Positions 1 to 64,000 of a DNA stretch of 64,000 bases are shown one piece after another. A model generated the notes under the pieces. That model made no database searches. It was not told the DNA's origin and was given only the letters and a program-made list of their open reading frames with translations. Source of the DNA: Blastococcus aggregatus (GTDB lineage Bacteria; Actinomycetota; Actinomycetes; Mycobacteriales; Geodermatophilaceae); assembly GCF_900221005.1 (NCBI RefSeq), contig NZ_OBQI01000001.1:248001-312000 (forward strand), given 5' to 3'. Numbering within the stretch: the stretch's first letter is position 1; every line of letters begins with the position of its first letter. A program made the position numbers and the translations under genes.

Positions 1-47
1 CACCCACCCCGGCCCGCACGGCCGCAGAGCACGGAGGTCCGCCGAGG

Positions 48-956
48 ATGAGGTACCGCGAGAGCGGCAGCCTGGACGCGTCCGGGGTGCGGGACACCCG
101 GGGCAGCGGCGGGATGCGAGGTGGCCGGGGGCTCGCCGTCGGCGGCGGTGGCCTGGGCCTGGTGGGGCTGGTCGTCGTCGTCCTGCTGCAGGTCCTCGGC
201 GGTGGGGACGGCGGCAGCCCGGCCGGCGCATTCGGGCTCGGGCAGGACCAGACGGTCGACAACTCGGCGCTGGCGCAGAACTGCCGCACCGGGGCCGACG
301 CCAACGACTCGGTCGAGTGCGCCGTGGTCGCCGACGTCGAGTCGATCCAGGACTACTGGTCGGGGCTGCTCGGTGACCGGTACGCCCGCACGGAGACCGT
401 CTTCTTCACCGGCTCGGTCCAGACCGCGTGCGGGGCGGGGTCGAGCGGATCGGGCCCCTTCTACTGCCCGGCCGACCAGCTGGTCTACATCGACCTCACC
501 TTCTTCGACCAGCTGCGCGAGCAGTTCGGCGCCCAGGGCGGGCTGTTCGTCGACGCCTACGTGCTCGCCCACGAGTACGGCCACCACGTGCAGAACCTGC
601 TGGGGACCAACGCGCGGGTCACCCCCGGCGAGAGCGGCCCCACCAGCGGCACCGTCCGGCTGGAGCTCCAGGCCGACTGCTTCGCCGGCGCGTGGGCGAG
701 CCACGCCGAGACCGTCCCCGACGACTCCGGCGAACCGCTGATCGCCGACATCACCGACGACGACATCGACCGCGCCCTGGACGCCGCCGCCCGCATCGGC
801 GACGACTACATCCAGGAGAACCTCGGCGACGGCACCGTGGACCAGGAGGCGTTCACGCACGGCAGCTCCGAGCAGCGGCAGCGCTGGTTCCGGGCCGGCT
901 ACGACAGCGGCGACCCCAGCGCCTGCGACACCTTCGCCACCGACGACCTGGGCTGA
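48..956 (+). CDS. Membrane-anchored neutral zinc metallopeptidase (YpfJ family)
   Basis: 302 aa. Seen: a short basic N terminus, one hydrophobic segment at about residues 31-50 and a mostly extracytoplasmic rest. The motif HEYGHHVQ (H175, E176, H179) is the metallopeptidase zinc signature, and a later ELQADCFAGAW at about residue 205 supplies the usual third acidic ligand. Length and motif order match the putative neutral zinc metallopeptidase family typified by YpfJ, whose substrates are mostly unknown. GGAGGT lies upstream of the ATG. The next gene starts one base after the stop, so the two are probably cotranscribed, although an enoyl-CoA hydratase has no obvious link to a protease. The family call is firm; the substrate is not known. 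Confidence 0.85.
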   Translation: MRYRESGSLDASGVRDTRGSGGMRGGRGLAVGGGGLGLVGLVVVVLLQVLGGGDGGSPAGAFGLGQDQTVDNSALAQNCRTGADANDSVECAVVADVESIQDYWSGLLGDRYARTETVFFTGSVQTACGAGSSGSGPFYCPADQLVYIDLTFFDQLREQFGAQGGLFVDAYVLAHEYGHHVQNLLGTNARVTPGESGPTSGTVRLELQADCFAGAWASHAETVPDDSGEPLIADITDDDIDRALDAAARIGDDYIQENLGDGTVDQEAFTHGSSEQRQRWFRAGYDSGDPSACDTFATDDLG

Positions 957-957
957 G

Positions 958-1737
958 ATGACCGACTCGCTGACCGTCACCCGCGACGGGCACGCCGCCG
1001 TCCTCACCATCGACCGCCCCGAGAAGCGCAACGCGATGACCGCGGGGATGTGGGCGGCTCTGCCGGAGGTGCTCGCCGGCCCGGCCGCCGATCCGGCGGT
1101 CCGCGCGCTCGTGGTCACCGGAGCCGGGCCCAGCTTCTGCGCCGGTGCCGACCTCGCCGGCCTGCTGGGCGGGGTCGACCCGCTGGACCCGATGGCGGAC
1201 CTCCGGGCGCACAACCTCGCCGCCCAGGCGGCGCTGCGGGGGTTCCCCAAGCCGACGATCGCGATGATCCGCGGGCACTGCATCGGCGGGGGTGTCGAGA
1301 TCGCGGCCGCCTGCGATCTGCGCTTCGCCGATCCGAGCAGCGTCTTCGGGGTCACGCCGGCCAAGGTCGGCATCGTCTACCCGCCCTCGTCCACCCGGGC
1401 GCTGATGGACCTGGTCGGCCCGGCGACGGCGAAGTACCTGCTGTTCAGCGGTGAGCTGATCGACGCGGCCACCGCCCTGCGCACGGGCCTGGTCGACCGG
1501 CTGGTCGAGGCCGACGAGCTCGAGGCCGAGGTGCGCCGCTTCACGGAGGTGCTGGCGGCGCGCTCCGCGCTGACGCAGCAGGCGACCAAGGAGGTCGTCG
1601 CCGCGCTCGCCGCCGGGGACGACGGCGAGGACGTCGTCGCCCCCTGGTACCGGCGGACGATCGCCACCGGCGAGCTCCCGGAAGGGGTCGCCGCGTTCGC
1701 CGAGCGGCGCCCTCCCCGCTTCGGCCGGTCAGGCTGA
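958..1737 (+). CDS. Enoyl-CoA hydratase/isomerase family protein
   Basis: 259 aa, the normal length for a single-domain crotonase. Oxyanion-hole elements are visible in GAGPSFCAGADL near residue 60 and RGHCIGGGVEIAAACDL near residue 105. Crotonases hydrate, isomerise or otherwise transform acyl-CoA thioesters in the cytoplasm; the substrate cannot be read from sequence. The ATG follows the metallopeptidase stop by one base. There is no beta-oxidation partner next to it, so its pathway is open. Confidence 0.88.
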   Translation: MTDSLTVTRDGHAAVLTIDRPEKRNAMTAGMWAALPEVLAGPAADPAVRALVVTGAGPSFCAGADLAGLLGGVDPLDPMADLRAHNLAAQAALRGFPKPTIAMIRGHCIGGGVEIAAACDLRFADPSSVFGVTPAKVGIVYPPSSTRALMDLVGPATAKYLLFSGELIDAATALRTGLVDRLVEADELEAEVRRFTEVLAARSALTQQATKEVVAALAAGDDGEDVVAPWYRRTIATGELPEGVAAFAERRPPRFGRSG

Positions 1738-1750
1738 CCCGGGCGGTCCC

Positions 1751-1777
1751 GTTTCGCAAGCCCCTCGGCGCGGGTAC
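1751..1777 (+). promoter_or_regulatory. Possible stress-sigma (SigB/SigF-type) promoter
   Basis: GTTT at 1751-1754 and GGGTAC at 1772-1777 are separated by 17 bases, which fits the actinobacterial SigB/SigF consensus GTTT-N15-17-GGGTA. It would give a leader of about 200 bases for the gene at 1991. The fit is by eye and such motifs occur by chance in GC-rich DNA. Confidence 0.35.
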
Positions 1778-1990
1778 CTCACCCTCGCGGCGCACCCACT
1801 GGAGGCGGACGGCGCACGGCGGTCCCCGCCGTGCCCCGGAGGCCTCTGCGCTCGCCCGTGACGCATGGATGCGCCGGGCGGACAGCCAGTTACGACACTC
1901 CCGCTTCCCCATCGCAGGTGTGTCCGGACCGGTGCCGGGTAGCGCCCTCCCTGACCGCGAGAACCGCCCATGAACTGCCGAGGAGGACCG

Positions 1991-2782
1991 ATGACTCACT
2001 CCATCGACGCCCCGCTCCCCCCGCCCACCACCACCGCGGGAAGCACGGGCCAGAGCTCGACGAGCACCAAGGACGTGGCCGCGGAAGAAGCCCGCAACGT
2101 CGGCCAGACCGCAGCCCAGGCCGGTAGCCAGGTCGCCTCGACCGCCACCGACCAGGCCAGGGAGGTCGCCCACGAGACCCAGCGCCAGGCGCAGGACCTG
2201 CTCAAGCAGGGCCAGTCGCAGCTCAAGGACCAGGCGGTCGCCCAGCAGCAGAAGGCCGCCTCCGGCCTCACCTCGCTGGCCGGCGAGCTGCGCAGCCTCG
2301 CCGACGGCACCAGCCAGGGTGCGCCCGGACCGGCCCGCGACCTGCTCCAGCAGGCCTCCGGCTACCTCGAGGGCTTCGCCGACAAGCTGCAGAACCGCGA
2401 GCCGGCGCAGCTGCTGGACGAGGTCCGCAGCCTCGCCCGCCGCCGTCCCGGCATGTTCCTGCTCGGCGCCGCCGCGGCCGGCATCGTCGCCGGCCGGCTG
2501 ACCAGCGGGGTGCGCGCCGCGCACACCGACTCGGACACCTCCGGTCCTGCCGGCGGCTACCCGACGACGAACTACGTCGACCCGACCCCGACGTACTCGG
2601 ACACCGCCTACACCGATCCCGCGAGCGCCTACACGGGCACCGGCGCCGCGTACACCACGGCGGGATCTGCCCCCCTGCCGCCGCCCCCGTACGGCACCGT
2701 GCCGCCCGAGGGCAGCATCGTGCCGCCGGCCTCGCCGGCCGGCTGGGACGACCCGGCGCGTCGCCCGGGCGGGGTGGGCTGA
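1991..2782 (+). CDS. Apolipoprotein/LEA-like protein with membrane segment, function unknown
   Basis: 263 aa. The ATG at 1991 is preceded by AGGAGG at ideal spacing, so the in-frame ATG upstream at 1970 is rejected. Residues about 20-130 are rich in Ala, Gln, Lys and Asp with repeated amphipathic helices, resembling late-embryogenesis-abundant or apolipoprotein-like sequence. A hydrophobic stretch follows (about 152-170, GMFLLGAAAAGIVAGRL), then a Tyr/Thr/Pro-rich tail. It is the first gene of a three-gene set with a holin-like and a DUF3618 protein, an arrangement common in actinobacteria and thought to act at the envelope under stress. No enzymatic motif is seen. Confidence 0.75.
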   Translation: MTHSIDAPLPPPTTTAGSTGQSSTSTKDVAAEEARNVGQTAAQAGSQVASTATDQAREVAHETQRQAQDLLKQGQSQLKDQAVAQQQKAASGLTSLAGELRSLADGTSQGAPGPARDLLQQASGYLEGFADKLQNREPAQLLDEVRSLARRRPGMFLLGAAAAGIVAGRLTSGVRAAHTDSDTSGPAGGYPTTNYVDPTPTYSDTAYTDPASAYTGTGAAYTTAGSAPLPPPPYGTVPPEGSIVPPASPAGWDDPARRPGGVG

Positions 2783-2785
2783 CCC

Positions 2786-3313
2786 ATGAGCACCCCGTAC
2801 ACCCCTGGCCAGCCGGCCGGCGGTCCGGGCTACGCCCCGCCGCCGGTGGAGCCGACCACGCAGAACTACGCGGCGGACTACTCCCAGGACCACAGCGGTG
2901 CCATGGGCACGCCGTACACCGACGAGGGCCGCCCCGACATCGAGAGCAACTCGGTCGGGTCGCTGATCGGCGAGGTCACCAAGGACCTCTCGACCCTCAT
3001 GCGCCAGGAGCTCGAGCTGGCCAAGGTCGAGATGAAGGCCGAGGCGAAGAAGGCCGGGCAGGGCGCAGGCATGTTCGGCGCCGCCGGTTTCGCCGGCTAC
3101 ATGGTGGCGCTGTTCCTCTCCATCGCCCTCATGTGGGCGCTGGCCAGCGCCATCCCCACCGGTTGGGCGGCGCTCATCGTGGCCGTCCTCTGGGGCATCG
3201 TCGGCGCCGTCGCCTTCGTGATGGGCCGGAAGAAGTTCCAGCAGGTGAACCCCAAGCCCGAGCGCACCGTCGACACGCTGTCGCAGGTGCCCGGCGCCCT
3301 CAAGCCCCACTGA
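2786..3313 (+). CDS. Phage holin family (DUF1469-like) membrane protein
   Basis: 175 aa. The N-terminal 50 residues are Pro/Tyr-rich. A helical stretch (SLIGEVTKDLSTLMRQELEL, about 50-72) leads into two hydrophobic hairpin segments at about 93-120 and 124-148, the layout of actinobacterial 'phage holin family' proteins. These chromosomal copies are not phage lysis genes. It starts three bases after the preceding stop and is followed by a DUF3618 gene, so all three are probably one transcript. Confidence 0.8.
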   Translation: MSTPYTPGQPAGGPGYAPPPVEPTTQNYAADYSQDHSGAMGTPYTDEGRPDIESNSVGSLIGEVTKDLSTLMRQELELAKVEMKAEAKKAGQGAGMFGAAGFAGYMVALFLSIALMWALASAIPTGWAALIVAVLWGIVGAVAFVMGRKKFQQVNPKPERTVDTLSQVPGALKPH

Positions 3314-3350
3314 CCAGCCGACCTCCCCCACTCCCGAAGGAGTCGCAGAC

Positions 3351-4007
3351 ATGACCAGCAGTGACCCGGACGTCATCCGGCGCCAGATCGAGGACACGCG
3401 ACGCGAGCTCAGCTACGACGTCGACGCCCTCAACGAGAAGGTCAACCCCGCACGCGTCGTCGACCGGCGGGTCACCGCCGCCAAGGGACGCGTCACCGGC
3501 CTCAAGGACAAGGTGATGGGCACCGCACACGACACCACGCAGTCCGCGCACGGGATGGCGTCCAACGCCGCCGGTTCCGTGCACGGCGCCGCAGGGACCG
3601 TGCAGGACGCCGCCTCCACCGCGGCCGGCGCCATCCAGGGCGCTCCGGACGCGGCGATCCGCCAGACCCAGGGCAACCCGCTCGCCGCCGGGCTCATCGC
3701 CTTCGGCGTCGGCTGGCTCGTCTCGAGCCTGCTCCCGGCCACGCAGCGGGAGCAGCAGCTCGCGCAGCAGGCCGAGACCGCGGTCCGCGACAACAAGGAC
3801 GCCCTGCTGGCCCCGGCCAAGCAGGCGGCCCAGGAGATCGGCGAGCAGCTCAAGCCCGCCGCCCAGGACGCCGTGGAGTCGGTGAAGTCCACCGCCCAGG
3901 ACGCCGCCGCCACCGTCAAGGAGGAGGGGCAGTCCGCCGCCGCGGACGTGCAGGGCCAGGCCCAGCAGTCCAAGACGACGGTGCAGAGCCAGACCTCCGG
4001 CTCCTGA
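3351..4007 (+). CDS. DUF3618 domain-containing protein
   Basis: 218 aa. The N-terminal SDPDVIRRQIEDTRRELSYD is the DUF3618 signature. It is followed by Ala/Gln/Thr-rich amphipathic sequence, a hydrophobic segment at about 108-125 (GLIAFGVGWLVSSLLP) and a long Ala/Gln/Lys coiled-coil-like tail. GAAGGAG precedes the ATG. It ends the envelope-stress cluster and a strong terminator follows. The molecular function is unknown. Confidence 0.82.
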   Translation: MTSSDPDVIRRQIEDTRRELSYDVDALNEKVNPARVVDRRVTAAKGRVTGLKDKVMGTAHDTTQSAHGMASNAAGSVHGAAGTVQDAASTAAGAIQGAPDAAIRQTQGNPLAAGLIAFGVGWLVSSLLPATQREQQLAQQAETAVRDNKDALLAPAKQAAQEIGEQLKPAAQDAVESVKSTAQDAAATVKEEGQSAAADVQGQAQQSKTTVQSQTSGS

Positions 4008-4041
4008 TCCACGCGGGTCGCTGACCCGCTCGCACGTCACC

Positions 4042-4071
4042 GCGCCCCGCCGGGTCCTCCCGGCGGGGCGC
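4042..4071 (+). terminator. Rho-independent-type hairpin
   Basis: A 13-bp perfect inverted repeat (GCGCCCCGCCGGG and its complement) with a TCCT loop lies 35 bases after the DUF3618 stop. There is no T-run, as is usual in GC-rich actinobacteria. Confidence 0.75.
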
Positions 4072-4180
4072 TGTGCTGTCCGGGGGTGGCGGCGCAGGCC
4101 ACCGCGAGCTGTCACCCGGGAGGGTGAGACGGCCGTCGGTGGACCTGCGGGGGCAGGCGTGGAACGCCGAAGTCCGGAGC

Positions 4181-5644
4181 ATGACCGCCGCCGTCCTCGA
4201 CCGCTCGCCCGCGCCCACGCGTCGGCCGTGGTCCGCCGGGACGTGGGCGGCAGGGGCGCTGGGTCGCCTGCTCCCGACGCTCGCCGTCCTCGCCGCACCC
4301 GCGCTGCTCGCCGTCGGCGCGCTGCCGGTCACCGGCACTCCTGCCGTGTTCCTCCTCCTCCTCGCGCCGGCCGGCGCCCTGGTCGCCGGCGCGCAGCGCC
4401 TCGGCCGGCAGGCCGTCACCATCGACCGGCTGCAGCGCGAGCAGGCCACGCTGCTCGAGCAGGTGCGCAGCCGCGCGGACGAGCTGGACCAGGCCTCCCG
4501 CATCCTGGCTGCGCGCGCCCAGACCATGACCAGCGTCATCGACGCGGTCACCGAGCAGTCGATCATCGGGACCGACCCCGACGGCACGATCCGGGTCTGG
4601 AACCCGGGCGCGGAGAAGCTGCTGGGTCTCCCCCGCGCGGACGTCGTCCGCCGACGCTCGATCGTGGAGTTCCACCTCCCCGAGGAGCTCGAGGAGGCCG
4701 CCGGCTCACACGGCACGACCGTGGGGCTGGAGGCCCTCGTCCGGGACGCGCAGCAGAACGGCAGCGACGTCCGCGACTGGACCTACGTCGGCGCGGGCGG
4801 CCGGCAGCGCACCGTCTCGGTCGCGGTCACCCCGCGCACCGACGACCGGGGCGTGCACGCGGGCTGGAACTTCGTGGGCACCGACATGACGGAGATCCGC
4901 GCCACCGAGCGGATGAAGGACCAGTTCGTCAGCCTCATCTCGCACGAGCTGCGGACCCCGCTCACCTCGATCCTCGGCTACCTCGAGCTCGTGCTCGACG
5001 ACGACGACCGGACGCTGACCGACGAGCAGCGGCAGTACCTCACGACCGTGGAGCGCAACGCCGACCGGCTGCTGCGCCTGGTCGGCGACCTGCTGTTCAC
5101 CGCCCGCGTCGAGGCCGGCCAGTTCACCCTGCAGCCGGAGCAGGTCGACCTCGTGACGATCGTCGGGGCCGCGGAGGAGACCGCACGCGTCGCCGCCACC
5201 ACTGCCGGTGTGCAGCTGCGCGTGGCGGCTCCCGGCGGCCGGCTCGTCGTCGCCGGGGACCCGGTCCGGCTCGGTCAGGCCTGCGACAACCTCGTCTCCA
5301 ACGCCGTGAAGTTCACCCCCCGCGGCGGGGAGGTCACCCTCACCGTCACGTCCGGCTGGCGGTCGGCCGACGGCGCCGTGACCGCCGAGGAACGTCCCGG
5401 CGCGACGCCGGTCGCCCAGCTGTCGGTGCGCGACACCGGCATCGGCATCCCGAACGACGAGCAGGGCAAGCTGTTCACCCGGTTCTTCCGCGCCTCGACC
5501 GCCCAGCGCAACGCCGTCCCCGGTGTGGGTCTGGGGCTGTCGATCACCAAGGCCATCACCACCGCCCACGGCGGCACGCTGGACCTCGTGAGCGCCGAGG
5601 GCGAGGGCACCACCTTCACGCTCACGCTCCCTCGCGACGCCTGA
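4181..5644 (+). CDS. PAS-domain sensor histidine kinase
   Basis: 487 aa from the ATG at 4181; the open frame runs further upstream but that part is not protein-like. In order: two hydrophobic segments (about 25-75) making a short membrane hairpin, a coiled-coil linker, a PAS domain (about 115-230), HisKA with SHELRTPLTSILGYLEL (phosphorylated His about 255), and an HATPase_c domain with DNLVSNAVKFTP, DTGIGIP and GVGLGLSITKAI. All catalytic boxes are intact. No response regulator is directly adjacent; the nearest candidates are the receiver proteins at 7.5-10.4 kb, so pairing is inference. It sits just upstream of the SipW-type secretion genes. Confidence 0.9.
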   Translation: MTAAVLDRSPAPTRRPWSAGTWAAGALGRLLPTLAVLAAPALLAVGALPVTGTPAVFLLLLAPAGALVAGAQRLGRQAVTIDRLQREQATLLEQVRSRADELDQASRILAARAQTMTSVIDAVTEQSIIGTDPDGTIRVWNPGAEKLLGLPRADVVRRRSIVEFHLPEELEEAAGSHGTTVGLEALVRDAQQNGSDVRDWTYVGAGGRQRTVSVAVTPRTDDRGVHAGWNFVGTDMTEIRATERMKDQFVSLISHELRTPLTSILGYLELVLDDDDRTLTDEQRQYLTTVERNADRLLRLVGDLLFTARVEAGQFTLQPEQVDLVTIVGAAEETARVAATTAGVQLRVAAPGGRLVVAGDPVRLGQACDNLVSNAVKFTPRGGEVTLTVTSGWRSADGAVTAEERPGATPVAQLSVRDTGIGIPNDEQGKLFTRFFRASTAQRNAVPGVGLGLSITKAITTAHGGTLDLVSAEGEGTTFTLTLPRDA

Positions 5645-5812
5645 CCCTCCGCGCCCGGACCGGGGAGATCGGCCGCCGGGAGCCCGATCTGCGGGTACTC
5701 CGACCGAGCCTTGCGGATTCCTTGCGGTAAGCGGGCGGGTGGCCTGCGGAAGGACCTCCAGAGTTCTCCTTGTCGCCGGAAGAGCCGGAGACACGGACTC
5801 AGGGAGAACACG

Positions 5813-6400
5813 ATGAGCGCCAAGGTCACCAGCTCCACCGCCCGCAAGGTCATCGGCTCGCTCGGCGTCATCGGTGCCGCGGCCGCCGTCGCCGGCATGG
5901 GCACCTTCGGTTCCTTCACCGACAGCAGCACCCCGGTCGCCACGACCATCACCTCGGGCACCCTGTCGATCGACGCCACCAACCCGCACGCCGCCTTCCC
6001 GCTGACGACCGACGCCTTCGTGCCCGGCGACTCCGTCACCCGGGCCATCGCGCTCAAGAACGACGGCACCGAGAACCTGGGCAGCCTGACGTTCACCTCG
6101 AAGGCCACCGTGTCGAGCATCCTGGACACCCGCGCCGACGGCCTCAAGCTCACCGTCTCCTCGTGCACGGCTCCCTGGAGCGCCACCCACACCTGCACCG
6201 GCACCGCGACGCAGCTCTACAGCGGGGCCGTCGCGACCCAGCTGAACCTGGCCGGCTCCGCCGCGATGACCGCCGGCCAGACCGCAAACCTGCTGGTCAA
6301 GGTCGAGCTGCCCACCGCCGCGAACAACGACTTCCAGAACAAGTCGACCACGCTGAGCATGCAGTTCGACGCCACGCAGCGCACCGGCACCGCGCGCTGA
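5813..6400 (+). CDS. SipW-dependent-type signal peptide protein (TasA-like)
   Basis: 195 aa from the ATG at 5813, which follows CAGGGAGAA. The N terminus (TARKVIGSLGVIGAAAAVAG then GTFGSFTDSS) has the layout of SipW-type signal peptides, with an export segment followed by an aromatic-rich F-x-D motif. The mature part is Thr/Ser-rich and predicted beta, with two cysteines and repeated 'x-G-x-L' strands, like the TasA/CalY fold. TasA proteins are exported fibre-forming or surface proteins. A dedicated signal peptidase follows 28 bases downstream. The TasA relation is inferred from the signal peptide, size and context. Confidence 0.8.
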   Translation: MSAKVTSSTARKVIGSLGVIGAAAAVAGMGTFGSFTDSSTPVATTITSGTLSIDATNPHAAFPLTTDAFVPGDSVTRAIALKNDGTENLGSLTFTSKATVSSILDTRADGLKLTVSSCTAPWSATHTCTGTATQLYSGAVATQLNLAGSAAMTAGQTANLLVKVELPTAANNDFQNKSTTLSMQFDATQRTGTAR

Positions 6401-6428
6401 CCCGGCTGATCGAACCGGAGACCACACC

Positions 6429-7061
6429 ATGACCGCCGTCCTCCCCGTCCGTCGCCCGGGGGCAGCTCAGACGCTGCCCCCGGCCGAGGACAGCCGCTCC
6501 GCACGGAACCGGTCCGCCGGTCCGGCCCGCACGCTGGGCCTGCTCGCCCCGTGGCTGGTCCGCGGAGTCGTCGGGCTGGCCGTCGCGGTCTTCGCTCTGC
6601 TCGCCGTGGGACCGCACGTCCTCGGCTACCGCACCATGACGATGCTCACCGGCAGCATGGCCCCGATGATCGAGCCCGGCGACGTCACCGTCGTCACGCC
6701 GGTCGCCGTCGAGGACGTCACCGAGGGCATGGTCATCACCTACCACCAGCCGATCGGCGACCGCTCGCTCGTGACCCACCGGGTCGTCGAGGTGCAGCGG
6801 GACGCGGCCGGCGCCGTCACCGTCCGCACCAAGGGTGACGCCAACGAGGCCATCGACCCGTGGACCGCGACGCTCGAGGGCGACACCGCCTACCGGGTGC
6901 GCGCCGTCGTCCCGGAGCTCGGCCACCTGATCCAGGCGCTCCGCGCCCCCGTGCTCACCCAGGTGCTGCTCTACGGCGCCCCGGCCCTGCTGGCCGGCTG
7001 GCTGCTGCTGGGCATCTGGCGCCCCACCACCGACACCCGCGACGAGGAGGACCAGGCATGA
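6429..7061 (+). CDS. sipW: SipW-like (ER-type) signal peptidase I
   Basis: 210 aa. An N-terminal membrane segment (about 38-60) precedes the catalytic motif LTGSMAPMIEPGD with nucleophile Ser76. The general base is His117 (VTHRVVEV) instead of Lys, the hallmark of SipW/ER-type signal peptidases. GDANEAIDPW forms box D, and a second membrane segment sits near 180-197. This enzyme removes SipW-type signal peptides on the outer face of the membrane. Its substrates are most likely the products immediately before and after it. The stop overlaps the next ATG (ATGA). Confidence 0.88.
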   Translation: MTAVLPVRRPGAAQTLPPAEDSRSARNRSAGPARTLGLLAPWLVRGVVGLAVAVFALLAVGPHVLGYRTMTMLTGSMAPMIEPGDVTVVTPVAVEDVTEGMVITYHQPIGDRSLVTHRVVEVQRDAAGAVTVRTKGDANEAIDPWTATLEGDTAYRVRAVVPELGHLIQALRAPVLTQVLLYGAPALLAGWLLLGIWRPTTDTRDEEDQA

Positions 7062-7543
7062 ACGCCATCCGCCGTACCGCTGTCCTGCTCGGCCTGGTCG
7101 CCGCCGTCGTCGTCGGCACCGTCATCCCCGCCTCGGCCGCGTTCTCCGCGAACACCCCGGCTGTCGCCGCGAAGGTCATCACCGGGTCCGTCACCGCGCC
7201 GGCTTCGGTGAACGTCGCGAAGTCCTGCACCCAGACGCAGACCGGTGGCGGCTACTACAACTCCTACGGCCAGTGGGTCGCCCCGACCTACAGCTACTGG
7301 TACCAGGCCACGGTCACCTGGCCGGCCGGCTCCGCGACGAGCGGCGTCACCGGATACCGGGTGATGGCCCACCTGAACAACGGCCAGTCGGTGGTCATGG
7401 CGGAGACGAACGCCGCGACGAGGACGGTCAGCCAGACGGTCGACCGCGGCTACCTCAACTACCAGCCCCGCCTGTCGGTCATCACGCTCACCCGGACCGG
7501 CTGGACGGCCGAGACCGCTCGGACGGCGGTGCTGTCGTGCTGA
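7058..7543 (+). CDS. Small secreted protein, probable second SipW substrate
   Basis: 161 aa. The ATG at 7058 overlaps the signal-peptidase stop. An N-terminal hydrophobic stretch (AVLLGLVAAVVVGTVIPASA) is followed by AAFSANTP, again resembling a SipW-type leader. The mature region is Thr/Tyr/Ser-rich with Cys residues near the start and at the very C terminus (AVLSC), possibly a disulfide, and beta-strand character. No known domain is recognised. Position inside the sipW unit suggests a surface or matrix component cut by the same peptidase. Confidence 0.72.
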   Translation: MNAIRRTAVLLGLVAAVVVGTVIPASAAFSANTPAVAAKVITGSVTAPASVNVAKSCTQTQTGGGYYNSYGQWVAPTYSYWYQATVTWPAGSATSGVTGYRVMAHLNNGQSVVMAETNAATRTVSQTVDRGYLNYQPRLSVITLTRTGWTAETARTAVLSC

Positions 7544-8211
7544 CCGCCCTCGTCGTCGACGCCGACGCGCTCGCCCGCCGCCGGGTCACCGGCCTCCTCC
7601 GCCTCGGCGGGTGGCAGGTCCGCGAGGCCGCGGACGTGCCCACCGCCCTCGAGCTCGCCGCGACCGCGGACGTCGACCTGGTCGTCACCGACGCCGAGGT
7701 GGCCGGCGAGGACGGGCTGGAGCTGCTCCGCCGGCTGCGCCGCGACGGCTCGCAGGCCCACTTCCTGGTCGCCGCCTGGCAGCCCTCGGAGCGGGTCCGG
7801 GCCGAGGCCGCCGCCGTCGGCGCCCTGGCCTGCCTGGGCAAGCCGGTCGACGCCGGCATCCTCCTCGACTTCCTGCGCAGCCGGACCACGGGGCCGGCTG
7901 CGCGGGGCACCCAGTACGCCATCCACGAGGTCGGCGACCTGCACGACGCCGACCTCGAGGACGACCTGATGGACCGACTCCAGGAGATGTACGTGACCGC
8001 GCTGCCGGGCCGCCTGTCGGCCATCGAGACCCACACCCGCCAGGGCGACAGCCCGGCCGTCGCCTCCGCCGCCTACACCCTGGCCGGCACCAGCGGCCAG
8101 CTCGGCCACCCGGAGGTGGCCACGATCTGCCAGGCGATCGCCGCCGACGCCCGTCGCGGCATCCTGGCCCACGACCGCGTGCAGCACCTGCACGCACTGA
8201 TCGGCGCCTGA
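7537..8211 (+). CDS. Receiver domain plus degenerate HPt domain protein
   Basis: 224 aa from a GTG at 7537 that overlaps the previous stop by seven bases. The receiver (about 1-115) has D8, phosphoacceptor D52 (VVTDAEVAGEDG) and K102 (LGKP), but A79/A80 replace the usual Thr/Ser switch. Residues about 135-222 resemble an HPt four-helix bundle, including YTLAGTSGQLG. The family consensus there is HxLKGxxxxLG, so Tyr180 stands where the phosphorylated His belongs. It therefore probably binds or titrates phosphorylated partners instead of relaying phosphate (inference). It is cotranscribed with the SipW genes, and a strong hairpin follows. Confidence 0.78.
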   Translation: MLTALVVDADALARRRVTGLLRLGGWQVREAADVPTALELAATADVDLVVTDAEVAGEDGLELLRRLRRDGSQAHFLVAAWQPSERVRAEAAAVGALACLGKPVDAGILLDFLRSRTTGPAARGTQYAIHEVGDLHDADLEDDLMDRLQEMYVTALPGRLSAIETHTRQGDSPAVASAAYTLAGTSGQLGHPEVATICQAIAADARRGILAHDRVQHLHALIGA

Positions 8212-8240
8212 GCCCTGACCCCGCTCGGACGCAGCACGCC

Positions 8241-8281
8241 GAAGGGCCCGCAGACGAGGGGGAATCGTCTACGGGCCCTTC
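8241..8281. terminator. Bidirectional terminator between convergent genes
   Basis: GAAGGGCCCG-C-AGACGA pairs with TCGTCT-A-CGGGCCCTTC, a 17-position stem with one mismatch, between convergent genes ending at 8211 and 8355. A second perfect 11-bp inverted repeat (8281-8291 with 8333-8343, CAGGCATGGGA) adjoins it with a 41-base loop. Confidence 0.75.
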
Positions 8282-8354
8282 AGGCATGGGATCCGATCCA
8301 CCTGTTTCCGCTCTCCGAACGGGTGCATCGCTTCCCATGCCTGGGGAAGGTCGA

Positions 8355-9062
8355 TCAGGCGGCGACCAGGCGGTAGCCGACGCCACGCACGGTGCGGATC
8401 TCCGGCGAGCTGAGCCCGGCGGCCACCAGCTTGCGGCGCAGGTTGGACATGTGCGCCTCGACCAGCCGGAGGTTGCCCTCCCAGTCGGTCTGCCAGACCT
8501 CGCGCAGCAGCGTCTCGCGCTGCAGCACCCGGCCCGGCCGGGAGGCCAGCGCGGCCAGCAGGTCGAACTCGGTGCGGGTCAGGTCGACGACGGCCCCGTC
8601 GACCCGCACCTCCCGGGTCTCCTCGTCGACCTCGAGCTCGGCGAGCCGGCGGACCGACTCCTCGGCCGCGGCCGGCGCCTGCGGGGCCGGCGCGGTGCGC
8701 GGGAAGCGCAGCATCGCCTGGACCCGCGCCGTGAGCTCGCGCGGGGAGAACGGCTTGGCCATGTACCCGTCGGCGCCGACGGCCAGCCCGATGAGCAGGT
8801 CGACCTCCTCGGAGCGGGCGGTGAGCATGAGGACGTAGCAGGCCGTCTCGGCGCGGATCTGCCGGCAGAGCTCGGTCCCGTCGGTGTCGGGCAGGCCCAG
8901 GTCGAGCACGATGAGGTCCGGCGCCTGCCGGCGCACCTCCGCCATGCACTCCACTCCCGTGCCGACGGCCCGGACATCCATCCCGGCGCGCTCGAGGACC
9001 GTGCGGACCAGCTCGCGGATCTCCTCGGTGTCCTCCACGACGAGCACGGATGATGCAGCCAC
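8355..9062 (-). CDS. OmpR/PhoB-family response regulator
   Basis: 235 aa. Receiver domain (about 1-115) with acidic pair ED at 10-11, phosphoacceptor in LIVLDLGLPDTDG, Thr in MLTARSE and Lys in MAKPFSP. A winged-helix DNA-binding domain (about 140-232) contains LTRTEFDLLAALASRPGRVL and VRGVGYRLV. All expected residues are present. It is transcribed divergently from the receiver-PIG-L operon and lies between that operon and the SipW genes, making it a candidate local regulator. Its kinase partner is not shown by the sequence; the PAS kinase at 4181 is one candidate. Confidence 0.92.
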   Translation of the reverse strand: MAASSVLVVEDTEEIRELVRTVLERAGMDVRAVGTGVECMAEVRRQAPDLIVLDLGLPDTDGTELCRQIRAETACYVLMLTARSEEVDLLIGLAVGADGYMAKPFSPRELTARVQAMLRFPRTAPAPQAPAAAEESVRRLAELEVDEETREVRVDGAVVDLTRTEFDLLAALASRPGRVLQRETLLREVWQTDWEGNLRLVEAHMSNLRRKLVAAGLSSPEIRTVRGVGYRLVAA

Positions 9063-9253
9063 GAGCGTCGTCCCTCCGATGCGTGCGTACGGCCGCGGAC
9101 CGGTCGGTCCACGTCACCTGAGGGAGTGATCGGCGGGGGCGGCAGGCAGCTTGAGCCGAGCGCCCGGGGCGGGTGGGGGCCTGCTCACCCCTCCGGGTGA
9201 CGCCGAGGCACCCCCGGCTCAGCTACACCGCCGGTCCGGCCGTTGCGGGGTGC

Positions 9254-9270
9254 AGGACACGACGTGTCCT
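9254..9270. promoter_or_regulatory. Palindromic candidate operator upstream of receiver-PIG-L operon
   Basis: AGGACACG-A-CGTGTCCT is a perfect 8+8 bp palindrome, 36 bases before the ATG at 9307 and within the 244-bp divergent gap shared with the OmpR regulator. It could be an operator or an RNA hairpin. Confidence 0.35.
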
Positions 9271-9306
9271 CCTCCCCCGGGAGGCGCTGACGCTGAGGAG
9301 CTGGCC

Positions 9307-10389
9307 ATGGACGGCGACGTCCGCGTGCTGGTGGTCGACGACGACCCCGACATCGCACACTTCGTGCGCACCGTGCTGCAGAAGGCCGGCATGACCGCGG
9401 TCGCCTGCTTCGACCCGCTCGAGGCCCTGGCGCTGGCTGCCCGGGAGCGGTTCGACGCCGTGATCACCGACATCGAGATGCCGGGCATGAACGGGCTGGA
9501 GTTCGTCGGGAAGCTGCGCGAGCTGCAGCCCGACCTGCCCGTCGTCGTCATGACCGCGCACGCCTCGGTGGAGTACGCGGTGGAGGCGCTGCGCCGCAAC
9601 GCCGACGAGTTCATGGTCAAGCCGGTCCGCCGGGACGACGTCGTCACGACGACGCTGCGCGTGGTCGAGCTCGGCCGCTCCCGCCGGGCCACCGCGCGCC
9701 ACCAGACGGTGCTGGCGATCGGCGCCCACCCGGACGACGTGGAACTTGGCATCGGCGGCACGCTGGCCGCCCACCGGTCCGCCGGCGACCAGGTCGTCAT
9801 CCTCACCCTGTCCCGCGGTGCCCGTGGTGGCGAGGCCGGTGACCGCATGGGCGAGTCGATGGCCGCCGCGGAGCTGATCGGCGCCCGGCTGTTCATGGAG
9901 GACCTCGAGGACACCCGCATCAGCCAGGCCGACCCCACCGTCTCGATCATCGAGCGCGTCGTCGGCCAGGTGCAGCCCTCGATCGTCTACACCCACTCCG
10001 CGCACGACCGGCACCAGGACCACCGTGCCGTCCACTCCGCGGCGACCGTCGCGACCCGCAACGTCCCGACCTTCGCCTGCTACCAGAGCCCCTCGGCCAC
10101 GATCGACTACCGGCCCACCCGGTTCGTGAGCATCGACGGCTTCACCGACACCAAGCGGGCGCTGCTGGCCTGCTTCGGATCGCAGTCCGGCATCCGCACC
10201 TACATGCAGGACGACTTCGTCCTCGCCACCAGCCGCTACTGGTCCCGCTACGGCGGCGGCCAGCACTGCGAGCCGCTCGAGGTGATCCGCGAGGCCAGCA
10301 CCGTCGTGGGCGCGCAGAGCGAGTCGCCGGCCCTCGCGTCCTCCTTCTCCTTCCCGACCTCGACCCTCACGGAGCCCACCGGTGTCTGA
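9307..10389 (+). CDS. Response-regulator receiver fused to PIG-L/LmbE deacetylase
   Basis: 360 aa from the ATG at 9307, preceded by GAGGAGCTGGCC. Residues 1-125 form an intact receiver: D11-D13, phosphoacceptor D55 (VITDIEMPGMNG), Thr in VVMTAHAS and Lys in FMVKPVRR. Residues about 135-340 form a PIG-L deacetylase with AHPDD (H141, D143, D144) and HDRHQDH (233-239), which supply the zinc ligands and catalytic Asp. PIG-L enzymes deacetylate N-acetylglucosamine units in glycolipids, mycothiol precursors or glycopeptides. The fusion suggests deacetylation gated by phosphorylation (inference). It heads an operon whose later genes overlap it by a few bases. Confidence 0.88.
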   Translation: MDGDVRVLVVDDDPDIAHFVRTVLQKAGMTAVACFDPLEALALAARERFDAVITDIEMPGMNGLEFVGKLRELQPDLPVVVMTAHASVEYAVEALRRNADEFMVKPVRRDDVVTTTLRVVELGRSRRATARHQTVLAIGAHPDDVELGIGGTLAAHRSAGDQVVILTLSRGARGGEAGDRMGESMAAAELIGARLFMEDLEDTRISQADPTVSIIERVVGQVQPSIVYTHSAHDRHQDHRAVHSAATVATRNVPTFACYQSPSATIDYRPTRFVSIDGFTDTKRALLACFGSQSGIRTYMQDDFVLATSRYWSRYGGGQHCEPLEVIREASTVVGAQSESPALASSFSFPTSTLTEPTGV

Positions 10390-11383
10390 TCCCACTCCCG
10401 TCCGCGTGCTCGTCACGGGCGCCGGAGGGCCGGCGGGCGTCGCCGTCCTCCGCTCCCTGGCCCGCCGTCCCGACGTCACGCTGCTGGCCGCCGACATGGA
10501 CCGCTACGCCAGCGGGCTCTACCTGGTCGACGCGGACTCGCGCTTCCTGGTCGAGCCGGGCCTGGCCGAGACCTTCGTCGACTCCCTGGTCGCGCTCTGC
10601 GAGCGGGAGCGGGTCGACGTCCTCTTCTCCACCGTCGACGTCGAGCTGCCCCGCATCGCCGCCGAGCGCAAGCGCCTGGACGCCATCGGCACCGCGCTGG
10701 CCGCCCCGAGCCTGGAGACCCTCGAGGTCTGCCTGGACAAGTTCGCGCTGGCCCGCCGCTGCGCCGACGTGCTGCCCACGCCGCGCACCGAGCTGCTCGG
10801 CACCACCGACCCGGAGTCCTGGGACTACCCGGTGATCGTCAAGCCGCGGCGCGGCGCCGGCTCGCGCGGCGTGCACCAGGTCGACGACGCCGAGGCGCTG
10901 CGTGCCCTGGGCGCCGACGAGGACATCCTCGTGCAGGCGCTGCTGCCCGGCGACGAGTTCAGCGTGGACACCCTGGCCGACGCCGACGGGCACGTCGTCG
11001 CGGCGGTCCCCCGCTCGCGGCTGCGGGTCGACTCCGGCGTCTCGGTGGCCGGCTGCACCGTCGCGGACCGCGAGCTGGAGCAGACCGCCCGCCGGGTCGC
11101 CGAGGCCATCGGCCTGGTCGGCGTCGCCAACGTGCAGCTGCGTCGCGACGCCGAGGGGCGGGCCGCGCTGCTCGAGGTCAACCCGCGCTTCCCGGGCGCC
11201 ATGCCGCTCACCGTCGCGGCCGGGGTGGACATGCCCTCGCTCGCCCTGGACCTCGCCCTGGGCCGACAGCTCCCCGACTCGGTGCCGTTCGCCGAGGTGG
11301 CCGTCGTCCGGTTCCTCGAGGACGTCTTCCTCGACCCGGCCGACGTCCTCGCCGCGGCGACCGGGAACGGGGACGAGCGATGA
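10382..11383 (+). CDS. ATP-grasp ligase (CarB/PylC-like)
   Basis: 333 aa, GTG start overlapping the previous stop by eight bases. An N-terminal pre-ATP-grasp Rossmann-like part (VRVLVTGAGGPAGVAVL, then VDVLFSTVDVELP) precedes an ATP-grasp fold with PVIVKPRRGAGSRGVH, ILVQALLPGDEFSVD and the Mg/ATP motif LLEVNPRFPGAMPLT. Such enzymes activate a carboxylate with ATP and join it to an amine, thiol or other nucleophile. In this operon the deacetylase could expose the amine that the ligase acylates (inference). The substrate is unknown. Confidence 0.85.
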   Translation: MSDPTPVRVLVTGAGGPAGVAVLRSLARRPDVTLLAADMDRYASGLYLVDADSRFLVEPGLAETFVDSLVALCERERVDVLFSTVDVELPRIAAERKRLDAIGTALAAPSLETLEVCLDKFALARRCADVLPTPRTELLGTTDPESWDYPVIVKPRRGAGSRGVHQVDDAEALRALGADEDILVQALLPGDEFSVDTLADADGHVVAAVPRSRLRVDSGVSVAGCTVADRELEQTARRVAEAIGLVGVANVQLRRDAEGRAALLEVNPRFPGAMPLTVAAGVDMPSLALDLALGRQLPDSVPFAEVAVVRFLEDVFLDPADVLAAATGNGDER

Positions 11384-12114
11384 CCGCCGACCTGGTCCGC
11401 ACCGACCACCACGTGCACTCCACCTGGTCCGACGACGCGGTCAGCACCACCTGGGCGAACCTGGCCGCCGCCCGCGACGCCGGCCTGGCCAGCGTCCGCA
11501 TGGTCGACCACGTCCGCACCTCCACCACCTACGTGCCGGAGTTCCTGGCCGAGGTCGCGGCGCTGCCGCGGGTCGAGGGCCTGGAGGTGCTCACCGGCGT
11601 CGAGGCGAAGATCCTCGACGCGTCGGGCCGCCTCGACGTCCCCGCCGACCTCGTCGTCGGCGCCGGAGGCGTGGACCGCGTGCTCATCGCCGACCACCAG
11701 TTCCCCGGGCCCGACGGCCCGTGGAGCCCGCGCCGGACCATGGAGGAGATCGAGCGGGGCCTGCACCCGCAGGACGCCCTCGACATCCTCGTGACGGCGA
11801 CGGTCCGCGCGATGACGCTGGCCGGCCGGGCCCAGCTGGCCCACCTGTTCTCGCTGCTGCCCAAGATCGGCCTGCACGAGAGCGCGCTCTCCGACGCCCA
11901 CCTGCACGAGATCGCCACGGCCGCCGTCCGCACCGGGACGACGGTCGAGGTCAACGAGAAGTGGCGCTGCCCCGGCCCGCGCGTGGTGCTCGCCTTCGCC
12001 GCCGCCGGCGTGACGCTGGTCGGCTCCACCGACAGCCACGAGGCGTCGTCCGTCGGCCGCTACTCCTGGGTCGGCGAGGCCGCTGCGGTCCGCCGCCTGG
12101 TGGGTGTCCGATGA
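11380..12114 (+). CDS. PHP-domain metal-dependent hydrolase
   Basis: 244 aa, start overlapping the previous stop (ATGA). PHP motifs are visible: TDHHVHSTWSDDA at the N terminus, MVDHVRTST near 45, LIADHQF near 105, HLFSLL near 150 and GSTDSHEASSVGRY near 220. These supply the His/Asp metal cluster. PHP proteins are phosphoesterases (histidinol-phosphatase type) or nucleases; a small phosphoester substrate fits the operon better. The specific reaction is not recognisable. Confidence 0.83.
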   Translation: MTADLVRTDHHVHSTWSDDAVSTTWANLAAARDAGLASVRMVDHVRTSTTYVPEFLAEVAALPRVEGLEVLTGVEAKILDASGRLDVPADLVVGAGGVDRVLIADHQFPGPDGPWSPRRTMEEIERGLHPQDALDILVTATVRAMTLAGRAQLAHLFSLLPKIGLHESALSDAHLHEIATAAVRTGTTVEVNEKWRCPGPRVVLAFAAAGVTLVGSTDSHEASSVGRYSWVGEAAAVRRLVGVR

Positions 12115-13595
12115 CCGACGTCCTGACCGCCGCCCCCGACGTGGCCGAGATCGGCCGCGGGGTGCTCGTCGCCGTGCTGCTGGCGTTCGTGGCCTTCGGC
12201 GCGATCCCCGTGGTCGCCGGGCTGGCGCAGTTCCTGCTCATCCCGATGCACGCCGTCCGCAACCACTACCGCGAGACCGGGCCGTACCTGCCCAACGTCG
12301 CGGTGCTCGTGCCGGCCTGGAACGAGGCGGCCGTGCTGACCGCATCGGTCGACCGGCTGATGGGGCTGGACTACCCGCCGGAGCGGCTGCGCGTGTTCGT
12401 CGTCGACGACGCCAGCACCGACGAGACCCCCGCGGTCATGGCCCGGCTCGGCGAGCGCTTCCCCGGCCGCGTCGTGCACCTGCGCCGCGAGAAGGGCGGC
12501 GAGGGCAAGGCGCACACGCTCAACCACGGGCTGCGCGAGGTCCTCGCCGACGACTGGATGGAGGCGCTGCTGATCATGGACGCCGACGTCATCTACGCGG
12601 CGGACTCGCTGCGCAAGATGACCCGGCACCTGGCCGACCCGACCGTCGGCGCCGTCACCGCCTACATCCGCGAGGGCAGCGAGGACGCCCACGGGCTGAC
12701 CCGCTTCATCGGCTTCGACTACCTGGCCGCGCAGGCCGCCTCCCGTCGGGCGCAGAACGTCGCCGGCGCCATGGCCTGCCTGGCCGGCGGCGCCCAGCTG
12801 CACAGCCGCGAGAACCTCGAGGCCATCGGCGGGCAGATCGACACCTCCTCGCTGGCCGAGGACACGGTCACCACCTTCCGCACCCAGCTCGCCGGGCGCC
12901 GGGTCGTCTTCGAGCCGCACGCCCGCGTGCTGGCCGAGGAGCCGGCCGGCATCGACGCGCTGTGGAAGCAGCGGCTGCGGTGGGCGCGCGGCAACGTGCA
13001 GATCACCTCGATGTACCGCCACCTGTGGTTCCGGAAGTCGGTGCACCCCGGCCTCGGCGGCTTCTTCTTCGGCGTCTTCTGGTTCGCCATCCTGCTGCTG
13101 CCGGTGGCGATGCTGCTGACCTCGATCGGCCTCGTGGGGCTCTACCTGCTGGACAGCGACCTGGCCGCCACGGTGTTCGGCGCCGCGGTCTTCGTCCCCG
13201 TCGCGACCTTCGTCTTCATGATCACCATGACGATCTCGGTCGACCCCCGGGTCGGGCTCAAGGTGTGGAGGGAGGCGCTGCTGTTCCCCGGCGTCATCTC
13301 CTTCGCCGTCCTCACCGGCGCCACGTTCCCCATGCTGGTCCCGTGGGGCGGCGGCGACAGCAGCGGCTGGACGCTGTTCGTCTACAGCTGGCTGGTGCTC
13401 TGCGTGCCGGCGGCCTTCCTGCTGCGCAAGCTCGAGCTCACCCGCTGGGGCCGCCGGCTCGCGCCGCTGGGGCTCTACCTGATCGGGTTCGGCCCGATCA
13501 TGTGCGCGATCACCGTGGACGCCTACGTCAAGGAGTACCGCGGGGCCGCGATGACCTGGGACAAGACCGAGAAGACCGGGAGGGTCTCCGTATGA
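12111..13595 (+). CDS. Processive family-2 glycosyltransferase, membrane-bound
   Basis: 494 aa, start overlapping the PHP stop. One N-terminal membrane segment (about 17-45), then a GT-A domain with VPAWNEAAVL, FVVDDASTD, the DxD motif MDADV, the acceptor/base motif SLAEDTVTTF and QRLRWARG, the Q-x-x-R-W signature of processive beta-glycosyltransferases. At least four membrane helices follow (about 325-480). This matches the PgaC/hyaluronan-synthase/cellulose-synthase type, which polymerises and exports a polysaccharide. With a deacetylase in the same operon, a poly-hexosamine-like product is plausible but unproven. Confidence 0.87.
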   Translation: MTDVLTAAPDVAEIGRGVLVAVLLAFVAFGAIPVVAGLAQFLLIPMHAVRNHYRETGPYLPNVAVLVPAWNEAAVLTASVDRLMGLDYPPERLRVFVVDDASTDETPAVMARLGERFPGRVVHLRREKGGEGKAHTLNHGLREVLADDWMEALLIMDADVIYAADSLRKMTRHLADPTVGAVTAYIREGSEDAHGLTRFIGFDYLAAQAASRRAQNVAGAMACLAGGAQLHSRENLEAIGGQIDTSSLAEDTVTTFRTQLAGRRVVFEPHARVLAEEPAGIDALWKQRLRWARGNVQITSMYRHLWFRKSVHPGLGGFFFGVFWFAILLLPVAMLLTSIGLVGLYLLDSDLAATVFGAAVFVPVATFVFMITMTISVDPRVGLKVWREALLFPGVISFAVLTGATFPMLVPWGGGDSSGWTLFVYSWLVLCVPAAFLLRKLELTRWGRRLAPLGLYLIGFGPIMCAITVDAYVKEYRGAAMTWDKTEKTGRVSV

Positions 13596-13861
13596 GCAGG
13601 GGCCGCACCACGTCCGACCGCGCCACCGCGGAGATCGTCACGAGCCTGGCGGCGCGCCCGTACCGCGTCTCGCCCCCGGTCGTGCTGACCGCGGCGGACC
13701 TCGCCGCCCGCGGTGGGGTCCTCCCGGTCTGGGCCGACCCGATGGCGCTGGCCGACGAGACCGAGGCCGACCGGCTGCGCGAGCGCCGGCTCTTCGCGGG
13801 CCTCGCCGTCGCGATCGCCGTCGTCGTCCTGCTCTGGACGGTGCGCTCGCTCCTGATGTGA
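13592..13861 (+). CDS. Small single-pass membrane protein, function unknown
   Basis: 89 aa, ATG overlapping the glycosyltransferase stop. A soluble N-terminal 65 residues (with VSPPVVLTAADLAARGG) lead to one C-terminal membrane helix (about 67-86, LFAGLAVAIAVVVLLWTV). No known domain. Its place resembles that of small accessory subunits next to PgaC-type synthases (such as PgaD), but no sequence relation is visible. Confidence 0.7.
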   Translation: MSRGRTTSDRATAEIVTSLAARPYRVSPPVVLTAADLAARGGVLPVWADPMALADETEADRLRERRLFAGLAVAIAVVVLLWTVRSLLM

Positions 13862-13867
13862 GCGCTC

Positions 13868-13950
13868 CGCCACGATCAGGTTCCCTGATCCCAGCGCGTC
13901 CTCCCTCACGGTGCACGACGAGGGAGGACGCGCCGCGGTGAGGGAGGACG
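13868..13950. repeat. Dispersed palindromic repeat, copy A
   Basis: CGCCACGATCAGG-TT-CCCTGATC (13868-13890) is followed by a perfect 14-bp hairpin, GCGCGTCCTCCCTC at 13894-13907 and its complement at 13920-13933, then another GGTGAGGGAGGACG. The same modules recur near 59.3 kb in the opposite orientation. It lies between convergent genes and probably also terminates transcription. Confidence 0.72.
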
Positions 13951-13961
13951 GCGCCGGGCCG

Positions 13962-14744
13962 CTAGTTGAGGGTCCGCGTACCCGGTGGGAGCTCGCCACC
14001 GGCGACGAGCGCGGCGGTGGCGTCCTGCAGCGCGGTCAGCGCGACTCGCTGCGTGTTCGGGCCGGTCGACACCCGGGCGACGCCGAGCTCCTCGAGCTCC
14101 CGCACCGACGGCGACCGGCCGGGGACGGCGATCACGCTCAGCCGCCCCGGGCCGAACGCCTCGGCCAGCACCGCGATCTCCTCGCGGTCGACGACGCCGG
14201 GCACGAACACCACCGGCGCACCGGCCTCCAGGTAGGCGCGCCCGCGGCGGACGGCCTCGGTGAGCACCTCGGTGCGGTCCGCGGCGGCCCCGGCCCGGAG
14301 GACGGCGTCGGTGCGCGCGTTCAGCACGAACCCGATCCCCGCCTCGCGACCGGCGGCCAGCACCGCCTCGACCGCGGCGACGGCCTCGTCCAGCGGCCGC
14401 ATGGCGTCCTCGAGGTTGCCGCCCACCGCGCCGGCCGCGATCGCCCGCCGGGCGGTCTCCCCCGCGTCGCCGTAGCCGGCCTCCATGTCCATGGACACGG
14501 GCAGGTCCACGGCCGCGGCGATGCGGGCGACCATGTCCAGGTGCAGGTCCAGCGGGATCCGCTCGCCGTCCTCGTAGCCGAAGGTGGCCGCGATCGAGTG
14601 GCTGGCCGTGGCCAGGGCCCGGACGCCGTCGGTGCCGGCCACCACCCGCGCCGAGACGACGTCCCACACGTTGGCGAGGACCAGCACCTCCGGGGCGGTG
14701 TGCAGGTCCAGCAGGGTCCGGGCGCGAGCGACGAGGTCGGACAT
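13962..14744 (-). CDS. Isocitrate lyase/PEP mutase superfamily protein
   Basis: 260 aa. Motifs of the PEP-mutase/isocitrate-lyase TIM barrel: VLANVWDVVSARV near 20, MDMEAGYGDAGETARR near 84 (metal-binding acidic residues), NLEDAMRPLDEA near 109 and LNARTDAVLR near 138. The short single-barrel form is typical of actinobacterial proteins annotated as PEP phosphonomutase-like or 2-methylisocitrate-lyase-like. The K-K-C-G-H catalytic loop of true isocitrate lyase is not visible, so glyoxylate-cycle activity is unlikely. No phosphonate genes are nearby. Confidence 0.85.
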   Translation of the reverse strand: MSDLVARARTLLDLHTAPEVLVLANVWDVVSARVVAGTDGVRALATASHSIAATFGYEDGERIPLDLHLDMVARIAAAVDLPVSMDMEAGYGDAGETARRAIAAGAVGGNLEDAMRPLDEAVAAVEAVLAAGREAGIGFVLNARTDAVLRAGAAADRTEVLTEAVRRGRAYLEAGAPVVFVPGVVDREEIAVLAEAFGPGRLSVIAVPGRSPSVRELEELGVARVSTGPNTQRVALTALQDATAALVAGGELPPGTRTLN

Positions 14745-14798
14745 GGAGCGAATCTAGCCAGGGCGCGCCCCGCTGACCAGGGAGGCTGGCGCAGCGGG

Positions 14799-14817
14799 TG
14801 AGGGCAGGCTAACCTCC
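14799..14817. promoter_or_regulatory. IdeR/DtxR-type iron box upstream of bfd
   Basis: The sequence matches the iron-box consensus TTAGGTTAGGCTAACCTAA at 14 of 19 positions, including the whole AGGCTAACCT core at 14806-14815. It lies about 70 bases before the Bfd start, so iron control of bfd-bfr is likely. Confidence 0.6.
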
Positions 14818-14885
14818 GTCGCAGTGCCCGACTCCGGTCCGGACAGTTCCGCTCCCCCGCCGTCTCCCGGTAAGGCGACCTGCGC

Positions 14886-15092
14886 ATGTACGTGTGCCAC
14901 TGCAACGTGGTGACCGACCAGGACATCCTCGAGTCGATCGCGAACGGTGCCCGGTGCGTCGCCGACGTCGCCCGGCAGACCGGGGCCGGCCGCACGTGCG
15001 GCGGCTGCGTGGAGACCATGCGCGATCTGGTGTGCCAGCATTGCCCGGTCATGTCCGAGCGACAGCTGGGAGTTGCAGGTGCAGCCCGTTAG
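14886..15092 (+). CDS. bfd: Bacterioferritin-associated ferredoxin
   Basis: 68 aa. CxC at 4-6 and CxxC at 38-41 (RTCGGC) form the [2Fe-2S] site of the BFD fold; the length is right for the family. Bfd docks on bacterioferritin and passes electrons to its heme to release stored iron. Two further cysteines (C50, C53) near the C terminus are extra to the cluster ligands. The reading frame overlaps the downstream bacterioferritin start by 14 bases, and an iron box lies upstream. Confidence 0.9.
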   Translation: MYVCHCNVVTDQDILESIANGARCVADVARQTGAGRTCGGCVETMRDLVCQHCPVMSERQLGVAGAAR

Positions 15093-15561
15093 TCCCCGAG
15101 TGGTCGAACTGCTCAACGATGCGTTGACCTTCGAGCTCACCGTCACCAACACGTACTTCCTCAACGCCCGCATGCTGGACGCCTGGGGACTCCCGAAGCT
15201 GGGCAAGGTCTTCTACGACCTGTCCATCGACGAGATGAAGGACGCCGACGCGCTGATCCAGCGCGTGCTGCTGTTCGACGGCCACCCCAACCTGCAGCGC
15301 CTGGGCTCCATCCGCGTCGGCGAGACCGCCGAGGAGATGCTGGTCCTGGCCCTCGACAGCGAGAAGGCCGCCGTGGCGCAGTTCAACGCCTCGGCCAAGG
15401 AGTGCCACGACCTCGGCGACCACGGCACCGCCGCCGTCTTCGAGGAGATGGTGCGCGACGAGGAGAAGCACGCCGACTGGTTCGAGGCCCAGCTCGGCGC
15501 CATCGAGCGGGTCGGCGCAGCGCAGTACCTGGCCGCGCAGATCAGCACCGAGACGCCCTGA
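15079..15561 (+). CDS. bfr: Bacterioferritin
   Basis: 160 aa from the GTG at 15079, the size of E. coli Bfr. The four-helix ferritin fold is recognisable throughout. The heme ligand Met53 (IDEMKDAD) and ferroxidase residues Glu19, Glu52 and the Glu/His of RDEEKHADW are present. The ferroxidase His of the usual DEMKHAD motif is Asp55 here, so one iron site is altered. The protein should form a 24-subunit iron-storage shell in the cytoplasm. It overlaps bfd and ends before a strong hairpin. Confidence 0.88.
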   Translation: MQPVSPRVVELLNDALTFELTVTNTYFLNARMLDAWGLPKLGKVFYDLSIDEMKDADALIQRVLLFDGHPNLQRLGSIRVGETAEEMLVLALDSEKAAVAQFNASAKECHDLGDHGTAAVFEEMVRDEEKHADWFEAQLGAIERVGAAQYLAAQISTETP

Positions 15562-15578
15562 CGTCTCCCCCGTCCGCA

Positions 15579-15615
15579 CCGAGGGCCGCTTCCCGATCCG
15601 GGAGGCGGCCCTCGG
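15579..15615 (+). terminator. Terminator after bacterioferritin gene
   Basis: CCGAGGGCCGC at 15579-15589 pairs perfectly with GCGGCCCTCGG at 15605-15615, 18 bases after the stop codon. Confidence 0.72.
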
Positions 15616-15775
15616 CGCGTCCGCCGGGGCACTCTGCGGCCCCGTTGCCGTGATTGCCGGCGCGATCGCGCAGGCAACGTCCGGAACCCGCCGGCAGAGT
15701 GCGGCCCGACGCACGCAGATCGATCTCCCGTGCCTCTGGATCCGCTCGCAACCGTGTGCGAGACTCGGCGCGAAG

Positions 15776-15794
15776 CCAGGTGAGGCTAGCCTAA
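15776..15794. promoter_or_regulatory. IdeR/DtxR-type iron box upstream of siderophore-interacting protein gene
   Basis: This site matches the 19-bp consensus at 15 positions, with AGGCTAGCCTAA intact at its 3' side. It ends 42 bases before the ATG at 15837. An upstream in-frame GTG at 15795 abuts the box, which supports the later start. Confidence 0.65.
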
Positions 15795-15836
15795 GTGGCG
15801 CCACCGCCCCGCCTGCCGGCCACCGGGAGAGAACGC

Positions 15837-16772
15837 ATGACCGTCGAGACAGTGCAGATCCCGGTCTACCGGCCGTTCGCCGTGCAGGTCGCCCGCCTCC
15901 AGCGGCTGAGCCCGAGCTTCCTGCGGGTGACCTTCGCCGGGGTCGACCTCGACGAGTTCGGCACCAACGGCCACGACCAGCGGATCAAGGTCATGCTCCC
16001 GCTGCCCGGCCGCGGCATCGACGACTGCCCGACCGATCCCGACTGGTACGGCGCGTGGCGCGCGCTGCCCGCCGAGCGGCAGATGCCGATCCGCACCTAC
16101 ACGGTCCGGGCGCTGCGCGCGGAGCGCCGCGAGGTCGACGTCGACTTCGTGCTGCACGGCGCCACCGGGCCTGCCTCGGCCTGGGCCGAGACCGCCACGG
16201 TCGGCGACGAGGTCGTCCTCATCGGCCCGAACTCCCGGTTCCCCGGCCCGACGGGCGGCTTCGAGTGGCACCCGCCGGTCGACGCCTCCTGCCTGCTGAT
16301 CGCCGGCGACGAGACCGCCGTGCCCGCGATCTGCTCGATCGTCGAGTCGCTGCCGGCCGGGCGGCGCGCGCACGTACTGCTCGAGGTCCCCGAGGCGGGT
16401 GACGTGCTGAACCTGGCCGCCCCCGCCGGCGTCGAGGTCACCTGGCTGCCCCGCTCGACCGGCACCGGCGCGCCCGCTGCCCGCGGCGCGCTGCTCACCG
16501 CCGCCGTCGTCGACGCCGTGGCCGAGCTCGCCGACGACCTGGCCCCCTCCCCCTCCGCGCCGCTCGAGGACGTCGACGTCGACAGCGGCATCCTCTGGGA
16601 GGTCCCGGTCGAGGCGACCGTCCCCACCCGCTCGTCGGGGGTCTACGCCTGGCTCGCCGGCGAGGCCGCCGTGGTGAAGGGGCTGCGCCGCCACCTGGTC
16701 CAGACCGTCGGCGTCGACCGGCGTTCGGTGGCGTTCATGGGTTACTGGCGCGAGGGCCGGCAGAGCGACTGA
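15837..16772 (+). CDS. Siderophore-interacting protein (ViuB/SIP flavin reductase family)
   Basis: 311 aa. The N-terminal FAD-binding barrel contains MPIRTYTVR (R-x-Y-T), the flavin-binding signature. The substrate-binding half has LLIAGDETAVPAICSI and a C-terminal GVYAWLAGEAAVVKGLRRHL and GYWREGRQ, typical of the family. These cytoplasmic enzymes reduce ferric siderophores to release iron, using NAD(P)H or ferredoxin. An IdeR-like box upstream indicates induction by iron shortage. No siderophore transporter is next to it. Confidence 0.9.
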   Translation: MTVETVQIPVYRPFAVQVARLQRLSPSFLRVTFAGVDLDEFGTNGHDQRIKVMLPLPGRGIDDCPTDPDWYGAWRALPAERQMPIRTYTVRALRAERREVDVDFVLHGATGPASAWAETATVGDEVVLIGPNSRFPGPTGGFEWHPPVDASCLLIAGDETAVPAICSIVESLPAGRRAHVLLEVPEAGDVLNLAAPAGVEVTWLPRSTGTGAPAARGALLTAAVVDAVAELADDLAPSPSAPLEDVDVDSGILWEVPVEATVPTRSSGVYAWLAGEAAVVKGLRRHLVQTVGVDRRSVAFMGYWREGRQSD

Positions 16773-16783
16773 CCACCTCCGTT

Positions 16784-16809
16784 TGACACCCTGTCAGCAA
16801 CCGGTGTCA
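16784..16809. promoter_or_regulatory. Inverted repeat and -35-like element before small membrane gene
   Basis: TGACACC (16784-16790) and GGTGTCA (16803-16809) form an inverted repeat that begins with TTGACA at 16783. If TTGACA is a -35 box, transcription could begin close to the GTG at 16819, giving a leaderless message. No good -10 is visible. Confidence 0.3.
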
Positions 16810-16818
16810 CATGGACCG

Positions 16819-17070
16819 GTGAGCGGTCGCATCGACGTCCTGGCCATGGACGGCCTCGCGGTCATCGGCACCCTGGGGTTCTTCGTCCCCGCGGTGATCC
16901 TGGTGGCCCTGGTGGTCGGCGCCGTGGTGCGCAACCGGCGGCTCGCCGCCCGGGAGGCGGAGGCCGAGGCTGCCGAGGAGGCCCGCGCGCACGAGGCGCT
17001 CGGCGACTACCAGGACATCGAGGGACGACGCCCGGCGACCGGGGGGCCTACTCCTCCGCCAGCCGACTGA
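16819..17070 (+). CDS. Small single-pass membrane protein, unknown
   Basis: About 83 aa if the GTG at 16819 is used; an ATG at 16846 would give 74 aa, and neither has a good ribosome site. One membrane helix (GFFVPAVILVALVVGAVV) is followed by a charged Ala/Glu/Arg helix and a Pro-rich end. No known domain. Its 3' end overlaps the convergent MerR gene by 23 bases, which is unusual but tolerable. Confidence 0.55.
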   Translation: MSGRIDVLAMDGLAVIGTLGFFVPAVILVALVVGAVVRNRRLAAREAEAEAAEEARAHEALGDYQDIEGRRPATGGPTPPPAD

Positions 17071-17812
17071 GCGCGGTCTCCACCGCCGCCTGCACCGTGC
17101 CGGCCATCTCGGTGCGGAACGCCGCCAGCAGCGCCTGCGCCGCCACCGGCTGCAGCCGGGCGACGGTCGCCCGGATCTCCTCGATCTGCTCCCGGGGCGC
17201 TCCCGCGTCCACCCACGCCTGCCACCGGGTCTCGACGAACATCTGCACGTAGGTGCGCGCGATCTCCCGCACGTGCTCGGTGACGCGGGCCTGCGCGTCG
17301 ATCAGGGCCTCGATCGGGACACCGAGGGCCAGCACCTGGATCCCTGCGGTCAGCAGCGCGGGATCGAGCACCCGGATCCGGGAGTCGCCGATCCGCTCGA
17401 CCAGGCCGAGCTCCACCAGGCTGTCGACGACGGCCGGGCTCTCCGGGACAGCGGCACGGGCCGCCAGCTCGGCACCGGTGATCTCCTCCGGCTCCGGCGG
17501 CAGCCAGGGAGCGAGCAGCGCCCGGTGCAGCGCGAGGGTCGCCGAGCTGCCCGTGGCGGGCGCCGAGGTGAGCGTGCGCTCGATCATGGCCAGCGTGTAG
17601 CCCTCGGCCAGCATCTCGCGCACGAGCAGCAGCCGGGCGACGTGCTGGCGGCCGTAGTACCCGGTGCGGCCGACCATCCGCGGCGGCGGCAGCAGACCCC
17701 GGGCGGCGTAGGCCCGCACGTTGCGCACCGTCACGCCGGCCCGCCGGGCGAGCTGGTCGACCGTCAGCTCGCCGTCGTCGCCGTCCGGCGTCGTCTCACC
17801 TGGGGTGACCAC
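17048..17812 (-). CDS. MerR-family transcriptional regulator
   Basis: 254 aa from the GTG at 17812, chosen because GAGGAGG lies seven bases upstream; a GTG at 17818 sits too close to that site. The MerR winged helix is at about 15-85 (LTVDQLARRAGVTVRNVRAY, GYYGRQHVARLLLVREML). The long C-terminal part (about 100-250) is helical and has no cysteine pair for metal sensing; it resembles actinobacterial MerR proteins with an unknown effector domain. It is divergent from the membrane operon at 17924, which it may control. Confidence 0.82.
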   Translation of the reverse strand: MVTPGETTPDGDDGELTVDQLARRAGVTVRNVRAYAARGLLPPPRMVGRTGYYGRQHVARLLLVREMLAEGYTLAMIERTLTSAPATGSSATLALHRALLAPWLPPEPEEITGAELAARAAVPESPAVVDSLVELGLVERIGDSRIRVLDPALLTAGIQVLALGVPIEALIDAQARVTEHVREIARTYVQMFVETRWQAWVDAGAPREQIEEIRATVARLQPVAAQALLAAFRTEMAGTVQAAVETALSRLAEE

Positions 17813-17838
17813 GCCCACCTCCTCAGCCGCGCATCCAT

Positions 17839-17850
17839 ACGGTAAACCGT
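17839..17850. promoter_or_regulatory. Palindrome in MerR/membrane-operon divergent gap
   Basis: ACGGT-AA-ACCGT sits in an AT-richer stretch between the MerR start and the GTG at 17924. MerR regulators bind such palindromes, so this is a candidate operator. Confidence 0.35.
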
Positions 17851-17923
17851 TCGTTCTATGTATCAGTTGTCGATGTCACGGTGTGGGTGTTCCATGTGAC
17901 CCACATCTACTGAGGGGGTTTGC

Positions 17924-19759
17924 GTGCTGCTCGCCGCTGAGACACGTCCCGCCGGAGGTGCCGCGCTCGGCGAGGTCGCCCTCGCCACCGGCATCGGCGC
18001 CGGCCTGACCGTCGTCCTCCTCGGGTTGGTGTGGCTGCACCGCACCCGCCGCTCCACGGTCCTGACCACGGTCGGGAACCGGCTCGGGGCGGCCACCGGC
18101 GTGCCGGCCTGGGTGGCGCTGCCCACCATCCTCACCACGATCTCGCTGCTCGTGGCGCTGCTCGGGATGCTGTGGGACATCGCGCTGCACATCGGCGTGG
18201 GCCGCGACGAGGGGCCGCTGGCCAACCCCGCGCACTTCCTCATCCTCTTCGGCCTGTTCGGCGTCTTCGCCGGCGGCATCCTGGCCTGCGCCATGCCGCT
18301 GGACGAGAAGCCGGGCCCGTCCGCCGTCCGCTTCGTGCGCGGCTGGGACGTCCCGGTCGGCGGCATCCTGATCACCGTCTCGGGCTTCTACGCGCTGCTC
18401 GGTTTCCCGCTCGACGACGTCTGGCACCGCCTCTTCGGCCAGGACGTCACCCTCTGGGGCCCGACCCACCTGATGCTCATCGGCGGCGCCGGCCTGTCCA
18501 TCATCGGGCTGCTGGTGCTCGAGCAGGAAGGCCACGGCTCGCTCTCCACCGACGACGGCGACGTCAAGGCCGGGCGCACCACGCGGTTCATCCGCCAGGC
18601 GGCGGCCACCGGCGGTCTGCTGCTGGGCATGTCGGTGTTCCAGGGCGAGTACGACTTCGACGTCCCGCAGTTCCGGCTGGTCCTCGAGCCGTTCATGATC
18701 GCCGGTGCCGCGGGCATCGCCCTGGTCGCCGCGCGGATGTTCATGGGCCGCGGCGGCGCGCTGGCCGCGACCGCCTTCTTCCTCGTCATCCGCAGCGGCA
18801 TCGCGCTGATCGTGGGCGGCGGCTTCGACGAGATCACCCCGACCTTCCCGCTGTACCTGGGCTCGGCGATCGTCGTCGAACTGCTGGCGTTCGGTCTCTC
18901 CCCGGCCCGCCGGCCGATCCTGTTCGGCGCCGTCGCCGGGATCGGCATCGGCACCATCGGGCACGCGACCGAGGCCGGCTGGACGCAGGTGGTGCAGACC
19001 CTGTCGTGGAACAGCGACATCCTGGTCGAGGGCACGCTGATGGCGATCGTCGGCGGAGTCGCCGGCGGGCTGCTCGGTGCACTGCTCGCCCTGGGTCTGC
19101 GCCGGCGACTCCCCCGGCCGGTGGTGGCGCGCTCCATCCTGCTGGCCAGCCTGGTGGCCCTGGCGGCCTGCGTCGCGAACGGCCTGGTGGCGAACGTGCC
19201 CGACGACGTCGAGGCGACCTTCGCGATCACCGACGTCGAGAGCGACCCGCGCACCGCCGACATCACCGTGCAGCTCGATCCCGCCGACTTCGCGGACGAC
19301 CCGTCGTGGGTGCAGATCACCTCGTGGCAGGGCGACGGCCTGGTGGTCAACGCGCTCGAGCGCATCGGCGAGGGCGAGTACCGGACCACCGAGCCGGTGC
19401 CGCTGCACGGGACGTGGAAGACGCTGCTGCGGGTGCACGACGGCCGCGTGCTGACCGCGTTCCCGATCTACCTTCCGGCCGACGAGGCGATCGACGCCGA
19501 GGAGGTCGTCGCCGAGGACGGGATGACCCGCTCCGCGATCCCCGAGATCGAGATCCTGCAGCGCGAGCTCAAGGATTCCGGCGGCGGCGTCTGGCTGGTC
19601 TCCAACCTCGTGGTGCTGGCCTGCACCCTCGGCCTGATCGCGGCGATGTCGTGGGGCGTGGCCCGCTACTCCCGCCGGGCGAGCGCCGAGGAGCCCTACC
19701 CCGACGCCCCGGCGGACGAGCCGGTCGACGAGTCGCGCACGCCCACCCGCGCCGGCTGA
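17924..19759 (+). CDS. Large polytopic membrane protein, function unknown
   Basis: 611 aa, GTG start with GAGGGGG upstream. About ten to twelve hydrophobic segments span residues 20-430, including a glycine-rich run with HLMLIGGAGLSIIGLLVLEQ. A soluble extracytoplasmic beta-rich part follows (about 435-540, with DITVQLDPADFADDPSWVQI), then a last membrane helix near 555-580 and an acidic tail. No enzyme motif is recognised. Downstream are a cupredoxin-like lipoprotein and a second membrane protein; comparable actinobacterial sets are sometimes labelled 'fenitrothion hydrolase', which I would not rely on. Confidence 0.72.
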   Translation: MLLAAETRPAGGAALGEVALATGIGAGLTVVLLGLVWLHRTRRSTVLTTVGNRLGAATGVPAWVALPTILTTISLLVALLGMLWDIALHIGVGRDEGPLANPAHFLILFGLFGVFAGGILACAMPLDEKPGPSAVRFVRGWDVPVGGILITVSGFYALLGFPLDDVWHRLFGQDVTLWGPTHLMLIGGAGLSIIGLLVLEQEGHGSLSTDDGDVKAGRTTRFIRQAAATGGLLLGMSVFQGEYDFDVPQFRLVLEPFMIAGAAGIALVAARMFMGRGGALAATAFFLVIRSGIALIVGGGFDEITPTFPLYLGSAIVVELLAFGLSPARRPILFGAVAGIGIGTIGHATEAGWTQVVQTLSWNSDILVEGTLMAIVGGVAGGLLGALLALGLRRRLPRPVVARSILLASLVALAACVANGLVANVPDDVEATFAITDVESDPRTADITVQLDPADFADDPSWVQITSWQGDGLVVNALERIGEGEYRTTEPVPLHGTWKTLLRVHDGRVLTAFPIYLPADEAIDAEEVVAEDGMTRSAIPEIEILQRELKDSGGGVWLVSNLVVLACTLGLIAAMSWGVARYSRRASAEEPYPDAPADEPVDESRTPTRAG

Positions 19760-19801
19760 CCGCCCGGCCCTCCGCCCTACCCGCACAGGAGCCTCCTGCT
19801 C

Positions 19802-20254
19802 GTGACCGTTCGTCCTGCCCGGCTGCCCCGCGCCCTCGCGGCGTCCGCCCTCGTGCTCGTCCTCCCGCTCGCGGCCTGCGCCGGTACGGACGCAGCGGCC
19901 GACGGCGACGGCTCCGCCTCCTCGACTCCCGCCCCGTCGGGCGCGAGCCCGACGGAGGACGCCGGCGCCGCGACCACTGCCCCCGCGGCGTCGGGGACGC
20001 GGATCGAGGTCCAGGTGACGGGCGGCCAGGTCGCCGGCGACACCGGTCGCGTGCCGGTCGCAGCCGGCGAGGAGGTGACGCTGGCGATCACCGGCGACGC
20101 CGCGGACGAGGTGCACGTGCACGGCTACGACCTGACCACCGACCTCGTCCCCGGCACCCCGGCGGAGATCACCTTCGACGCCACCATCCCCGGCGTCTTC
20201 GAGGTGGAGCTGCACGACGCGGGCACGGTGCTGCTCACCCTGCAGGTCTCCTAG
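19802..20254 (+). CDS. Cupredoxin-like lipoprotein
   Basis: 150 aa, GTG start. A signal peptide ends in the lipobox LAAC (Cys about 24). A Ser/Thr/Ala-rich linker is followed by a cupredoxin-like beta domain (about 65-150) with DEVHVHGYD and GVFEVELHDAGTVLLTLQV. His residues that could bind copper are present, but the Cys of blue-copper sites is missing. It is probably exposed on the outer membrane face, between two polytopic membrane proteins, suggesting metal or redox work at the membrane. Confidence 0.75.
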   Translation: MTVRPARLPRALAASALVLVLPLAACAGTDAAADGDGSASSTPAPSGASPTEDAGAATTAPAASGTRIEVQVTGGQVAGDTGRVPVAAGEEVTLAITGDAADEVHVHGYDLTTDLVPGTPAEITFDATIPGVFEVELHDAGTVLLTLQVS

Positions 20255-20258
20255 GCCC

Positions 20259-21563
20259 GTGATGCTCCTCGCCCACGGGGTGGGGTCCCGCACCGACCTG
20301 CCCATCCCGATCGGGTTCGCGCTCTACGGCGCCGGCGCGGCGATCCTCGCCAGCTTCGCCGTGCTGCTGCTGTTCTGGCGCAGCCCGCACCTCGGCGGCG
20401 CCGACTCCGGCCGCCCGCTGCCCGCCGGCCTGCAGCGGGTGCTCGACGGCGCCGGCCCGCGCCGTGGGCTGCAGGCGGTGGCGCTGCTGGTCACGGCGTT
20501 CGTCGTGCTGGTCGCCCTGGGCGGGCCGGAGGAGACGTCGCGCAACCTCGCGCCGTGGGCCCTGTTCGTCACCTTCTGGGTGGGCATCGTCCCGGCCAGC
20601 CTCCTGCTGGGCCCGGTGTGGCGGTTCGCCAACCCGCTGCGGCTGCTGCACCGGCTGCTCCGGCCGCTCGGGCCGGCCGCCCCCGGCGCGCACCGGCTCC
20701 CCGCGCTGGGCCTGTGGCCCGCGGCCGGCTCGCTGCTGGTCTTCGTGTGGCTGGAACTGGTCTACCCCGACCGCTCCGAGCCGATCACCGTCGCGGTCTT
20801 CGTGCTGGCCTACGCCGCCGTCCACCTGGCGCTGGCGCAGTGGTTCGGGGAGGGCTGGTTCGCCGCCGGCGACGGGTTCGAGGCGTACTCGACGCTGGTC
20901 GCCCGGCTCTCCCCGTGGGGACGGCGCAGCGACGGCCGGCTGGTCGTGCGCAACCCGCTGGCCGGCGCGCTGGCCACCCCCGGCCAGCCGGGGCTCGCGG
21001 CGCTGGTCCTGGTGCTGCTGGGCTCGACGGCGTTCGACGGGCTGACCCGCACGGTGTGGTGGCAGACCGGTCCCGGCTCGGCGAACGACTGGTTCTCCGG
21101 CACGGTCGGGCTGCTGCTGTCGATCGGGCTGGTCGCCGGGCTCTACGTCCTGGGCACCCGCCTCTCGGGCCGGCTCGCGGGCCAGGACGAGCGGGTCCAG
21201 CCGGGCCGGTACGCGGCGACGGTCATCCCGATCGCCCTGGGCTACACCGTGGCGCACTACTTCAGCCTGCTCGCGCTGGACGGCCAGACGACCTGGATCC
21301 TGCTCAGCAACCCGTTCGGCGCCGAGGGCGTCGACCTGTTCGGCACCTACGGCAACCGGGTCGACCTCACCGCCGTCAGCGCCGACGTCATCGCCCTGGT
21401 GCAGGTCGGGGCCATCATCACCGGGCACGTCGTCGGGGTGGTCCTCGCCCACGAGCGCGCTCTGCTGTCCGCCCGGCGGGCGCGCGCCTCCGACCAGCTC
21501 CCGCTCGTCCTGGTCATGGTGGTCTTCACCCTCGGCGGGCTCGGGCTGCTCTTCGGGTTCTGA
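20259..21563 (+). CDS. Polytopic membrane protein, function unknown
   Basis: 434 aa (GTG at 20259; the adjacent ATG at 20262 is equally possible). It begins HGVGSRTDLPIPIGFALYG and contains about ten hydrophobic segments, with no signal peptide. The text WRFANPLRLLHRLL and the C-terminal half (LGYTVAHYFSLLALDGQT) suggest a conserved membrane enzyme or transporter, but no catalytic motif is clear. Spacing of four bases to the cupredoxin-like gene indicates one operon with 17924-19759. Confidence 0.72.
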   Translation: MMLLAHGVGSRTDLPIPIGFALYGAGAAILASFAVLLLFWRSPHLGGADSGRPLPAGLQRVLDGAGPRRGLQAVALLVTAFVVLVALGGPEETSRNLAPWALFVTFWVGIVPASLLLGPVWRFANPLRLLHRLLRPLGPAAPGAHRLPALGLWPAAGSLLVFVWLELVYPDRSEPITVAVFVLAYAAVHLALAQWFGEGWFAAGDGFEAYSTLVARLSPWGRRSDGRLVVRNPLAGALATPGQPGLAALVLVLLGSTAFDGLTRTVWWQTGPGSANDWFSGTVGLLLSIGLVAGLYVLGTRLSGRLAGQDERVQPGRYAATVIPIALGYTVAHYFSLLALDGQTTWILLSNPFGAEGVDLFGTYGNRVDLTAVSADVIALVQVGAIITGHVVGVVLAHERALLSARRARASDQLPLVLVMVVFTLGGLGLLFGF

Positions 21564-21675
21564 GCTGCGGACGACGGGGGCGTGGGCTTCAGCTCACGCA
21601 CCCGGATGCCGAAGGAGAGGAAGCCGAGCACGGCGCCACCGGGGTCCACTCCCCGCTCCAGCGGAAGGACCGCCC

Positions 21676-22002
21676 GTGATCGCAGTGACCTGCCGCAACG
21701 GCGAGCACCGCACCATCGACCCGCGCGAGATCGAGCGCGTCGAGTCGGTGCCCGACACCGTGGTGCACATGGTCAGCGGCCGCACCTACGTGCTGGACGG
21801 CGACCTCGACGACCTGCTCCTCAAGATCCGCGACTCGCACGCCGAGCTGCTCGTCGTCCAGAAGCAGCTGGCGGGTGGGACGGCCGAGCTGGCCGACTCC
21901 GCCGCCACCCTGCGGGTGGAACGCCGGGCACGGGCACGGGACGGCGACTCCCCCGGATCGCCGGCCGACCGGCGGCCGGTCGACGGACCGCCCGAGGGCT
22001 GA
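21676..22002 (+). CDS. FlbD-family protein, orphan
   Basis: 108 aa, GTG start with GGAAGGA upstream. Residues 1-60 carry the FlbD pattern: MIAVTCRNGEHRTIDP, IERVESVPDTVVHMVSG and YVLDGDLDDLLLKI. FlbD proteins are short and normally encoded inside flagellar operons, where they affect hook or flagellin assembly. No flagellar gene is present in this window, and the C-terminal 45 residues are an added charged tail. Its role here is unknown. Confidence 0.78.
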   Translation: MIAVTCRNGEHRTIDPREIERVESVPDTVVHMVSGRTYVLDGDLDDLLLKIRDSHAELLVVQKQLAGGTAELADSAATLRVERRARARDGDSPGSPADRRPVDGPPEG

Positions 22003-22023
22003 CCCCCGGCCGCCCGGATCGAC

Positions 22024-22051
22024 GTACAGCCGCGTTCCCACGCGGCTGTAC
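22024..22051. terminator. Bidirectional terminator
   Basis: GTACAGCCGCGT pairs perfectly with ACGCGGCTGTAC around a TCCC loop, 21 bases after the FlbD-family stop and just before the end of the convergent gluconokinase gene. Confidence 0.78.
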
Positions 22052-22052
22052 A

Positions 22053-22589
22053 TCACACCGCCCGGCCTGACCTGCCGAGGGCGGTGATCAGGCCGTCGAC
22101 CACCGCGTCGGGCGAGCCGGCGCCGGAGATCTCCGCGCCGGCCTCGTCGGGCCCGAGCGGCTCGAGCGTGGCGAGCTGGCTGTCGAGCAGGGACGCCGGC
22201 ATGTAGTGGCCGGTGCGGCCCTCGATCCGCTCGCGGATCACGGCGGCATCGGCGGTCACGTGGGCGAACCAGACCGACGGCCGGCCCTCGCGCAGCAGGT
22301 CGCGGTAGCTGCGCTTGAGCGCCGAGCAGGTGACGACGACGGAGCGGCCGGTCGCCTCCCGCTGGTCGATCCAGCCGCCGATGGTGCGCAGCCACGGCCA
22401 GCGGTCCTCGTCGTCCAGCGGATGCCCGGCGGCCATCTTGTCGACGTTGGCACGGGGGTGGAAGTCGTCGCCCTCGGCGAACTCCCAGCCCAGCCGTTCG
22501 GCGAGCTGCACGGCGACGGTCGTCTTCCCCGAGCCGGACACCCCCATGACGACGACGGTGGTGGGCGTCGAGGAGCCGTCGGCCTGCAT
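22053..22589 (-). CDS. gntK: Gluconokinase
   Basis: 178 aa, the usual length. The P-loop MGVSGSGKT, FAEGDDFHP, MAAGHPLDDEDRWPWL and VVTCSALKRSYRDLLR are the family signatures. The enzyme phosphorylates D-gluconate to 6-phosphogluconate, feeding the pentose-phosphate or Entner-Doudoroff route. It lies 41 bases downstream of an esterase gene on the same strand and could share its transcript. No gluconate transporter is adjacent. Confidence 0.92.
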   Translation of the reverse strand: MQADGSSTPTTVVVMGVSGSGKTTVAVQLAERLGWEFAEGDDFHPRANVDKMAAGHPLDDEDRWPWLRTIGGWIDQREATGRSVVVTCSALKRSYRDLLREGRPSVWFAHVTADAAVIRERIEGRTGHYMPASLLDSQLATLEPLGPDEAGAEISGAGSPDAVVDGLITALGRSGRAV

Positions 22590-22630
22590 GGACCGAACCT
22601 AGGACCGCGCGCGACCCCCGGCGACACGGC

Positions 22631-23377
22631 TCAGGACGTGGACAGCGCCGCGAGCAGGACCGGCCAGGCGGTGCTGCGCGGATCGATGACGACGAAGTGC
22701 CCGCCGTCGACCTCCGCGAGCCGGGCCGTGGGATGCGCCGCGACGTAGGAGCGGGCGAGGGCGAGCGGGACGATCTCGTCGGTGGTGCCGTGCACGATCG
22801 TCACCGGGGTGGCCGGGTCGGGCTGCCGGACCGGGTCGAGGTCGGGGCGGCCGGCGGCGGGCCCGCCCAGGAACGCGTGGACGGCGTCCCCGTCGAGCGC
22901 GAGCTCCTCGGCCAGCGCGAGATCCGCGACCGGCGCGAGCGCCACCACTCCGGCGAGCTCCGGCACCCGGCGGTCGACGGCGGCCTGCAGCACCAGGTGT
23001 CCACCCGCGGAGTGCCCGGCCAGCAGCAGCCGCCCGTCGCTGTACCCGGCCAGCTCGCGGGCGGTCGCCAGGTACCCGATCGCCGCGGCGACGTCGTCCA
23101 CCGTGTCGTCGGGCCGGCCGGGCACGCGGCGGTACTCGATCGCCGCCGTCGTCCACCCGGCGTCGGCGAGGGCCGCCGTGAGCGGCCGCACGTGGACCCG
23201 GTCGTAGGCGGGCCGCCAGAAGCCGCCGTGCACGAACACCACCAGCGGCCGTGCCGCAGCCTCCCCGCCACCGAAGCGGACGTCGACCACGGCGTCCGCG
23301 TGGCCGCCGTAGCGCAGCTCCAGGTCAGGGCCGGGCGCAGGCAGGCCGAGGACCGAGCGGTCCTCCTCGGCGGGCAC
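22631..23377 (-). CDS. Alpha/beta hydrolase, carboxylesterase/kynurenine-formamidase-like
   Basis: 248 aa. VFVHGGFWRPAYDR gives the HGGFW oxyanion motif of the BD-FAE/hormone-sensitive-lipase-like group, LLAGHSAGGHLVLQAA gives the nucleophile Ser, VHGTTDEIVPL contributes the acidic residue and VDGGHFVVID the catalytic His. No signal peptide. The substrate is not determinable. It begins one base after the stop of the upstream enoyl-CoA hydratase gene, so the two are coupled. Confidence 0.86.
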   Translation of the reverse strand: MPAEEDRSVLGLPAPGPDLELRYGGHADAVVDVRFGGGEAAARPLVVFVHGGFWRPAYDRVHVRPLTAALADAGWTTAAIEYRRVPGRPDDTVDDVAAAIGYLATARELAGYSDGRLLLAGHSAGGHLVLQAAVDRRVPELAGVVALAPVADLALAEELALDGDAVHAFLGGPAAGRPDLDPVRQPDPATPVTIVHGTTDEIVPLALARSYVAAHPTARLAEVDGGHFVVIDPRSTAWPVLLAALSTS

Positions 23378-23378
23378 C

Positions 23379-24044
23379 TCAGCCGCCGACGTGGGCCCGG
23401 AGGCTGTCCAGCGCGGGGCCGTACATCCGCGCCTTGATCGTGCGGAGCGTCTCCCCCGCCTTGCCGGCCAGGCCGGTGGCGATCTCCACGGCGGTGGACC
23501 GGACGGCGTCCTCGGCGACGGCGGTGTCGACGATGCCGGCCTCGACGGCCTCGGCCCCGCCGTAGCGGCGGCCGGTGGTCATCGCGACGTGCGCGGTCTG
23601 CGGGGTCAGCCGGCTCTGGATCAGCGCGGACATGCCCGGGGTGAACGGGATCTGGATGTCGACCTCGGGCAGGCACCAGAAGCCGCGGTCCGCGCGCATG
23701 ACGCGGACGTCGTGGCTCAGCGTCAGCATGGCCCCGGCCGCGAAGGCATGCCCCTGGATCGCTGCGACGGTGACGACCGGCAGGGCGAGCACCCGCGCCA
23801 GCAGGTGCTGGACGCCGGAGACGTACGTCCCGCGCTCGGCCTCGTGAGTGGAGAGCCACTCCAGGTCCAGGCCGTTGGAGAAGAACTTGCCGGTGGCGGT
23901 GGTGACCAGGGCGCGGGCGCCGTCGGCCTGCTCGACCTCGTCGAGCGCGGCGTTCATCGCGGTCAGCCAGTCGGGGGAGAACCGGTTCTCGGTGTCCCCG
24001 AGGTCGAGCACGAACACGTCGCCGGAGCGGTCCAGCGTGGGCAT
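23379..24044 (-). CDS. Enoyl-CoA hydratase/isomerase family protein
   Basis: 221 aa from the ATG at 24044, which has GGAAGGA upstream; a longer frame back to 24119 is less likely. It has crotonase-type elements (TATGKFFSNGLDLEWL near 60, IQGHAFAAGAMLTLSHDVRV near 100) but is shorter than classic hydratases and resembles Delta3,Delta2-enoyl-CoA isomerase-like proteins. The CoA ester acted on is unknown. First gene of a probable operon with the esterase and perhaps gntK. Confidence 0.82.
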   Translation of the reverse strand: MPTLDRSGDVFVLDLGDTENRFSPDWLTAMNAALDEVEQADGARALVTTATGKFFSNGLDLEWLSTHEAERGTYVSGVQHLLARVLALPVVTVAAIQGHAFAAGAMLTLSHDVRVMRADRGFWCLPEVDIQIPFTPGMSALIQSRLTPQTAHVAMTTGRRYGGAEAVEAGIVDTAVAEDAVRSTAVEIATGLAGKAGETLRTIKARMYGPALDSLRAHVGG

Positions 24045-24348
24045 GGCGGTCCTTCCGGAACAGGCGGCAGCAGGCGGGCTCCGTCGTCGGAACGACGTGC
24101 CCGGGTTGCGCACGATCATGCCGGTCGGCCGAGCGCGCCGATGAGGGGACCTCGCCGTCCGACCGACCAGCGGCGGCCCCCGGTGACCCGGAGCGGAAGG
24201 TCACGGGTCTGCGACAGAGTGGCCAGATCTGTGACCTGCGCCACGAAAGGCGCACAGACTCGGGAGGACGGCCCGGACGTCCGCTCATCGACCCGATGGA
24301 TCTCGGCCCGTCTGCTGGCCCTGTACGCCTGATCCGAGGAGTGACCGC

Positions 24349-26028
24349 ATGCGAGGACATCGACGCCCGACGACCGGCCCGTGGAGGCGTTCGTTCGCCT
24401 CCGTGGGACTCGTCGCCCTCCTGCTCGGCAGCGCGGCCTGTGGTGGCGGCGACGACGAGGACGGCGGTGGTGCGGCCCAGGAGGGGACGGTCGACGACAT
24501 CTCCGAGCAGGGGGAGCCGGTGACCGGTGGTTCGATCGAGGTCGGACTGGAGGCCGAGACCAACAGCTGGCTTCCCGGCGAGGGAAGCTTCGGCAACCCC
24601 GGTACGACCGTGGCCTACGCCATCTACGACCCGCTGATGAAGCGCACCGAGGACGGCGACGTCAAGCCCTACCTCGCCGAGTCGATGGAGCCGAACGAGG
24701 ACTTCACCACCTGGACCCTGACGCTCCGGCCGGACGTGCAGTTCCACGACGGCACCCCGCTGGACGGCGAGGCGCTGAAGACGACGTTCGACACCTACCT
24801 CAAGGCGCCGACGTCCAACCTGGCCAGGACGCTGGCCGAGGTCACCTCTCTGGAGGTCGTCGACGACCTCACGGTGGAATACCGGCTCGCCGCCACCAAC
24901 TCCGCGTTCCCCGACGTCCTGACCGCCGCCGCCGGGTGGCCGTTCTCACCGACCGCCGCGGCCGCGGCCGGCCCCGATGCCGGATCCAGCCCCGTCGGCA
25001 CCGGTCCGTTCAGGTTCGTGAGCTGGCAGCGCGACAGCAACCTCGTCGTCGAGAGGAACGAGAACTACTGGCAGGACGGGCTGCCCTACCTCGACGAGAT
25101 CACCTTCCGACCGATCCCGGACGAGGACACCCGGCTGGCCAGCCTGCAGAGCGGTGACATCGACGCCATGCAGTCGCTGCGCCAGAGCACGATCGCCCGC
25201 GCCCGCGACCTCGACGGCGTGGACAACTACGAGTACCTGGGCAACAACAGCGGCGGGTCGCTGATCAACACCACCCGCGCCCCGTTCGACGACCCGCGCG
25301 TGCGGCAGGCACTCGCGTACGCCATCGACCAGGAGTCGCTCATCGAGGTCCTCGGTGGCACCGGCATGACCCCGCCGGCCACCCAGTTCTTCAGCCCGGA
25401 CAGCCCGTACTACTCCGAGGACGCCCAGGACGCCTTCCCCGGCTACGACACGGAGCGGGCACAGGAGCTCTACGACGAGTACATCAACGACCCCGCCCGC
25501 TCGGACGGCCAGCCGGCGGGCACGCAGATCTCCTTCACCTACAACTGCCCGCCCGACCCCAGCCTCAACGAGCTGTCCCAGCTGTACCAGTCGTTCTGGA
25601 ACGGCATCGGCATGAACGTCGAGCTCAACGCCGTCGAGCAGGCCGCCCACATCCAGAACGCACTCGCGAAGGACTACGACGTGCAGTGCTACCGCTTCAG
25701 CTCGGAGCGGGATCCGTACTACATCCTCAGCGAGGCCTTCACGCCCGGACCGCTCAACGTCACCGGCTACAGCAGCCCGGAGATCGACGAGCAGCTGGAG
25801 GTCCTGCGGACCACCACGGACCTGGAGGAGCGCAAGGCTGCGGTGGAGGAGATCAGCCTGGTCCTCTCCGAGGCCGTCCCGAACCTCTTCACCGGTTACA
25901 CCCTCACCGACATCGCGGTGCAGGAGCGGGTCAAGAACGTCGATGGCTGGACCTTCCCCGACGACACCAAGGGCGAAGGCGTCCCGGGCGCCACGGCCAT
26001 GTGGGGCCACGTCTGGGTGACCGACTGA
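24349..26028 (+). CDS. ABC transporter substrate-binding lipoprotein (family 5, peptide/nickel type)
   Basis: 559 aa with GAGGAG upstream of the ATG. A basic N terminus and hydrophobic segment end at the lipobox GSAAC. The mature protein has the SBP_bac_5 layout: AYAIYDPLMKR, YLAESMEPNEDFTTWTLTLR, VQFHDGTPLDGEALKTTFD and, later, DPRVRQALAYAIDQESLI. These proteins capture oligopeptides, nickel or glycosides outside the membrane. No permease or ATPase genes are adjacent, so it must work with a transporter elsewhere. A terminator follows. Confidence 0.9.
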   Translation: MRGHRRPTTGPWRRSFASVGLVALLLGSAACGGGDDEDGGGAAQEGTVDDISEQGEPVTGGSIEVGLEAETNSWLPGEGSFGNPGTTVAYAIYDPLMKRTEDGDVKPYLAESMEPNEDFTTWTLTLRPDVQFHDGTPLDGEALKTTFDTYLKAPTSNLARTLAEVTSLEVVDDLTVEYRLAATNSAFPDVLTAAAGWPFSPTAAAAAGPDAGSSPVGTGPFRFVSWQRDSNLVVERNENYWQDGLPYLDEITFRPIPDEDTRLASLQSGDIDAMQSLRQSTIARARDLDGVDNYEYLGNNSGGSLINTTRAPFDDPRVRQALAYAIDQESLIEVLGGTGMTPPATQFFSPDSPYYSEDAQDAFPGYDTERAQELYDEYINDPARSDGQPAGTQISFTYNCPPDPSLNELSQLYQSFWNGIGMNVELNAVEQAAHIQNALAKDYDVQCYRFSSERDPYYILSEAFTPGPLNVTGYSSPEIDEQLEVLRTTTDLEERKAAVEEISLVLSEAVPNLFTGYTLTDIAVQERVKNVDGWTFPDDTKGEGVPGATAMWGHVWVTD

Positions 26029-26050
26029 GTTCCACCCCCGCACGACGACG

Positions 26051-26088
26051 GGTCAGGCCGCTCTCCCGACGGGAGGGCGGCCTGATCC
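26051..26088. terminator. Terminator between convergent genes
   Basis: GGTCAGGCCGC-TCTCC and the complementary GGGAG-GGCGGCCTGATCC form an imperfect long hairpin between the substrate-binding protein stop (26028) and the methyltransferase stop (26104). Confidence 0.7.
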
Positions 26089-26103
26089 GTTCGCCTGTGA
26101 GCG

Positions 26104-26835
26104 TCAGGCGAACTTCCGCCACACCGAGACGGCGCTCTCGCTGTCGCCGGTGAACGGGGCGCCCCGCCAGTCGGCCGTCCGGCGGACCAACTCCAGGCCG
26201 GCCAGCCGGGCCATGAGGTCGAGCTCGGCCGGCCAGACGTAGCGGAAGTTGCTCGCCGCGTAGCGGACCGTGCCGTCGTCCCGGCGCCAGTAGTGGTGCG
26301 AGGTGCCCTGCTGGGTCGCGAGGTCGAGGGTGTCGAAGCCGACGTGGTGCGCACCGACGTGGAACGGCACGGCGGTCTGGCCCGGTGGGAAGCGGCGGAG
26401 GGCGGGGACCGACAGCTCGACGGCGAAGCATCCACCCGGGGCCAGGTGGCGGGCGGCGTTGGCGAAGGTCGCGACCTGCTCGTCCTGGGTGCGCACGTTG
26501 CCGAGGCTGTTCCACACGACGTAGACCAGCGAGAACTCACCGGGGCTGGTGGCCGTCGCCATGTCGCCCACGACCACCGGGACGTCGGGCCGCTTCCGGT
26601 GCAGCTCGTCGGCCATCGGTTGCGACAGCTCGATGCCCGCGACCGGGACGCCGCGGTCGGTCAGCGGGATGGCCACCCGCCCGGTGCCGATCGCGAACTC
26701 CAGCGCCGACCCCTCCCCCGCCAGCTCCGCGAGGACGTCGACCGCCGGGTCGAGGACGTCGGGCGCGAACATGTTCGCCGCCTCCCGGTCGTAACCGGCC
26801 GCCGTCGCCGCGTCCCAGACGTCGCTGCTGCTCAT
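26104..26835 (-). CDS. Class I SAM-dependent methyltransferase
   Basis: 243 aa from the ATG at 26835 (MSSSDVWDAATAAGYD). Motif I is ALEFAIGTGRVAIPL, with the acidic end of strand 2 in VAGIELSQPM and motif post-II near VVVGDMATA. C-terminal residues form the usual barrel strands. The acceptor substrate is unknown. Upstream in-frame sequence back to 27141 is low-complexity shadow and not included. It is followed at its 5' side by a short gap and the DUF6326 gene on the same strand. Confidence 0.85.
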   Translation of the reverse strand: MSSSDVWDAATAAGYDREAANMFAPDVLDPAVDVLAELAGEGSALEFAIGTGRVAIPLTDRGVPVAGIELSQPMADELHRKRPDVPVVVGDMATATSPGEFSLVYVVWNSLGNVRTQDEQVATFANAARHLAPGGCFAVELSVPALRRFPPGQTAVPFHVGAHHVGFDTLDLATQQGTSHHYWRRDDGTVRYAASNFRYVWPAELDLMARLAGLELVRRTADWRGAPFTGDSESAVSVWRKFA

Positions 26836-26923
26836 GGCGGCAGCGTGGCCCGCCGGCGCCGCCGGAGCCACCGAGTTCCGCCCACCGCCGGGTACGCGGT
26901 TGGAGTCGCCCGATGCGGCGGCG

Positions 26924-27403
26924 TCACGCCCGGGCCTGGGCGAGGTCGCGGGCGGCGGTGGCTCGGGTGGTCCGGGGCCACATCCAGGCGGCGCGCAGGA
27001 CGAAGGCCAGGAGCAGCACCTCGAGTCCGATGGAGAGGCCGTAGAAGTAGGAGTAGCTCCAGGACTCCTCCCCGGCCACGTTGTACATCGAGACGGGGAT
27101 GTAGAGCGCTGCCACGACGAGGTTGGTGGCGCGGTTGACACGGGCGGCCAGTGCCGCGGAGAGCACGATCATGAGGATCGGGACGGCCATGAGCGTGAGC
27201 GCGAGGGCGACGAAGGTCGGGCCCGTGTCGAACTCGTGGACGACGCCGGACACGATCTCGTCGATCGAGCCGGGCTTGTACAGGTGGAGGTAGTCGACGT
27301 AGATGTAGAGGAACATGAAGCTGGCCCAGGCGGCTGCGAGCTTCGCCTGAACCGGGAGCTGCGCTTCCTGGAGTGCGCCGGCGGTCGTGCTGCTTCTGGT
27401 CAT
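26924..27403 (-). CDS. DUF6326 family membrane protein
   Basis: 159 aa from the ATG at 27403, with AGGAGAAGTG upstream. Four membrane helices are visible, the first containing WASFMFLYIYVDYLHLY, with KPGSIDEI after it, as in DUF6326 proteins. Function unknown. It is divergent from a two-component system whose kinase begins at 27592, and could be under its control (inference). Confidence 0.83.
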   Translation of the reverse strand: MTRSSTTAGALQEAQLPVQAKLAAAWASFMFLYIYVDYLHLYKPGSIDEIVSGVVHEFDTGPTFVALALTLMAVPILMIVLSAALAARVNRATNLVVAALYIPVSMYNVAGEESWSYSYFYGLSIGLEVLLLAFVLRAAWMWPRTTRATAARDLAQARA

Positions 27404-27591
27404 CACTTCTCCTGTGTGCGGGCGAGCTGGCCACGTCGGCTCAGTCGATGCCGAAACCATGACGAGCGTCGACAGGCGACACATCCGCCTGCAGGCCCCA
27501 GCTGTCCCGGCCGGACGGACGGGACAGCCGCCGTACTTTCGGCTGATCCGCCCGAGCGGCGGCCCCTCTACGGTGGCCGGGAGGGGGACGC

Positions 27592-28725
27592 ATGCTTGCT
27601 GGGATCTGGGCTGAGCCACGCCCCCCGCGCCCGCCGGTGCGGGTCTGGCGGGACTGGGCGCTGTCCTCGGGTCTCGTCGCGATCTCGCTCGTCGAGCTGC
27701 TGGTGCGCGACGACAGGGCATGGGCGCCGCTGCTGATCGGTGTCAGCGTCGTGGTCGCGGCGTGCCTGCTGTGGCGGCGCACGAGCCCGCTGGTAGCGGT
27801 CGCCGTCGCCTTCGGAACCGTCCTCGCGTTCGACATCGCGAGGATCGCGGTCATCGATGCCACCGGTCTGCTGGGCATCGCAGGGCTGCTCGTACTCCCC
27901 TACTCCCTGCTGCGCTGGGGGGCAGGTCGCGAGGCTGCCCTCGGACTGGGCATCGTCCTCATCTGGGTGCCCGTCACCCTCGCCGTGGACCCGACCTCAC
28001 CGGCGGAGAGGGTCGCCGGCTACGGCTTCTTCCTGTTCTCGGCCGCGCTGGGCGCCGCCGTGCGCTACCGCACCAGCAGCCACGACCGGGAGATCGAGCA
28101 GGTGCGGCTGCGCCAGCGCAACGAGCTGGCGCGCGAGCTGCATGACACGGTCGGGCATCGCGTCTCCGCGATCGCCGTCCAGGCGCAGGCGGGGCGCGCG
28201 CTGTCGGCCGCAGATCCCGAGCGCGCGCTGGCCACCCTGGTCACCATCGAGGAAGAGGCGTCCCGGACGCTCCAGGAGATGCGGGCGCTGGTGGGTGTGC
28301 TGCGCGACGGGACGGACGCCGATCTCGCCCCCCGCCGGGGCGTGGCGGACATCGAGCGGCTCGCTCGCCCCGGAGGCGAGGTGCTGGGCGTCCGCGTCCA
28401 GGTCTCCGGTGACGTCGAGGCCGTCGATCCGGCAATCAGCACCGCCCTGTACCTGATCGCCGCCGAGGCGGTCACCAACGCGACCCGGCACGCATCCGGG
28501 GCCACCCAGGTCACCGTCGCCGTCGCCGCATCCCGCGGCCAGGTGCGTCTGCGCGTGCACGACGACGGCGCGGCACGTCCGGCCGGATCTGCGCCGGACG
28601 GCTTCGGGCTCCGCGGCATGGCGGAACGGGCGAGCCTCCTCGGAGGCACCCTCCGGGCGGGACCTGACCCGGACGGCGGCTGGAGCGTCGACGTCTCGCT
28701 GCCTCGCACGGCGCGTGCGTCATGA
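27592..28725 (+). CDS. NarL-type sensor histidine kinase
   Basis: 377 aa. Four to five membrane helices fill residues 25-155 with almost no extracytoplasmic loop, so the signal is probably sensed within the membrane. A HisKA_3 dimerisation domain has NELARELHDTVGHRVSAIAV (phospho-His about 187), and an HATPase domain near 280-375 has AAEAVTNATRHA and GFGLRGMAERA. The response regulator gene overlaps its stop (ATGA). The layout is that of DesK/LiaS-like actinobacterial kinases. Confidence 0.9.
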   Translation: MLAGIWAEPRPPRPPVRVWRDWALSSGLVAISLVELLVRDDRAWAPLLIGVSVVVAACLLWRRTSPLVAVAVAFGTVLAFDIARIAVIDATGLLGIAGLLVLPYSLLRWGAGREAALGLGIVLIWVPVTLAVDPTSPAERVAGYGFFLFSAALGAAVRYRTSSHDREIEQVRLRQRNELARELHDTVGHRVSAIAVQAQAGRALSAADPERALATLVTIEEEASRTLQEMRALVGVLRDGTDADLAPRRGVADIERLARPGGEVLGVRVQVSGDVEAVDPAISTALYLIAAEAVTNATRHASGATQVTVAVAASRGQVRLRVHDDGAARPAGSAPDGFGLRGMAERASLLGGTLRAGPDPDGGWSVDVSLPRTARAS

Positions 28726-29378
28726 CCATCCGCGTGCTCGTCGCCGACGATCAGGACATCGTCAGGGCGGGGCTGTGCATGATCCTGGACGCCCAGCCAG
28801 GCATCACCGTCGTGGGCGAGGCCGCGAACGGCCGACGGGCGATCGCGTTGGCGCGGGCGCTCCGTCCCGATGTGTGCCTGCTGGACATCCGCATGCCGGA
28901 CGTCGACGGGATCGAGGCCACCCGGCAGCTCGCCGGGCCCGACGTCGTCGACCCCCTGGCCGTCGTCGTCATCACCACCTTCGACCTCGACGAGTACGTC
29001 TACGGCGCGCTGAAGGCAGGCGCCCGGGGGTTCCTGCTCAAGGACGCCGGCGCCGAACTGCTCACCCAGGCCGTGCATGCCGCCGCCCGTGGCGACGCCC
29101 TGATCGCACCCAGCATCACCGCCAGGCTCCTGTCCTCCTTCGCCGACAACCGCTCGCGCCCGAGGCCACCCGAGCCCGTCGAGCCGCTGACCGCCCGCGA
29201 GGAACAGGTCCTGCGCGCTGCCGCCCGAGGGAGGACCAACAGCGAGATCGGCGACGAGCTGTCGATCAGCCTCAGCACCGTCAAGACCCACCTCGCCGCC
29301 CTGATGCGCAAGCTGAACGCCCGCAACCGCGTCGAGATCGTCATGTGGGCCTACGAGACGCACCGCGTCGACACCTGA
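28722..29378 (+). CDS. NarL/LuxR-family response regulator
   Basis: 218 aa. Receiver with DDQD near the N terminus, phosphoacceptor in VCLLDIRMPDVDG, Thr in VITTFD and Lys in FLLKDAG. LuxR helix-turn-helix (about 150-210) with LTAREEQVLRAAARGRTNSE and STVKTHLAALMRKL. Pairs with the overlapping kinase upstream; likely targets include its own operon and the neighbouring DUF6326 gene, but no operator is obvious. It is the last chromosomal gene before the island. Confidence 0.92.
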   Translation: MTIRVLVADDQDIVRAGLCMILDAQPGITVVGEAANGRRAIALARALRPDVCLLDIRMPDVDGIEATRQLAGPDVVDPLAVVVITTFDLDEYVYGALKAGARGFLLKDAGAELLTQAVHAAARGDALIAPSITARLLSSFADNRSRPRPPEPVEPLTAREEQVLRAAARGRTNSEIGDELSISLSTVKTHLAALMRKLNARNRVEIVMWAYETHRVDT

Positions 29379-29471
29379 TCGGCTCACAGCCCGGCCCCGC
29401 GGCCCGGGCAACGCACGCCCACGGACGGATGCGGCCGTCACGAGGCCCCGCCACTGTCACCAGAGACGACT

Positions 29472-29501
29472 CAGGCCGTTCCCCCGGAGGAGAACGGCCT
29501 G
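29472..29501 (-). terminator. Displaced tRNA-Ala terminator hairpin (left copy)
   Basis: CAGGCCGTT pairs with AACGGCCTG. An equivalent hairpin lies at 43599-43628 next to the intact tRNA-Ala. This left copy is presumably the original tRNA terminator, moved away by island insertion. Confidence 0.65.
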
Positions 29502-29508
29502 TGTCGTA

Positions 29509-29554
29509 CGGGTGGAGCTGAGGGGACTCGAACCCCTGACCCCCACACTGCCAG
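29509..29554 (-). repeat. Left attachment site: 3' half of tRNA-Ala (46-bp direct repeat)
   Basis: The 46 bases are identical to 43635-43680. Bases 29513-29554 equal tRNA-Ala positions 32-73, from the anticodon loop to the discriminator, on the minus strand. Similarity continues leftward with a few differences to 29459 (matching 43586). This is the classical signature of a tyrosine-integrase element in a tRNA 3' end. Confidence 0.92.
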
Positions 29555-29940
29555 GCCGTCATGATCGCGTTCGTGGCGGTTCGCCGCCGTTCCGTAAGCG
29601 GGTTGACCAGCGGAGAAGTACGGTTGCACACGACTACGAATGACCGTGAACGCGGCCAACTGCAACCAGAACTGCAACCAGCGGAAGCATGGCTTCGCCC
29701 ACCGTCAGCGTCGTTCCTCTGTCCTCGACGACGGCACACGCATCAGCAGGCTCGGCAGCGCCGCGCCCCGGCCAACGGAGGGTTGGGGCGCCTCCTGGAC
29801 AGACCGACGCCCCTCCCAAATCGTCGGTGCCGATCGGGACACTGTGGCTTGTGTCGAAACGAAGGAAGGGCCAGAACAGGAAGGGATCGCGCGCTCCGCG
29901 GGTCCAGGAACACGAGTCGGTCGTGTTTCCAGGGGGAGTG
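29555..29940. other. Island left-end non-coding region
   Basis: 386 bases between the left att site and the first cargo gene hold the tandem arm-site-like repeat and a ribosome site for the gene at 29941. The open frame continues back to 29689, but that stretch has no protein-like composition. I see no gene. Confidence 0.5.
29658..29681 (+). repeat. Tandem 12-bp repeat, left arm-type site
   Basis: AACTGCAACCAG occurs twice in tandem. The same tandem with one change lies at 43567-43590 inside the right end, in the same orientation. Paired sites flanking the core on both sides suggest integrase arm-binding sites. Confidence 0.65.
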
Positions 29941-32169
29941 ATGGAGCGCCATGGTCGGTTCATCTTCATGCAGACAACCGCGGACGAGGACGCTCACGAC
30001 CGCTTCGTGACCGAATCGGTAGCCCGCATCCCTGCCCTTAGAGCTCAACAGGAGCAGCGGCTAGCGCGCCTACGGGAGGTGCTCGTGCAGGCGGGCCCGG
30101 CCGACTGTCTCGCTTTGGCAAGTCTGACCTACCTGCACAAGGATCCAGATACCTATCGCGAAAGCGAGGACGATCGGTCCGCGGCGCACATCGAATTCCT
30201 GGCGGTACAAGTTTTGCCGCTCCTAGACCAGCCAACGCCAACGCCGACGCCAACCGAGCCTGCTTCTGAAGGCCTCCTGCTAGTGGTCGGCGAGGCGCTA
30301 CACCTTGTACGCCAGCTCTTTGAGGACACAAAGGAACTGCTCGTCCTGAGAAGTGTTGAGGCCGCGAGGCGGCAGGGCGCGTCGTCTGAGTTCGAGATGT
30401 ACCGACTACAAGCGATGAGCCAGGCGTTGAGCGTGCGTGGAACTGCCTTCACCGAACACACTCGGTTTACTCTGGACGGGCTGTTTACACCTTTCGACAC
30501 AGACTGTCGGCGGATTCTAGGCTTCACTGCAAACGAGGCGTGGTCCTTGCTGAATGCCATCCCGGCTGTGATTGAGCCTCGCCTTCGACCAAGACTAAAC
30601 GCCGCAACGGACCGCTACCGCGACGCTGAGCGGGATCTGAACCGGTTGAGGCGGAAGCGCGGCCTCCCACCGGCGCTCGCGGCCTTGACGCCGACCCAAC
30701 AGAAGGCATGGCTGCGCGAGACCGTATTCAGTGAGGCTTACCGCCAACCCGTGTCCCTGGCCCTGCTCACTGCGGAAGCTCTGGCAGATGCGGCTGGCGT
30801 GTCGGTACAGGCGTGCGCCGCCTGGCTAGACCTGTTCCACTGTCCGCCCTCGGAGTACGTCGAGCGGTTTCACCATGCGCCGACCGGCGGCCACCCGTTG
30901 ACTAGGCTGCCGCTGCTGAGGCTGGACACTGGCTACCTCGCCCCAGTGCCTTCCGCCCTCGCAGAAGCGTTGCGCCCACGTATGGAGGACGCGATACGCG
31001 ATCGCGACCAGGCGTTGTGGAACAGGTACGAGGCCCACCGCGGCCGATGGGTGGAGGAGACCGCCACTCAGCGCCTGCAGGCAGCGTTACCCGGCTCCCT
31101 CCGGTGGGTCGGGATCCCGTGGAGCGGCTCGGCCGACTCGAGCGATGTTGACGGGCTGGTGCACTGTGATGACTTGACCCTGCGGATCCAGGCGAAGGCG
31201 GGTCGCATCTCGGCGCCTGCCCGACGCGGCGCGCCATCCATGGTGGAGGACGTCACAGCGGTAGTGAGCGATGCCATGCACCAGCACTCTCGTCTCAGCG
31301 ACGCGCTTGCGGATGAGACGCCGGCGCAACTCGGATTCGGCGCCGCGCAGGACGCAGCCTTGTCAGCTCGGTTACAGATCGAAGTGGTCGTATCTCTCGA
31401 CGACATCACCGTGTGGTCCACAGAGACTCATAAGCTGCGCCATCTTGTCGCGGTACCGACCGTCGACCAAGTCCCGTGGGTGCTCTCATTAGCGGACCTC
31501 ATGGCCACGACCGACTTGTTATCCGGAACGCAGCTCGTCCACTTCCTCACGCGACGACAACGGCTGGAACGAGAGGGGCGAATCGAGGCGCACGATGAGC
31601 TGGATTGGGTAGGAAACTACATTTTTGACGGGCTATTCTTCGATTCGTTCTTCGAGGGGTCCGAACCGGCCGACGTAGTGCGATTGAACAGCTACACGGA
31701 AGCCATCGACTCGTGGTACTTCTCGCGAGAGGGACTAACGTCGCACGAGATCCCGAAGCCGACGCAGCCGATGCCGGTCGAACTTGGCGCACTTATCGCT
31801 CGCCTGGAAGTCGATCGCCCGCCGCACTGGCTGACTGCAGGGGTGATGCTGTTGAACGGCAATGACGAGAGTCGCCAACAAGTCGCGCGTTCCCTGACTC
31901 ACACGAGCGCTCGCGCGCGCGAGGTTGGCTGGTCCAACGCATCGCAAGCTCTCGGGCCCTACGGAATTACCCTATGGGTTGACCACCGCTACGCCGGGCG
32001 CACCTTGTCCCAGCTCCTCACCGCATACGCGGACCAGAAGATCGCAGAGCTCGACCGCCCCAACTGGTTGGTCATTGGTCTTGGCGCCGACGGGCGCTTG
32101 ACCGTCGTCGTGCGTGAGACCGACCCCGACCTGACCTTCGTGCACGTGCTGCTCCAGCGCGAGCGCTAA
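29941..32169 (+). CDS. Large island protein with PD-(D/E)XK-like nuclease motif
   Basis: 742 aa from the ATG at 29941, chosen because CAGGGGGAGTG precedes it. No family is recognised as a whole. The N-terminal 380 residues are mostly helical, with a Thr-Pro repeat near 85. At about 402-419 the sequence SDVDGLVHCDDLTLRIQAKA has the D...(Q)xK arrangement of PD-(D/E)XK nucleases (D404, Q417, K419), followed by ARRGAPSMVEDVTAVV as in nuclease-related domains. The C-terminal 300 residues have no clear motif. Codon use is less GC-biased than the core genome. Island context suggests defence; a damage or restriction role is inference. Confidence 0.7.
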   Translation: MERHGRFIFMQTTADEDAHDRFVTESVARIPALRAQQEQRLARLREVLVQAGPADCLALASLTYLHKDPDTYRESEDDRSAAHIEFLAVQVLPLLDQPTPTPTPTEPASEGLLLVVGEALHLVRQLFEDTKELLVLRSVEAARRQGASSEFEMYRLQAMSQALSVRGTAFTEHTRFTLDGLFTPFDTDCRRILGFTANEAWSLLNAIPAVIEPRLRPRLNAATDRYRDAERDLNRLRRKRGLPPALAALTPTQQKAWLRETVFSEAYRQPVSLALLTAEALADAAGVSVQACAAWLDLFHCPPSEYVERFHHAPTGGHPLTRLPLLRLDTGYLAPVPSALAEALRPRMEDAIRDRDQALWNRYEAHRGRWVEETATQRLQAALPGSLRWVGIPWSGSADSSDVDGLVHCDDLTLRIQAKAGRISAPARRGAPSMVEDVTAVVSDAMHQHSRLSDALADETPAQLGFGAAQDAALSARLQIEVVVSLDDITVWSTETHKLRHLVAVPTVDQVPWVLSLADLMATTDLLSGTQLVHFLTRRQRLEREGRIEAHDELDWVGNYIFDGLFFDSFFEGSEPADVVRLNSYTEAIDSWYFSREGLTSHEIPKPTQPMPVELGALIARLEVDRPPHWLTAGVMLLNGNDESRQQVARSLTHTSARAREVGWSNASQALGPYGITLWVDHRYAGRTLSQLLTAYADQKIAELDRPNWLVIGLGADGRLTVVVRETDPDLTFVHVLLQRER

Positions 32170-32204
32170 GGGACACGTCTGCTTCTCGGCGAGACAATTC
32201 GGCT

Positions 32205-33023
32205 GTGGCAGCAGACCTCGATCTCGGCCAGCCGGCCAGCCTCATACGCGTGGACCGGTTGCTCCGCCGCTGGGCCGAACGCAGCACAACCGAGCCCACG
32301 CTACGACTCCGGCCTGGCCAGGGACCCGCCCATGGGGCCGCCTTATGGGGGTTGACGGCCCACGTCTACGCGCAAGCAGCGCGGATACGGCCGCTCATCG
32401 ACCACGGGGAAGGCATCGAGCTGGCACCCGTCGTTCGGGCGATGCTCGAATGCTCCCTTCGGGCCCAATGGCTAGCTCAGCGCGGCCCGAAGGCGCTGCC
32501 GAGCTTCCTGCACGACGGCGCCCGTCAGCGGCTCAACCTCGGCACGTCGATGATGCAGGCCGCCTGGGTCGGCATGAGCGCTGAGATCATCGAGCGGCTG
32601 CAGGAGGACGTGCCGTCGAAGGGTGAGCTCGACGAACAGGCCCGTCGCTTCGAGCGGATGCTGAACGACTTTGACAGCGGCACGGTGCTCTACACCTTCT
32701 TCCGATTCCTGTCGGGGCTCTCCCATCCGAGTACGTCCCTCATCGACGCCTACACCGACACCGACGAGCGCACGAGGGCCGTAAGTCTCCGTCACCGCGC
32801 TGCGCTCGACGGGGCGGAAGCGACTTGGACCTGGCTTATCGTCCTGGCACTGGTGTGGGCTTGGTCCGCACTTGACAGCGTCAGCAGCGAAAGCCCTGAC
32901 CGGCACTACCTCCGGAGCGTCGCTCGAGAAACGGGAACCGCCGCAATGCTCGAACTGTCCGCAGAAGCCAAGCGCCAGAAGTTCCTCGACGAGTACGAGG
33001 CTGGCCGGCGTCCGCGGACGTAA
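32205..33023 (+). CDS. Helical protein, possibly DUF5677-like
   Basis: 272 aa, GTG start with a weak ribosome site. It is all-helical by eye, with RPLIDHGEGIELAPVVRAML and FFRFLSGLSHPSTSLIDAY, an arrangement of an early Arg/Glu-rich helix and a later SxxxH that resembles DUF5677/abortive-infection-like helical proteins. A hydrophobic segment near 205-225 (WTWLIVLALVWAWSAL) may touch the membrane. It follows the 742-aa gene by 35 bases on the same strand. Family assignment is tentative. Confidence 0.6.
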   Translation: MAADLDLGQPASLIRVDRLLRRWAERSTTEPTLRLRPGQGPAHGAALWGLTAHVYAQAARIRPLIDHGEGIELAPVVRAMLECSLRAQWLAQRGPKALPSFLHDGARQRLNLGTSMMQAAWVGMSAEIIERLQEDVPSKGELDEQARRFERMLNDFDSGTVLYTFFRFLSGLSHPSTSLIDAYTDTDERTRAVSLRHRAALDGAEATWTWLIVLALVWAWSALDSVSSESPDRHYLRSVARETGTAAMLELSAEAKRQKFLDEYEAGRRPRT

Positions 33024-33235
33024 GTCGAGGTGGCCTGCATCGCTGTCCCTATGACCTCCTCCAGGCACGCCCTACCCAGCCAACCCACCGCTACGAGACC
33101 TTGCAGCGACGCCAGGCACTGGAGAACCTGGTCGCCTCAGGCTCCCGGGGCGCGTTGCAGCTTCCGGCAGGGGACAGTTCACCAGGAACCGCGAGAAGCC
33201 ATAAGCCGTCGGCGGCACGGCCTAGCCTGTCGCCC

Positions 33236-34180
33236 GTGACCGACACCCTGCTCCGCTCGCTTCGCGAACGAATGCTCGACGAGTCTGAACCGCTGGCCGG
33301 GCTGCTACGGAAGTGCCTGCTGCTAGGCGCCGAGACTGGCTCCGTCACGCTGCGAGACTGGGCGCGCAAGGAACTCAATGGCTACGGCGACGAGGACGAG
33401 GTGCCGGAGTACCGACGCCTCTCGGGGGTGCCGATCTCTATGAACTCGATCAGCGGCAACACCTGGGCGACCGGCCAGACCCTCAGCCGATTCCAGCTAC
33501 CTCAAGAGGCATGGGAGTACGTTCCCGAGACGATGTCCTTCAAGCAGCCAGTTGAGGAACTCGAGCAGATGGCGGGACAGAAGTCTCTTTCCTTCAGTTC
33601 GCCGGGGTTGTCTATGGCTCAGACGATCTGGAATCGCCAACTCGGTCCGTTTCAGAGCGTCAGCGGTCTGTCCTACACGATGACGGGCTCAGTGGTGGCC
33701 GGCATGCTCGGCCAGATTCGGACCCAGTTGGTCGACATCATTGCGGACCTCACCGCCGACACCCCTATGTCGGAACTGCCCTCCAAGAGTCAGGTGGATG
33801 CCGCCGTCAGCGAGCACATCGGCGCGAGCACCGTCTACAACACAACGATCAACGCTGCCAGCGGTCCCGTCGCGATTGGCACCGACGCCCAAGCGAAAGC
33901 CGAGGGGCTCAACGTTGAAGACGTCCTGCGGCTGCTCGACGCCGTCCAGGCAGCCGTTGCGAGCGAAGTTGAAGAGGCGCACCAGGCAGAGGTCCTGGAG
34001 GCAGTGGCCGACCTCCGCGTCGCGCTGTCCAAGGAGACGCCCGAAACCGGCGAGGTCGTAAGGAAGGTCGGAAGGCTGCGCTCCCTGGGAACCAAGATCG
34101 GCGGGGCATCCATGATGGCCGCGACCGAGGGAGCGGCCTCGGCGCTCATGGAGATGGCGATGAGCGGGGCCTTTGGCTAG
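33236..34180 (+). CDS. AbiTii domain-containing protein
   Basis: 314 aa from the GTG at 33236; TAGCCT seven bases upstream could be a -10 box giving a leaderless message, and sequence before it is not protein-like. Residues about 15-60 match the AbiTii domain: LLRKCLLLGAETGS, WARKELNGYGDEDEVPEYRR. A middle part contains TVYNTTINAASGPVAIG, seen in other AbiTii proteins, and the end is helical. AbiTii names a domain first noted in lactococcal abortive-infection proteins; its mechanism is unknown to me. Part of a defence-like island cargo. Confidence 0.75.
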   Translation: MTDTLLRSLRERMLDESEPLAGLLRKCLLLGAETGSVTLRDWARKELNGYGDEDEVPEYRRLSGVPISMNSISGNTWATGQTLSRFQLPQEAWEYVPETMSFKQPVEELEQMAGQKSLSFSSPGLSMAQTIWNRQLGPFQSVSGLSYTMTGSVVAGMLGQIRTQLVDIIADLTADTPMSELPSKSQVDAAVSEHIGASTVYNTTINAASGPVAIGTDAQAKAEGLNVEDVLRLLDAVQAAVASEVEEAHQAEVLEAVADLRVALSKETPETGEVVRKVGRLRSLGTKIGGASMMAATEGAASALMEMAMSGAFG

Positions 34181-34472
34181 GTGCGTTGCGCTTTACAACA
34201 ATGTCGTCACGCGATCGTGCGGACGGTGACATGACAGGACGTCCCCGCAACCCGATTCCGTCCGGTGACGGTCGTGCGCGTCCTAGCCGCAGCCCCGCGC
34301 GACGAGCGCTGACCGGCTCGCCTACCCGGGGCTGGGCGGGAGCGGAACCGACCATCAGGGAGCCACCTGAGCGAGCCCCACCTCAAGAGCCCTTTGGCCG
34401 TCGTGCGCGCAGATTAGGTTGGTCTCGTCGCACCAGCTGTCTCGCGTCTAGCCAGGACTCTAGGGACTCCAG

Positions 34473-37400
34473 ATGAGCATCAGACTCACGGGCACTGACC
34501 TCAACCAGTGGTCAGGGCGGAGGTCGGCGCAGGGCGAGCTGCCTGCCGTTGTTCGTCAACTCATCATGGCAACGGCACAGCCGGCGCGGATCGTCTTCCC
34601 TGCCGACGAAGGAATCGCTAGGCCAGGCTTGGACGGCATCCTGACCGTCACCGGCGACGTGGGGCCGTTCGTACCGAGCGGCAAGTCGGTCTGGGAAGCG
34701 AGCACCAACGCCAACCCGAAGGGGAAGGCCAGCGACGACTACAACAAGCGGACGAGTCAGACTCCCGCGGACGCGCGCACGACTAAGACCTTCGTGTTCG
34801 TCACCAGCCGCTCGTGGCCCGACGCCGCCAGCTGGGTGGAGGAAGTCACCGAACTCCGCGACGGCTGGAAGCAGATCCGCGTCATCGAAGCTGAGGACCT
34901 CGCCACCTGGCTTAGCACATGCCCGGGCGTGCACGAGTGGCTGGCTGAGCACCTGTACCGCCCGACCGGGCTGGTCAGCCTGGAGCGCTGGTTCACGCGA
35001 TGGTCATCGCTCACCGCTCCCGAGACTCCGGCAGCGCTGCTGCTCGCGGGCCGCCGCGACGACGCCGTCGCCCTGCTCAACGATCTGGACGGGCAGCCCA
35101 CCGCGATCGAACGATGCGCCGCCAGCGTCGAGGAAGTCGTCGCTTTCCTTGCTGCCACTCTGACGCTAGGCCCGGGACCCGACCCGGAGGCCCTGCGCGA
35201 GGACGCTGGCGCGGCCCCGCCAGTAGATGAGGTCGATGCGTTCGAGGACTTCGAGGGGTCAGCGATCACGCTCAACCGCGCACACGAGCGTTACGAACTC
35301 GAGGCTGTGCTGGCACGCACAGTGGTAATCGAGAACGAGGACGCCTGGCGACGGTGGAGCCTGCACGAGCAGCCGCAACTCCTGGTCCCGCTGTTCTACC
35401 CCGACTCGGTGCAGGAGGCAGTCGGCGCCGGCCACCACGTCGTTCTGCCGCGTGTCGCGCGGGACGGAAACGAACCCGACCTCCTGACCCCGCTCGGAAT
35501 CGACGCTGCCCGCACTGCATGGACTAACGCCGGAGTCGACTTCCGCCTGGCTGACGAGTTCGCCGGTGCGTCCCGGCGCAACCTGCGGTCGCTGCGTCGT
35601 CGCATCGCGAGGCACCGCCGCCATCGCGTTCCGGAATGGGCCTCCGGACCGTCGGCCTCCCTGCTGGCGACCCTCCTGCTCGCAGGTGGTTGGAATACCA
35701 ACGCGGAAGGCGACCTAGACGTCGTACTCGCGCTCACCGAGCGCAGGACCTGGCGCTCCCTAGCCCGAGACCTCACGCCGCTTACTTCCGGTGACGACCC
35801 GCCCCTGTCGGAACTCGACAAGCAGTGGACGTTCGTCGACATCGTCGACGCGTGGGATGCCATCGGCGGCAACCTGGCTGCCGAAGACCTCGAACTATTC
35901 ATGCAACAAGCCGTCCCGGTCCTCACTGAGATCGACCCGGCGCTCCATCTCGTGGGTAAGGAGCGGATCGCATTCTCCATCGACCCGGACCGACCGCGGC
36001 GCCGTTACTCGGGCACCCTTCGCGAGGGAGTCGCGGCAACTCTCGCCGCACTCGGCTCCATCGCTGGCGACCGACGAATCGGCGGAGAGCTGACCGGGTC
36101 GACCGTGGCCAGTCGTGTCGTCCGAGACCTGCTCGACGACGCGGACGCCAACCGCTGGCTCACCCTGAGCGGCCGGCTCCCGCTCCTCGCCGAGGCCGCT
36201 CCCGACGTCTTCCTCGACGCGGTGGAGAAATCACTGCGCCAGCCCGGCCCGGCCGTCATGGCGCTCTTCAATGAGACCGACGACGGGTTCGGACAGCAGC
36301 GGAGTCACCATTCTCCGCTGCTGTGGGCTCTCGAGACGCTGGCGTTCTCACCCGCGCACGTCGCGCGAGTCACCACCGTTCTGGCCAGACTGACCGACTT
36401 GGACCCCGGCGGACGGCTGATGAACCGCCCCCTGGACTCGCTGGTCGCGATCCTTCACCTGCGCATACCGCAGGGGGCTATCGACGCCACGAACCGTCTG
36501 CCCGTGATCGACAGCGTCCGTCGCACCTCCCAGGCTGTGGCGGTCCGCATGATGAGCAAGCTCGTCAAGGCCAGCACCGCAGGCATGATCCTCCGCAGCG
36601 GACCCCGCTACCGGGAATGGCCAACGCCGCGGCACCACTCGACATACCCCGAGATGGTCGATGCCGTCGATGGCATCACCGAGCGGCTTCTGCAGGACAC
36701 TGCGGACGGCGGTGACGCCAGCCGATGGACGACCCTGGCGGACCTCATCGGTCGCATCACGCCGCAAGGTCGCGCCAAGGTCGTCAACGCCCTCACCCAG
36801 AATTGGGAGGCCATCGACTCAGCCGTGCGGGCCGAGATCACCAAGACGGTCCACCAGATCGCCGACCGACACCGCCGATTTCCCGAAGCGGCATGGTCGA
36901 TGGACGCCGACGGCATCGCTGAACTCGACGCGTTCCTCGACGCGCACGGCGCCGTGGTCGAGCAGAACAGCACGCTCTTCAGCTGGTGGCCCAAGGAAGT
37001 CGACATGGCCACCGAAGAGGGACGCCAAGAGCTGCAGCGCCGCCGCGTTGAAGCCGTTACGGAGCTCCTCGGCGAGGGCGTAGACGCCATCAGTCGACTC
37101 GCCCACGACGTCGAGCACCCCCGCAGCGTCGGCAACGCCGTCGCCCATGCGACCACCGACCTAGACGAAACGGTCCTGGCCTTCCTGGACAGCGAGGACC
37201 CCAAGATCAGGGAAGTCGCCTACGGGCTCATCTGGGTCCGTGCGCAGTCCCGCGACTGGCTCGACGAGACTGTGCGTAAGCGACCCAACCAGGCTGGACG
37301 GCTTCTGCTCATTCTCGACGCCACAGATGACGTCCTGGACCTCGTGGACACCTTCACTGAGGACCAGAGACAGCTGTACTGGAGTCAGGTCGACCCGGTC

Positions 37401-38315
37401 TGCGGGGCGCGTGCGGCGGTCGAGCGGTTCACGGAAGGGCTCATCGCGGCGGACAGGCCCTTCAGCGCCATCGACGCTGTGGGGTTGCGGCAGGACGAGC
37501 CGCCGTCGAGCGAACTCGTACTGAAAACCCTCAGTGCGCCGCTCACTCGCAGAACGGCCGAGAGCCCGCAGGTGCTCACGTCAGCCGAATACATCATCGG
37601 TCGGCTGCTCGACCAGCTCGAGGAGGCCGGCGTCGGGACCGACGACCTCACGACCCTGGAGTGGTTCTACCTGCCGCTGCTCGCCAACGAACGTTTGCCC
37701 CGGGCGCTTCATCAGAGGCTGGCGGATGACCCGGAGTTCTTCGCCGAGGTGGTCAGCCACATGTACCAGCCCGACCCGCCCACCGACGAAGAGGTCGCCG
37801 CGGGCGATGTGCCGGAGGACGAGTATCAGTTCAGCGACGCGTGCTGGCAGCTCATGCAGGATTGGCGTGAGCCGCTCCCGGGCGCGCGCTACGGGGGTTC
37901 ACCGGACCCCGATCTGATGCACGCATGGGTCCGCCGCGTCCGGGAAGAACTCGCGGAGCGCAACCGCACTGGCATCGCATCACTGGCCATCGGCGACGCT
38001 CTCGCCGGTCGTACGACCGATGAAGACGGGGTTTGGCCGTCCCTCGCCGTGAGGACAGTCCTCGAACGCGAGCAGGACTCGAGGCTGGAAGAACAGCTCG
38101 CGATCGCGAGAATGAACCAGCGTGGTGTGACGGTTCGTGGGGTCTACGACGGCGGCCGCCAGGAGCGGAAACTTGCGGAGAAGTACCGCACGTGGGCGGA
38201 TCGGGTTCGCGACCAATGGCCCCGCACCGGGATGCTGCTGGACCTCATCGTGAAGTCCTGCGAAGCTGATGCCCGGCGACAGGACGGGAGTGCGCAACGC
38301 CAGTTGCGACGCTGA
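34473..38315 (+). CDS. 1280-aa uncharacterised island protein, probable defence factor
   Basis: No whole-length family is recognised. The N terminus (about 50-95) has PGLDGILTV, then VPSGKSVWEAS and KASDDYNKR; the spacing of D54, E75 and a following Lys resembles a restriction-endonuclease-like core. FVFVTSRSWPDAASW follows near 105. The middle (about 190-330) has LLLAGRRDDAVALLNDL and GAGHHVVLPRVA, and the rest (about 400-1250) is long helical repeat-like sequence. No Walker A motif is seen, so it is not an obvious NTPase. GC content is near that of the host. A large standalone gene between an AbiTii gene and DarTG, it is a good candidate for a new anti-phage protein. Confidence 0.7.
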   Translation: MSIRLTGTDLNQWSGRRSAQGELPAVVRQLIMATAQPARIVFPADEGIARPGLDGILTVTGDVGPFVPSGKSVWEASTNANPKGKASDDYNKRTSQTPADARTTKTFVFVTSRSWPDAASWVEEVTELRDGWKQIRVIEAEDLATWLSTCPGVHEWLAEHLYRPTGLVSLERWFTRWSSLTAPETPAALLLAGRRDDAVALLNDLDGQPTAIERCAASVEEVVAFLAATLTLGPGPDPEALREDAGAAPPVDEVDAFEDFEGSAITLNRAHERYELEAVLARTVVIENEDAWRRWSLHEQPQLLVPLFYPDSVQEAVGAGHHVVLPRVARDGNEPDLLTPLGIDAARTAWTNAGVDFRLADEFAGASRRNLRSLRRRIARHRRHRVPEWASGPSASLLATLLLAGGWNTNAEGDLDVVLALTERRTWRSLARDLTPLTSGDDPPLSELDKQWTFVDIVDAWDAIGGNLAAEDLELFMQQAVPVLTEIDPALHLVGKERIAFSIDPDRPRRRYSGTLREGVAATLAALGSIAGDRRIGGELTGSTVASRVVRDLLDDADANRWLTLSGRLPLLAEAAPDVFLDAVEKSLRQPGPAVMALFNETDDGFGQQRSHHSPLLWALETLAFSPAHVARVTTVLARLTDLDPGGRLMNRPLDSLVAILHLRIPQGAIDATNRLPVIDSVRRTSQAVAVRMMSKLVKASTAGMILRSGPRYREWPTPRHHSTYPEMVDAVDGITERLLQDTADGGDASRWTTLADLIGRITPQGRAKVVNALTQNWEAIDSAVRAEITKTVHQIADRHRRFPEAAWSMDADGIAELDAFLDAHGAVVEQNSTLFSWWPKEVDMATEEGRQELQRRRVEAVTELLGEGVDAISRLAHDVEHPRSVGNAVAHATTDLDETVLAFLDSEDPKIREVAYGLIWVRAQSRDWLDETVRKRPNQAGRLLLILDATDDVLDLVDTFTEDQRQLYWSQVDPVCGARAAVERFTEGLIAADRPFSAIDAVGLRQDEPPSSELVLKTLSAPLTRRTAESPQVLTSAEYIIGRLLDQLEEAGVGTDDLTTLEWFYLPLLANERLPRALHQRLADDPEFFAEVVSHMYQPDPPTDEEVAAGDVPEDEYQFSDACWQLMQDWREPLPGARYGGSPDPDLMHAWVRRVREELAERNRTGIASLAIGDALAGRTTDEDGVWPSLAVRTVLEREQDSRLEEQLAIARMNQRGVTVRGVYDGGRQERKLAEKYRTWADRVRDQWPRTGMLLDLIVKSCEADARRQDGSAQRQLRR

Positions 38316-38350
38316 ACACGAAACAACTGAAAGCGAGTGGACAGGCACGA

Positions 38351-38545
38351 TGCGGGGCCATCGTCGCGATCGGCCGCTCGATCCTGGTGATCATTTGGGC
38401 GCTGCTCTCAGGCACCGACGCACAGTTCATCGACCTCAGCCCGGGCTACTACGCCACCCGCAACAACCCCGAGCGCAAGGCCCGGCACCACATCCGCGAG
38501 CTCCAGCCCCTCGGCTACTCAGTCACCCTCAACCCCGCGGCGTGA
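38351..38545 (+). pseudogene. IS110-family transposase remnant (C terminus only)
   Basis: The frame encodes AIGRSILVIIWALLSG, then FIDLSPGYYATRNNPERK and LQPLGYSVTLNPAA before a stop. This is the typical C-terminal end of IS110-family transposases (about 60 residues). The catalytic DEDD and most of the protein are missing, and no terminal structures are evident. It begins almost directly after the 1280-aa gene, marking an old insertion in the island. Confidence 0.75.
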
Positions 38546-38625
38546 CCGAGGTTGCGGGATTTTCGGATTGGCCGCCCTCAGGGACGGTCCCCAGCCACCT
38601 CGGCTGACTCGCGCATGGCCGGACT

Positions 38626-39047
38626 TCACACCTGTCGTTCGCTCCTGGCCTTGATCCCCTCGGCCTCGGCGGTCAGATAGCGAGCAGTGAGGCGGCGGTA
38701 GAACCGTCCCATCACCACGCCCACGGGCCCGGCCTGTTCCACCGCCAGCGTCACGCGCGTGCGAGTGCCGAGGTCTCGAGCAGGTGCCGAGCGGTAGTGC
38801 GGACGCCCGGGCCGGTGGCCATCCAGGTGAATGAGCGGCTCGGCTCGAGTTCGGTGACCACGTACTCGGTCGGGGGGATCCGGGGCTGCTCCACCCGGAC
38901 CCGGGACCCGACGGCGAGCGGTCCATCGTCCAGGCATCGAACCGAGGTCACCGTCGCCGCCCACTCCGGCCACCGCTCGACCTCGCGCAGCACCTCCCAG
39001 ACCTGCTCGACCGGGGCCTCGACGTCGATCCTGGTGCCCTCCTCCAC
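38626..39047 (-). pseudogene. SRPBCC (polyketide cyclase/START-like) gene with frameshift
   Basis: The first part, 39047 to about 38767, encodes DVEAPVEQVWEVLREVERWP and later PSRSFTWMATGPGVRTTARH, a clear SRPBCC lipid-binding fold. That frame stops early at 38751. The remaining C-terminal part (GTRTRVTLAVEQAGPVGVVM, RFYRRLTARYLTAEAEGIK) continues in another frame to 38626. A single missing G near 38767 would restore one 140-aa protein. It is either a pseudogene or a sequencing error. Confidence 0.78.
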
Positions 39048-39376
39048 CGGCCCATCCTGCTCCTCATCGCTACTGGAGATGGACCAAGATCAAGTGCCAC
39101 ACACGTCTTGCATCTGAGGTAGAGGGACTCGTTGTGACGGATAGGCAAGCAACAAGCAGACGCATCACCCCGCCCCTCGTCCGCCCATCCTCTCCGTCGC
39201 CGAGTGCCTATACCGGCAGGTGGCAGGCATCCGCGACGCCCAGATTGCCCGCGCCATCGTCGCCACGCATAGCGCGGCCGCCCGAGAACACGCTGGTGCG
39301 GTCCTCATCGACCGCTGCGCGGTAAGCCTGGCGGCGTGTCGACGCGGCGTCAGGACCACTGGTTCACTTTCACGGT
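39048..39376. other. Island gap with no recognised gene
   Basis: About 330 bases between the broken SRPBCC gene and darG. Short open frames occur on both strands; one reads AGIRDAQIARAIVATHSAAA, which is protein-like in composition but has no start context and no family I recognise. It may be a degraded remnant. Confidence 0.4.
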
Positions 39377-40417
39377 TCAGCCTTCGGCTTCGATCAATCC
39401 GGTCGCATGTAGTCGCTTGAGCGCCTTCGTGATGTGGGCCTTAGTGAAGATCTGACCCTTCCTCGGGGTCCACTCCTGGACGTACCGCACGACGGCCTCA
39501 ACGTCGCTCGTCCCGAGGTCGCGGACGGCCCAGTGCGTTGTGGCGAGCAGTTCCAGGCCGTACGGAGTCTCGTAGCCACGAACGATCTCAGCAACGGACC
39601 GCACGGCGGCGGCTGCCGTCGCATCGCTACTCAGGTGTTCAGCCGCACGCTCGGCCGCCTCGGGAAGGAGGTGCAGCGCCATCTGACTGTTGCGGTCTCC
39701 GTAACCTCGCAGGTAATGACCTTCTAGAGCTTGCAGCGCGTGGTTCAGGTTGTCGGCGTAGGGACCGAACTGGTGCTTGACGAAGTTCAACTTCATGCCG
39801 AAGCCCGAGGCCTGCAAGAAGTACGCCAACTTCTGCGCCTCGATGGAAGTCAGTCGGTAATCAGGCACCAGGTACTGACCTAACACTGCGATCATCGCAG
39901 CTCGGCGGTCTGTCAAAGCGGGGGGCTTTGTGGCGATAAGCATCTCGTCGTTAGCGGGTGTGCCGTCAGGAGCATGGAGGAAGACGCGGACTTCCGGCAC
40001 CTGCGCGAGGGCCTCACGGATCATGGGCTCGACCACGTGCCAGTCCAGCCCGCCGTTGCCACAGCCGAGCGGAGGGATCGCAACGGACTCAATTTTGTAA
40101 TCGACAAGTGCCCGAACAAGGTCCTCAAGTCCGCTCTCGATGTCTTCGAGGCGCGACTTTCCCTTCCAATGCCGCTTGGTAGGAAAGTTGATAATGAAGC
40201 GCGCCGAGCCGCCCAAGACACCCGTCTCGTGGACGAACATCCGTCCCGGCACAACCTCGCCTCGCTTGCAGGCAGCGACGTAGGCCTTATAGTTCTCCGG
40301 GTAAGCGTTCTTGAACTGCAGGGCAATACCCTTGCCCATAACACCGACGGTATTGACAGTGTTGACCAGGGCCTCAGCGTCCGAAGCCAGCAGGTTGCCA
40401 GTTCCCGGCTCGATCAC
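39377..40417 (-). CDS. darG: DarG macrodomain antitoxin (DNA ADP-ribosylglycohydrolase)
   Basis: 346 aa, GTG start with GAGGAT upstream. The N-terminal macrodomain (about 1-155) has LVNTVNTVGVMGKGIALQFK's hallmark substrate loop and IPPLGCGNGGLDW. The C-terminal domain (about 165-340, QKLAYFLQASGFGMKLNF, HQFGPYADNL) is the DarG-specific region that also binds the toxin. DarG removes the ADP-ribose that DarT puts on thymidines in single-stranded DNA. It lies 13 bases after darT on the same strand, the standard order. The pair acts as toxin-antitoxin and anti-phage defence. Confidence 0.92.
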   Translation of the reverse strand: MIEPGTGNLLASDAEALVNTVNTVGVMGKGIALQFKNAYPENYKAYVAACKRGEVVPGRMFVHETGVLGGSARFIINFPTKRHWKGKSRLEDIESGLEDLVRALVDYKIESVAIPPLGCGNGGLDWHVVEPMIREALAQVPEVRVFLHAPDGTPANDEMLIATKPPALTDRRAAMIAVLGQYLVPDYRLTSIEAQKLAYFLQASGFGMKLNFVKHQFGPYADNLNHALQALEGHYLRGYGDRNSQMALHLLPEAAERAAEHLSSDATAAAAVRSVAEIVRGYETPYGLELLATTHWAVRDLGTSDVEAVVRYVQEWTPRKGQIFTKAHITKALKRLHATGLIEAEG

Positions 40418-40430
40418 GACGATATCCTCA

Positions 40431-41054
40431 TCAGTAGTACCAGTCTCGCTTAACCGCGACAGACGGTTGATGTGCCACGCCCTCCAGCGCTTTCTGCACT
40501 AGGGCGGAGCATGCCGTCGTGGGGGTGGCGATGCCCCGAACGCGTTCCCAGGGCACACTGTGGAGCGCCAAGAACTCCGACTGCTTCTTGCGCTTCGTCT
40601 CGTCAGTCGGGTCGTAGTAAGACCCCCACTGGCGAGTCTCGATGCACTCCCAATCGAGTTGGGACAGGTCCGTCACGTCGTTGAAGAAGTTGGTGAAGTC
40701 CATGATCGCGTGCCCGTCGGTGAAGACACACTCCTGGTCGGCCATGAGGTCCTCAGCCCGCAGAACGAGATGCACGATGCCGCTCTGCCCGTCGGACACG
40801 GTGCCAACGTTGCCCTGGTTGATCGTGTACAGCATCGGCGACCTAGGAGCGAAGTAGAAGGGCACGTAGTCCGCGAGCGTCCCTCCCGGCGCGCAGGGCA
40901 CGGGAGTCTCAGCGCGACGCTGCTTGATCCCCATGTGCGCAATGCTCTGATGGCCCAGACCGGCGTCCATGACCGCGTTGTCGCTGAGCAGTCCGTGCTC
41001 AGCGATGCTGGCCAGGTTCTCGACATGTGTGATGTGGAAGATCCGCGTCGGCAC
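40431..41054 (-). CDS. darT: DarT DNA thymidine ADP-ribosyltransferase toxin
   Basis: 207 aa, GTG start with AAGGAGGGGG upstream. DarT features: RIFHITHVENLASIAEHGLL at the N terminus (NAD pocket), YFAPRSPMLYTI near 67-78 and the catalytic Glu160 in KKQSEFLALHSVPW. DarT uses NAD+ to ADP-ribosylate thymidine in single-stranded DNA, blocking replication; after phage infection this stops phage DNA synthesis. All key motifs look intact. The upstream gap to 41434 should contain its promoter. Confidence 0.93.
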   Translation of the reverse strand: MPTRIFHITHVENLASIAEHGLLSDNAVMDAGLGHQSIAHMGIKQRRAETPVPCAPGGTLADYVPFYFAPRSPMLYTINQGNVGTVSDGQSGIVHLVLRAEDLMADQECVFTDGHAIMDFTNFFNDVTDLSQLDWECIETRQWGSYYDPTDETKRKKQSEFLALHSVPWERVRGIATPTTACSALVQKALEGVAHQPSVAVKRDWYY

Positions 41055-41433
41055 CGTACCCCCTCCTTCCGCTGCCGAGACCCTAGGTCCGGCGACCGAC
41101 AGTTCTAGCCCGCTCGAGGTCTACGGCCACCTCCGCGCGACGGCCGTCGCCGGCTCATACGCCGAATGAACAGGCCGCAGAGGGCTGGTCTGGCCGCAGT
41201 CATTGACAGTCGAGGCCCCGGGATCGGACCGTTCCCCGAGGAAGCTCTGAGGGGACAAGGACCCACTGACTGCTCCTACGGGCTGACTTCCGACATGGCC
41301 ACGGTACCGAGTGATGCCCGCCGCCCTTCTCCTACCGGAGAGCAGTCAAGATCAACTGGACCAAGCTCATGCACCCGGGGTCTGCCGACGGGTGGTGACG
41401 GGTTCCCTGGAGACTTGTCCGGAGCCTGACGGC
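41055..41433. other. Divergent intergenic region between darT and the Zn-ribbon gene
   Basis: About 380 bases. It must hold promoters for both directions. A TTGACA-like hexamer occurs near 41200 without a convincing -10. Open frames here have no family resemblance. I see no gene. Confidence 0.45.
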
Positions 41434-41919
41434 ATGGGAACCAGCGGCAGCCCCGACGACCGATCGCGGCGGCGGGACCGAGAGCGGCAACGGCGTCAGC
41501 AAGCCCAGCGGACGACGCCGAAGAGTCCCTCAGACCCGGGCGCAGCGGACGTGCACGGTCCCGAACGGAGAACCGCGGCGACGGCCTGCGGGTGGTGCGG
41601 TGGGCCCATCACGCCCGGAAGTCGGGGGCCGATCCCGAAGTGGTGCTCGGCCACCTGCCGGCACCGGGCGTGGGAGCAGGCCAGGGCCGCTGCCTCCGGC
41701 CGGTCCGCCGTGAAGCTCGTCGAGCGTCGCGTAGAGGTCCAGGTTCCTCTCGTGCCCAGCCGCCGCGACTGGCCGCGGCTGCTCGGCGAGCTCGCCGACC
41801 AGCTGAACGACGGGCGGGTCTACGACCGCGACCTTCCCGCACTGGCGCGGGCACTCCAGCCCGTACTGGAGGCCTACCGGAGACGCGCGCGCCTCACCGG
41901 CGCCTTCGACGTGCGCTGA
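41434..41919 (+). CDS. Small Zn-ribbon protein of actinobacterial integrative elements
   Basis: 161 aa from the ATG at 41434 (GGAG upstream). A charged Arg/Gln-rich N terminus is followed by a zinc-ribbon-like segment, CGWCGGPI then PKWCSATCRHRAW (four Cys plus His, about 53-80), then helical sequence with RRDWPRLLGELADQL. Similar small proteins occur near excisionase and integrase genes in actinobacterial integrated plasmids, in my recollection; their function is unknown. A DNA-binding or regulatory role in excision is inference. Confidence 0.62.
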   Translation: MGTSGSPDDRSRRRDRERQRRQQAQRTTPKSPSDPGAADVHGPERRTAATACGWCGGPITPGSRGPIPKWCSATCRHRAWEQARAAASGRSAVKLVERRVEVQVPLVPSRRDWPRLLGELADQLNDGRVYDRDLPALARALQPVLEAYRRRARLTGAFDVR

Positions 41920-41936
41920 ACCCGAAGCTCCAGGAA

Positions 41937-42021
41937 GTCTCCAGTCGGCAGGAGGCCGACGCGGGAGTCTCCAGTCGGCCGCGGCCAGTACTCGGCCGCG
42001 GCACTCGCTGAGGACTGGAGA
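41937..42021. repeat. Iterated 13-bp sites upstream of the excisionase gene
   Basis: GTCTCCAGTCGGC occurs at 41937-41949 and 41967-41979, exactly 30 bases apart. A reversed partial copy (GACTGGAGA) lies at 42013-42021. The regular spacing before the xis gene suggests a control site for the excision genes. Confidence 0.5.
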
Positions 42022-42095
42022 TGTTCGGCAGGCCGCTCCCCCACCGTCGTGCGCAAGCCTCCGCCTAGCACGCGACTAATTCGGGAGATGTCGAC

Positions 42096-42338
42096 ATGGG
42101 TGATCCTGAGCCGCTCCGGGACGTCATGGCCGCCGACCGTCTGCTTCTCACGCCCGAAGAGGCGGCGAGTGTTCTGCGCGTCGGTCGCACGACCGTGTAC
42201 GCGCTCATGAAGAGCGGAGATCTGCGCCCTGTGCACATCGGCCGCAGCTGCCGGATCTCCCAGGCAGAGCTCGACCGCTACGTCCGCCGGCTCGAGGCTG
42301 CCCCGCTCCGTCCGCATCCCTCCCCTGATGCCGCGTGA
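42096..42338 (+). CDS. Excisionase-like helix-turn-helix protein
   Basis: 80 aa with GGGAGAT upstream of the ATG. LLLTPEEAASVLRVGRTTVY and HIGRSCRISQAELDRYV form the MerR-like winged helix of the excisionase (HTH_17) family. It lies 74 bases before the integrase on the same strand, the usual xis-int arrangement. It should bend attachment-site DNA and favour excision, and may also repress the operon. Confidence 0.85.
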   Translation: MGDPEPLRDVMAADRLLLTPEEAASVLRVGRTTVYALMKSGDLRPVHIGRSCRISQAELDRYVRRLEAAPLRPHPSPDAA

Positions 42339-42412
42339 ATCCACAGCGCGTCTGGCCCTTATCTCAGCGCCCCAGGACACTCAGCCTCCTGAAGAGCGCC
42401 GAGGGGTAGCGG

Positions 42413-43762
42413 ATGGCGGGACGCGCGTCGAACGGTGAGTCGACGATCTATCAGGACGCCGAGGGGCGCTGGCACGGCTACGTCTCCGTCGGCTTCACCC
42501 TCACCGGTAAGCCCGACCGCCGGCACGTCACCGGCAAGACCCGGGCCGTGGTCGTGGCCAAGGTCCGCGACCTGGAACGCAAGCGTGATGCGGGCACCAT
42601 CAACGCCGTCTCTACCCCGACCGTCGCCGACTGGCTGGAGCACTGGCTCACCACCATCGCCCCGCGCCGGGTGCGGCAGCGGACCCTGGAGAGCTACGAG
42701 TCCGCCGTCCGCAAGCACCTGATCCCCGGACTCGGACGGCACCGCCTCGACAGGCTGCGGCCGGAGCACCTCGACCAGCTCTACACCGCGCTCCTCGACG
42801 CCGGCTACTCCCCCGCGACCGTGCTGCGCCATCACCGCATCCTGTCCCGAGCGCTCACCGTCGCCATGCAACGGGGCCACGTCGCCCGCAACGTGGCCGG
42901 GCTCGTCGATCCACCGGCTCAGAAGCAGAGCGACATCGCCACCGCCCTCGACCTTGGCGAGGCCCGCGCCGTGCTGTACGCCGCGGCCGGCGTCCGCAAC
43001 TCCGCCCGCTGGACCGTCGCTCTCGCCCTCGGCCTTCGGCAGTCCGAGGCACTGGCCCTGCAGTGGAAGGACATCGACCTGCTCACGGGCACGCTGACGG
43101 TCCGGCGGAGCATCCACCGAGTCCGCGGCGGCGGACTGATCTACGAGGAGCCCAAGACCCGCCGCAGCCAGCGCACGCTCGCCCTGCCGATGCCTCTCGT
43201 CGACGAGCTGCACCGGCACAAGGCCGCACAGCTCGGCGAGCAGATGCTGGCCGGCTCCGAGTGGCACGACGAGGACCTGGTCTTCGCCCAGCCGAACGGC
43301 CGGCCGATCGACAAGAAGGCCGACTACGACGACTGGACCCGGCTGCTCCAGACCGCTGGCGTCCGCCACGTCCGTCTGCACGACGGTCGGCATACCGCCG
43401 CCACCCTGCTGCTCGGCGAGAACGTCCACCCGCGGGTCGTCATGGAGCTGCTCGGCCACAGCCAGATGCGCACGACGATGGACATCTACAGCCACGTCAT
43501 GCCGGCCCTGGCACGCGAGGCTGCCGACCGCATGGGCGCCCTGCTGCTGCCAGGTAAGGGCAGGCGAACTGCAACCACAACTGCAACCAGAGACGACTCA
43601 GGCCGCTCCCCGGAGGGGGAACGGCCTGGTCATTCGGGTGGAGCTGAGGGGACTCGAACCCCTGACCCCCACACTGCCAGTGTGGTGCGCTACCAGCTGC
43701 GCCACAGCCCCGTACCGACCCGGAGTGGTGCGCCCGAGCCGGGGGTAACTGTACAGGGCTGA
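42413..43762 (+). CDS. int: Site-specific tyrosine integrase
   Basis: 449 aa. An N-terminal arm-binding domain (about 1-60) and SAM-like core-binding domain (about 65-150) precede the catalytic domain with R209 (ALGLRQSEAL), K248 (KTRRS), H323-x-x-R326 (HDGRHTAA), H349 (LLGHSQMRTT) and nucleophile Y359 (DIYSHVM). All catalytic residues are intact. The frame continues through the right arm repeat, the att core and the tRNA gene, so its last about 40 residues are antisense-tRNA sequence. In the excised circle the protein would instead end three codons past the core. Confidence 0.93.
   Translation: MAGRASNGESTIYQDAEGRWHGYVSVGFTLTGKPDRRHVTGKTRAVVVAKVRDLERKRDAGTINAVSTPTVADWLEHWLTTIAPRRVRQRTLESYESAVRKHLIPGLGRHRLDRLRPEHLDQLYTALLDAGYSPATVLRHHRILSRALTVAMQRGHVARNVAGLVDPPAQKQSDIATALDLGEARAVLYAAAGVRNSARWTVALALGLRQSEALALQWKDIDLLTGTLTVRRSIHRVRGGGLIYEEPKTRRSQRTLALPMPLVDELHRHKAAQLGEQMLAGSEWHDEDLVFAQPNGRPIDKKADYDDWTRLLQTAGVRHVRLHDGRHTAATLLLGENVHPRVVMELLGHSQMRTTMDIYSHVMPALAREAADRMGALLLPGKGRRTATTTATRDDSGRSPEGERPGHSGGAEGTRTPDPHTASVVRYQLRHSPVPTRSGAPEPGVTVQG
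43567..43590 (+). repeat. Tandem 12-bp repeat, right arm-type site
   Basis: AACTGCAACCAC followed by AACTGCAACCAG, matching the left-end tandem at 29658-29681 in 23 of 24 bases. It overlaps the 3' part of the integrase gene, 45 bases from the core repeat. Confidence 0.65.
43599..43628 (-). terminator. Terminator hairpin beside tRNA-Ala (right copy)
   Basis: CAGGCCG and CGGCCTG flank a G/C-rich loop 10 bases beyond the tRNA 3' end on its strand. The related left copy is at 29472-29501; the element apparently carries its own version. Confidence 0.6.
43635..43680 (-). repeat. Right attachment site within tRNA-Ala (46-bp direct repeat)
   Basis: Identical to 29509-29554. It covers tRNA positions 32-73 plus four flanking bases, so the insertion leaves an intact tRNA at this end. 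Confidence 0.92.
43639..43711 (-). tRNA. tRNA-Ala (anticodon GGC)
   Basis: 73 bases on the minus strand fold as a full cloverleaf: acceptor GGGGCTG/CAGCTCC, D stem GCGC/GCGC, anticodon stem CCACA/TGTGG with loop CTGGCAG (anticodon GGC, read as Ala), T arm with TTCGAGT, discriminator A. The CCA end is not encoded. It is the integration target of the island, and its 3' half is supplied by the att repeat. Confidence 0.95.
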
Positions 43763-43825
43763 CGGCGTGTGCCCGCGCAGGGGTGGCGGCGCGGCACCGA
43801 CCAGCGGGCGAGTCGCACCGCCGGA

Positions 43826-44239
43826 TCAGGCGCCCTTCATCTGCGCGATGCGGATGTGGTTGCCGAACGGGTCGCGCAGGCCGAAGTCGATGCCATAGGG
43901 CTGGTCGACCGGGTCCTCGGTGATCTCCACGCCCGCAGCCTTCAGCTCGGCGTGGGTCCGGGAGGCGTCGTCGCAGGCGAAGAAGAGGTGGCCGCCGGCG
44001 ACGCCCTTGCTGATCGCGGCCCGCACCTCGGCGGCGGTCTCCTCGCTCATCGAGGGCGGACCGGGCTTCTCCAGCAGGACCGCGCGATCGGGCGCACCCG
44101 GCAGGGCGACCGTCAGCCAGCGCATCGGGCCGAAGTCCATGTCGTTGGTGACCTCGAACCCGAGCTTGCCGACGTAGAAGTCGAGCGCCTGGTCCTGGTC
44201 GGGGACGTAGATCTGCGTGATGGTGATCGAGGTGAGCAT
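43826..44239 (-). CDS. VOC family protein (glyoxalase/dioxygenase fold)
   Basis: 137 aa from the ATG at 44239. The paired beta-alpha-beta-beta-beta halves are visible: ITQIYVPDQDQALDFYVGKL at the start and EDPVDQPYGIDFGLRDPFGN at the end, where metal-binding residues lie. VOC proteins include glyoxalases, dioxygenases and antibiotic-binding proteins; this one's reaction is unknown. A short gap separates it from an upstream AraC-type regulator on the same strand, a common pairing. Confidence 0.87.
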   Translation of the reverse strand: MLTSITITQIYVPDQDQALDFYVGKLGFEVTNDMDFGPMRWLTVALPGAPDRAVLLEKPGPPSMSEETAAEVRAAISKGVAGGHLFFACDDASRTHAELKAAGVEITEDPVDQPYGIDFGLRDPFGNHIRIAQMKGA

Positions 44240-44259
44240 GCCGCGAACGCTAGGAGAGC

Positions 44260-44673
44260 TCACCCGCCCGCGGCTTCTCCGAAACTGCTCGGTCGCAGCC
44301 AGGCCATCCCGAAGCACGAGGGAGCCGGCGGCAGCGGCCCGCGGCGGCGGTACACCGAGGGCGATTCCCCCACGACGTCGCGGAACACCCGGCTGAACGT
44401 GCCCAGGCTGGAGAAGCCCACGCTCATGCAGATGTCGGTGACGGTGCGCTCGGTGGAGCGGAGCAGGAACATCGCCCGCTCCACCCGCCGCCGCTGCAGG
44501 TAGCGGTTGGGCGTCTCGCCGAACGTCGCGCGGAAGGTCCGGATGAAGTGGGCCTCGGAGACGTACGCGATCCGGGCGAGGGTCGGGACGTCGAGCGGCT
44601 CGGCGTAGCGGCGGTCCATGGCATCCCGCGCCCGCAGCAGCCTGCGGTTGGACTCCTCGCTCGCGCGCGCCAC
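44260..44673 (-). CDS. AraC-family transcriptional regulator (DNA-binding domain only)
   Basis: 137 aa. Both helix-turn-helix units of AraC are present: PTLARIAYVSEAHFIRTFRA and VTDICMSVGFSSLGTFSRVF followed by DVVGESPSVYR. There is no N-terminal sensing domain, so it probably acts as a small constitutive or cooperating regulator. The VOC gene follows 20 bases downstream and is its likely target and operon partner. Confidence 0.88.
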   Translation of the reverse strand: MARASEESNRRLLRARDAMDRRYAEPLDVPTLARIAYVSEAHFIRTFRATFGETPNRYLQRRRVERAMFLLRSTERTVTDICMSVGFSSLGTFSRVFRDVVGESPSVYRRRGPLPPAPSCFGMAWLRPSSFGEAAGG

Positions 44674-44706
44674 CCGGGCATCACACCACGGGCCGACGAC
44701 GGGACC

Positions 44707-45498
44707 TCAGATGTCGACGCCGCGCCCGCGCAGCCACACCAGCGGGTCGATCCGCTTGCCGTCGATCCCGCCCTTGTGCACCTCGAAGTGCAGGTGGGGG
44801 CCGGTGGACTGACCACGGTTGCCCAGCAGCGCGATGGTCTCGCCGGCGTCCACGTAGTCGCCCGGGGCGACCAGGATCTTGTCCATGTGGCCGTAGACGG
44901 TGACGTCGCCGTTCTCGTGCAGGATGTAGACGGCCAGCCCGAAGCCCGACGCTGATCCGGCGCGCAGGACGACGCCGTCCGCGGCCGCGTACTCCGGCGT
45001 CCGCATGGGGGCGGCCAGGTCGATGCCGTAGTGGAAGGTGCCCCAGCGGCTGGCGAACGTGCTGGTGAGCCGGGCGCCCTTGATCGGCATGACGGTCTTG
45101 GGGCGGGCAGCTTCGGCCGCAGCGGCCTCCGCCTCCGCAGCGGCGGCCTGGGCCTCCGCGGCGGCCTCGGCGCGGGCGGCACGGGAGGCGGCGACCTCCT
45201 GCAGCCGGGCCTGCGCCTCGGCGACGCTCACCGACGCCTGGGGCAGCACCTCGAGCTGCTCCTCGGCACCCACCAGCTGCTGCTGGGCAGCCAGGACCGA
45301 CGTGCTCTCCGCGGAGGCCCCCGCGGTGCCGCTGGAGCCCAGCGCGGCCGCGGCGACCCCGCCGGCCAGCAGGGCGCCGAGCAGGATGCCGGGACGACGG
45401 GACGTCTGCGGCGCGCGGCGGGAACGGTGGGCCGCGGCGTGCCGTCCGGGGGTCGGGTGCACCGCGACCAGGAGCTCGGTCGGGGTGTCGGAACCCAT
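44707..45498 (-). CDS. M23-family metallopeptidase (peptidoglycan hydrolase)
   Basis: 263 aa from the ATG at 45498; further in-frame ATGs up to 45522 are possible and no ribosome site decides. A hydrophobic segment (GILLGALLAGGVAAAALG) acts as signal or anchor. An Ala/Glu/Gln-rich coiled coil (about 65-140) leads to the LytM domain with HYGIDLAAPM, VYGHMDKI and GPHLHFEVHKGG, giving zinc ligands His, Asp and His. It should cut peptidoglycan cross-links outside the cell. A long 5' region contains an MtrA-like site. Confidence 0.9.
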   Translation of the reverse strand: MGSDTPTELLVAVHPTPGRHAAAHRSRRAPQTSRRPGILLGALLAGGVAAAALGSSGTAGASAESTSVLAAQQQLVGAEEQLEVLPQASVSVAEAQARLQEVAASRAARAEAAAEAQAAAAEAEAAAAEAARPKTVMPIKGARLTSTFASRWGTFHYGIDLAAPMRTPEYAAADGVVLRAGSASGFGLAVYILHENGDVTVYGHMDKILVAPGDYVDAGETIALLGNRGQSTGPHLHFEVHKGGIDGKRIDPLVWLRGRGVDI

Positions 45499-45932
45499 CC
45501 GTGCGTGCATGCACCAGCCCATCCGCGCGACAAGTGGCCGGGGGAAGTGGCCGAGCTCATCGAAACACTCCGTGACGTGTTCGTGACCAGCCGCCCGGCG
45601 CGCTCTTCGCGACACGCCGCGTGACCCGCCCCACAGATCACACCCGTCGCAGGCGTAACTGACACGGTTGTCGTTCAGCGGGATGAGCGGAGTCACACCC
45701 GAGCGGGCGACCGGGCGGTTTGGCGGGGGTCCGGACTGGCAATGTTCCTTCTTCATGGCGTGCACCAACCGCGCCGTCCGTCCGCCTGGCTCCGGTTGCG
45801 ACCTGGATACATCGGCGTCGGAACCATTGCGCGGTTGGGTGCCGCACCCGTGTACTGCTGATCAGTACCGGTCCGAAACCGGACCGGCCTCAGGAGGCAC
45901 CAGCACGGACCAGGACGTTGGGAGGGGTGCGG
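45499..45932. other. Long divergent intergenic region
   Basis: 434 bases between the M23 gene and the polyol dehydrogenase gene. It holds the MtrA-like direct repeat and presumably promoters for both directions. The M23 frame stays open up to 45768, but that stretch is Cys/His/Arg-rich and unlike a protein N terminus. I find no c-di-AMP riboswitch consensus. Confidence 0.5.
45571..45587 (-). promoter_or_regulatory. MtrA-box-like direct repeat
   Basis: On the minus strand GTCACG-AACAC-GTCACG forms two hexamers with an 11-bp period, as in the MtrA consensus. It lies about 75 bases upstream of the chosen M23 start. MtrA controls peptidoglycan hydrolases in actinobacteria, so the site fits its gene. 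Confidence 0.5.
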
Positions 45933-47471
45933 TTGACGCAGGTCGAGATCTTCCCGTTCTCCCCCGCCGCCCCCGAGGCGCCGTCGCCGGAGATCCGGCC
46001 CCTCACCGAGCAGTCGCTCGGTTCCTACGACGAGTCGCTGGTCGTGCCGACCTACGACCGGTCCGCTCTCACGCCCGCCGTCGTCCACTTCAGCGTCGGC
46101 GGCTTCCACCGCGCCCACCAGCTGCTCTACTTCGACGAGGTCGCCCAGCGCCGCATCAGCACCGGCTGGGGCGTGGTCGGCGTCGGCCTGCGCAGCCGCA
46201 CGATGAAGGAAGCGCTGGCGCCCCAGGACCACCTCTACACCGTCGTCGAGCGCAGCCCCGACGGTGAGCGCGCCCGCGTCGTCGGCGTGATGGTCGACTA
46301 CCACTTCGCACCCGAGGACCCGACCCGCGTCCTGGACCTGCTCACCGACGAGCGCACCCGCATGGTCTCGCTGACGATCACCGGCAGCGGGTACCGGCTG
46401 AGCCCCTCCAGCGGCGCCTTCGACGCCGACGACGTCGACATTCGGGCCGACCTGCGCAGCCCCGACCGGCCTCGAACGGTCTTCGGCTACCTCGTCGAGG
46501 CCCTCGACCGCCGCCGCCGTGCCGGCCTGCCGCCGTTCACGGTCGTCTCCTGCGACAACATGCACCGCAACGGGGACGCCGCCCGCGCGGCCGTCGTCGG
46601 CTTCGCGCGCCTGCGCGACGAGGTGCTGGCCCGCTGGATCACCGACCGGGTCGCCTTCCCCAGCAGCATGGTCGACCGGATCACCCCCCACACGTCCCCG
46701 GGCGAGCGCGAGGCGGTCGCCCGCCGGTACGGCGTCGACGACCGCTGGCCGGTCATCACCGAGCCGTTCTCGCAGTGGATCATCGAGGACGAGTTCAGCA
46801 ACGGCCGCCCGCCTCTGGACCAGGTCGGCGTCCGCTTCGTCCCCGACGTCGCCGCCTACGAGCTCATGAAGACCCGGCTGCTCAACGCCAGCCACTGCGC
46901 GCTGGGCTACCTCGGCTCGATCGCCGGCCTGGGCACCCTCGACGAGGTCATGGCCGAGCCCGTGTTCGCCCACTACGTCGAGCGGCTCATGGACGACGAG
47001 GTCACGCCGCTGCTCCCGCCGCCCGACGGCATCGACCTCGGCGACTACAAGCGCTCGCTGCTCCAGCGGTTCGCCAACCCGGCCATCTCCGACGGACTGC
47101 CCCGGCTGTGCCGGCGCGGCTCGGCCAAGATGCCGCACCACCTGCTGCCCTCGCTGCAGGAGGCGCTCGACGCCGGCCGGCCCCACCGGCTGCTGACCCT
47201 CGCTGTCGCCGGCTGGTTCCGGTACCTGCGCGGCGGCACCTCCGAGACCGGCGCCCCGCTGGTCGTCGACGATCCGCACGCCGACCGGCTGCAGGCGCTG
47301 GCCCGCGCCGGTGGCACCGATCCGCGGCCGCTGCTGGGGTTCCGCTCGCTCTTCGGCGACCTGGGGGACGACGCACGCTTCGTCGCCGGGCTGCAGCGGG
47401 CCCTGGAACGCCTGGACCGCGACGGCGTCCGCGCCTCGCTCGCCGCCGGCACCGCCGTCCCGCTCCGCTGA
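45933..47471 (+). CDS. Mannitol dehydrogenase family (long-chain polyol dehydrogenase)
   Basis: 512 aa from the TTG at 45933, seven bases after GGAGG; a GTG at 45927 is the alternative. The N-terminal Rossmann part begins VVHFSVGGFHRAHQLLYFDE, and the C-terminal domain carries the catalytic K-x-x-x-x-N-x-x-H motif in LMKTRLLNASHCALGYLG. Such enzymes interconvert fructose with mannitol, or hexuronates with their polyols, using NAD(P). It heads a probable operon with a HAD phosphatase, a CDP-glycerol-type polymerase and a cytidylyltransferase-like enzyme. A role in making the polyol for a surface polymer is inference. Confidence 0.88.
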   Translation: MTQVEIFPFSPAAPEAPSPEIRPLTEQSLGSYDESLVVPTYDRSALTPAVVHFSVGGFHRAHQLLYFDEVAQRRISTGWGVVGVGLRSRTMKEALAPQDHLYTVVERSPDGERARVVGVMVDYHFAPEDPTRVLDLLTDERTRMVSLTITGSGYRLSPSSGAFDADDVDIRADLRSPDRPRTVFGYLVEALDRRRRAGLPPFTVVSCDNMHRNGDAARAAVVGFARLRDEVLARWITDRVAFPSSMVDRITPHTSPGEREAVARRYGVDDRWPVITEPFSQWIIEDEFSNGRPPLDQVGVRFVPDVAAYELMKTRLLNASHCALGYLGSIAGLGTLDEVMAEPVFAHYVERLMDDEVTPLLPPPDGIDLGDYKRSLLQRFANPAISDGLPRLCRRGSAKMPHHLLPSLQEALDAGRPHRLLTLAVAGWFRYLRGGTSETGAPLVVDDPHADRLQALARAGGTDPRPLLGFRSLFGDLGDDARFVAGLQRALERLDRDGVRASLAAGTAVPLR

Positions 47472-47521
47472 ACCGCCCCCGCCACCCGAGCCCCACCCCC
47501 CGACCGACAGGAGAGCCCCCG

Positions 47522-48286
47522 GTGCCGACCGTTCCGCCGACGCTCCTCGCGCAGGTCACCCACCTGCTCTGCGACGCCGACGGCAACCTCTTCCCCTCCG
47601 AGGAGCCGGCGTTCGACGCCTCCGCCGAGGTCACCAACGCCTTCCTCGCCTCGGTCGGGATCGACCGGCGCTACACCGCGACCGAGCTCCGCATCGCGGC
47701 CACCGGGATGAACTTCCGGACGACGGCGCGCACCCTCGCCGAGCAGGCCGGCGTGCACGACGCCGACGTCGAGCCGTGGGTCGCCGAGGAGCGGCGCGCG
47801 GTGACCGAGCACCTCGCCCGCACCCTGCAGCCGCACCCGCCGACGCTCGCCGCGCTGGGCACCCTCGCCGAGCACCTCGAGCTGGCCGTCGTCAGCTCCA
47901 GCGCGCTGGCCCGCCTGGCCGCCTGCTTCACCGCGACCGGGCTGGACGAGCTCCTGCCGCCCGAGCGGCGGTACAGCGCCGAGGACTCCCTCCCCGTGCC
48001 GACCAGCAAGCCCGATCCGGCGGTCTACGCGCACGCCTGCGTGCAGCTGTCCATCGCGCCGGAGCAGGGCCTCGCCGTCGAGGACGCCGTCGCCGGGGTC
48101 CGCTCCGCGGTCGCTGCCGGCTGCCCCGTCGTCGGCAACCTGCTGTTCGTCCTGCCCGAGGAGCGCGACGAGCGTGCCGCCGCGCTGCTGGCCGCCGGCG
48201 CGCTGGCCGTCGTCTCCTCCTGGTCGGAGCTGGCCGACCTGGTCCTGCCGGTGCTCGCGGGGCGGCCCGTGGAGGTGGCCCGGTGA
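47522..48286 (+). CDS. HAD-family hydrolase (phosphatase/phosphomutase-like)
   Basis: 254 aa, GTG start with AGGAGAG upstream. Motif I is LLCDADGNLFPSE (D-x-D nucleophile), motif II is LAVVSSSALARL, motif III is the Lys of SKPDP and motif IV is AVEDAVAGV, with a helical cap between I and II. The layout is that of beta-phosphoglucomutase or sugar/polyol phosphatase types. It lies 50 bases after the polyol dehydrogenase and overlaps the next gene (GTGA), so it probably acts on a polyol phosphate in the same pathway. Confidence 0.86.
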   Translation: MPTVPPTLLAQVTHLLCDADGNLFPSEEPAFDASAEVTNAFLASVGIDRRYTATELRIAATGMNFRTTARTLAEQAGVHDADVEPWVAEERRAVTEHLARTLQPHPPTLAALGTLAEHLELAVVSSSALARLAACFTATGLDELLPPERRYSAEDSLPVPTSKPDPAVYAHACVQLSIAPEQGLAVEDAVAGVRSAVAAGCPVVGNLLFVLPEERDERAAALLAAGALAVVSSWSELADLVLPVLAGRPVEVAR

Positions 48287-49410
48287 ACATCGTCTACGTG
48301 GCCTTCCGCGGCCACTTCTCCGACAGCCCGCGCGCGCTCTACGAGGAGCTGACCGCCCGCGGGGTCGACGCGACCCACACCTGGCTCTCCGCGCCGCACA
48401 CCCAGGCCACATTCCCCGCCGACGTCGCGACGGTGACCTTCGGCAGCCCCGAGTCGATCGCCGCGCTCGAGGGCGCCGATCTGGTGATCTCGAACGACCA
48501 CATCCCGCTGGACTGGGAGAAGCGGCCGGGCACCACGTACCTGCAGACCTGGCACGGCACCATGCTCAAGCGCATCCACAACGACGTGCTGTGGGCGCCC
48601 GAGGGCCGGCTGGCCTACCTCGACCAGGACATCGCCCGGTGGGATCTCCTGCTCTCCCCCAACGCGGTGACCACCGAGCGGCTGCGCAAGGCGTTCGGCT
48701 TCACCGGCCCGATCCACGAGACCGGGCTCCCCCGCAACGACCTGCTCAGCAGCCCCGACCGGGACGCGGTGCGGACCCGGGTGCGTGCCGAGCTGGGCAT
48801 CGACGAGGGCCAGAAGGCCGTGCTCTACACGCCGACGTGGCGCGACGACCTGGTGTTCGAGGGCAACGAGGGCCGGGACTTCGAGTTCCCCATCGACCTG
48901 GACGCCTTCACCGAGCGCCTCGGCGGGGACCACGTCCTGCTGCTGCGGCTGCACAACATGGTGATGAGCCGGCTGGAGGTGGTCGAGGGCTCGGTGGTCC
49001 GCGACGTCTGCAGCCACCCGGACATCCGCGACCTGTACCTCGCCGCCGATCTGATGGTCACCGACTACTCGTCGACCATGTTCGACTTCGCCATCACCGG
49101 CCGGCCGATGGTGTTCTTCACCTACGACCTGGACCGCTACCGGGATCAGCTGAGAGGCTTCTACTTCGACCTCGAGGACGTGGCCCCCGGGCCGCTCGTC
49201 CGCACCAGCCAGGAGCTCGTCGACGCGATCGCCGACATCGATCGGATCAGCGAGCAGTACGCCGCGCGCTACACGCGGTTCCAGGACATGTTCTGCCACC
49301 TCGAGGACGGCGCCGCGACCCGGCGGGTCCTCGATCTCATCCTCCCGTCCGCAACCGCGTCCGGGCAGACCAGTACGACCGAGGGAGATGATGCTCGTGC
49401 GCAACGGTGA
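48283..49410 (+). CDS. CDP-glycerol glycerophosphotransferase family (teichoic-acid-type polymerase)
   Basis: 375 aa, GTG start overlapping the HAD stop. The GT-B-like family core is clear: YLQTWHGTMLKRIHND, TGLPRNDLLSS, VLYTPTWRDD and LMVTDYSSTMFDFAITGRP with the paired His/Asp residues used to bind CDP-polyol and acceptor. No N-terminal membrane helix. TagF/TagB-type enzymes move polyol-phosphate units from CDP-polyols onto a wall polymer at the inner membrane face. The next gene overlaps it by 23 bases. Confidence 0.9.
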   Translation: MNIVYVAFRGHFSDSPRALYEELTARGVDATHTWLSAPHTQATFPADVATVTFGSPESIAALEGADLVISNDHIPLDWEKRPGTTYLQTWHGTMLKRIHNDVLWAPEGRLAYLDQDIARWDLLLSPNAVTTERLRKAFGFTGPIHETGLPRNDLLSSPDRDAVRTRVRAELGIDEGQKAVLYTPTWRDDLVFEGNEGRDFEFPIDLDAFTERLGGDHVLLLRLHNMVMSRLEVVEGSVVRDVCSHPDIRDLYLAADLMVTDYSSTMFDFAITGRPMVFFTYDLDRYRDQLRGFYFDLEDVAPGPLVRTSQELVDAIADIDRISEQYAARYTRFQDMFCHLEDGAATRRVLDLILPSATASGQTSTTEGDDARAQR

Positions 49411-50209
49411 CCGCGTACTGAACCCCGTACGACGGGGAATGGCACCCCTCTCGACGCGTTCCACCGGCCGGCGGACGCCGGCCCAGTCGGTCCAGGTGGT
49501 CATCCTGGCTGCCGGCATGGGCACCCGCCTGGGCCGGACGGATCCCAAGCCGCTCACCCAGCTCCGCGACGGCCGCAGCATCATGCAGCGCCAGCTCGAC
49601 GGCCTGCGCGACGTCCTCGGAGCGGACGTGAGCATCACCGCGGTCGTCGGCTACCGCAGCAAGAAGATCATGAAGGCCGCGCCGGACCTGCTGTTCGCCT
49701 ACAACCCCGACTTCGCGGAGACCAACACGTCGAAGAGCCTGCTGCGCGGGCTGCGCTCGACCCGTGAGGGCGGCGTCCTGTGGCTCAACGGCGACGTGGT
49801 GTTCGACCCGGCGGTGCTCGAGCTGGCGCTGCCCACCATCGCCGCCGACCAGAGCTTCGTCTGCGTGGACACCAACACCGTCGCCGACGAAGAGGTGAAG
49901 TACACCCTCGACCCCGACGGCTTCGTGGACGAGCTGTCCAAGACCGTCGTCGGTGGCCTCGGCGAGGCGGTCGGGATCAACTTCATCTCCTCCGCCGACA
50001 AGGCCACGCTGATCGACCACCTGGCCGCCTGCGGCGCCCAGGACTACTTCGAGCGCGGCATCGAGACCGCCATCGAGGCCGAGGGCATGCGCGTCCGCCC
50101 GGTGGACATCTCGCAGTACAGCGCGGTCGAGGTCGACTTCGAGACCGACCTGGCGCGCGCCAACTCGCTGTTCTCGGCCCCGCTGAACACCGTCGCCGAC
50201 GTCGGCTGA
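49388..50209 (+). CDS. Sugar/polyol-phosphate nucleotidyltransferase, probably CTP-dependent
   Basis: 273 aa (ATG at 49388 or 49391). After a short basic N-terminal extension the nucleotidyltransferase core starts: LAAGMGTRLGRTDPKPL binds the NTP, and VLWLNGDVVFDP and VEVDFETDLARAN supply metal-binding acidic residues. It resembles phosphocholine or polyol-phosphate cytidylyltransferases (LicC-like). With the upstream polymerase it would make the CDP-activated unit. The exact sugar or polyol cannot be read from sequence. Confidence 0.83.
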   Translation: MMLVRNGDRVLNPVRRGMAPLSTRSTGRRTPAQSVQVVILAAGMGTRLGRTDPKPLTQLRDGRSIMQRQLDGLRDVLGADVSITAVVGYRSKKIMKAAPDLLFAYNPDFAETNTSKSLLRGLRSTREGGVLWLNGDVVFDPAVLELALPTIAADQSFVCVDTNTVADEEVKYTLDPDGFVDELSKTVVGGLGEAVGINFISSADKATLIDHLAACGAQDYFERGIETAIEAEGMRVRPVDISQYSAVEVDFETDLARANSLFSAPLNTVADVG

Positions 50210-50213
50210 GCGC

Positions 50214-50245
50214 CGGCCGGCCAGGACACGCGTCCCGGCCGGCCG
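50214..50245. terminator. Terminator between convergent operons
   Basis: CGGCCGGCC and GGCCGGCCG flank a partly paired loop (GGAC/GTCC), between the nucleotidyltransferase stop (50209) and the SCO gene end (50255). Confidence 0.68.
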
Positions 50246-50254
50246 CGCACCGGG

Positions 50255-50926
50255 TCAGCCGACGATCGCGCCGAGGTCGTCGGCGATGTCCCGCCAGTCG
50301 TTGCCGGTGTCGAACGCGACCCGCGCCGCGTCGTCGGCTCCGTACAGCAGCAGCAGCGTCGAGTGCAGCCGGCCCTCGTCCTCCGCCTGCGGCACACCCG
50401 CGGCCAGCTGCGCCTGGACGACGGCCGCTTCGTCGCCGGTCAGCCCCACGAACCGGGTGGGCAGGTCGGCGTCGAAGTTGCCGAGGTACTCCCCCAGGAC
50501 CTCCGGGGTGTCGGTGGCCGGATCGGTGGTCACGAAGACCACCTGGACCTGCTCGGCGATCGCCGCGTCCACGCTGCGCAGGGCGACGGCGACGTCCGCC
50601 ATCGTCGACGGGCAGACGTCGGGGCACTCGGTGTAGCCGAAGAACAGCAGCGTCGGCCGCCCGGCCGTCTCGGCCATGAGGTCGTAGGCCGCCCCGGTGG
50701 TGTCGGTCAGCTGGATCTGCGGTCGCCGGTACGGCTCCGCGAGGTCCAGGCCGGCGTAGGAGTCCTCGGGCCCCTCCACCGTCGCCGGGCCGCCGGAGTG
50801 GTCGTGCTCCTCGGCCGCCGTGCCGGTCTCGTCCGACCCGCCGCCGCAGCCGGAGAGGACCAGCCCGGCCGCGACGAGGACGGCGGGCAGCGAGGCACGA
50901 GCGCGCGTGCGGAGGTTCCGGCTCAC
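50255..50926 (-). CDS. SCO-family lipoprotein (copper chaperone/thioredoxin-like)
   Basis: 223 aa from the GTG at 50926, which overlaps the YcnI stop. A signal peptide ends at the lipobox LSGC. The thioredoxin-like fold has CPDVC (Cys pair), the later His of LHSTLLLLYG, and FFGYTECP. SCO proteins deliver copper to cytochrome c oxidase outside the membrane. It is the last gene of a copper operon with YcnI and CopC-CopD, near an ECF sigma factor. Confidence 0.92.
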   Translation of the reverse strand: MSRNLRTRARASLPAVLVAAGLVLSGCGGGSDETGTAAEEHDHSGGPATVEGPEDSYAGLDLAEPYRRPQIQLTDTTGAAYDLMAETAGRPTLLFFGYTECPDVCPSTMADVAVALRSVDAAIAEQVQVVFVTTDPATDTPEVLGEYLGNFDADLPTRFVGLTGDEAAVVQAQLAAGVPQAEDEGRLHSTLLLLYGADDAARVAFDTGNDWRDIADDLGAIVG

Positions 50927-51636
50927 GGAGCCACGGTACGACGGCGGGCACTCCACCCGAGTGCGAGACCGCCCACGCCGGCGAGCAGGCCGGCGACCGC
51001 CAGGACCAGGGCCGCGGTGGCCGTTCCCGAGCCGCCGTCGTCGTCCGCGCCGGAGTCCGCCGACGCGCCGGCCGCTCCGTCGTCGGAGCCGCTCGCATCC
51101 GCCGCGAGGGCGAGCACGGGGGCCGGCCGATCGGGCTCCTCGCTCCCCACCGTGGGCTCGATCCAGGCCGACTCGGTGCCGTCGCTGTAGGTCTGCACCG
51201 CGGGGTAGGTCAGCTCGTCGACCTCGGGGAACGGGCCGCCGGAGAGCGCGAACTCCTGGAACTCGCCGGGTGCGATGCCGGTGCCGGTCGCCCGGAACTC
51301 CACCACGGAGACGTAGCTGGTGATCTCCTGCCCGTGCGCCTCCAGCGGCTCCGCGAGCTCGGAGTTGGTCAGCGTCGCCGTCCAGCCGGGCACCGGCTGC
51401 ACCCGGAGGGAGGCCATCGCCGCCTCCGCGGGGACCTGGATGCGCAGGCCGACGGTGCTGGCCGTGTCGCTCTCGTTGGGCACCCGGAAGACCAGCTTCC
51501 CGTAGCCGCCGGGCGCCGCGTCCGCGGAGGCGACCGATACGTGCGCCGACGCCGGCGAGGCGCCCGGAACGGAGGCGGCGAGCGCCACGAGGGCCGCCGG
51601 AACGACCACGGCCAACCGGGCGAGGGGACGGGACAT
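50923..51636 (-). CDS. YcnI-family copper-binding protein
   Basis: 237 aa from the ATG at 51636 (a GTG at 51642 is possible). A signal peptide is cut before HVSVASAD, giving the N-terminal copper-binding His; the DUF1775 core has LVFRVPNESD and a Trp-rich Ig-like fold ending YPAVQTYSDG. A disordered acidic linker and a C-terminal membrane helix (about 205-230) anchor it. It likely binds Cu(II) outside the cell. It follows the CopC-CopD gene by 38 bases. Confidence 0.9.
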   Translation of the reverse strand: MSRPLARLAVVVPAALVALAASVPGASPASAHVSVASADAAPGGYGKLVFRVPNESDTASTVGLRIQVPAEAAMASLRVQPVPGWTATLTNSELAEPLEAHGQEITSYVSVVEFRATGTGIAPGEFQEFALSGGPFPEVDELTYPAVQTYSDGTESAWIEPTVGSEEPDRPAPVLALAADASGSDDGAAGASADSGADDDGGSGTATAALVLAVAGLLAGVGGLALGWSARRRTVAP

Positions 51637-51674
51637 GGACACAGATCTCCTGTTCGAGAAGGGATGGAGCACGG

Positions 51675-53468
51675 TCAGCGCACCGAGAACTCGGTGCTGG
51701 CCCGGGTGGCGGTGAACTCGTCGAGCCGGAGGGTGACGGTGAGGGTCCAGGCGCCCGCTCCCGGGATGGTCATCGCGTCGGCCGTGTAGTGCCCGGGCCC
51801 GGCGCCCGCGATCTCGACGTCGAGCGGGCCGATGCCCTGGTCCTCCTCGGTCAGCGAGACCTCGATGCCGGCGGGCTGCGTGGCGCGCCCGTCGGCGTCG
51901 AAGAGGTAGACGTGCAGGACGTTGGCGCCGGGCTGGGCGGGGTCGACCGACAGCTGCACGCTGCCCGCCTCCCCGCCGGTGCCCTGCAACGGGAGGGTGA
52001 CGTCGACGGGCTCGGCCACCGCCGAACGCGCCGGCGGGGTGCCGACCAGCACTCCGGAGAGCACCAGCACGACGGCGGCCACCGCGACCTCGACCAGCAT
52101 GGACCGGCGCAGCGAGGGCAGGTGGTCGACGGCGTTCTCGCGCTGCACGCGGCCGCGGGTGGCGGCGCTGCCGTCCTCGTCGTCCAGGCCGCCGGCCGGG
52201 CCCGCGAACGCGGGGGCGGTCACCCGGTGCCCGCTGGTCGCACGGGTCCGGCGCACGCCCAGCCGCTGCTGTACCCAGACCCGCGAGACGCCGGCCGCGC
52301 CCAGCACCACGAGGACCACTGCCACCTTGGCCAGCAGCACCCCGCCGTAGGTGCTGTCCAGCAGGGCGCTGGGCGAGCCCACCTCCCGCACCGCCTGCAC
52401 GATGCCGCTGACCACCAGCGCGGCGACCGTGGCGAACGCGACCCGGGAGAAGCGCGGCAGCGCCTCGGCCACGGCGGCGGCATCCGGCCCGGGACGCACC
52501 ACGCCCACCAGGAGGGCGGCCAGACCACCCAGCCAGACCGCCATCGCCGCCACGTGCACGGCCGCCACGACGACGGCGAGCAGCGGCCAGGGGCCGGCGA
52601 CGGGGTGACCCGTGGCGGCGGTGGCGACGACGAGCCCACCCGCGAACACCGCGGCACCGGCGAGCGCGGGCCGGTCCGGGGCGGATCCGGACCGCCAGGC
52701 CGGCGCCAGGGTGGCGGCCAGCGCGAGCGCGAGCACGATGCGGGCCAGCAGCGCCCAGCCGGTGCCGGAGGACGCGGTGGCCGACAGCAGCGAGGCCGTG
52801 AACGCCGTCCCCACCCCGGAGCCGGCCGCGTAGGGGCCCTGCAGCAGGAACGTCAGGACGGCGGTGACGACGACGGCCAGCGCTCCGCCGACCGCCAGCC
52901 GGCGCAGCCGCGGCGACGCCCAGGCAGCGGGCCAGCACAGCAGCGCCAGCACCGGCACGCCCACGGCGAGCGCGATGCCGGCGAAGCCGAGCGCCCGGAG
53001 CGCGGGCAGCGCCGCAGCCACGAGCGGGTCCGCGTCGTCCTCGGCCGCGCCGGCCCCCGCGGGCACGAGCTCCCCCTCCCCCACGACGAAGGAGAAGGCG
53101 CCGGAGATCGGGTGCGAGTCGGCGGAGACGACCCGGTAGGTGACCAGGTAGCCGCCGTCGCCGAGGTCGCCCGGCAGCGGGATGCGGAGCTCCTGCCCCT
53201 CGACCGACGGCTCCCCACCGTCCACCTCGTCGCCGCCCGCGGTGAGCACCCGCGCGTAGCCGGCGCCGAGGGAGACGCCCTCGCTGAACTGCAGGGTCAC
53301 CTCGTCCGGGGCGGCGTCCAGCCGAGCTCCCTCGGCGGGATCGGTGGCGATCAGGGTGGCGTGCGCGGCGGCCGGGCCCGCCGAGACGAGCGCGGTTCCC
53401 AGCCAGCCCGCCAGCAGCACGAGCAGGGCGGCGACGCGACGCCGCGGCGCACGGGTCCGACCCCTCAC
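51675..53468 (-). CDS. CopC-CopD fusion copper resistance protein
   Basis: 597 aa from the GTG at 53468, overlapping the upstream stop. After a signal peptide, CopC (about 28-120) starts HATLIATDPAEGARLDAAP and has VSADSHPISGAFSF, providing the copper ligands. CopD (about 140-430) has eight or so membrane helices. A further extracytoplasmic beta domain (about 480-597) resembles YtkA/CopC-like modules. Such fusions bind copper outside and move it across the membrane. Part of the ECF-sigma-linked copper operon. Confidence 0.9.
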   Translation of the reverse strand: MRGRTRAPRRRVAALLVLLAGWLGTALVSAGPAAAHATLIATDPAEGARLDAAPDEVTLQFSEGVSLGAGYARVLTAGGDEVDGGEPSVEGQELRIPLPGDLGDGGYLVTYRVVSADSHPISGAFSFVVGEGELVPAGAGAAEDDADPLVAAALPALRALGFAGIALAVGVPVLALLCWPAAWASPRLRRLAVGGALAVVVTAVLTFLLQGPYAAGSGVGTAFTASLLSATASSGTGWALLARIVLALALAATLAPAWRSGSAPDRPALAGAAVFAGGLVVATAATGHPVAGPWPLLAVVVAAVHVAAMAVWLGGLAALLVGVVRPGPDAAAVAEALPRFSRVAFATVAALVVSGIVQAVREVGSPSALLDSTYGGVLLAKVAVVLVVLGAAGVSRVWVQQRLGVRRTRATSGHRVTAPAFAGPAGGLDDEDGSAATRGRVQRENAVDHLPSLRRSMLVEVAVAAVVLVLSGVLVGTPPARSAVAEPVDVTLPLQGTGGEAGSVQLSVDPAQPGANVLHVYLFDADGRATQPAGIEVSLTEEDQGIGPLDVEIAGAGPGHYTADAMTIPGAGAWTLTVTLRLDEFTATRASTEFSVR

Positions 53469-54109
53469 GCGGGGACCCGTCGGCCGTGCACGGCGACGGG
53501 CATGCGCCGGCGCGAGCCGCGCCAGGCCACCGCGGCGACCAGCAGCGCACCGGCCAGCAGCAGCAGGTGCGCCACCGCGCGGTCCAGGTGCACGTGCCCG
53601 GCCCCCAGGTCGGCCAGCGTCACCGGGAGCAGCAGGACGGCCAGCGAGCCGAGGGCGGTCAGGGCGCCGGCGGCCAGCCGCGGGCCGGCGGCGACGGCGA
53701 GGAGCGCCGCGGCGACGGCGAGGTTCCACGCACCGGTCTCGTGGGCCATGTGCGCCGGTGCGCTCATCGCCCCGGCGCCGGTGACGAGCACCGGCCAGGC
53801 GATCCCGGCCTGCGCGACGCCGACGGCGAGCAGCGCGAACCGGAGGGCGGTGTCGACCAGGCGGGCGCGGGCCGCCGCAGCCGCGCCGGGCAGCTCCCGG
53901 GGCAGTGCGGCCAGCACGGCGCCGGTGAGGTCGGGGACCGGCGGGGCCGGGGCGAGGCGGGCCCGCCGGGTGGCTCGTTCGGCCCGGTCGGACCAGGTCG
54001 CGCAGGCGGCGCAGCTGCCGAGGTGGTCGTCGAGCGCCCGGGCGGGCATCCCCAGGGGCTCGCCGTCGAGGCGTGCGGAGATCGCCTCGCGGAAGGTGTG
54101 GCACGGCAT
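53465..54109 (-). CDS. zf-HC2 anti-sigma-like membrane protein
   Basis: 214 aa from the ATG at 54109. The N-terminal zinc motif has Cys in MPCHTFREA and H-x3-C-x2-C in LDDHLGSCAAC, the ZAS-type anti-sigma fold. Five or so membrane helices follow (about 85-205) instead of a single anchor; HMAHETGAWNLAVA and HVHLDRAVAH add His residues. It is divergent from the ECF sigma gene and cotranscribed with the copper genes, so it may hold the sigma factor until copper status changes (inference). Confidence 0.85.
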   Translation of the reverse strand: MPCHTFREAISARLDGEPLGMPARALDDHLGSCAACATWSDRAERATRRARLAPAPPVPDLTGAVLAALPRELPGAAAAARARLVDTALRFALLAVGVAQAGIAWPVLVTGAGAMSAPAHMAHETGAWNLAVAAALLAVAAGPRLAAGALTALGSLAVLLLPVTLADLGAGHVHLDRAVAHLLLLAGALLVAAVAWRGSRRRMPVAVHGRRVPA

Positions 54110-54117
54110 GACCCCTT

Positions 54118-54145
54118 GGTCGCTCCGCCCTGCTCCGGAGTTCCC
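54118..54145 (-). promoter_or_regulatory. Possible ECF-type promoter for copper operon
   Basis: On the minus strand GGGAAC and CGACC are spaced by 17 bases, resembling an ECF -35/-10 pair. The start would fall within a few bases of the ATG at 54109, which has no ribosome site, so a leaderless message is plausible. Visual call only. Confidence 0.35.
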
Positions 54146-54216
54146 GAGACGTCGGTCACACGTGTTCCGGCGCACGCTGCCGCGGACCCTGCCTCCGGTT
54201 GCGGGAGGATGACGGC

Positions 54217-54780
54217 ATGGACGAGCTGGACGCCCTGGCGGCCGAGGCCGCCGGGGGCGATCCCCTCGCCGCAGCCGCGCTCGTGCGCGCGACCCAGTCC
54301 GACGTGTGGCGGCTGTGCGCAGCGCTCGGGGACCCGGGTTCCGCCGACGACCTGACGCAGGAGACCTACCTGCGCGCCTTCGGGTCGCTGCACCGGTTCG
54401 AGGGCCGGTCGTCGGTGCGCACCTGGCTGCTCAGCATCGCCCGCCGCGTGTGTGCCGACGCCGTCCGCAGCCGACGTCGGCGCCGGCTGGTGCTCGTCCG
54501 CGACGAGGTCGACCTGGCGGAGATCCCGGCCCCCGGTGGCGCGGACCCGGTGGGCGAGAGCGCCGGCGTGGACGACCTGCTGGCCCGCATGGACCCCGAC
54601 CGCCGCGAGGCCTTCGTGCTCACCCAGCTGCTGGGCCTGTCCTACGCGGAGGCCGCCGAGGTGGCCGGGTGCGCCGTCGGCACGATCCGCTCGCGCGTGG
54701 CGCGCGGACGCGCCGACCTCATCGCCTCGCTCGCCGGGGTGAAGGACGACGACGACGAGGGCGACGTCGCTCACAGGTGA
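54217..54780 (+). CDS. ECF sigma factor (sigma-70 family, SigC-like)
   Basis: 187 aa from the ATG at 54217 with GGGAGGA upstream. Sigma region 2 contains GSADDLTQETYLRAF and SSVRTWLLSIARRVC; region 4 has RREAFVLTQLLGLSYAEAAE and VGTIRSRVARGRADL. There is no region 3, as in ECF factors. Divergent from the zf-HC2 gene. Comparable actinobacterial loci link SigC-type factors to copper handling, and the neighbours support that, but targets are inferred. Confidence 0.88.
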   Translation: MDELDALAAEAAGGDPLAAAALVRATQSDVWRLCAALGDPGSADDLTQETYLRAFGSLHRFEGRSSVRTWLLSIARRVCADAVRSRRRRRLVLVRDEVDLAEIPAPGGADPVGESAGVDDLLARMDPDRREAFVLTQLLGLSYAEAAEVAGCAVGTIRSRVARGRADLIASLAGVKDDDDEGDVAHR

Positions 54781-54886
54781 CGCCCCGGCGTCACGGAGGT
54801 GACCGGCAGGCGACCTATGCTGCCCGACGGTCGTGGGTGCGCTCCGTGCGTCTCCGGCCGGTGCCCACACCGAGACGGAGCCCCGC

Positions 54887-55504
54887 GTGCCCTTCAGCCT
54901 GACGCCCAAGGACTCGACGTTCTACCCGCTGTTCACCGCGTCCGCGGAGAACCTGGTGGCGGCGACCGAGGTCCTCGGCGAGTTCATCCACGACCACGCC
55001 CGCCGTGCCGAGCTGGCCATCGCGCTGCGCGACCTCGAGCACGTCGGTGACCAGGCGACGCACGCCATCTTCCGGCAGCTCAACACCAGCTTCGTGACGC
55101 CGTTCGACCGCGAGGACATCTACGCGCTGGCCAGCAACCTCGACGACGTCATGGACTACGTCGAGGCCGCCGCCGACCTGGTCATGCTCACCGGCCTGGG
55201 CACGCTGCCGGCCGAGATGCACCAGCAGGTCGCGCTCCTGCAGCGCTGCGCCCAGGTCACCGCCGAGGCGATGCCCCGGCTCAAGACGCTCAAGGACCTC
55301 TCCGACTACTGGATCGAGGTCAACCGGATCGAGAACGAGGCCGACAAGCTCTACCGGCGGCTGCTCTCCCGGCTGTACAGCGGCGAGTTCGACGCGCTGG
55401 AGATCCTCAAGCTCAAGGAGGTCGCCGACCAGCTGGAGGAGGCCGCCGACGCGTTCGAGCACCTCGCCAACGTGGTCGAGACGATCTCCGTCAAGGAGTC
55501 CTAG
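54887..55504 (+). CDS. DUF47 (PhoU-like) protein
   Basis: 205 aa from the GTG at 54887 with GACGGAG upstream. All-helical PhoU-like bundle: FSLTPKDSTFYPLFTASAEN at the start, DLEHVGDQATHAIFRQLNTS, FVTPFDREDIYALAS and YWIEVNRIENEADKLYRRL with the E/D metal-binding patches. DUF47 proteins accompany Pit-type transporters and modulate phosphate uptake. The phosphate transporter gene follows 34 bases later. Confidence 0.9.
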   Translation: MPFSLTPKDSTFYPLFTASAENLVAATEVLGEFIHDHARRAELAIALRDLEHVGDQATHAIFRQLNTSFVTPFDREDIYALASNLDDVMDYVEAAADLVMLTGLGTLPAEMHQQVALLQRCAQVTAEAMPRLKTLKDLSDYWIEVNRIENEADKLYRRLLSRLYSGEFDALEILKLKEVADQLEEAADAFEHLANVVETISVKES

Positions 55505-55538
55505 ACCCGAATGGACCTCTGCTGATGGACCGCATCTG

Positions 55539-56540
55539 ATGGACCCGGCCTTCATCGGTCTGATCGTCATCATCCTGGTGGCCCTGGCGTTCGACTACAC
55601 CAACGGCTTCCACGACGCCGCCAACGCCATCGCCGTCGCCGTCTCGACCAAGGCGCTGACCCCGCGCGTGGCCCTGGCGCTGGCGGCGGTGATGAACCTG
55701 GTCGGGGCGCTGCTCTCGACCGAGGTGGCCAAGACCGTCGGTGCCGGGATCATCGACCCGCCGGAGGGCAACAACGGGCTGGAGATCGTCTTCGCGGCCC
55801 TCGTCGGGGCGATCACCTGGAACCTGATCACGTGGTGGTACGGCATCCCGTCGTCGTCCTCCCACGCACTGATCGGCGGCCTGGTGGGCGCGGCGCTCGC
55901 GGCCGCCCACTCGGTGCAGTGGATGGGCGTCCTCGACAAGGTCATCATCCCGATGATCGTCTCGCCGCTGGTCGGCTTCGGTCTCGGTTACCTGTTCATG
56001 CTCGCCCTCCTGTGGACCTTCCGGCGGGCGCACATCAGCAAGGCCAACCGCAACTTCCGCTACGCGCAGATCGTCAGCTCCGCGACGATGGCGCTGGGCC
56101 ACGGCATGCAGGACGCCCAGAAGACGATGGGCATCATCACCCTGGCCCTGTTCACCGCCGGGGAGATCGACACCTTCGAGGTGCCCTTCTGGGTCGTGCT
56201 CGCGGCCGCGGGGGCGATCAGCGCCGGCACCTACGCCGGCGGCTTCCGCATCATGCGGACGCTCGGGCGGCGGATCATCCAGCTCACGCCCACGGGCGGC
56301 TTCGCCGCGCAGACGGTGGCGTCCAGCGTGATGGTCACGACGGCGACGGTGTTCGCCGTCCCGGTGTCGACGACGCACATCACCACCACCTCGATCATGG
56401 GCGTGGGCTCCACCCGACGGCTCTCGGCGGTCCGCTGGGGTGTGGCCGGCAACATCGTCGTCGCCTGGGTCATCACCCTCCCCGCCGCCGGGTCGGTGGC
56501 CGCGGTCGCCTTCTTCCTCACCGACTTCGCGGTCGGCTAG
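55539..56540 (+). CDS. pit: Inorganic phosphate transporter, PiT family
   Basis: 333 aa. Repeated PiT signatures at both halves: FDYTNGFHDAANAIAVAVST near 20 and VPVSTTHITTTSIMGVG near 270, with ALGHGMQDAQKTMGI between. About ten membrane helices. It imports metal-phosphate with protons or sodium. Coupled to the upstream DUF47 gene; the family average of about 330-420 aa fits. An MFS gene follows after eight bases and may be read from the same message. Confidence 0.92.
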   Translation: MDPAFIGLIVIILVALAFDYTNGFHDAANAIAVAVSTKALTPRVALALAAVMNLVGALLSTEVAKTVGAGIIDPPEGNNGLEIVFAALVGAITWNLITWWYGIPSSSSHALIGGLVGAALAAAHSVQWMGVLDKVIIPMIVSPLVGFGLGYLFMLALLWTFRRAHISKANRNFRYAQIVSSATMALGHGMQDAQKTMGIITLALFTAGEIDTFEVPFWVVLAAAGAISAGTYAGGFRIMRTLGRRIIQLTPTGGFAAQTVASSVMVTTATVFAVPVSTTHITTTSIMGVGSTRRLSAVRWGVAGNIVVAWVITLPAAGSVAAVAFFLTDFAVG

Positions 56541-56547
56541 GCCCCCG

Positions 56548-57963
56548 GTGGCCGGCGACGGGAGCCCCGCTCCGTCCACGGTCGCGCTGGGCACGGCGCG
56601 CGGGCGGTGGCTGCTCACCGCCACGGTGCTGGCCTCGGGCATGGCGTTCCTCGACGCCAGCGCGGTACAGGTCGCGCTGCCGACGCTGGGCGGCGAGCTC
56701 GGCGCCTCGCTGTCGGACCTGCAGTGGATCATCAACGGCTACACGCTCCCGCTGGCCGCGCTGATCCTGATCGGCGGCTCGCTGGGTGACCGCTACGGGC
56801 GGCGCCGGGTCTTCCTGATCGGGGTGACCTGGTTCGCCGTGGCCTCGCTGCTCTGCGGGGTCGCGCAGACGCCGGGGCAGCTCGTGGCCGCCCGGGCGCT
56901 CCAGGGCGTCGGCGGCGCACTGCTGACGCCGGGCAGCCTGGCGCTGATCCAGGCCTCGTTCCGCCCCACCGACCGCGCTCCGGCCATCGGCGTCTGGTCG
57001 TCGCTGTCCGGCGTCGCGGGGCTGGTCGGGCCGTTCCTCGGCGGCGCGCTGATCGACCTGGTCAGCTGGCGGCTGGTGTTCCTGCTCAACGTGCCGCTGG
57101 CCGTGCTCGTCGTCGCGGTCGCCGGGCGGCACGTGCCCGAGAGCCGCGATCCGGGGCCGCACGGCCGCTTCGACGTCCCGGGTGCGGTGCTGGGTGCGGT
57201 CGCCCTGGGGGCGCTCACCTACGCCCTCATCACCGCCGGGGAGCGGGGCGGCGCCGCGGTCGTCGTCCCCGTGGTCGTGGCGGCCGGTACCGGGGCGCTG
57301 TTCGTCGTCCGCGAGCGGGCGACCCGGGCCCCCATGCTCCCGCCGCGGCTCTTCGCCGACCGCCAGTTCACCGGCGCCAACCTGGTCACCCTGGCCGTCT
57401 ACGGGGCGCTTGGGGGCAGCTCGCTGTTCCTCGTCCTCCAGTTGCAGGGCGTGCTGGGCTACGGCGCCACCGCGGCGGGCGCGGCCACGCTGCCGACCAT
57501 CCTGCTGATCACCCTGCTCTCGCCCCGGGCCGGCGCGCTGGCGCAGCGCATCGGGCCGCGGCTGCCGATGAGCGCGGGCCCGCTGACCGTGGCCGCGGGC
57601 ACCCTGCTGCTGATCGGCGTCGACGGCGGCGCACCGTACTGGGTGGAGGTGCTGCCCGGCACCGTGCTGCAGGGCCTCGGGATGGCGCTGACCGTCGCGC
57701 CGCTGACCGCCAGCGTCCTGGGCGCGGCCCCGGACACGCTGGCCGGCGTGGCCAGCGGCGTCAACAACGCCGTGGCCCGTGCCGCCCAGCTGCTGACGGT
57801 GGCCGCCCTGCCCGTGCTGGTGGGGCTCTCCGGGGCGGACTACGTGGATCCGGACGCGCTGACCAGCGGCTACCGCGCGGCCATGGCGGCCTGCGCGGCC
57901 CTGTTCGCGGTGGGTGGCGCGCTCGCCTGGGCGACCATCCGGAACGACCTCCTCCGCACCTGA
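56548..57963 (+). CDS. MFS drug exporter (DHA2/EmrB-QacA, 14-TM type)
   Basis: 471 aa from the GTG at 56548. Fourteen hydrophobic segments are expected from its length. Motif D1 (LDASAVQVALPTLGGEL), motif A (GGSLGDRYGRRRVFLIG), and motif C (VWSSLSGVAGLVGPFLGGAL) mark the DHA2 family. Proton-driven efflux of drugs or metabolites is the family role; the substrate is not known. It starts eight bases after the Pit stop. Confidence 0.9.
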   Translation: MAGDGSPAPSTVALGTARGRWLLTATVLASGMAFLDASAVQVALPTLGGELGASLSDLQWIINGYTLPLAALILIGGSLGDRYGRRRVFLIGVTWFAVASLLCGVAQTPGQLVAARALQGVGGALLTPGSLALIQASFRPTDRAPAIGVWSSLSGVAGLVGPFLGGALIDLVSWRLVFLLNVPLAVLVVAVAGRHVPESRDPGPHGRFDVPGAVLGAVALGALTYALITAGERGGAAVVVPVVVAAGTGALFVVRERATRAPMLPPRLFADRQFTGANLVTLAVYGALGGSSLFLVLQLQGVLGYGATAAGAATLPTILLITLLSPRAGALAQRIGPRLPMSAGPLTVAAGTLLLIGVDGGAPYWVEVLPGTVLQGLGMALTVAPLTASVLGAAPDTLAGVASGVNNAVARAAQLLTVAALPVLVGLSGADYVDPDALTSGYRAAMAACAALFAVGGALAWATIRNDLLRT

Positions 57964-58021
57964 TCCCACTGACCGGACCGCGCATGCCGCATAAGCGCAT
58001 CGATCTGGTAGACATAGCGCC

Positions 58022-58108
58022 GTGACGCGACCGACGACGCTGCTCCTGGTGAGCCGCCTGCACGTCGATCTGCTGCGTGTCTGCACCGCCGCCTGTCCGG
58101 GCTGCTGA
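58022..58108 (+). CDS. Cys-rich leader peptide (probable cysteine attenuator)
   Basis: 28 aa, GTG start. It contains SRLHVDLLRV and ends CTAACPGC before TGA, with three Cys codons in the last eight. TAGACAT a few bases upstream could be a -10 box giving a leaderless message. Actinobacteria use short peptides with C-terminal Cys codons to sense cysteine and control sulfur genes by ribosome stalling. The downstream gene encodes a TauE/SafE sulfur-compound transporter, which fits. Confidence 0.75.
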   Translation: MTRPTTLLLVSRLHVDLLRVCTAACPGC

Positions 58109-58114
58109 TCTCCC

Positions 58115-58131
58115 GCGCCGCTCTGCGGCGC
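58115..58131 (+). promoter_or_regulatory. Hairpin after the leader peptide
   Basis: GCGCCGC-TCT-GCGGCGC is a perfect 7-bp stem starting seven bases after the leader stop. It could be the attenuator or part of a larger structure that a stalled ribosome would change. Confidence 0.45.
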
Positions 58132-58207
58132 CCCCTCGTCTCACCCCCTTCCTCCCCGCGGGCCCCCGCGCGCCTGCGCCCCTTCCTGAGACCCGGAGTC
58201 AGTCCCC

Positions 58208-59215
58208 GTGAAGACCCTCGTCCTGCTCGCCCTCGTCGGCCTGGGCGCCCAACTCGTCGACGGCAGCCTCGGCATGGCCTACGGCGCCACCTCGACGACG
58301 TTGCTGCTCGCCATCGGCACCAACCCCGCGGCCGCCTCGGCCACCATCCACCTGGCCGAGATCGGGACGACGCTGACGTCCGGGATCTCGCACTGGAAGT
58401 TCGGCAACGTCGACTGGAAGGTCGTCGCGAAGATCGGCATCCCCGGCGCGGTCGGCGCCTTCGCGGGCGCGACGGTCCTCTCCAACCTCTCGACCGAGGT
58501 CGCCGCCCCGGTGATGTCGCTGATCCTGCTGTCGCTCGGGATCTACCTGCTCATCCGGTTCACCCTCCGCGGCATCGACCGGCGGAACCTGGGCAAGCCG
58601 GTCGGCAAGCGCTTCCTCGGCCCGCTCGGCCTGGTGGCCGGCTTCGTCGACGCCACCGGCGGCGGCGGCTGGGGCCCGGTCGGGACGCCGGCGCTGCTGG
58701 CCAGCGGACGGATGGAGCCGCGCAAGGTCATCGGCTCGGTCAGCACCGCGGAGTTCCTGGTCGCGCTGGCCGCGAGCCTCGGCTTCCTCTTCGCGCTCGG
58801 CTCGCAGGGCATCGACTTCACCTGGGTGGCCGCCCTGCTGATCGGCGGCTCGATCGCCGCGCCACTCGCGGCCTGGCTGGTGCGGCACATCCCGCCGCGG
58901 ATGCTCGGTTCCCTGGTCGGCGGCCTGATCGTGCTGACCAACTCCCGGACGCTGCTCAAGAGCGACTGGATCGACGCCGGCGACGCGGCCCGCTACGCCG
59001 CCTACGCGGCGATCTCCGTGATCTGGGTGCTGGCGGTCGTGCACTCCTTCCGCGAGTACCGCAAGGACGCCGCGATCGAGTCGGCCGACGCCCTCGCCGC
59101 GGAGGCCGGGGCCCTGGCCACTGCCGCCGAGGCCGAGCGCAACGTGGTCGCCGACGTGGCGGAGCCCGCCGTCGAGGCGGTCCCCGCCGGACGGCCCAGC
59201 GCTCCGCGCGACTGA
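58208..59215 (+). CDS. TauE/SafE family transporter (sulfite/sulfonate-type)
   Basis: 335 aa, GTG start. Eight hydrophobic segments are arranged as two repeats, with LVDGSLGMAYGATSTTLLLA near 18 and FVDATGGGGWGPVGTPALLA near 150, the TauE/SafE signature halves. It moves sulfite, sulfoacetate or related anions across the membrane. The Cys leader peptide upstream points to sulfur control. The Ala/Glu-rich C-terminal tail is cytoplasmic and not conserved. Confidence 0.9.
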   Translation: MKTLVLLALVGLGAQLVDGSLGMAYGATSTTLLLAIGTNPAAASATIHLAEIGTTLTSGISHWKFGNVDWKVVAKIGIPGAVGAFAGATVLSNLSTEVAAPVMSLILLSLGIYLLIRFTLRGIDRRNLGKPVGKRFLGPLGLVAGFVDATGGGGWGPVGTPALLASGRMEPRKVIGSVSTAEFLVALAASLGFLFALGSQGIDFTWVAALLIGGSIAAPLAAWLVRHIPPRMLGSLVGGLIVLTNSRTLLKSDWIDAGDAARYAAYAAISVIWVLAVVHSFREYRKDAAIESADALAAEAGALATAAEAERNVVADVAEPAVEAVPAGRPSAPRD

Positions 59216-59230
59216 GAGCACCCCCGGGCT

Positions 59231-59318
59231 GGGATCAGCTCACCTGATCGTCGAGCGTCCTCCCTCACCGCAGAAGGTGAGGGAGGACGCCGCATGATCA
59301 GGGTCCCTGATCGTGGCG
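59231..59318. repeat. Dispersed palindromic repeat, copy B
   Basis: A perfect 15-bp hairpin (GCGTCCTCCCTCACC at 59255-59269, complement at 59276-59290) is flanked on both sides by GATCAG...CTGATC palindromes (59233-59249, 59296-59312). On the minus strand CGCCACGATCAGG, CCCTGATC and GCGTCCTCCCTCAC line up with copy A at 13868-13909. It overlaps the 3' end of the epimerase remnant. Confidence 0.72.
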
Positions 59319-60120
59319 GGCGAGCAGCTCGGCCTCCAGCTCCGGGGGCAGGCCGGGCTCCTGGCGGTGCGCCATCGGCGGCATGGGCGGTCGCTCGTGG
59401 GCGCGCAGCCAGGCCCAGGTGTCGGCCACCGTCTCGCGCAGCGGCCGGCTGGGCAGCCCCAGCTCCCGGGCACGGGTCGTGTCGACGTCCCAGGCGGTCC
59501 GGGCGACGGCCCGTGGCAGCCACAGGGGCAGGTGCACCCACGGCTGCACGCCGGCCTCCACCAGCCGCTCCTCCGCGACCGGCACCCACTCCACCTCGCT
59601 CCCGGTGACCTCGCGACAGACCTCCAGCAGCCCGCCCAGGGTGGTCATCCCGGCCGGCCCGGTGGCGTTCACCGCGCCGGACCGGCCCTCCGCCGCGACC
59701 CCGACCAGCCACGCAGCCAGGTCCCGGGCGTCGACCAGCGCGATCGGCTGGGCCAGGGCGTCCGGAACGACGACCCGCCCGCCGCGGGCGATGCGCTCCA
59801 GCCACCAGCCCAGCCGGTGGATCGGATCGGAGGGCCCGACGATGAGCCCGGCGCGGGCGGTGAGGAAACCGTCGCCCACGGCTGCGGCGAGAACCCGCTC
59901 CGCGTACGCCTTGTTGGGCCCGTACCCGTCGTCCTCGGTGTCCCAGGTCGGCTCGTCGTCCTCGGGGCCGATGGGGCCGGGTGGCCAGTTCCGGTAGGCG
60001 TTCGAGCTGCTGACGAAGGCGTACCCCTGCACGCCTCCCAGAGCGGCGGCCGCGTTCGAGCGCCGCCGTCACGACGTGCCGACCGAGGAAGTGGGTGCCG
60101 CCGAGGACCAGGAGCCGCAT
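59298..60120 (-). pseudogene. NAD-dependent epimerase/dehydratase with internal deletion
   Basis: The 5' end (60120) encodes MRLLVLGGTHFLGRHVV, a Rossmann start, up to about ALERG. The sequence then jumps into another frame at ALGGVQGYAFVSSSNAY near 60045, where the catalytic part of the fold begins. The roughly 60 residues that normally lie between (NAD-binding strands 2-4) are absent. The rest (LVDARDLAAWLVGVAAEGRS and C terminus) is normal. It is a deletion-damaged gene or an assembly error; an independent shorter protein starting at 60032 would lack NAD binding. Confidence 0.75.
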
Positions 60121-60185
60121 GCCCTCAGCCCAGCGGACCCGCTCCCCCGCTGTCCAGCCGGTTCACGACCGGCGCAATGCCCCGG

Positions 60186-60686
60186 TCAGACGGCGCGGCG
60201 GTACGCCTGCGGGACCTGGGGCAGCGGCGTGGACCGCGCGGCGGCCAGCACCATCTGCGGCGAGCGCGGCAGCCCGCGGCGGGTGCACAGGCGCAGCGCT
60301 CGGGCCCCGGTCAGCACGTCGGTCTCCGGCGGCACGACGAGCAGGTCCGCGCGCCGGCTCCCGCCGTCCCAGGTCAGGCAGACCACGAGCGGGTCCATGC
60401 TGCGGAAGCCCCCGGTGCGGACCACGCGGTCGCGCACGACGAGCTTGCGCGCGGTGGGCCGGTCCCAGGCGTCCAGGGAGTAGGTGAAGCGCTCGATCCG
60501 CACCCCGCGGCGGTCGAGCTCGGCGAGCAGCTCGGGCAGCTCGACCTCGAGGTCGTGGCTGCGCGGGAACCACGCGCCGTCGAACGCGGAGGTGCCGTCA
60601 CCGGCGCCCTCCCGCAGGCTCACCCGGACATCGATCCCGCCCCTGAAGGAGTTCTCCACCGGAGCCGTTCGGGTGATCGTCGTCAT
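60186..60686 (-). CDS. DUF5994 family protein
   Basis: 166 aa. FDGAWFPRSHDLEVELPELL and the following strand-rich region match the actinobacterial DUF5994 pattern (W-P-R-S... L-P-x-L). No signal peptide or membrane segment. Function unknown. It lies between the damaged epimerase gene and typA on the same strand, with separate spacing, so it is probably monocistronic. Confidence 0.8.
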   Translation of the reverse strand: MTTITRTAPVENSFRGGIDVRVSLREGAGDGTSAFDGAWFPRSHDLEVELPELLAELDRRGVRIERFTYSLDAWDRPTARKLVVRDRVVRTGGFRSMDPLVVCLTWDGGSRRADLLVVPPETDVLTGARALRLCTRRGLPRSPQMVLAAARSTPLPQVPQAYRRAV

Positions 60687-60880
60687 GCGTGCGGCCGCCT
60701 CTCGTGCGCTCGTCCCCCGGGGTCATGACCCATGACCCCGAGAAGAACGTAGGCGGCACGCTGCGCGCGTCGCGGGGAGCGACGGCCCGGCGCGGCGGGC
60801 TCCTGCGGCCGGTCGTCACCACCCGTGCCCGCCTCGCCACAGCCCCCGCCGCCCTCCCGCTGCGCTACCGCGGAGAACCA

Positions 60881-60919
60881 GAACGGGCACCCGGCGCGGA
60901 GTGCGCTGGGTGCCCGTTC
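60881..60919 (-). terminator. Terminator downstream of typA
   Basis: GAACGGGCACCC at 60881-60892 pairs perfectly with GGGTGCCCGTTC at 60908-60919, 12 bases beyond the typA stop. Confidence 0.78.
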
Positions 60920-60931
60920 GAAGCGTCCGGA

Positions 60932-62824
60932 TCAGACCGGCTTGGGCTTCTTGTTCTTCGCCTTGCCGCGCTCGGTCTGGTCGAGCACCACCTTGCGGAT
61001 GCGGACGGTGGCCGGGGTGACCTCGACGCACTCGTCCTCGGCGCAGAACTCCAGCGCCTGCTCCAGGTTCAGCACCCGTGGGGGGATGAGCCGCTCGAGC
61101 TCCTCGGAGGTGCTCTTCCGCATGTTGGTGAGCTTCTTCTCCTTGGTGATGTTCACGTCCATGTCGTCCGGACGGGAGTTCTCACCGACGATCATGCCCT
61201 CGTAGACCTCGGTGCCGGGCTGGACCATCATCTGGCCGCGCTCCTGCAGCGAGAACATTGAGTACGTCGTCGCCACGCCCTGGCGGTCGGCGACGAGCGA
61301 GCCGGTCGGACGGGCACGCATGTCGCCCAGCCACGGCTCGTAGCCCTCGAGGTTGTGGTTGAGGACGCCGGTGCCGCGGGTCTCGGTGAGGAACTCGGTG
61401 CGGAACCCGATCAGGCCACGGGACGGCACGATGTACTCCATCCGCGCCCAGCCGGTGTCGTGGTGCACGAGGTTCTCCAGCCGGGCCCGCCGGACGGCCA
61501 GCGCCTGGGTCAGCGTGCCCACGTACTCCCCCGGGACGTCGATCGTCACGCGCTCGACCGGCTCGTGCAGCTTGCCGTCGACCTCCTTGGTGACGACGGT
61601 CGGCCGGCCCACCGTGAGCTCGAACTCCTCGCGGCGCAGCTGCTCCACCAGGATGGCCAGCGCCAGCTCGCCACGCCCCTGCATCTCCCAGGTGTCCGGG
61701 CGGTCGGTCGGCAGCATGCGGACCGACACGTTGCCCACGAGCTCCTGGTCGAGGCGGTTCTTGACCAGGCGGGCGGTCAGCTTCTTGCCCGACTTGCCCG
61801 CCAGCGGCGAGGTGTTGATCCCGATGGTGATCGAGATCGACGGCTCGTCGACGGTCAGGGGAGGCAGCGGGCGCGGGTCGTTCGGGTCGGCGAGCGTGTC
61901 GCCGATCATGATGTCCTCGATGCCGGCGATGGCGACCAGCTCACCCGGGCCGGCACTCGCGGCCGGGGTGCGGGTCAGGCCCTCGGTGACCAGCAGCTCG
62001 GTGATCTTGACGTTCTTGATCGTGCCGTCGACCTTGCACCAGGCGACCTGCTGGCCGCTCTTCATCTCACCGGAGTGGATGCGCAGCAGCGCGAGGCGAC
62101 CGAGGTAGGGCGAGGCGTCGAGGTTGGTGACCTGCGCGCGCAGCGGCTCCTCGGCGTCGTAGACCGGTGCCGGGATGGTGTCCAGCAGGGTCTTGACCAG
62201 GGGGCCGAGGTCGGAGCTGTCCGGCTCGGTGCCGTTCTCCGGGCGGGTCAGGGACGCCTTCCCGGAGCGCCCGCTGCAGTAGACGATCGGGAAGTCGAGG
62301 TTGTCGGCAGACATGCCGGCGTCCTCCATGAGCTCCATGAACAGCTCGTAGCACTCGTCGACGACCTCGGCGATGCGCGCGTCGGCGCGGTCGGTCTTGT
62401 TGACCGCGAGGATGACCGGCATCCCCTTCGCCAGCGCCTTGCGCAGCACGAAGCGGGTCTGCGGGAGCGGACCCTCGGAGGCGTCGACCAGCAGGCAGAC
62501 GCCGTCGACCATGGACAGACCACGCTCGACCTCGCCACCGAAGTCGGCGTGACCGGGGGTGTCGACGATGTTGACGACGACAGGGTTGCCGTTCTCGTCG
62601 GCCAGGTGGATCGCCGTGTTCTTGGCGAGGATGGTGATGCCGCGTTCACGCTCGAGGTCCATCGAGTCCATCACGCGGTCCTGCGTGGAGTCGTTGTCCG
62701 TCCCCTCACCCTTGGAGCGCCCGAGGGCACCCGCCTGGCGGAGGAGGGCGTCGACCAGGGTCGTCTTGCCGTGGTCGACGTGAGCGATGATCGCCACGTT
62801 GCGCAGGTCGTCGCGAGTGGGCAT
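60932..62824 (-). CDS. typA: Translational GTPase TypA/BipA
   Basis: 630 aa. G1 is [17 protein letters not shown], switch II has [17 protein letters not shown]4 is [11 protein letters not shown] and G5 lies in the SGRSGK segment; EF-G-like domains and the C-terminal TypA-specific domain follow ([15 protein letters not shown]). TypA binds ribosomes and affects assembly and stress or cold adaptation. Length and motifs are normal. It ends in Lys-rich KNKKPKPV. Monocistronic, followed by a terminator. Confidence 0.95.
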
Positions 62825-62924
62825 GCGGTAGGGCCACCTCAGAGGGGTTCGGGGATGTCGCGGCGTCGGCGCGCGGCATCTCGTGTAACGGCCGCCATCC
62901 CGGCGACCTTCCCAGGGTAGTCGC

Positions 62925-63272
62925 TCAGCCGGCTGCCACCTCCTCCCGCGGGACGTCGACCACCCCGAACGTGACTCCTGCGGCGGTGAGAGTGACCAGA
63001 CTCACCGCCAGCCAGGCCGACATCCCCACCCCGATGGCCAGCACGTGGGCCAGCACGAAGGCCCCGACGTACAGCGCGGCCAGCGCCACGGCGGTGGCCG
63101 GGCCCCGGCGGCGCAGCCAGAGAGCACCCGCCGCCAGGCCGGCGGCAGCGAAGACCGCACCCCCGAGCGCCCGGATGCCGGTGCCCTGCGCGATGCCGAA
63201 ACCGGCCGCGAGGCCGACCGCGACGAGGGCGGCCGAGGGGAAGCGGGTGCGGAGGAGGCTGCTGGTCGACAT
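62925..63272 (-). CDS. Small hydrophobic membrane protein, unknown
   Basis: 115 aa from the ATG at 63272 (MSTSSLLRTRFPSAAL). Four hydrophobic segments (about 12-30, 38-53, 60-80, 86-106) leave little soluble sequence. No family recognised. It lies 13 bases after the DsbA-like gene on the same strand and may be cotranscribed. Confidence 0.7.
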   Translation of the reverse strand: MSTSSLLRTRFPSAALVAVGLAAGFGIAQGTGIRALGGAVFAAAGLAAGALWLRRRGPATAVALAALYVGAFVLAHVLAIGVGMSAWLAVSLVTLTAAGVTFGVVDVPREEVAAG

Positions 63273-63285
63273 GCCGCCCAGTGTC

Positions 63286-64000
63286 CTACCCCTGCGCGGC
63301 GGCCGAGACGGCTGCCGCGATCCCCTCCGGGGTGGCCTCCCGCAGGGGCAGCTCCTCGCCGTCGACCCGGATGGTCGGGGTGCCCTGCAGCCCGGCCTTG
63401 CTGGCCTCGTCGGTGACCCGCCGGGTCCAGTCCTCGTACGCCAGGTCCCGGATCCCGTCGGCAACCCGGGTCCCGGTGGCGCCCGCCTGCCCGGCGAGGG
63501 CGACGAGCCGGTCGTCGGAGAGGCCGGGGCCGCCCTCCTCCGGCTGGGCGGCGAACAGCAGTCCGGAGAAGGCGACGAACGCCTCGGGCCCGGCGGCATC
63601 GGCGACCACCGCGGCCGCGTTGAGGGCGCGGGTCGAGTACCGGTCCGTCGACGCGCGGTCCAGGATCGCGACCGGGCGGTACTCGACGGCCGCTGCCCCC
63701 GAGTCCACCAGCTCGGCCAGGGTCGCCGCGTTCCGCTCCTCGAACGCCCGGCACACCGGGCAGAGGTAGTCCTCGTAGACCTCGATGACCACGGGGGCAC
63801 CGGCGTCGCCCACCCGGACGGCCGCGCCGTCGGCGACGGTGTTCCCGGGGACGGCCGCCCGGTCGGAGGTCGAGGTCCTCCTGTCCTGGACGACGAACAC
63901 GACGACCAGGGCGGTCAGCACGGCCACCGCGGCGGCGATGCCGCCGAGGATGCCGCGCCGGCGACGGGTGGCGGCCGTCTGGGCGAGGGCCACGCGGCGC
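63286..64000 (-). CDS. DsbA/thioredoxin-fold membrane-anchored oxidoreductase, 5' end cut
   Basis: At least 235 aa; the frame stays open to the window edge and the GTG at 63993 is probably internal, so the start lies outside. A basic stretch and one membrane helix (ILGGIAAAVAVLTALVVVFV) anchor an extracytoplasmic thioredoxin fold with VIEVYEDYLCPVCRAFEE (active-site C-x-x-C) and the cis-Pro loop GTPTIRVDG. Such proteins form or shuffle disulfides in exported proteins. Confidence 0.88.
   Translation of the reverse strand, partial: RRVALAQTAATRRRRGILGGIAAAVAVLTALVVVFVVQDRRTSTSDRAAVPGNTVADGAAVRVGDAGAPVVIEVYEDYLCPVCRAFEERNAATLAELVDSGAAAVEYRPVAILDRASTDRYSTRALNAAAVVADAAGPEAFVAFSGLLFAAQPEEGGPGLSDDRLVALAGQAGATGTRVADGIRDLAYEDWTRRVTDEASKAGLQGTPTIRVDGEELPLREATPEGIAAAVSAAAQG

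Follow-up and report, generated by a model that had tools for sequence, protein, structure and literature searches.

A run of five overlapping genes in the soil actinobacterium Blastococcus aggregatus constitutes a real unit that recurs in many actinobacteria. It lies on the forward strand at 9307-13861 of the window (the whole stretch of 64,000 nucleotides that was analyzed) and, on re-reading from the DNA, encodes a receiver-PIG-L fusion, an ATP-grasp ligase, a PHP protein, a processive-type GT2 synthase, and a one-helix protein (Table 1). With a probability of about one half, the unit can be read as an operon for the synthesis and export of a modified glycan, in which a cytosolic deacetylase gated by a two-component system would act together with the other three enzymes and the small protein that accompanies the GT2. 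This reading builds on the gene set, its order, the intact motifs, the recurrence, the presence of a kinase in the locus, and one receiver-less version, all of which are observed. The gene set appears to be undescribed, as a literature search, with most subscription journals out of reach, found no pathway that contains it; an earlier note on this DNA had likewise known of none.

Table 1. Genes of the operon and of the regulators upstream of it, in window coordinates
Feature	Position	Strand	Remarks
Receiver-PIG-L fusion	9307..10389	+	360 aa
ATP-grasp ligase	10382..11383	+	GTG start
PHP metallohydrolase	11380..12114	+	histidinol-phosphatase/YcdX/PolX-like
Processive-type GT2 synthase	12111..13595	+	motifs and hydropathy
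Small one-helix protein	13592..13861	+	89 aa; C-terminal membrane segment
PAS histidine kinase	4181..5644	+	other genera have a homologue of it at the fusion's locus
Receiver-Hpt protein	7537..8211	+	neighbor of the operon in Blastococcus; may belong to a phosphorelay
Response regulator	8355..9062	-	directed away from the operon; putative member

The operon and its proteins

The genes overlap at every junction, as the earlier note had stated, the overlaps being 8, 4, 4, and 4 bp in gene order, and the catalytic motifs of the enzymes are intact. The operon start given there, 9254, is out of frame with the fusion gene (a GTG in frame stands at 9250); the likely start is the ATG at 9307, which is preceded by GAGGAG at 9295-9300 and at which close homologues also begin. 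Genes were called with a home-made gene caller, and the main gene orders were verified by tblastn.

On the single chain of the fusion, Pfam recognizes a receiver (residues 7-114; 103.7 bits, cut-off 30.2) and a PIG-L/LmbE deacetylase domain (PF02585, residues 136-249; 83.4 bits, gathering score 28.2), which places the protein in the PIG-L/LmbE family with a predicted N-deacetylase activity. All key residues are present, both in the receiver (D12, D13, D55, T83, K105), which thus has the acidic pair, phospho-acceptor Asp, Thr/Ser, and Lys of response regulators with enzymatic output, and in the PIG-L part (H141-P-D-D144, H230, D234, H236-Q-D-H239), an enzymatic output domain with an intact catalytic motif; the claim of an intact receiver joined to an intact PIG-L therefore stands. 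In an alignment that contains both L060 and L102, though these are the same genome, D55, T83, and K105 are conserved in 49/49 receiver-bearing rows, the second acidic residue being D or E, and H141, P142, D143, D144, H230, D238, and H239 in 48/49, the exception being the broken L061. Residue 236 is usually H but varies, with N found in four rows, V in that of L099, and R in that of L061, and the spacing from K105 to H141 is 31-37 residues in 48/48. Structure prediction, which the earlier note had proposed for the fusion, yielded a model with a mean pLDDT of 66 and a poor C-terminus, so that coupling between receiver and PIG-L is not visible in it, and it was dropped as proof of such coupling.

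PIG-L proteins include enzymes with many small-molecule substrates. The nearest solved relatives of the fusion include the N-deacetylases BshB1, MshB, and diacetylchitobiose deacetylase, which act on small glycosides; it shares with them the family and the AHPDD and HQDH motifs, but scores below the BshB1 cut-off (83 vs 182.5 bits) and bears a receiver. No membrane segment was found in the fusion, the ATP-grasp, or the PHP by hydropathy, the only method applied, and the substrate of deacetylation is therefore most likely a precursor or a chain end on the cytosolic side, and not the exported polymer as in PNAG systems. The literature search, limited as above, returned no on-topic paper on the receiver-PIG-L fusion itself.

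The ATP-grasp protein (PF15632, 107.8 bits, cut-off 29.1) belongs to the PF15632/PF02655 family, with 2pn1 as the solved structure nearest by sequence. Its K120, K154, E265, N267, and R269, which we take to be ATP and metal residues, are invariant in 23/23 aligned sequences, a pattern that fits an amide ligase whose substrates would be a carboxylate and an amine. The earlier label thus holds for the ATP-grasp by score; for the PHP it is upheld by structure and not by Pfam, where the protein falls short (22.3 vs 26.4). The predicted structure of the PHP matches PHP enzymes and is closest to histidinol phosphatase, PolX, and YcdX (Foldseek/VIA on the predicted structure; Z 19.8-21.2), and H13, D18, H44, E75, H106, H155, D218, and H220 are invariant in 21/21 aligned sequences. 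By modeled fold and metal ligands it is a phosphatase-like protein of the HisK/YcdX/PolX class; the structure searches give an enzyme class and no substrate, and no weight is placed on families missing from their matches.

The GT2 (PF13641, 106.3 bits, cut-off 27) has about six membrane segments by hydropathy, and its DD (99-100), DAD (157-159), ED (250-251), and QRxRW (287-291) motifs are invariant in 21/21 aligned sequences. The QxxRW motif is tied to processivity, and the D, DxD, ED, and Q(R/Q)xRW motifs together with the membrane segments mark a processive GT2. Its best NCBIfam match is PgaC/IcaA, in line with the earlier designation as ‘PgaC-like’, but this is a loose label, as the score against that equivalog (TIGR03937) is 126.1 bits with a curated cut-off of 422.3, 296 bits short. 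A NodC synthase of the Nod-factor type was rejected at 76.4 bits against a cut-off of 550 (TIGR04242), and the MftF model is matched at 90 bits. In a plasmid search with the GT2, the best match had 28% identity over 88% coverage. The small protein has one membrane segment by hydropathy, as had been claimed, at its C-terminus. Its place behind the GT2 is conserved in other loci, and it is a candidate membrane partner of this processive-type synthase. It stands in a PgaD/IcaD-like place and has no family match in Pfam or NCBIfam. A loose pattern, E-I-x-x-[DN]-R-R-x-E-R, precedes the helix in the small proteins and is only partly present in the window copy (E-T-E-A-D-R-L-R-E-R).

Recurrence of the gene set and of its kinase

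The order fusion, ATP-grasp, PHP, GT2, with strand retained, was found in 27/38 GTDB loci (13 from Blastococcus and 14 others) and again in 7/14 further regions fetched outside Blastococcus (L096, L103-L106, L114, L115); some of the loci with this order lie outside the class of the window. Loci L063-L079 (17/55), whose similarity is confined to the receiver or extends barely beyond it, were left out. The same order in many genomes rules out chance adjacency, and the prospect raised earlier, that the fusion might not be conserved with the other four genes, did not materialize; the neighborhood check instead supports a single conserved unit. Among 345 genomes sampled from the class, the PHP occurs in six (E up to 1e-15), the fusion in nine (E up to 1e-50), and both in five, including the genome under study, with Fisher p values of 1.9e-8 and, without this genome, 6e-7 that serve as a guide only, as the genomes are related. 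One of these five genomes, G367, carries the PHP and the fusion on separate contigs. The distances from the fusion to the enzymes co-vary (r 0.85-0.88), a result that shared descent alone could also yield. The distance analysis retained 2/13 Blastococcus loci and used the plain PIG-L of L095 in place of the fusion; L042 is absent, as two of its genes had escaped the gene caller.

A histidine kinase is present in the same locus in 29/31 informative cases outside Blastococcus, in both co-directional and divergent layouts. The count excludes L037 (contig end) and L061 (broken) and takes L102 and L060, one genome, once; no kinase lies within the stretch read in L104 and L105. In the window, a PAS histidine kinase is encoded about 3.7 kb upstream of the fusion. 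Within Blastococcus the kinase occurs in 22/22 relatives, although the copy in G020 carries an in-frame stop, and as six of these relatives have no intact fusion, an exclusive partnership is ruled out there; on gene neighborhood the kinase is nonetheless the probable partner of the fusion. Relatives of the response regulator in Table 1, which we take to be of the OmpR type, adjoin the kinase and the fusion in L099 and L106. A kinase and stand-alone receivers are usually part of the locus, a feature overlooked in the earlier note, and the frequency of the kinase renders the phosphorylation control proposed in it probable.

A number of variant loci are informative. In L095 a plain PIG-L, the ATP-grasp, the PHP, the GT2, and the small protein form a unit; the 16 kb read there contain no kinase, and a search of the rest of the genome at E 1e-50 found no fusion. 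The receiver is dispensable, given this one genome with a plain PIG-L, and deacetylation seems to be the pathway step to which the receiver was added as a switch. In the family of G195 the PHP occurs in 1/4 genomes, namely G195 itself, and the receiver-less form has therefore been seen once only. Conversely, ten loci (L036, L050, L054, L055, L057, L058, L060, L099, L100, L101) have the fusion and the kinase but not the complete set of enzymes, and the fusion can therefore be put to other uses. L035 is without the GT2, G018 retains the PHP only, and L100-L102 have ATP-grasp and GT2 relatives with the PHP absent, together with an extra protein (cluster 260), for which a Pfam scan of the copy in L100 found nothing up to E 0.1.

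Possible function and its alternatives

In the proposed scheme, the PAS histidine kinase, encoded mostly in the same gene run outside Blastococcus, would phosphorylate the receiver of the fusion, either directly or via the stand-alone receivers, and the receiver, which has almost no linker to the PIG-L domain, would then alter PIG-L activity. The cytosolic PIG-L would deacetylate an N-acetyl-amino sugar at the precursor level, either as a nucleotide sugar or at the end of a growing chain that faces the cytosol. On the bared amine, the ATP-grasp could form an amide with a small, possibly phosphorylated carboxylate, the PHP phosphatase may afterwards trim the phosphate, and polymerization and export of the modified sugar would fall to the membrane GT2 and the one-helix protein that goes with it. 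Substrates, step order, direction of control, and export are what we infer here, and the same applies to chemistry and gating. The earlier proposal of a gated operon for a de-N-acetylated glycan is sustained with regard to the conserved unit and, as probable, to control by phosphorylation; it requires amendment in that deacetylation is likely cytosolic and on a precursor.

It is conceivable, if rather unlikely, that the operon makes a short exported or membrane glycoconjugate (an oligosaccharide or glycolipid with a de-N-acetylated, N-acylated end, as in Nod factors) and not a long polymer, the GT2 chain being short and its terminal residue deacetylated by the PIG-L in the cytosol and acylated by the ATP-grasp. 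A cytosolic deacetylase would suit such chemistry, as would the NodC and MftF matches and the small-glycoside relatives of the PIG-L; yet PgaC/IcaA is the best NCBIfam match, NodC is far below its cut-off, and the C-terminal membrane block of the GT2 and its small helper resemble polymer synthases. A divergent but ordinary PNAG (pga/ica) operon is very improbable and was rejected on the GT2 score and the deacetylase type: the best GT2 match and a small membrane protein placed as PgaD/IcaD are for PgaC/IcaA (available text of PMC7112194) agree with it, but the GT2 falls well short of the cut-off, the five proteins include no Pfam match to an extracytoplasmic NodB-type deacetylase, and ATP-grasp and PIG-L have 0 occurrences each in the available text of that large PNAG-operon survey (PMC7112194).

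The ten loci without the full enzyme set, and the retention of the kinase throughout Blastococcus, could also indicate that the fusion is a free-standing signaling enzyme whose product acts elsewhere, with ATP-grasp, PHP, and GT2 merely riding along. This is improbable in view of the tight gene overlaps, the co-occurrence of PHP and fusion, the co-varying distances (with the caveat of shared descent), and L095, where the PIG-L stays with the enzymes without receiver or nearby kinase. L095 could also suggest a receiver that is dead or structural and does not gate the enzyme, a view that is scarcely credible against phospho-acceptor residues in every receiver-bearing row and kinases in nearly all informative loci.

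Comparison with known systems

Under the gated-operon reading, polysaccharide chemistry would be controlled by phosphorylating a biosynthetic enzyme directly, which, if true, would be unusual. Known two-component control is mostly transcriptional. The best-known direct regulator of synthases is c-di-GMP (available text of PMC8461298). Receivers fused to metabolic enzymes are known, including the receiver-GT2 MTH_548, and the present fusion resembles such enzymatic-output response regulators in bearing a receiver on a metabolic or glycan enzyme and in its narrow lineage distribution; it differs in its PIG-L output, neither PIG-L nor LmbE appearing in the available text of PMC5847659.

Like the PNAG/PIA operons (pgaABCD, icaADBC), the locus combines a membrane GT2 with a predicted de-N-acetylation step, and a small membrane protein stands behind the GT2 as a candidate partner. 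It differs in the added ATP-grasp and PHP, in the low GT2 score, and in a receiver-fused PIG-L without membrane segment in place of an extracytoplasmic deacetylase such as the periplasmic PgaB (available text of PMC5933820). A precedent is the Campylobacter jejuni HS:2 capsule (Cj1438 GT2 with TupA-like ATP-grasp, Cj1435 HAD phosphatase), in which an ATP-grasp amide ligase, a phosphatase, and a GT2 act on one sugar: the ATP-grasp domain amidates a uronic acid with a phosphorylated amine, the phosphatase takes the phosphate off, and the amidated sugar is what the GT2 requires. There, however, the amide polarity is reversed (amine donor onto sugar carboxylate), the ATP-grasp is of another type, the phosphatase is HAD and not PHP, and no deacetylase or receiver is described in the available text (PMC11800379).

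The locus offers a compact set of genes for experiments, with receiver-less, PHP-less, fusion-only, and decayed copies as its natural variants. More tentatively, it may represent a new class of actinobacterial synthase-dependent glycan, with post-translational two-component switching of cytosolic de-N-acetylation, an N-acylated amino-sugar polymer made on signal only, and a PHP-ATP-grasp pair that would serve as a portable decoration module common to this locus and to polysaccharide loci of proteobacteria. On a Sinorhizobium megaplasmid (L116), such a pair lies beside cysD-nodQ-cysQ with polysaccharide genes nearby; although its gene order is reversed and the fusion and GT2 profiles are unmatched in the 14.6 kb read, its proteins are related to those of the operon by profile (PHP 80 bits, ATP-grasp 152 bits), and the two genes overlap by 4 bp.

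The gene set and its distribution

The operon, carried on a genome of 4.62 Mb, is made up of five genes, and the overlap at every junction described in an earlier note was recovered when the genes were re-read, at 8, 4, 4 and 4 bases. The start which that note placed at 9254 is out of frame with the fusion gene and had to be abandoned; the ATG at 9307, with GAGGAG in front of it, is the likely start. Judged by hydropathy only, the fusion, ATP-grasp and PHP proteins have no membrane segment, the GT2 has about six, and the small protein has one, in agreement with its previous description as a one-helix protein.

Genes of the operon and of the stretch upstream of it (window positions)
Feature	Position	Strand	Remark
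PAS histidine kinase	4181-5644	+	
Camelysin (M73)-like, putative SipW-like signal peptidase and receiver-Hpt genes	5813-8211		between kinase and operon
Receiver-PIG-L fusion	9307-10389	+	both domains well above Pfam cut-offs
ATP-grasp	10382-11383	+	
PHP	11380-12114	+	
GT2	12111-13595	+	
Small protein	13592-13861	+	

That the five genes form a real unit is nearly certain. The search for conserved neighbourhoods proposed in the earlier note was carried out by scanning GTDB contigs with the fusion alignment, which gave 55 loci; the first 38 were analysed, the other 17 matching the receiver only or little more. The best locus was 96% identical, and the closest named relatives were Blastococcus. 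Fusion, ATP-grasp, PHP and GT2 genes are kept together in the same order and on the same strand in 27 of the 38 loci, comprising 13 from Blastococcus and 14 from other genera (Nakamurella, Sanguibacter, Agromyces, Salinibacterium, Pseudoclavibacter, Leifsonia, Microbacterium, Cellulomonas and Agrococcus). Elsewhere, the GT2 is reduced to a 44-residue remnant (L035), the three downstream genes are absent (L036, L050, L054, L055, L057, L058 and L060, the last with distant relatives of ATP-grasp and GT2 encoded on the opposite strand), the contig ends behind two receivers (L037), or the fusion copy is broken (L061). The four-gene order was also found in seven of the 14 regions fetched outside Blastococcus (L096, L103, L104, L105, L106, L114 and L115), three of which (L106, L114, L115) belong to genomes of the same phylum outside the window's class. 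Of the other seven regions, L095 has this order with a plain PIG-L, L099-L102 lack PHP, and L097 and L098 come from a single genome whose pathway genes are divided between the two contigs. Pairwise gene distances across 21 loci co-vary among the fusion and the enzymes (r 0.72-0.88), as they do with the kinase in 18 loci (r 0.81-0.91), and none of 999 permutations was as high. Such co-variation is expected for a jointly inherited unit, and a shared species history gives the same pattern.

With only the best 8 and 5 candidates per genome scored, 345 genomes of the window's class yielded PHP in six, the fusion in nine and both in five; among 296 genomes of the phylum PHP was present in two, the window's own and G524, and among 120 genomes around G524 in three. 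The last of the 38 analysed loci, L062 (6108-9862), has another kind of switch next to a GT2: a receiver 51% identical to that of the fusion is joined to a SpoIIE-type phosphatase rather than to PIG-L, and directly upstream lie a cellulose-synthase-like GT2 and proteins of the STAS and HATPase types.

Conserved residues and proposed chemistry

The fusion alignment holds 51 sequences including the window, 49 of them with a receiver (L060 and L102, which are one genome, are both counted). Receiver residues D55, T83 and K105 are kept in all 49, and PIG-L residues H141-P-D-D144, H230, D238 and H239 in 48, the exception being the broken L061. H236 varies more: it is N in four rows and V in L099. 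K105 and H141 lie only 31-37 residues apart in 48/48 rows, a spacing that would make the last receiver helix nearly continuous with the first PIG-L strand, on secondary structure taken from a weak model. The PHP metal ligands (21/21 aligned), ATP-grasp K120, K154, E265, N267 and R269 (23/23) and GT2 DD, DAD, ED and QRxRW (21/21) are invariant. When the most hydrophobic short frame behind GT2 was picked, every one of the 27 complete GTDB loci and seven further loci (L095, L096, L098, L103-L106) had a one-helix protein, and L060, L100, L101 and L102 had none.

Among the nearest solved relatives of PIG-L are TT1542, BshB1, MshB and diacetylchitobiose deacetylase; those of ATP-grasp are 2pn1, then carbamoyl-phosphate synthase and VanA-type and amino-acid ligases. 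The PHP structure is confidently predicted (pLDDT 94.9), and the closest structural match of the model is 2yxo, a histidinol phosphatase (Z 21.2, rmsd 3.5, 226 aligned), with PolX and YcdX also matched. The best NCBIfam match of GT2 is PgaC/IcaA, at 126 bits against a cut-off of 422, and its nearest solved structures by sequence are the family-2 glycosyltransferase 6yv7, which we take to be archaeal, then cellulose, chondroitin and hyaluronan synthases among others.

By analogy with the C. jejuni capsule, and with the amide polarity reversed, PIG-L would bare an amine, ATP-grasp would acylate it, PHP would dephosphorylate, and GT2 would polymerise the modified sugar; a modified glycan is a plausible product. 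Processive synthases export while polymerising, and since the receiver and PIG-L are cytosolic, deacetylation should concern the precursor or the cytosolic chain end, whereas in PNAG synthesis PgaB is periplasmic, according to the abstract of PMC5933820. In the C. jejuni capsule, a uronic acid is joined to a phosphorylated amine by an ATP-grasp domain that forms the amide; a phosphatase then strips the phosphate, and only the amidated sugar is accepted by GT2 (PMC11800379).

A related PHP-ATP-grasp pair overlapping by 4 bases occurs on a Sinorhizobium plasmid (L116:6944-8673), between sulfation genes annotated cysD-nodQ-cysQ, which it follows, and polysaccharide genes, and a similar unannotated pair, of like size and order, in L117 (6914-8643). 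No match to the fusion was found in the Sinorhizobium region, which argues that PHP and ATP-grasp are a sub-module accompanying polysaccharides elsewhere. Sinorhizobium accounts for all 35 of the plasmid records that matched PHP (identity 23-26% in ten of the 35).

Neither a receiver-PIG-L protein nor the five-gene set turned up in the papers of an open-access library, in keeping with the earlier note, which knew of no such pathway. Receiver-metabolic enzyme fusions are a known kind, including receiver-GT2 in Methanobacteriaceae (excerpts of PMC5847659), as are small membrane partners of the GT2 synthases PgaC and IcaA (passages of PMC7112194 and PMC8461298). We rate the operon as a variation on this theme of receiver-enzyme fusions and of GT2 synthases with small partners.

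Kinase and stand-alone receivers

Outside Blastococcus, the small protein is usually followed in the same run by one or two stand-alone receivers, whose Asp and Lys are kept in 35/35, and a PAS histidine kinase. Thirty-one non-Blastococcus loci have an unbroken fusion and sufficient flanking sequence, and 29 of these carry a histidine kinase within the same run or directly divergent (L098, L114, L115); in the exceptions the contig begins about 250 bases upstream (L104) or a kinase relative lies elsewhere in the genome (L105). Control of the fusion by the kinase is therefore likely. In Blastococcus the homologous kinase is parted from the fusion by the camelysin-like, signal-peptidase-like and receiver-Hpt genes; the second is SipW-like by our own reading, without Pfam support, and the first could point to a matrix protein adjoining the glycan locus. 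The kinase is present in 22/22 same-genus relatives (one copy has an in-frame stop), six of them without an intact fusion, so it must have other work in the genus, which weakens its partnership with the fusion there.

Variants and decay

The best natural control is L095, where a plain, intact PIG-L heads the unit; ATP-grasp, PHP and GT2 come next, then a one-helix protein of 44 residues. No kinase lies within the 16 kb read, and a search of the rest of the genome gave no fusion. This single case suggests a pathway that includes the deacetylase and can do without the receiver. L099-L102 lack PHP, and their four genomes yielded none at other sites. In L100-L102 relatives of ATP-grasp and GT2 remain, and an extra protein stands where PHP is missing. 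It has 387-415 residues and a hydrophobic N-terminal stretch (L100:4333-5505, L101:4531-5778, L102:4672-5835), and Pfam gave no match for the copy in L100.

Some Blastococcus genomes show the operon in decay. On a single contig of G008 (L107), and at the expected place, all four enzyme genes are damaged: the fusion is cut after residue 102, ATP-grasp is spread across two reading frames, PHP is about 30 residues too short and GT2 is in pieces. PHP alone is left in G011 (L108), where it lacks D18, and in G018 (L109); G006 has lost GT2, G014 has the fusion only, and at the limits used neither the fusion nor PHP nor GT2 was matched in G004, G007 and G020. Patchy occurrence is common for surface polysaccharides.

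The fusion itself also varies. Besides L095, the alignment has one other receiver-less row, a second copy behind the kinase in Agrococcus (L052:16771-17766), with both domains degenerate, no HPDD and Pfam scores below cut-off, possibly a dead regulatory paralogue. A Salinibacterium genome has tandem fusions (L042:8849-9838 and 10001-10945), sharing 50% and 64% identity with the query, of which only the second directly precedes the enzyme genes, and in L096 (10013-11476) two receivers stand ahead of the PIG-L domain.
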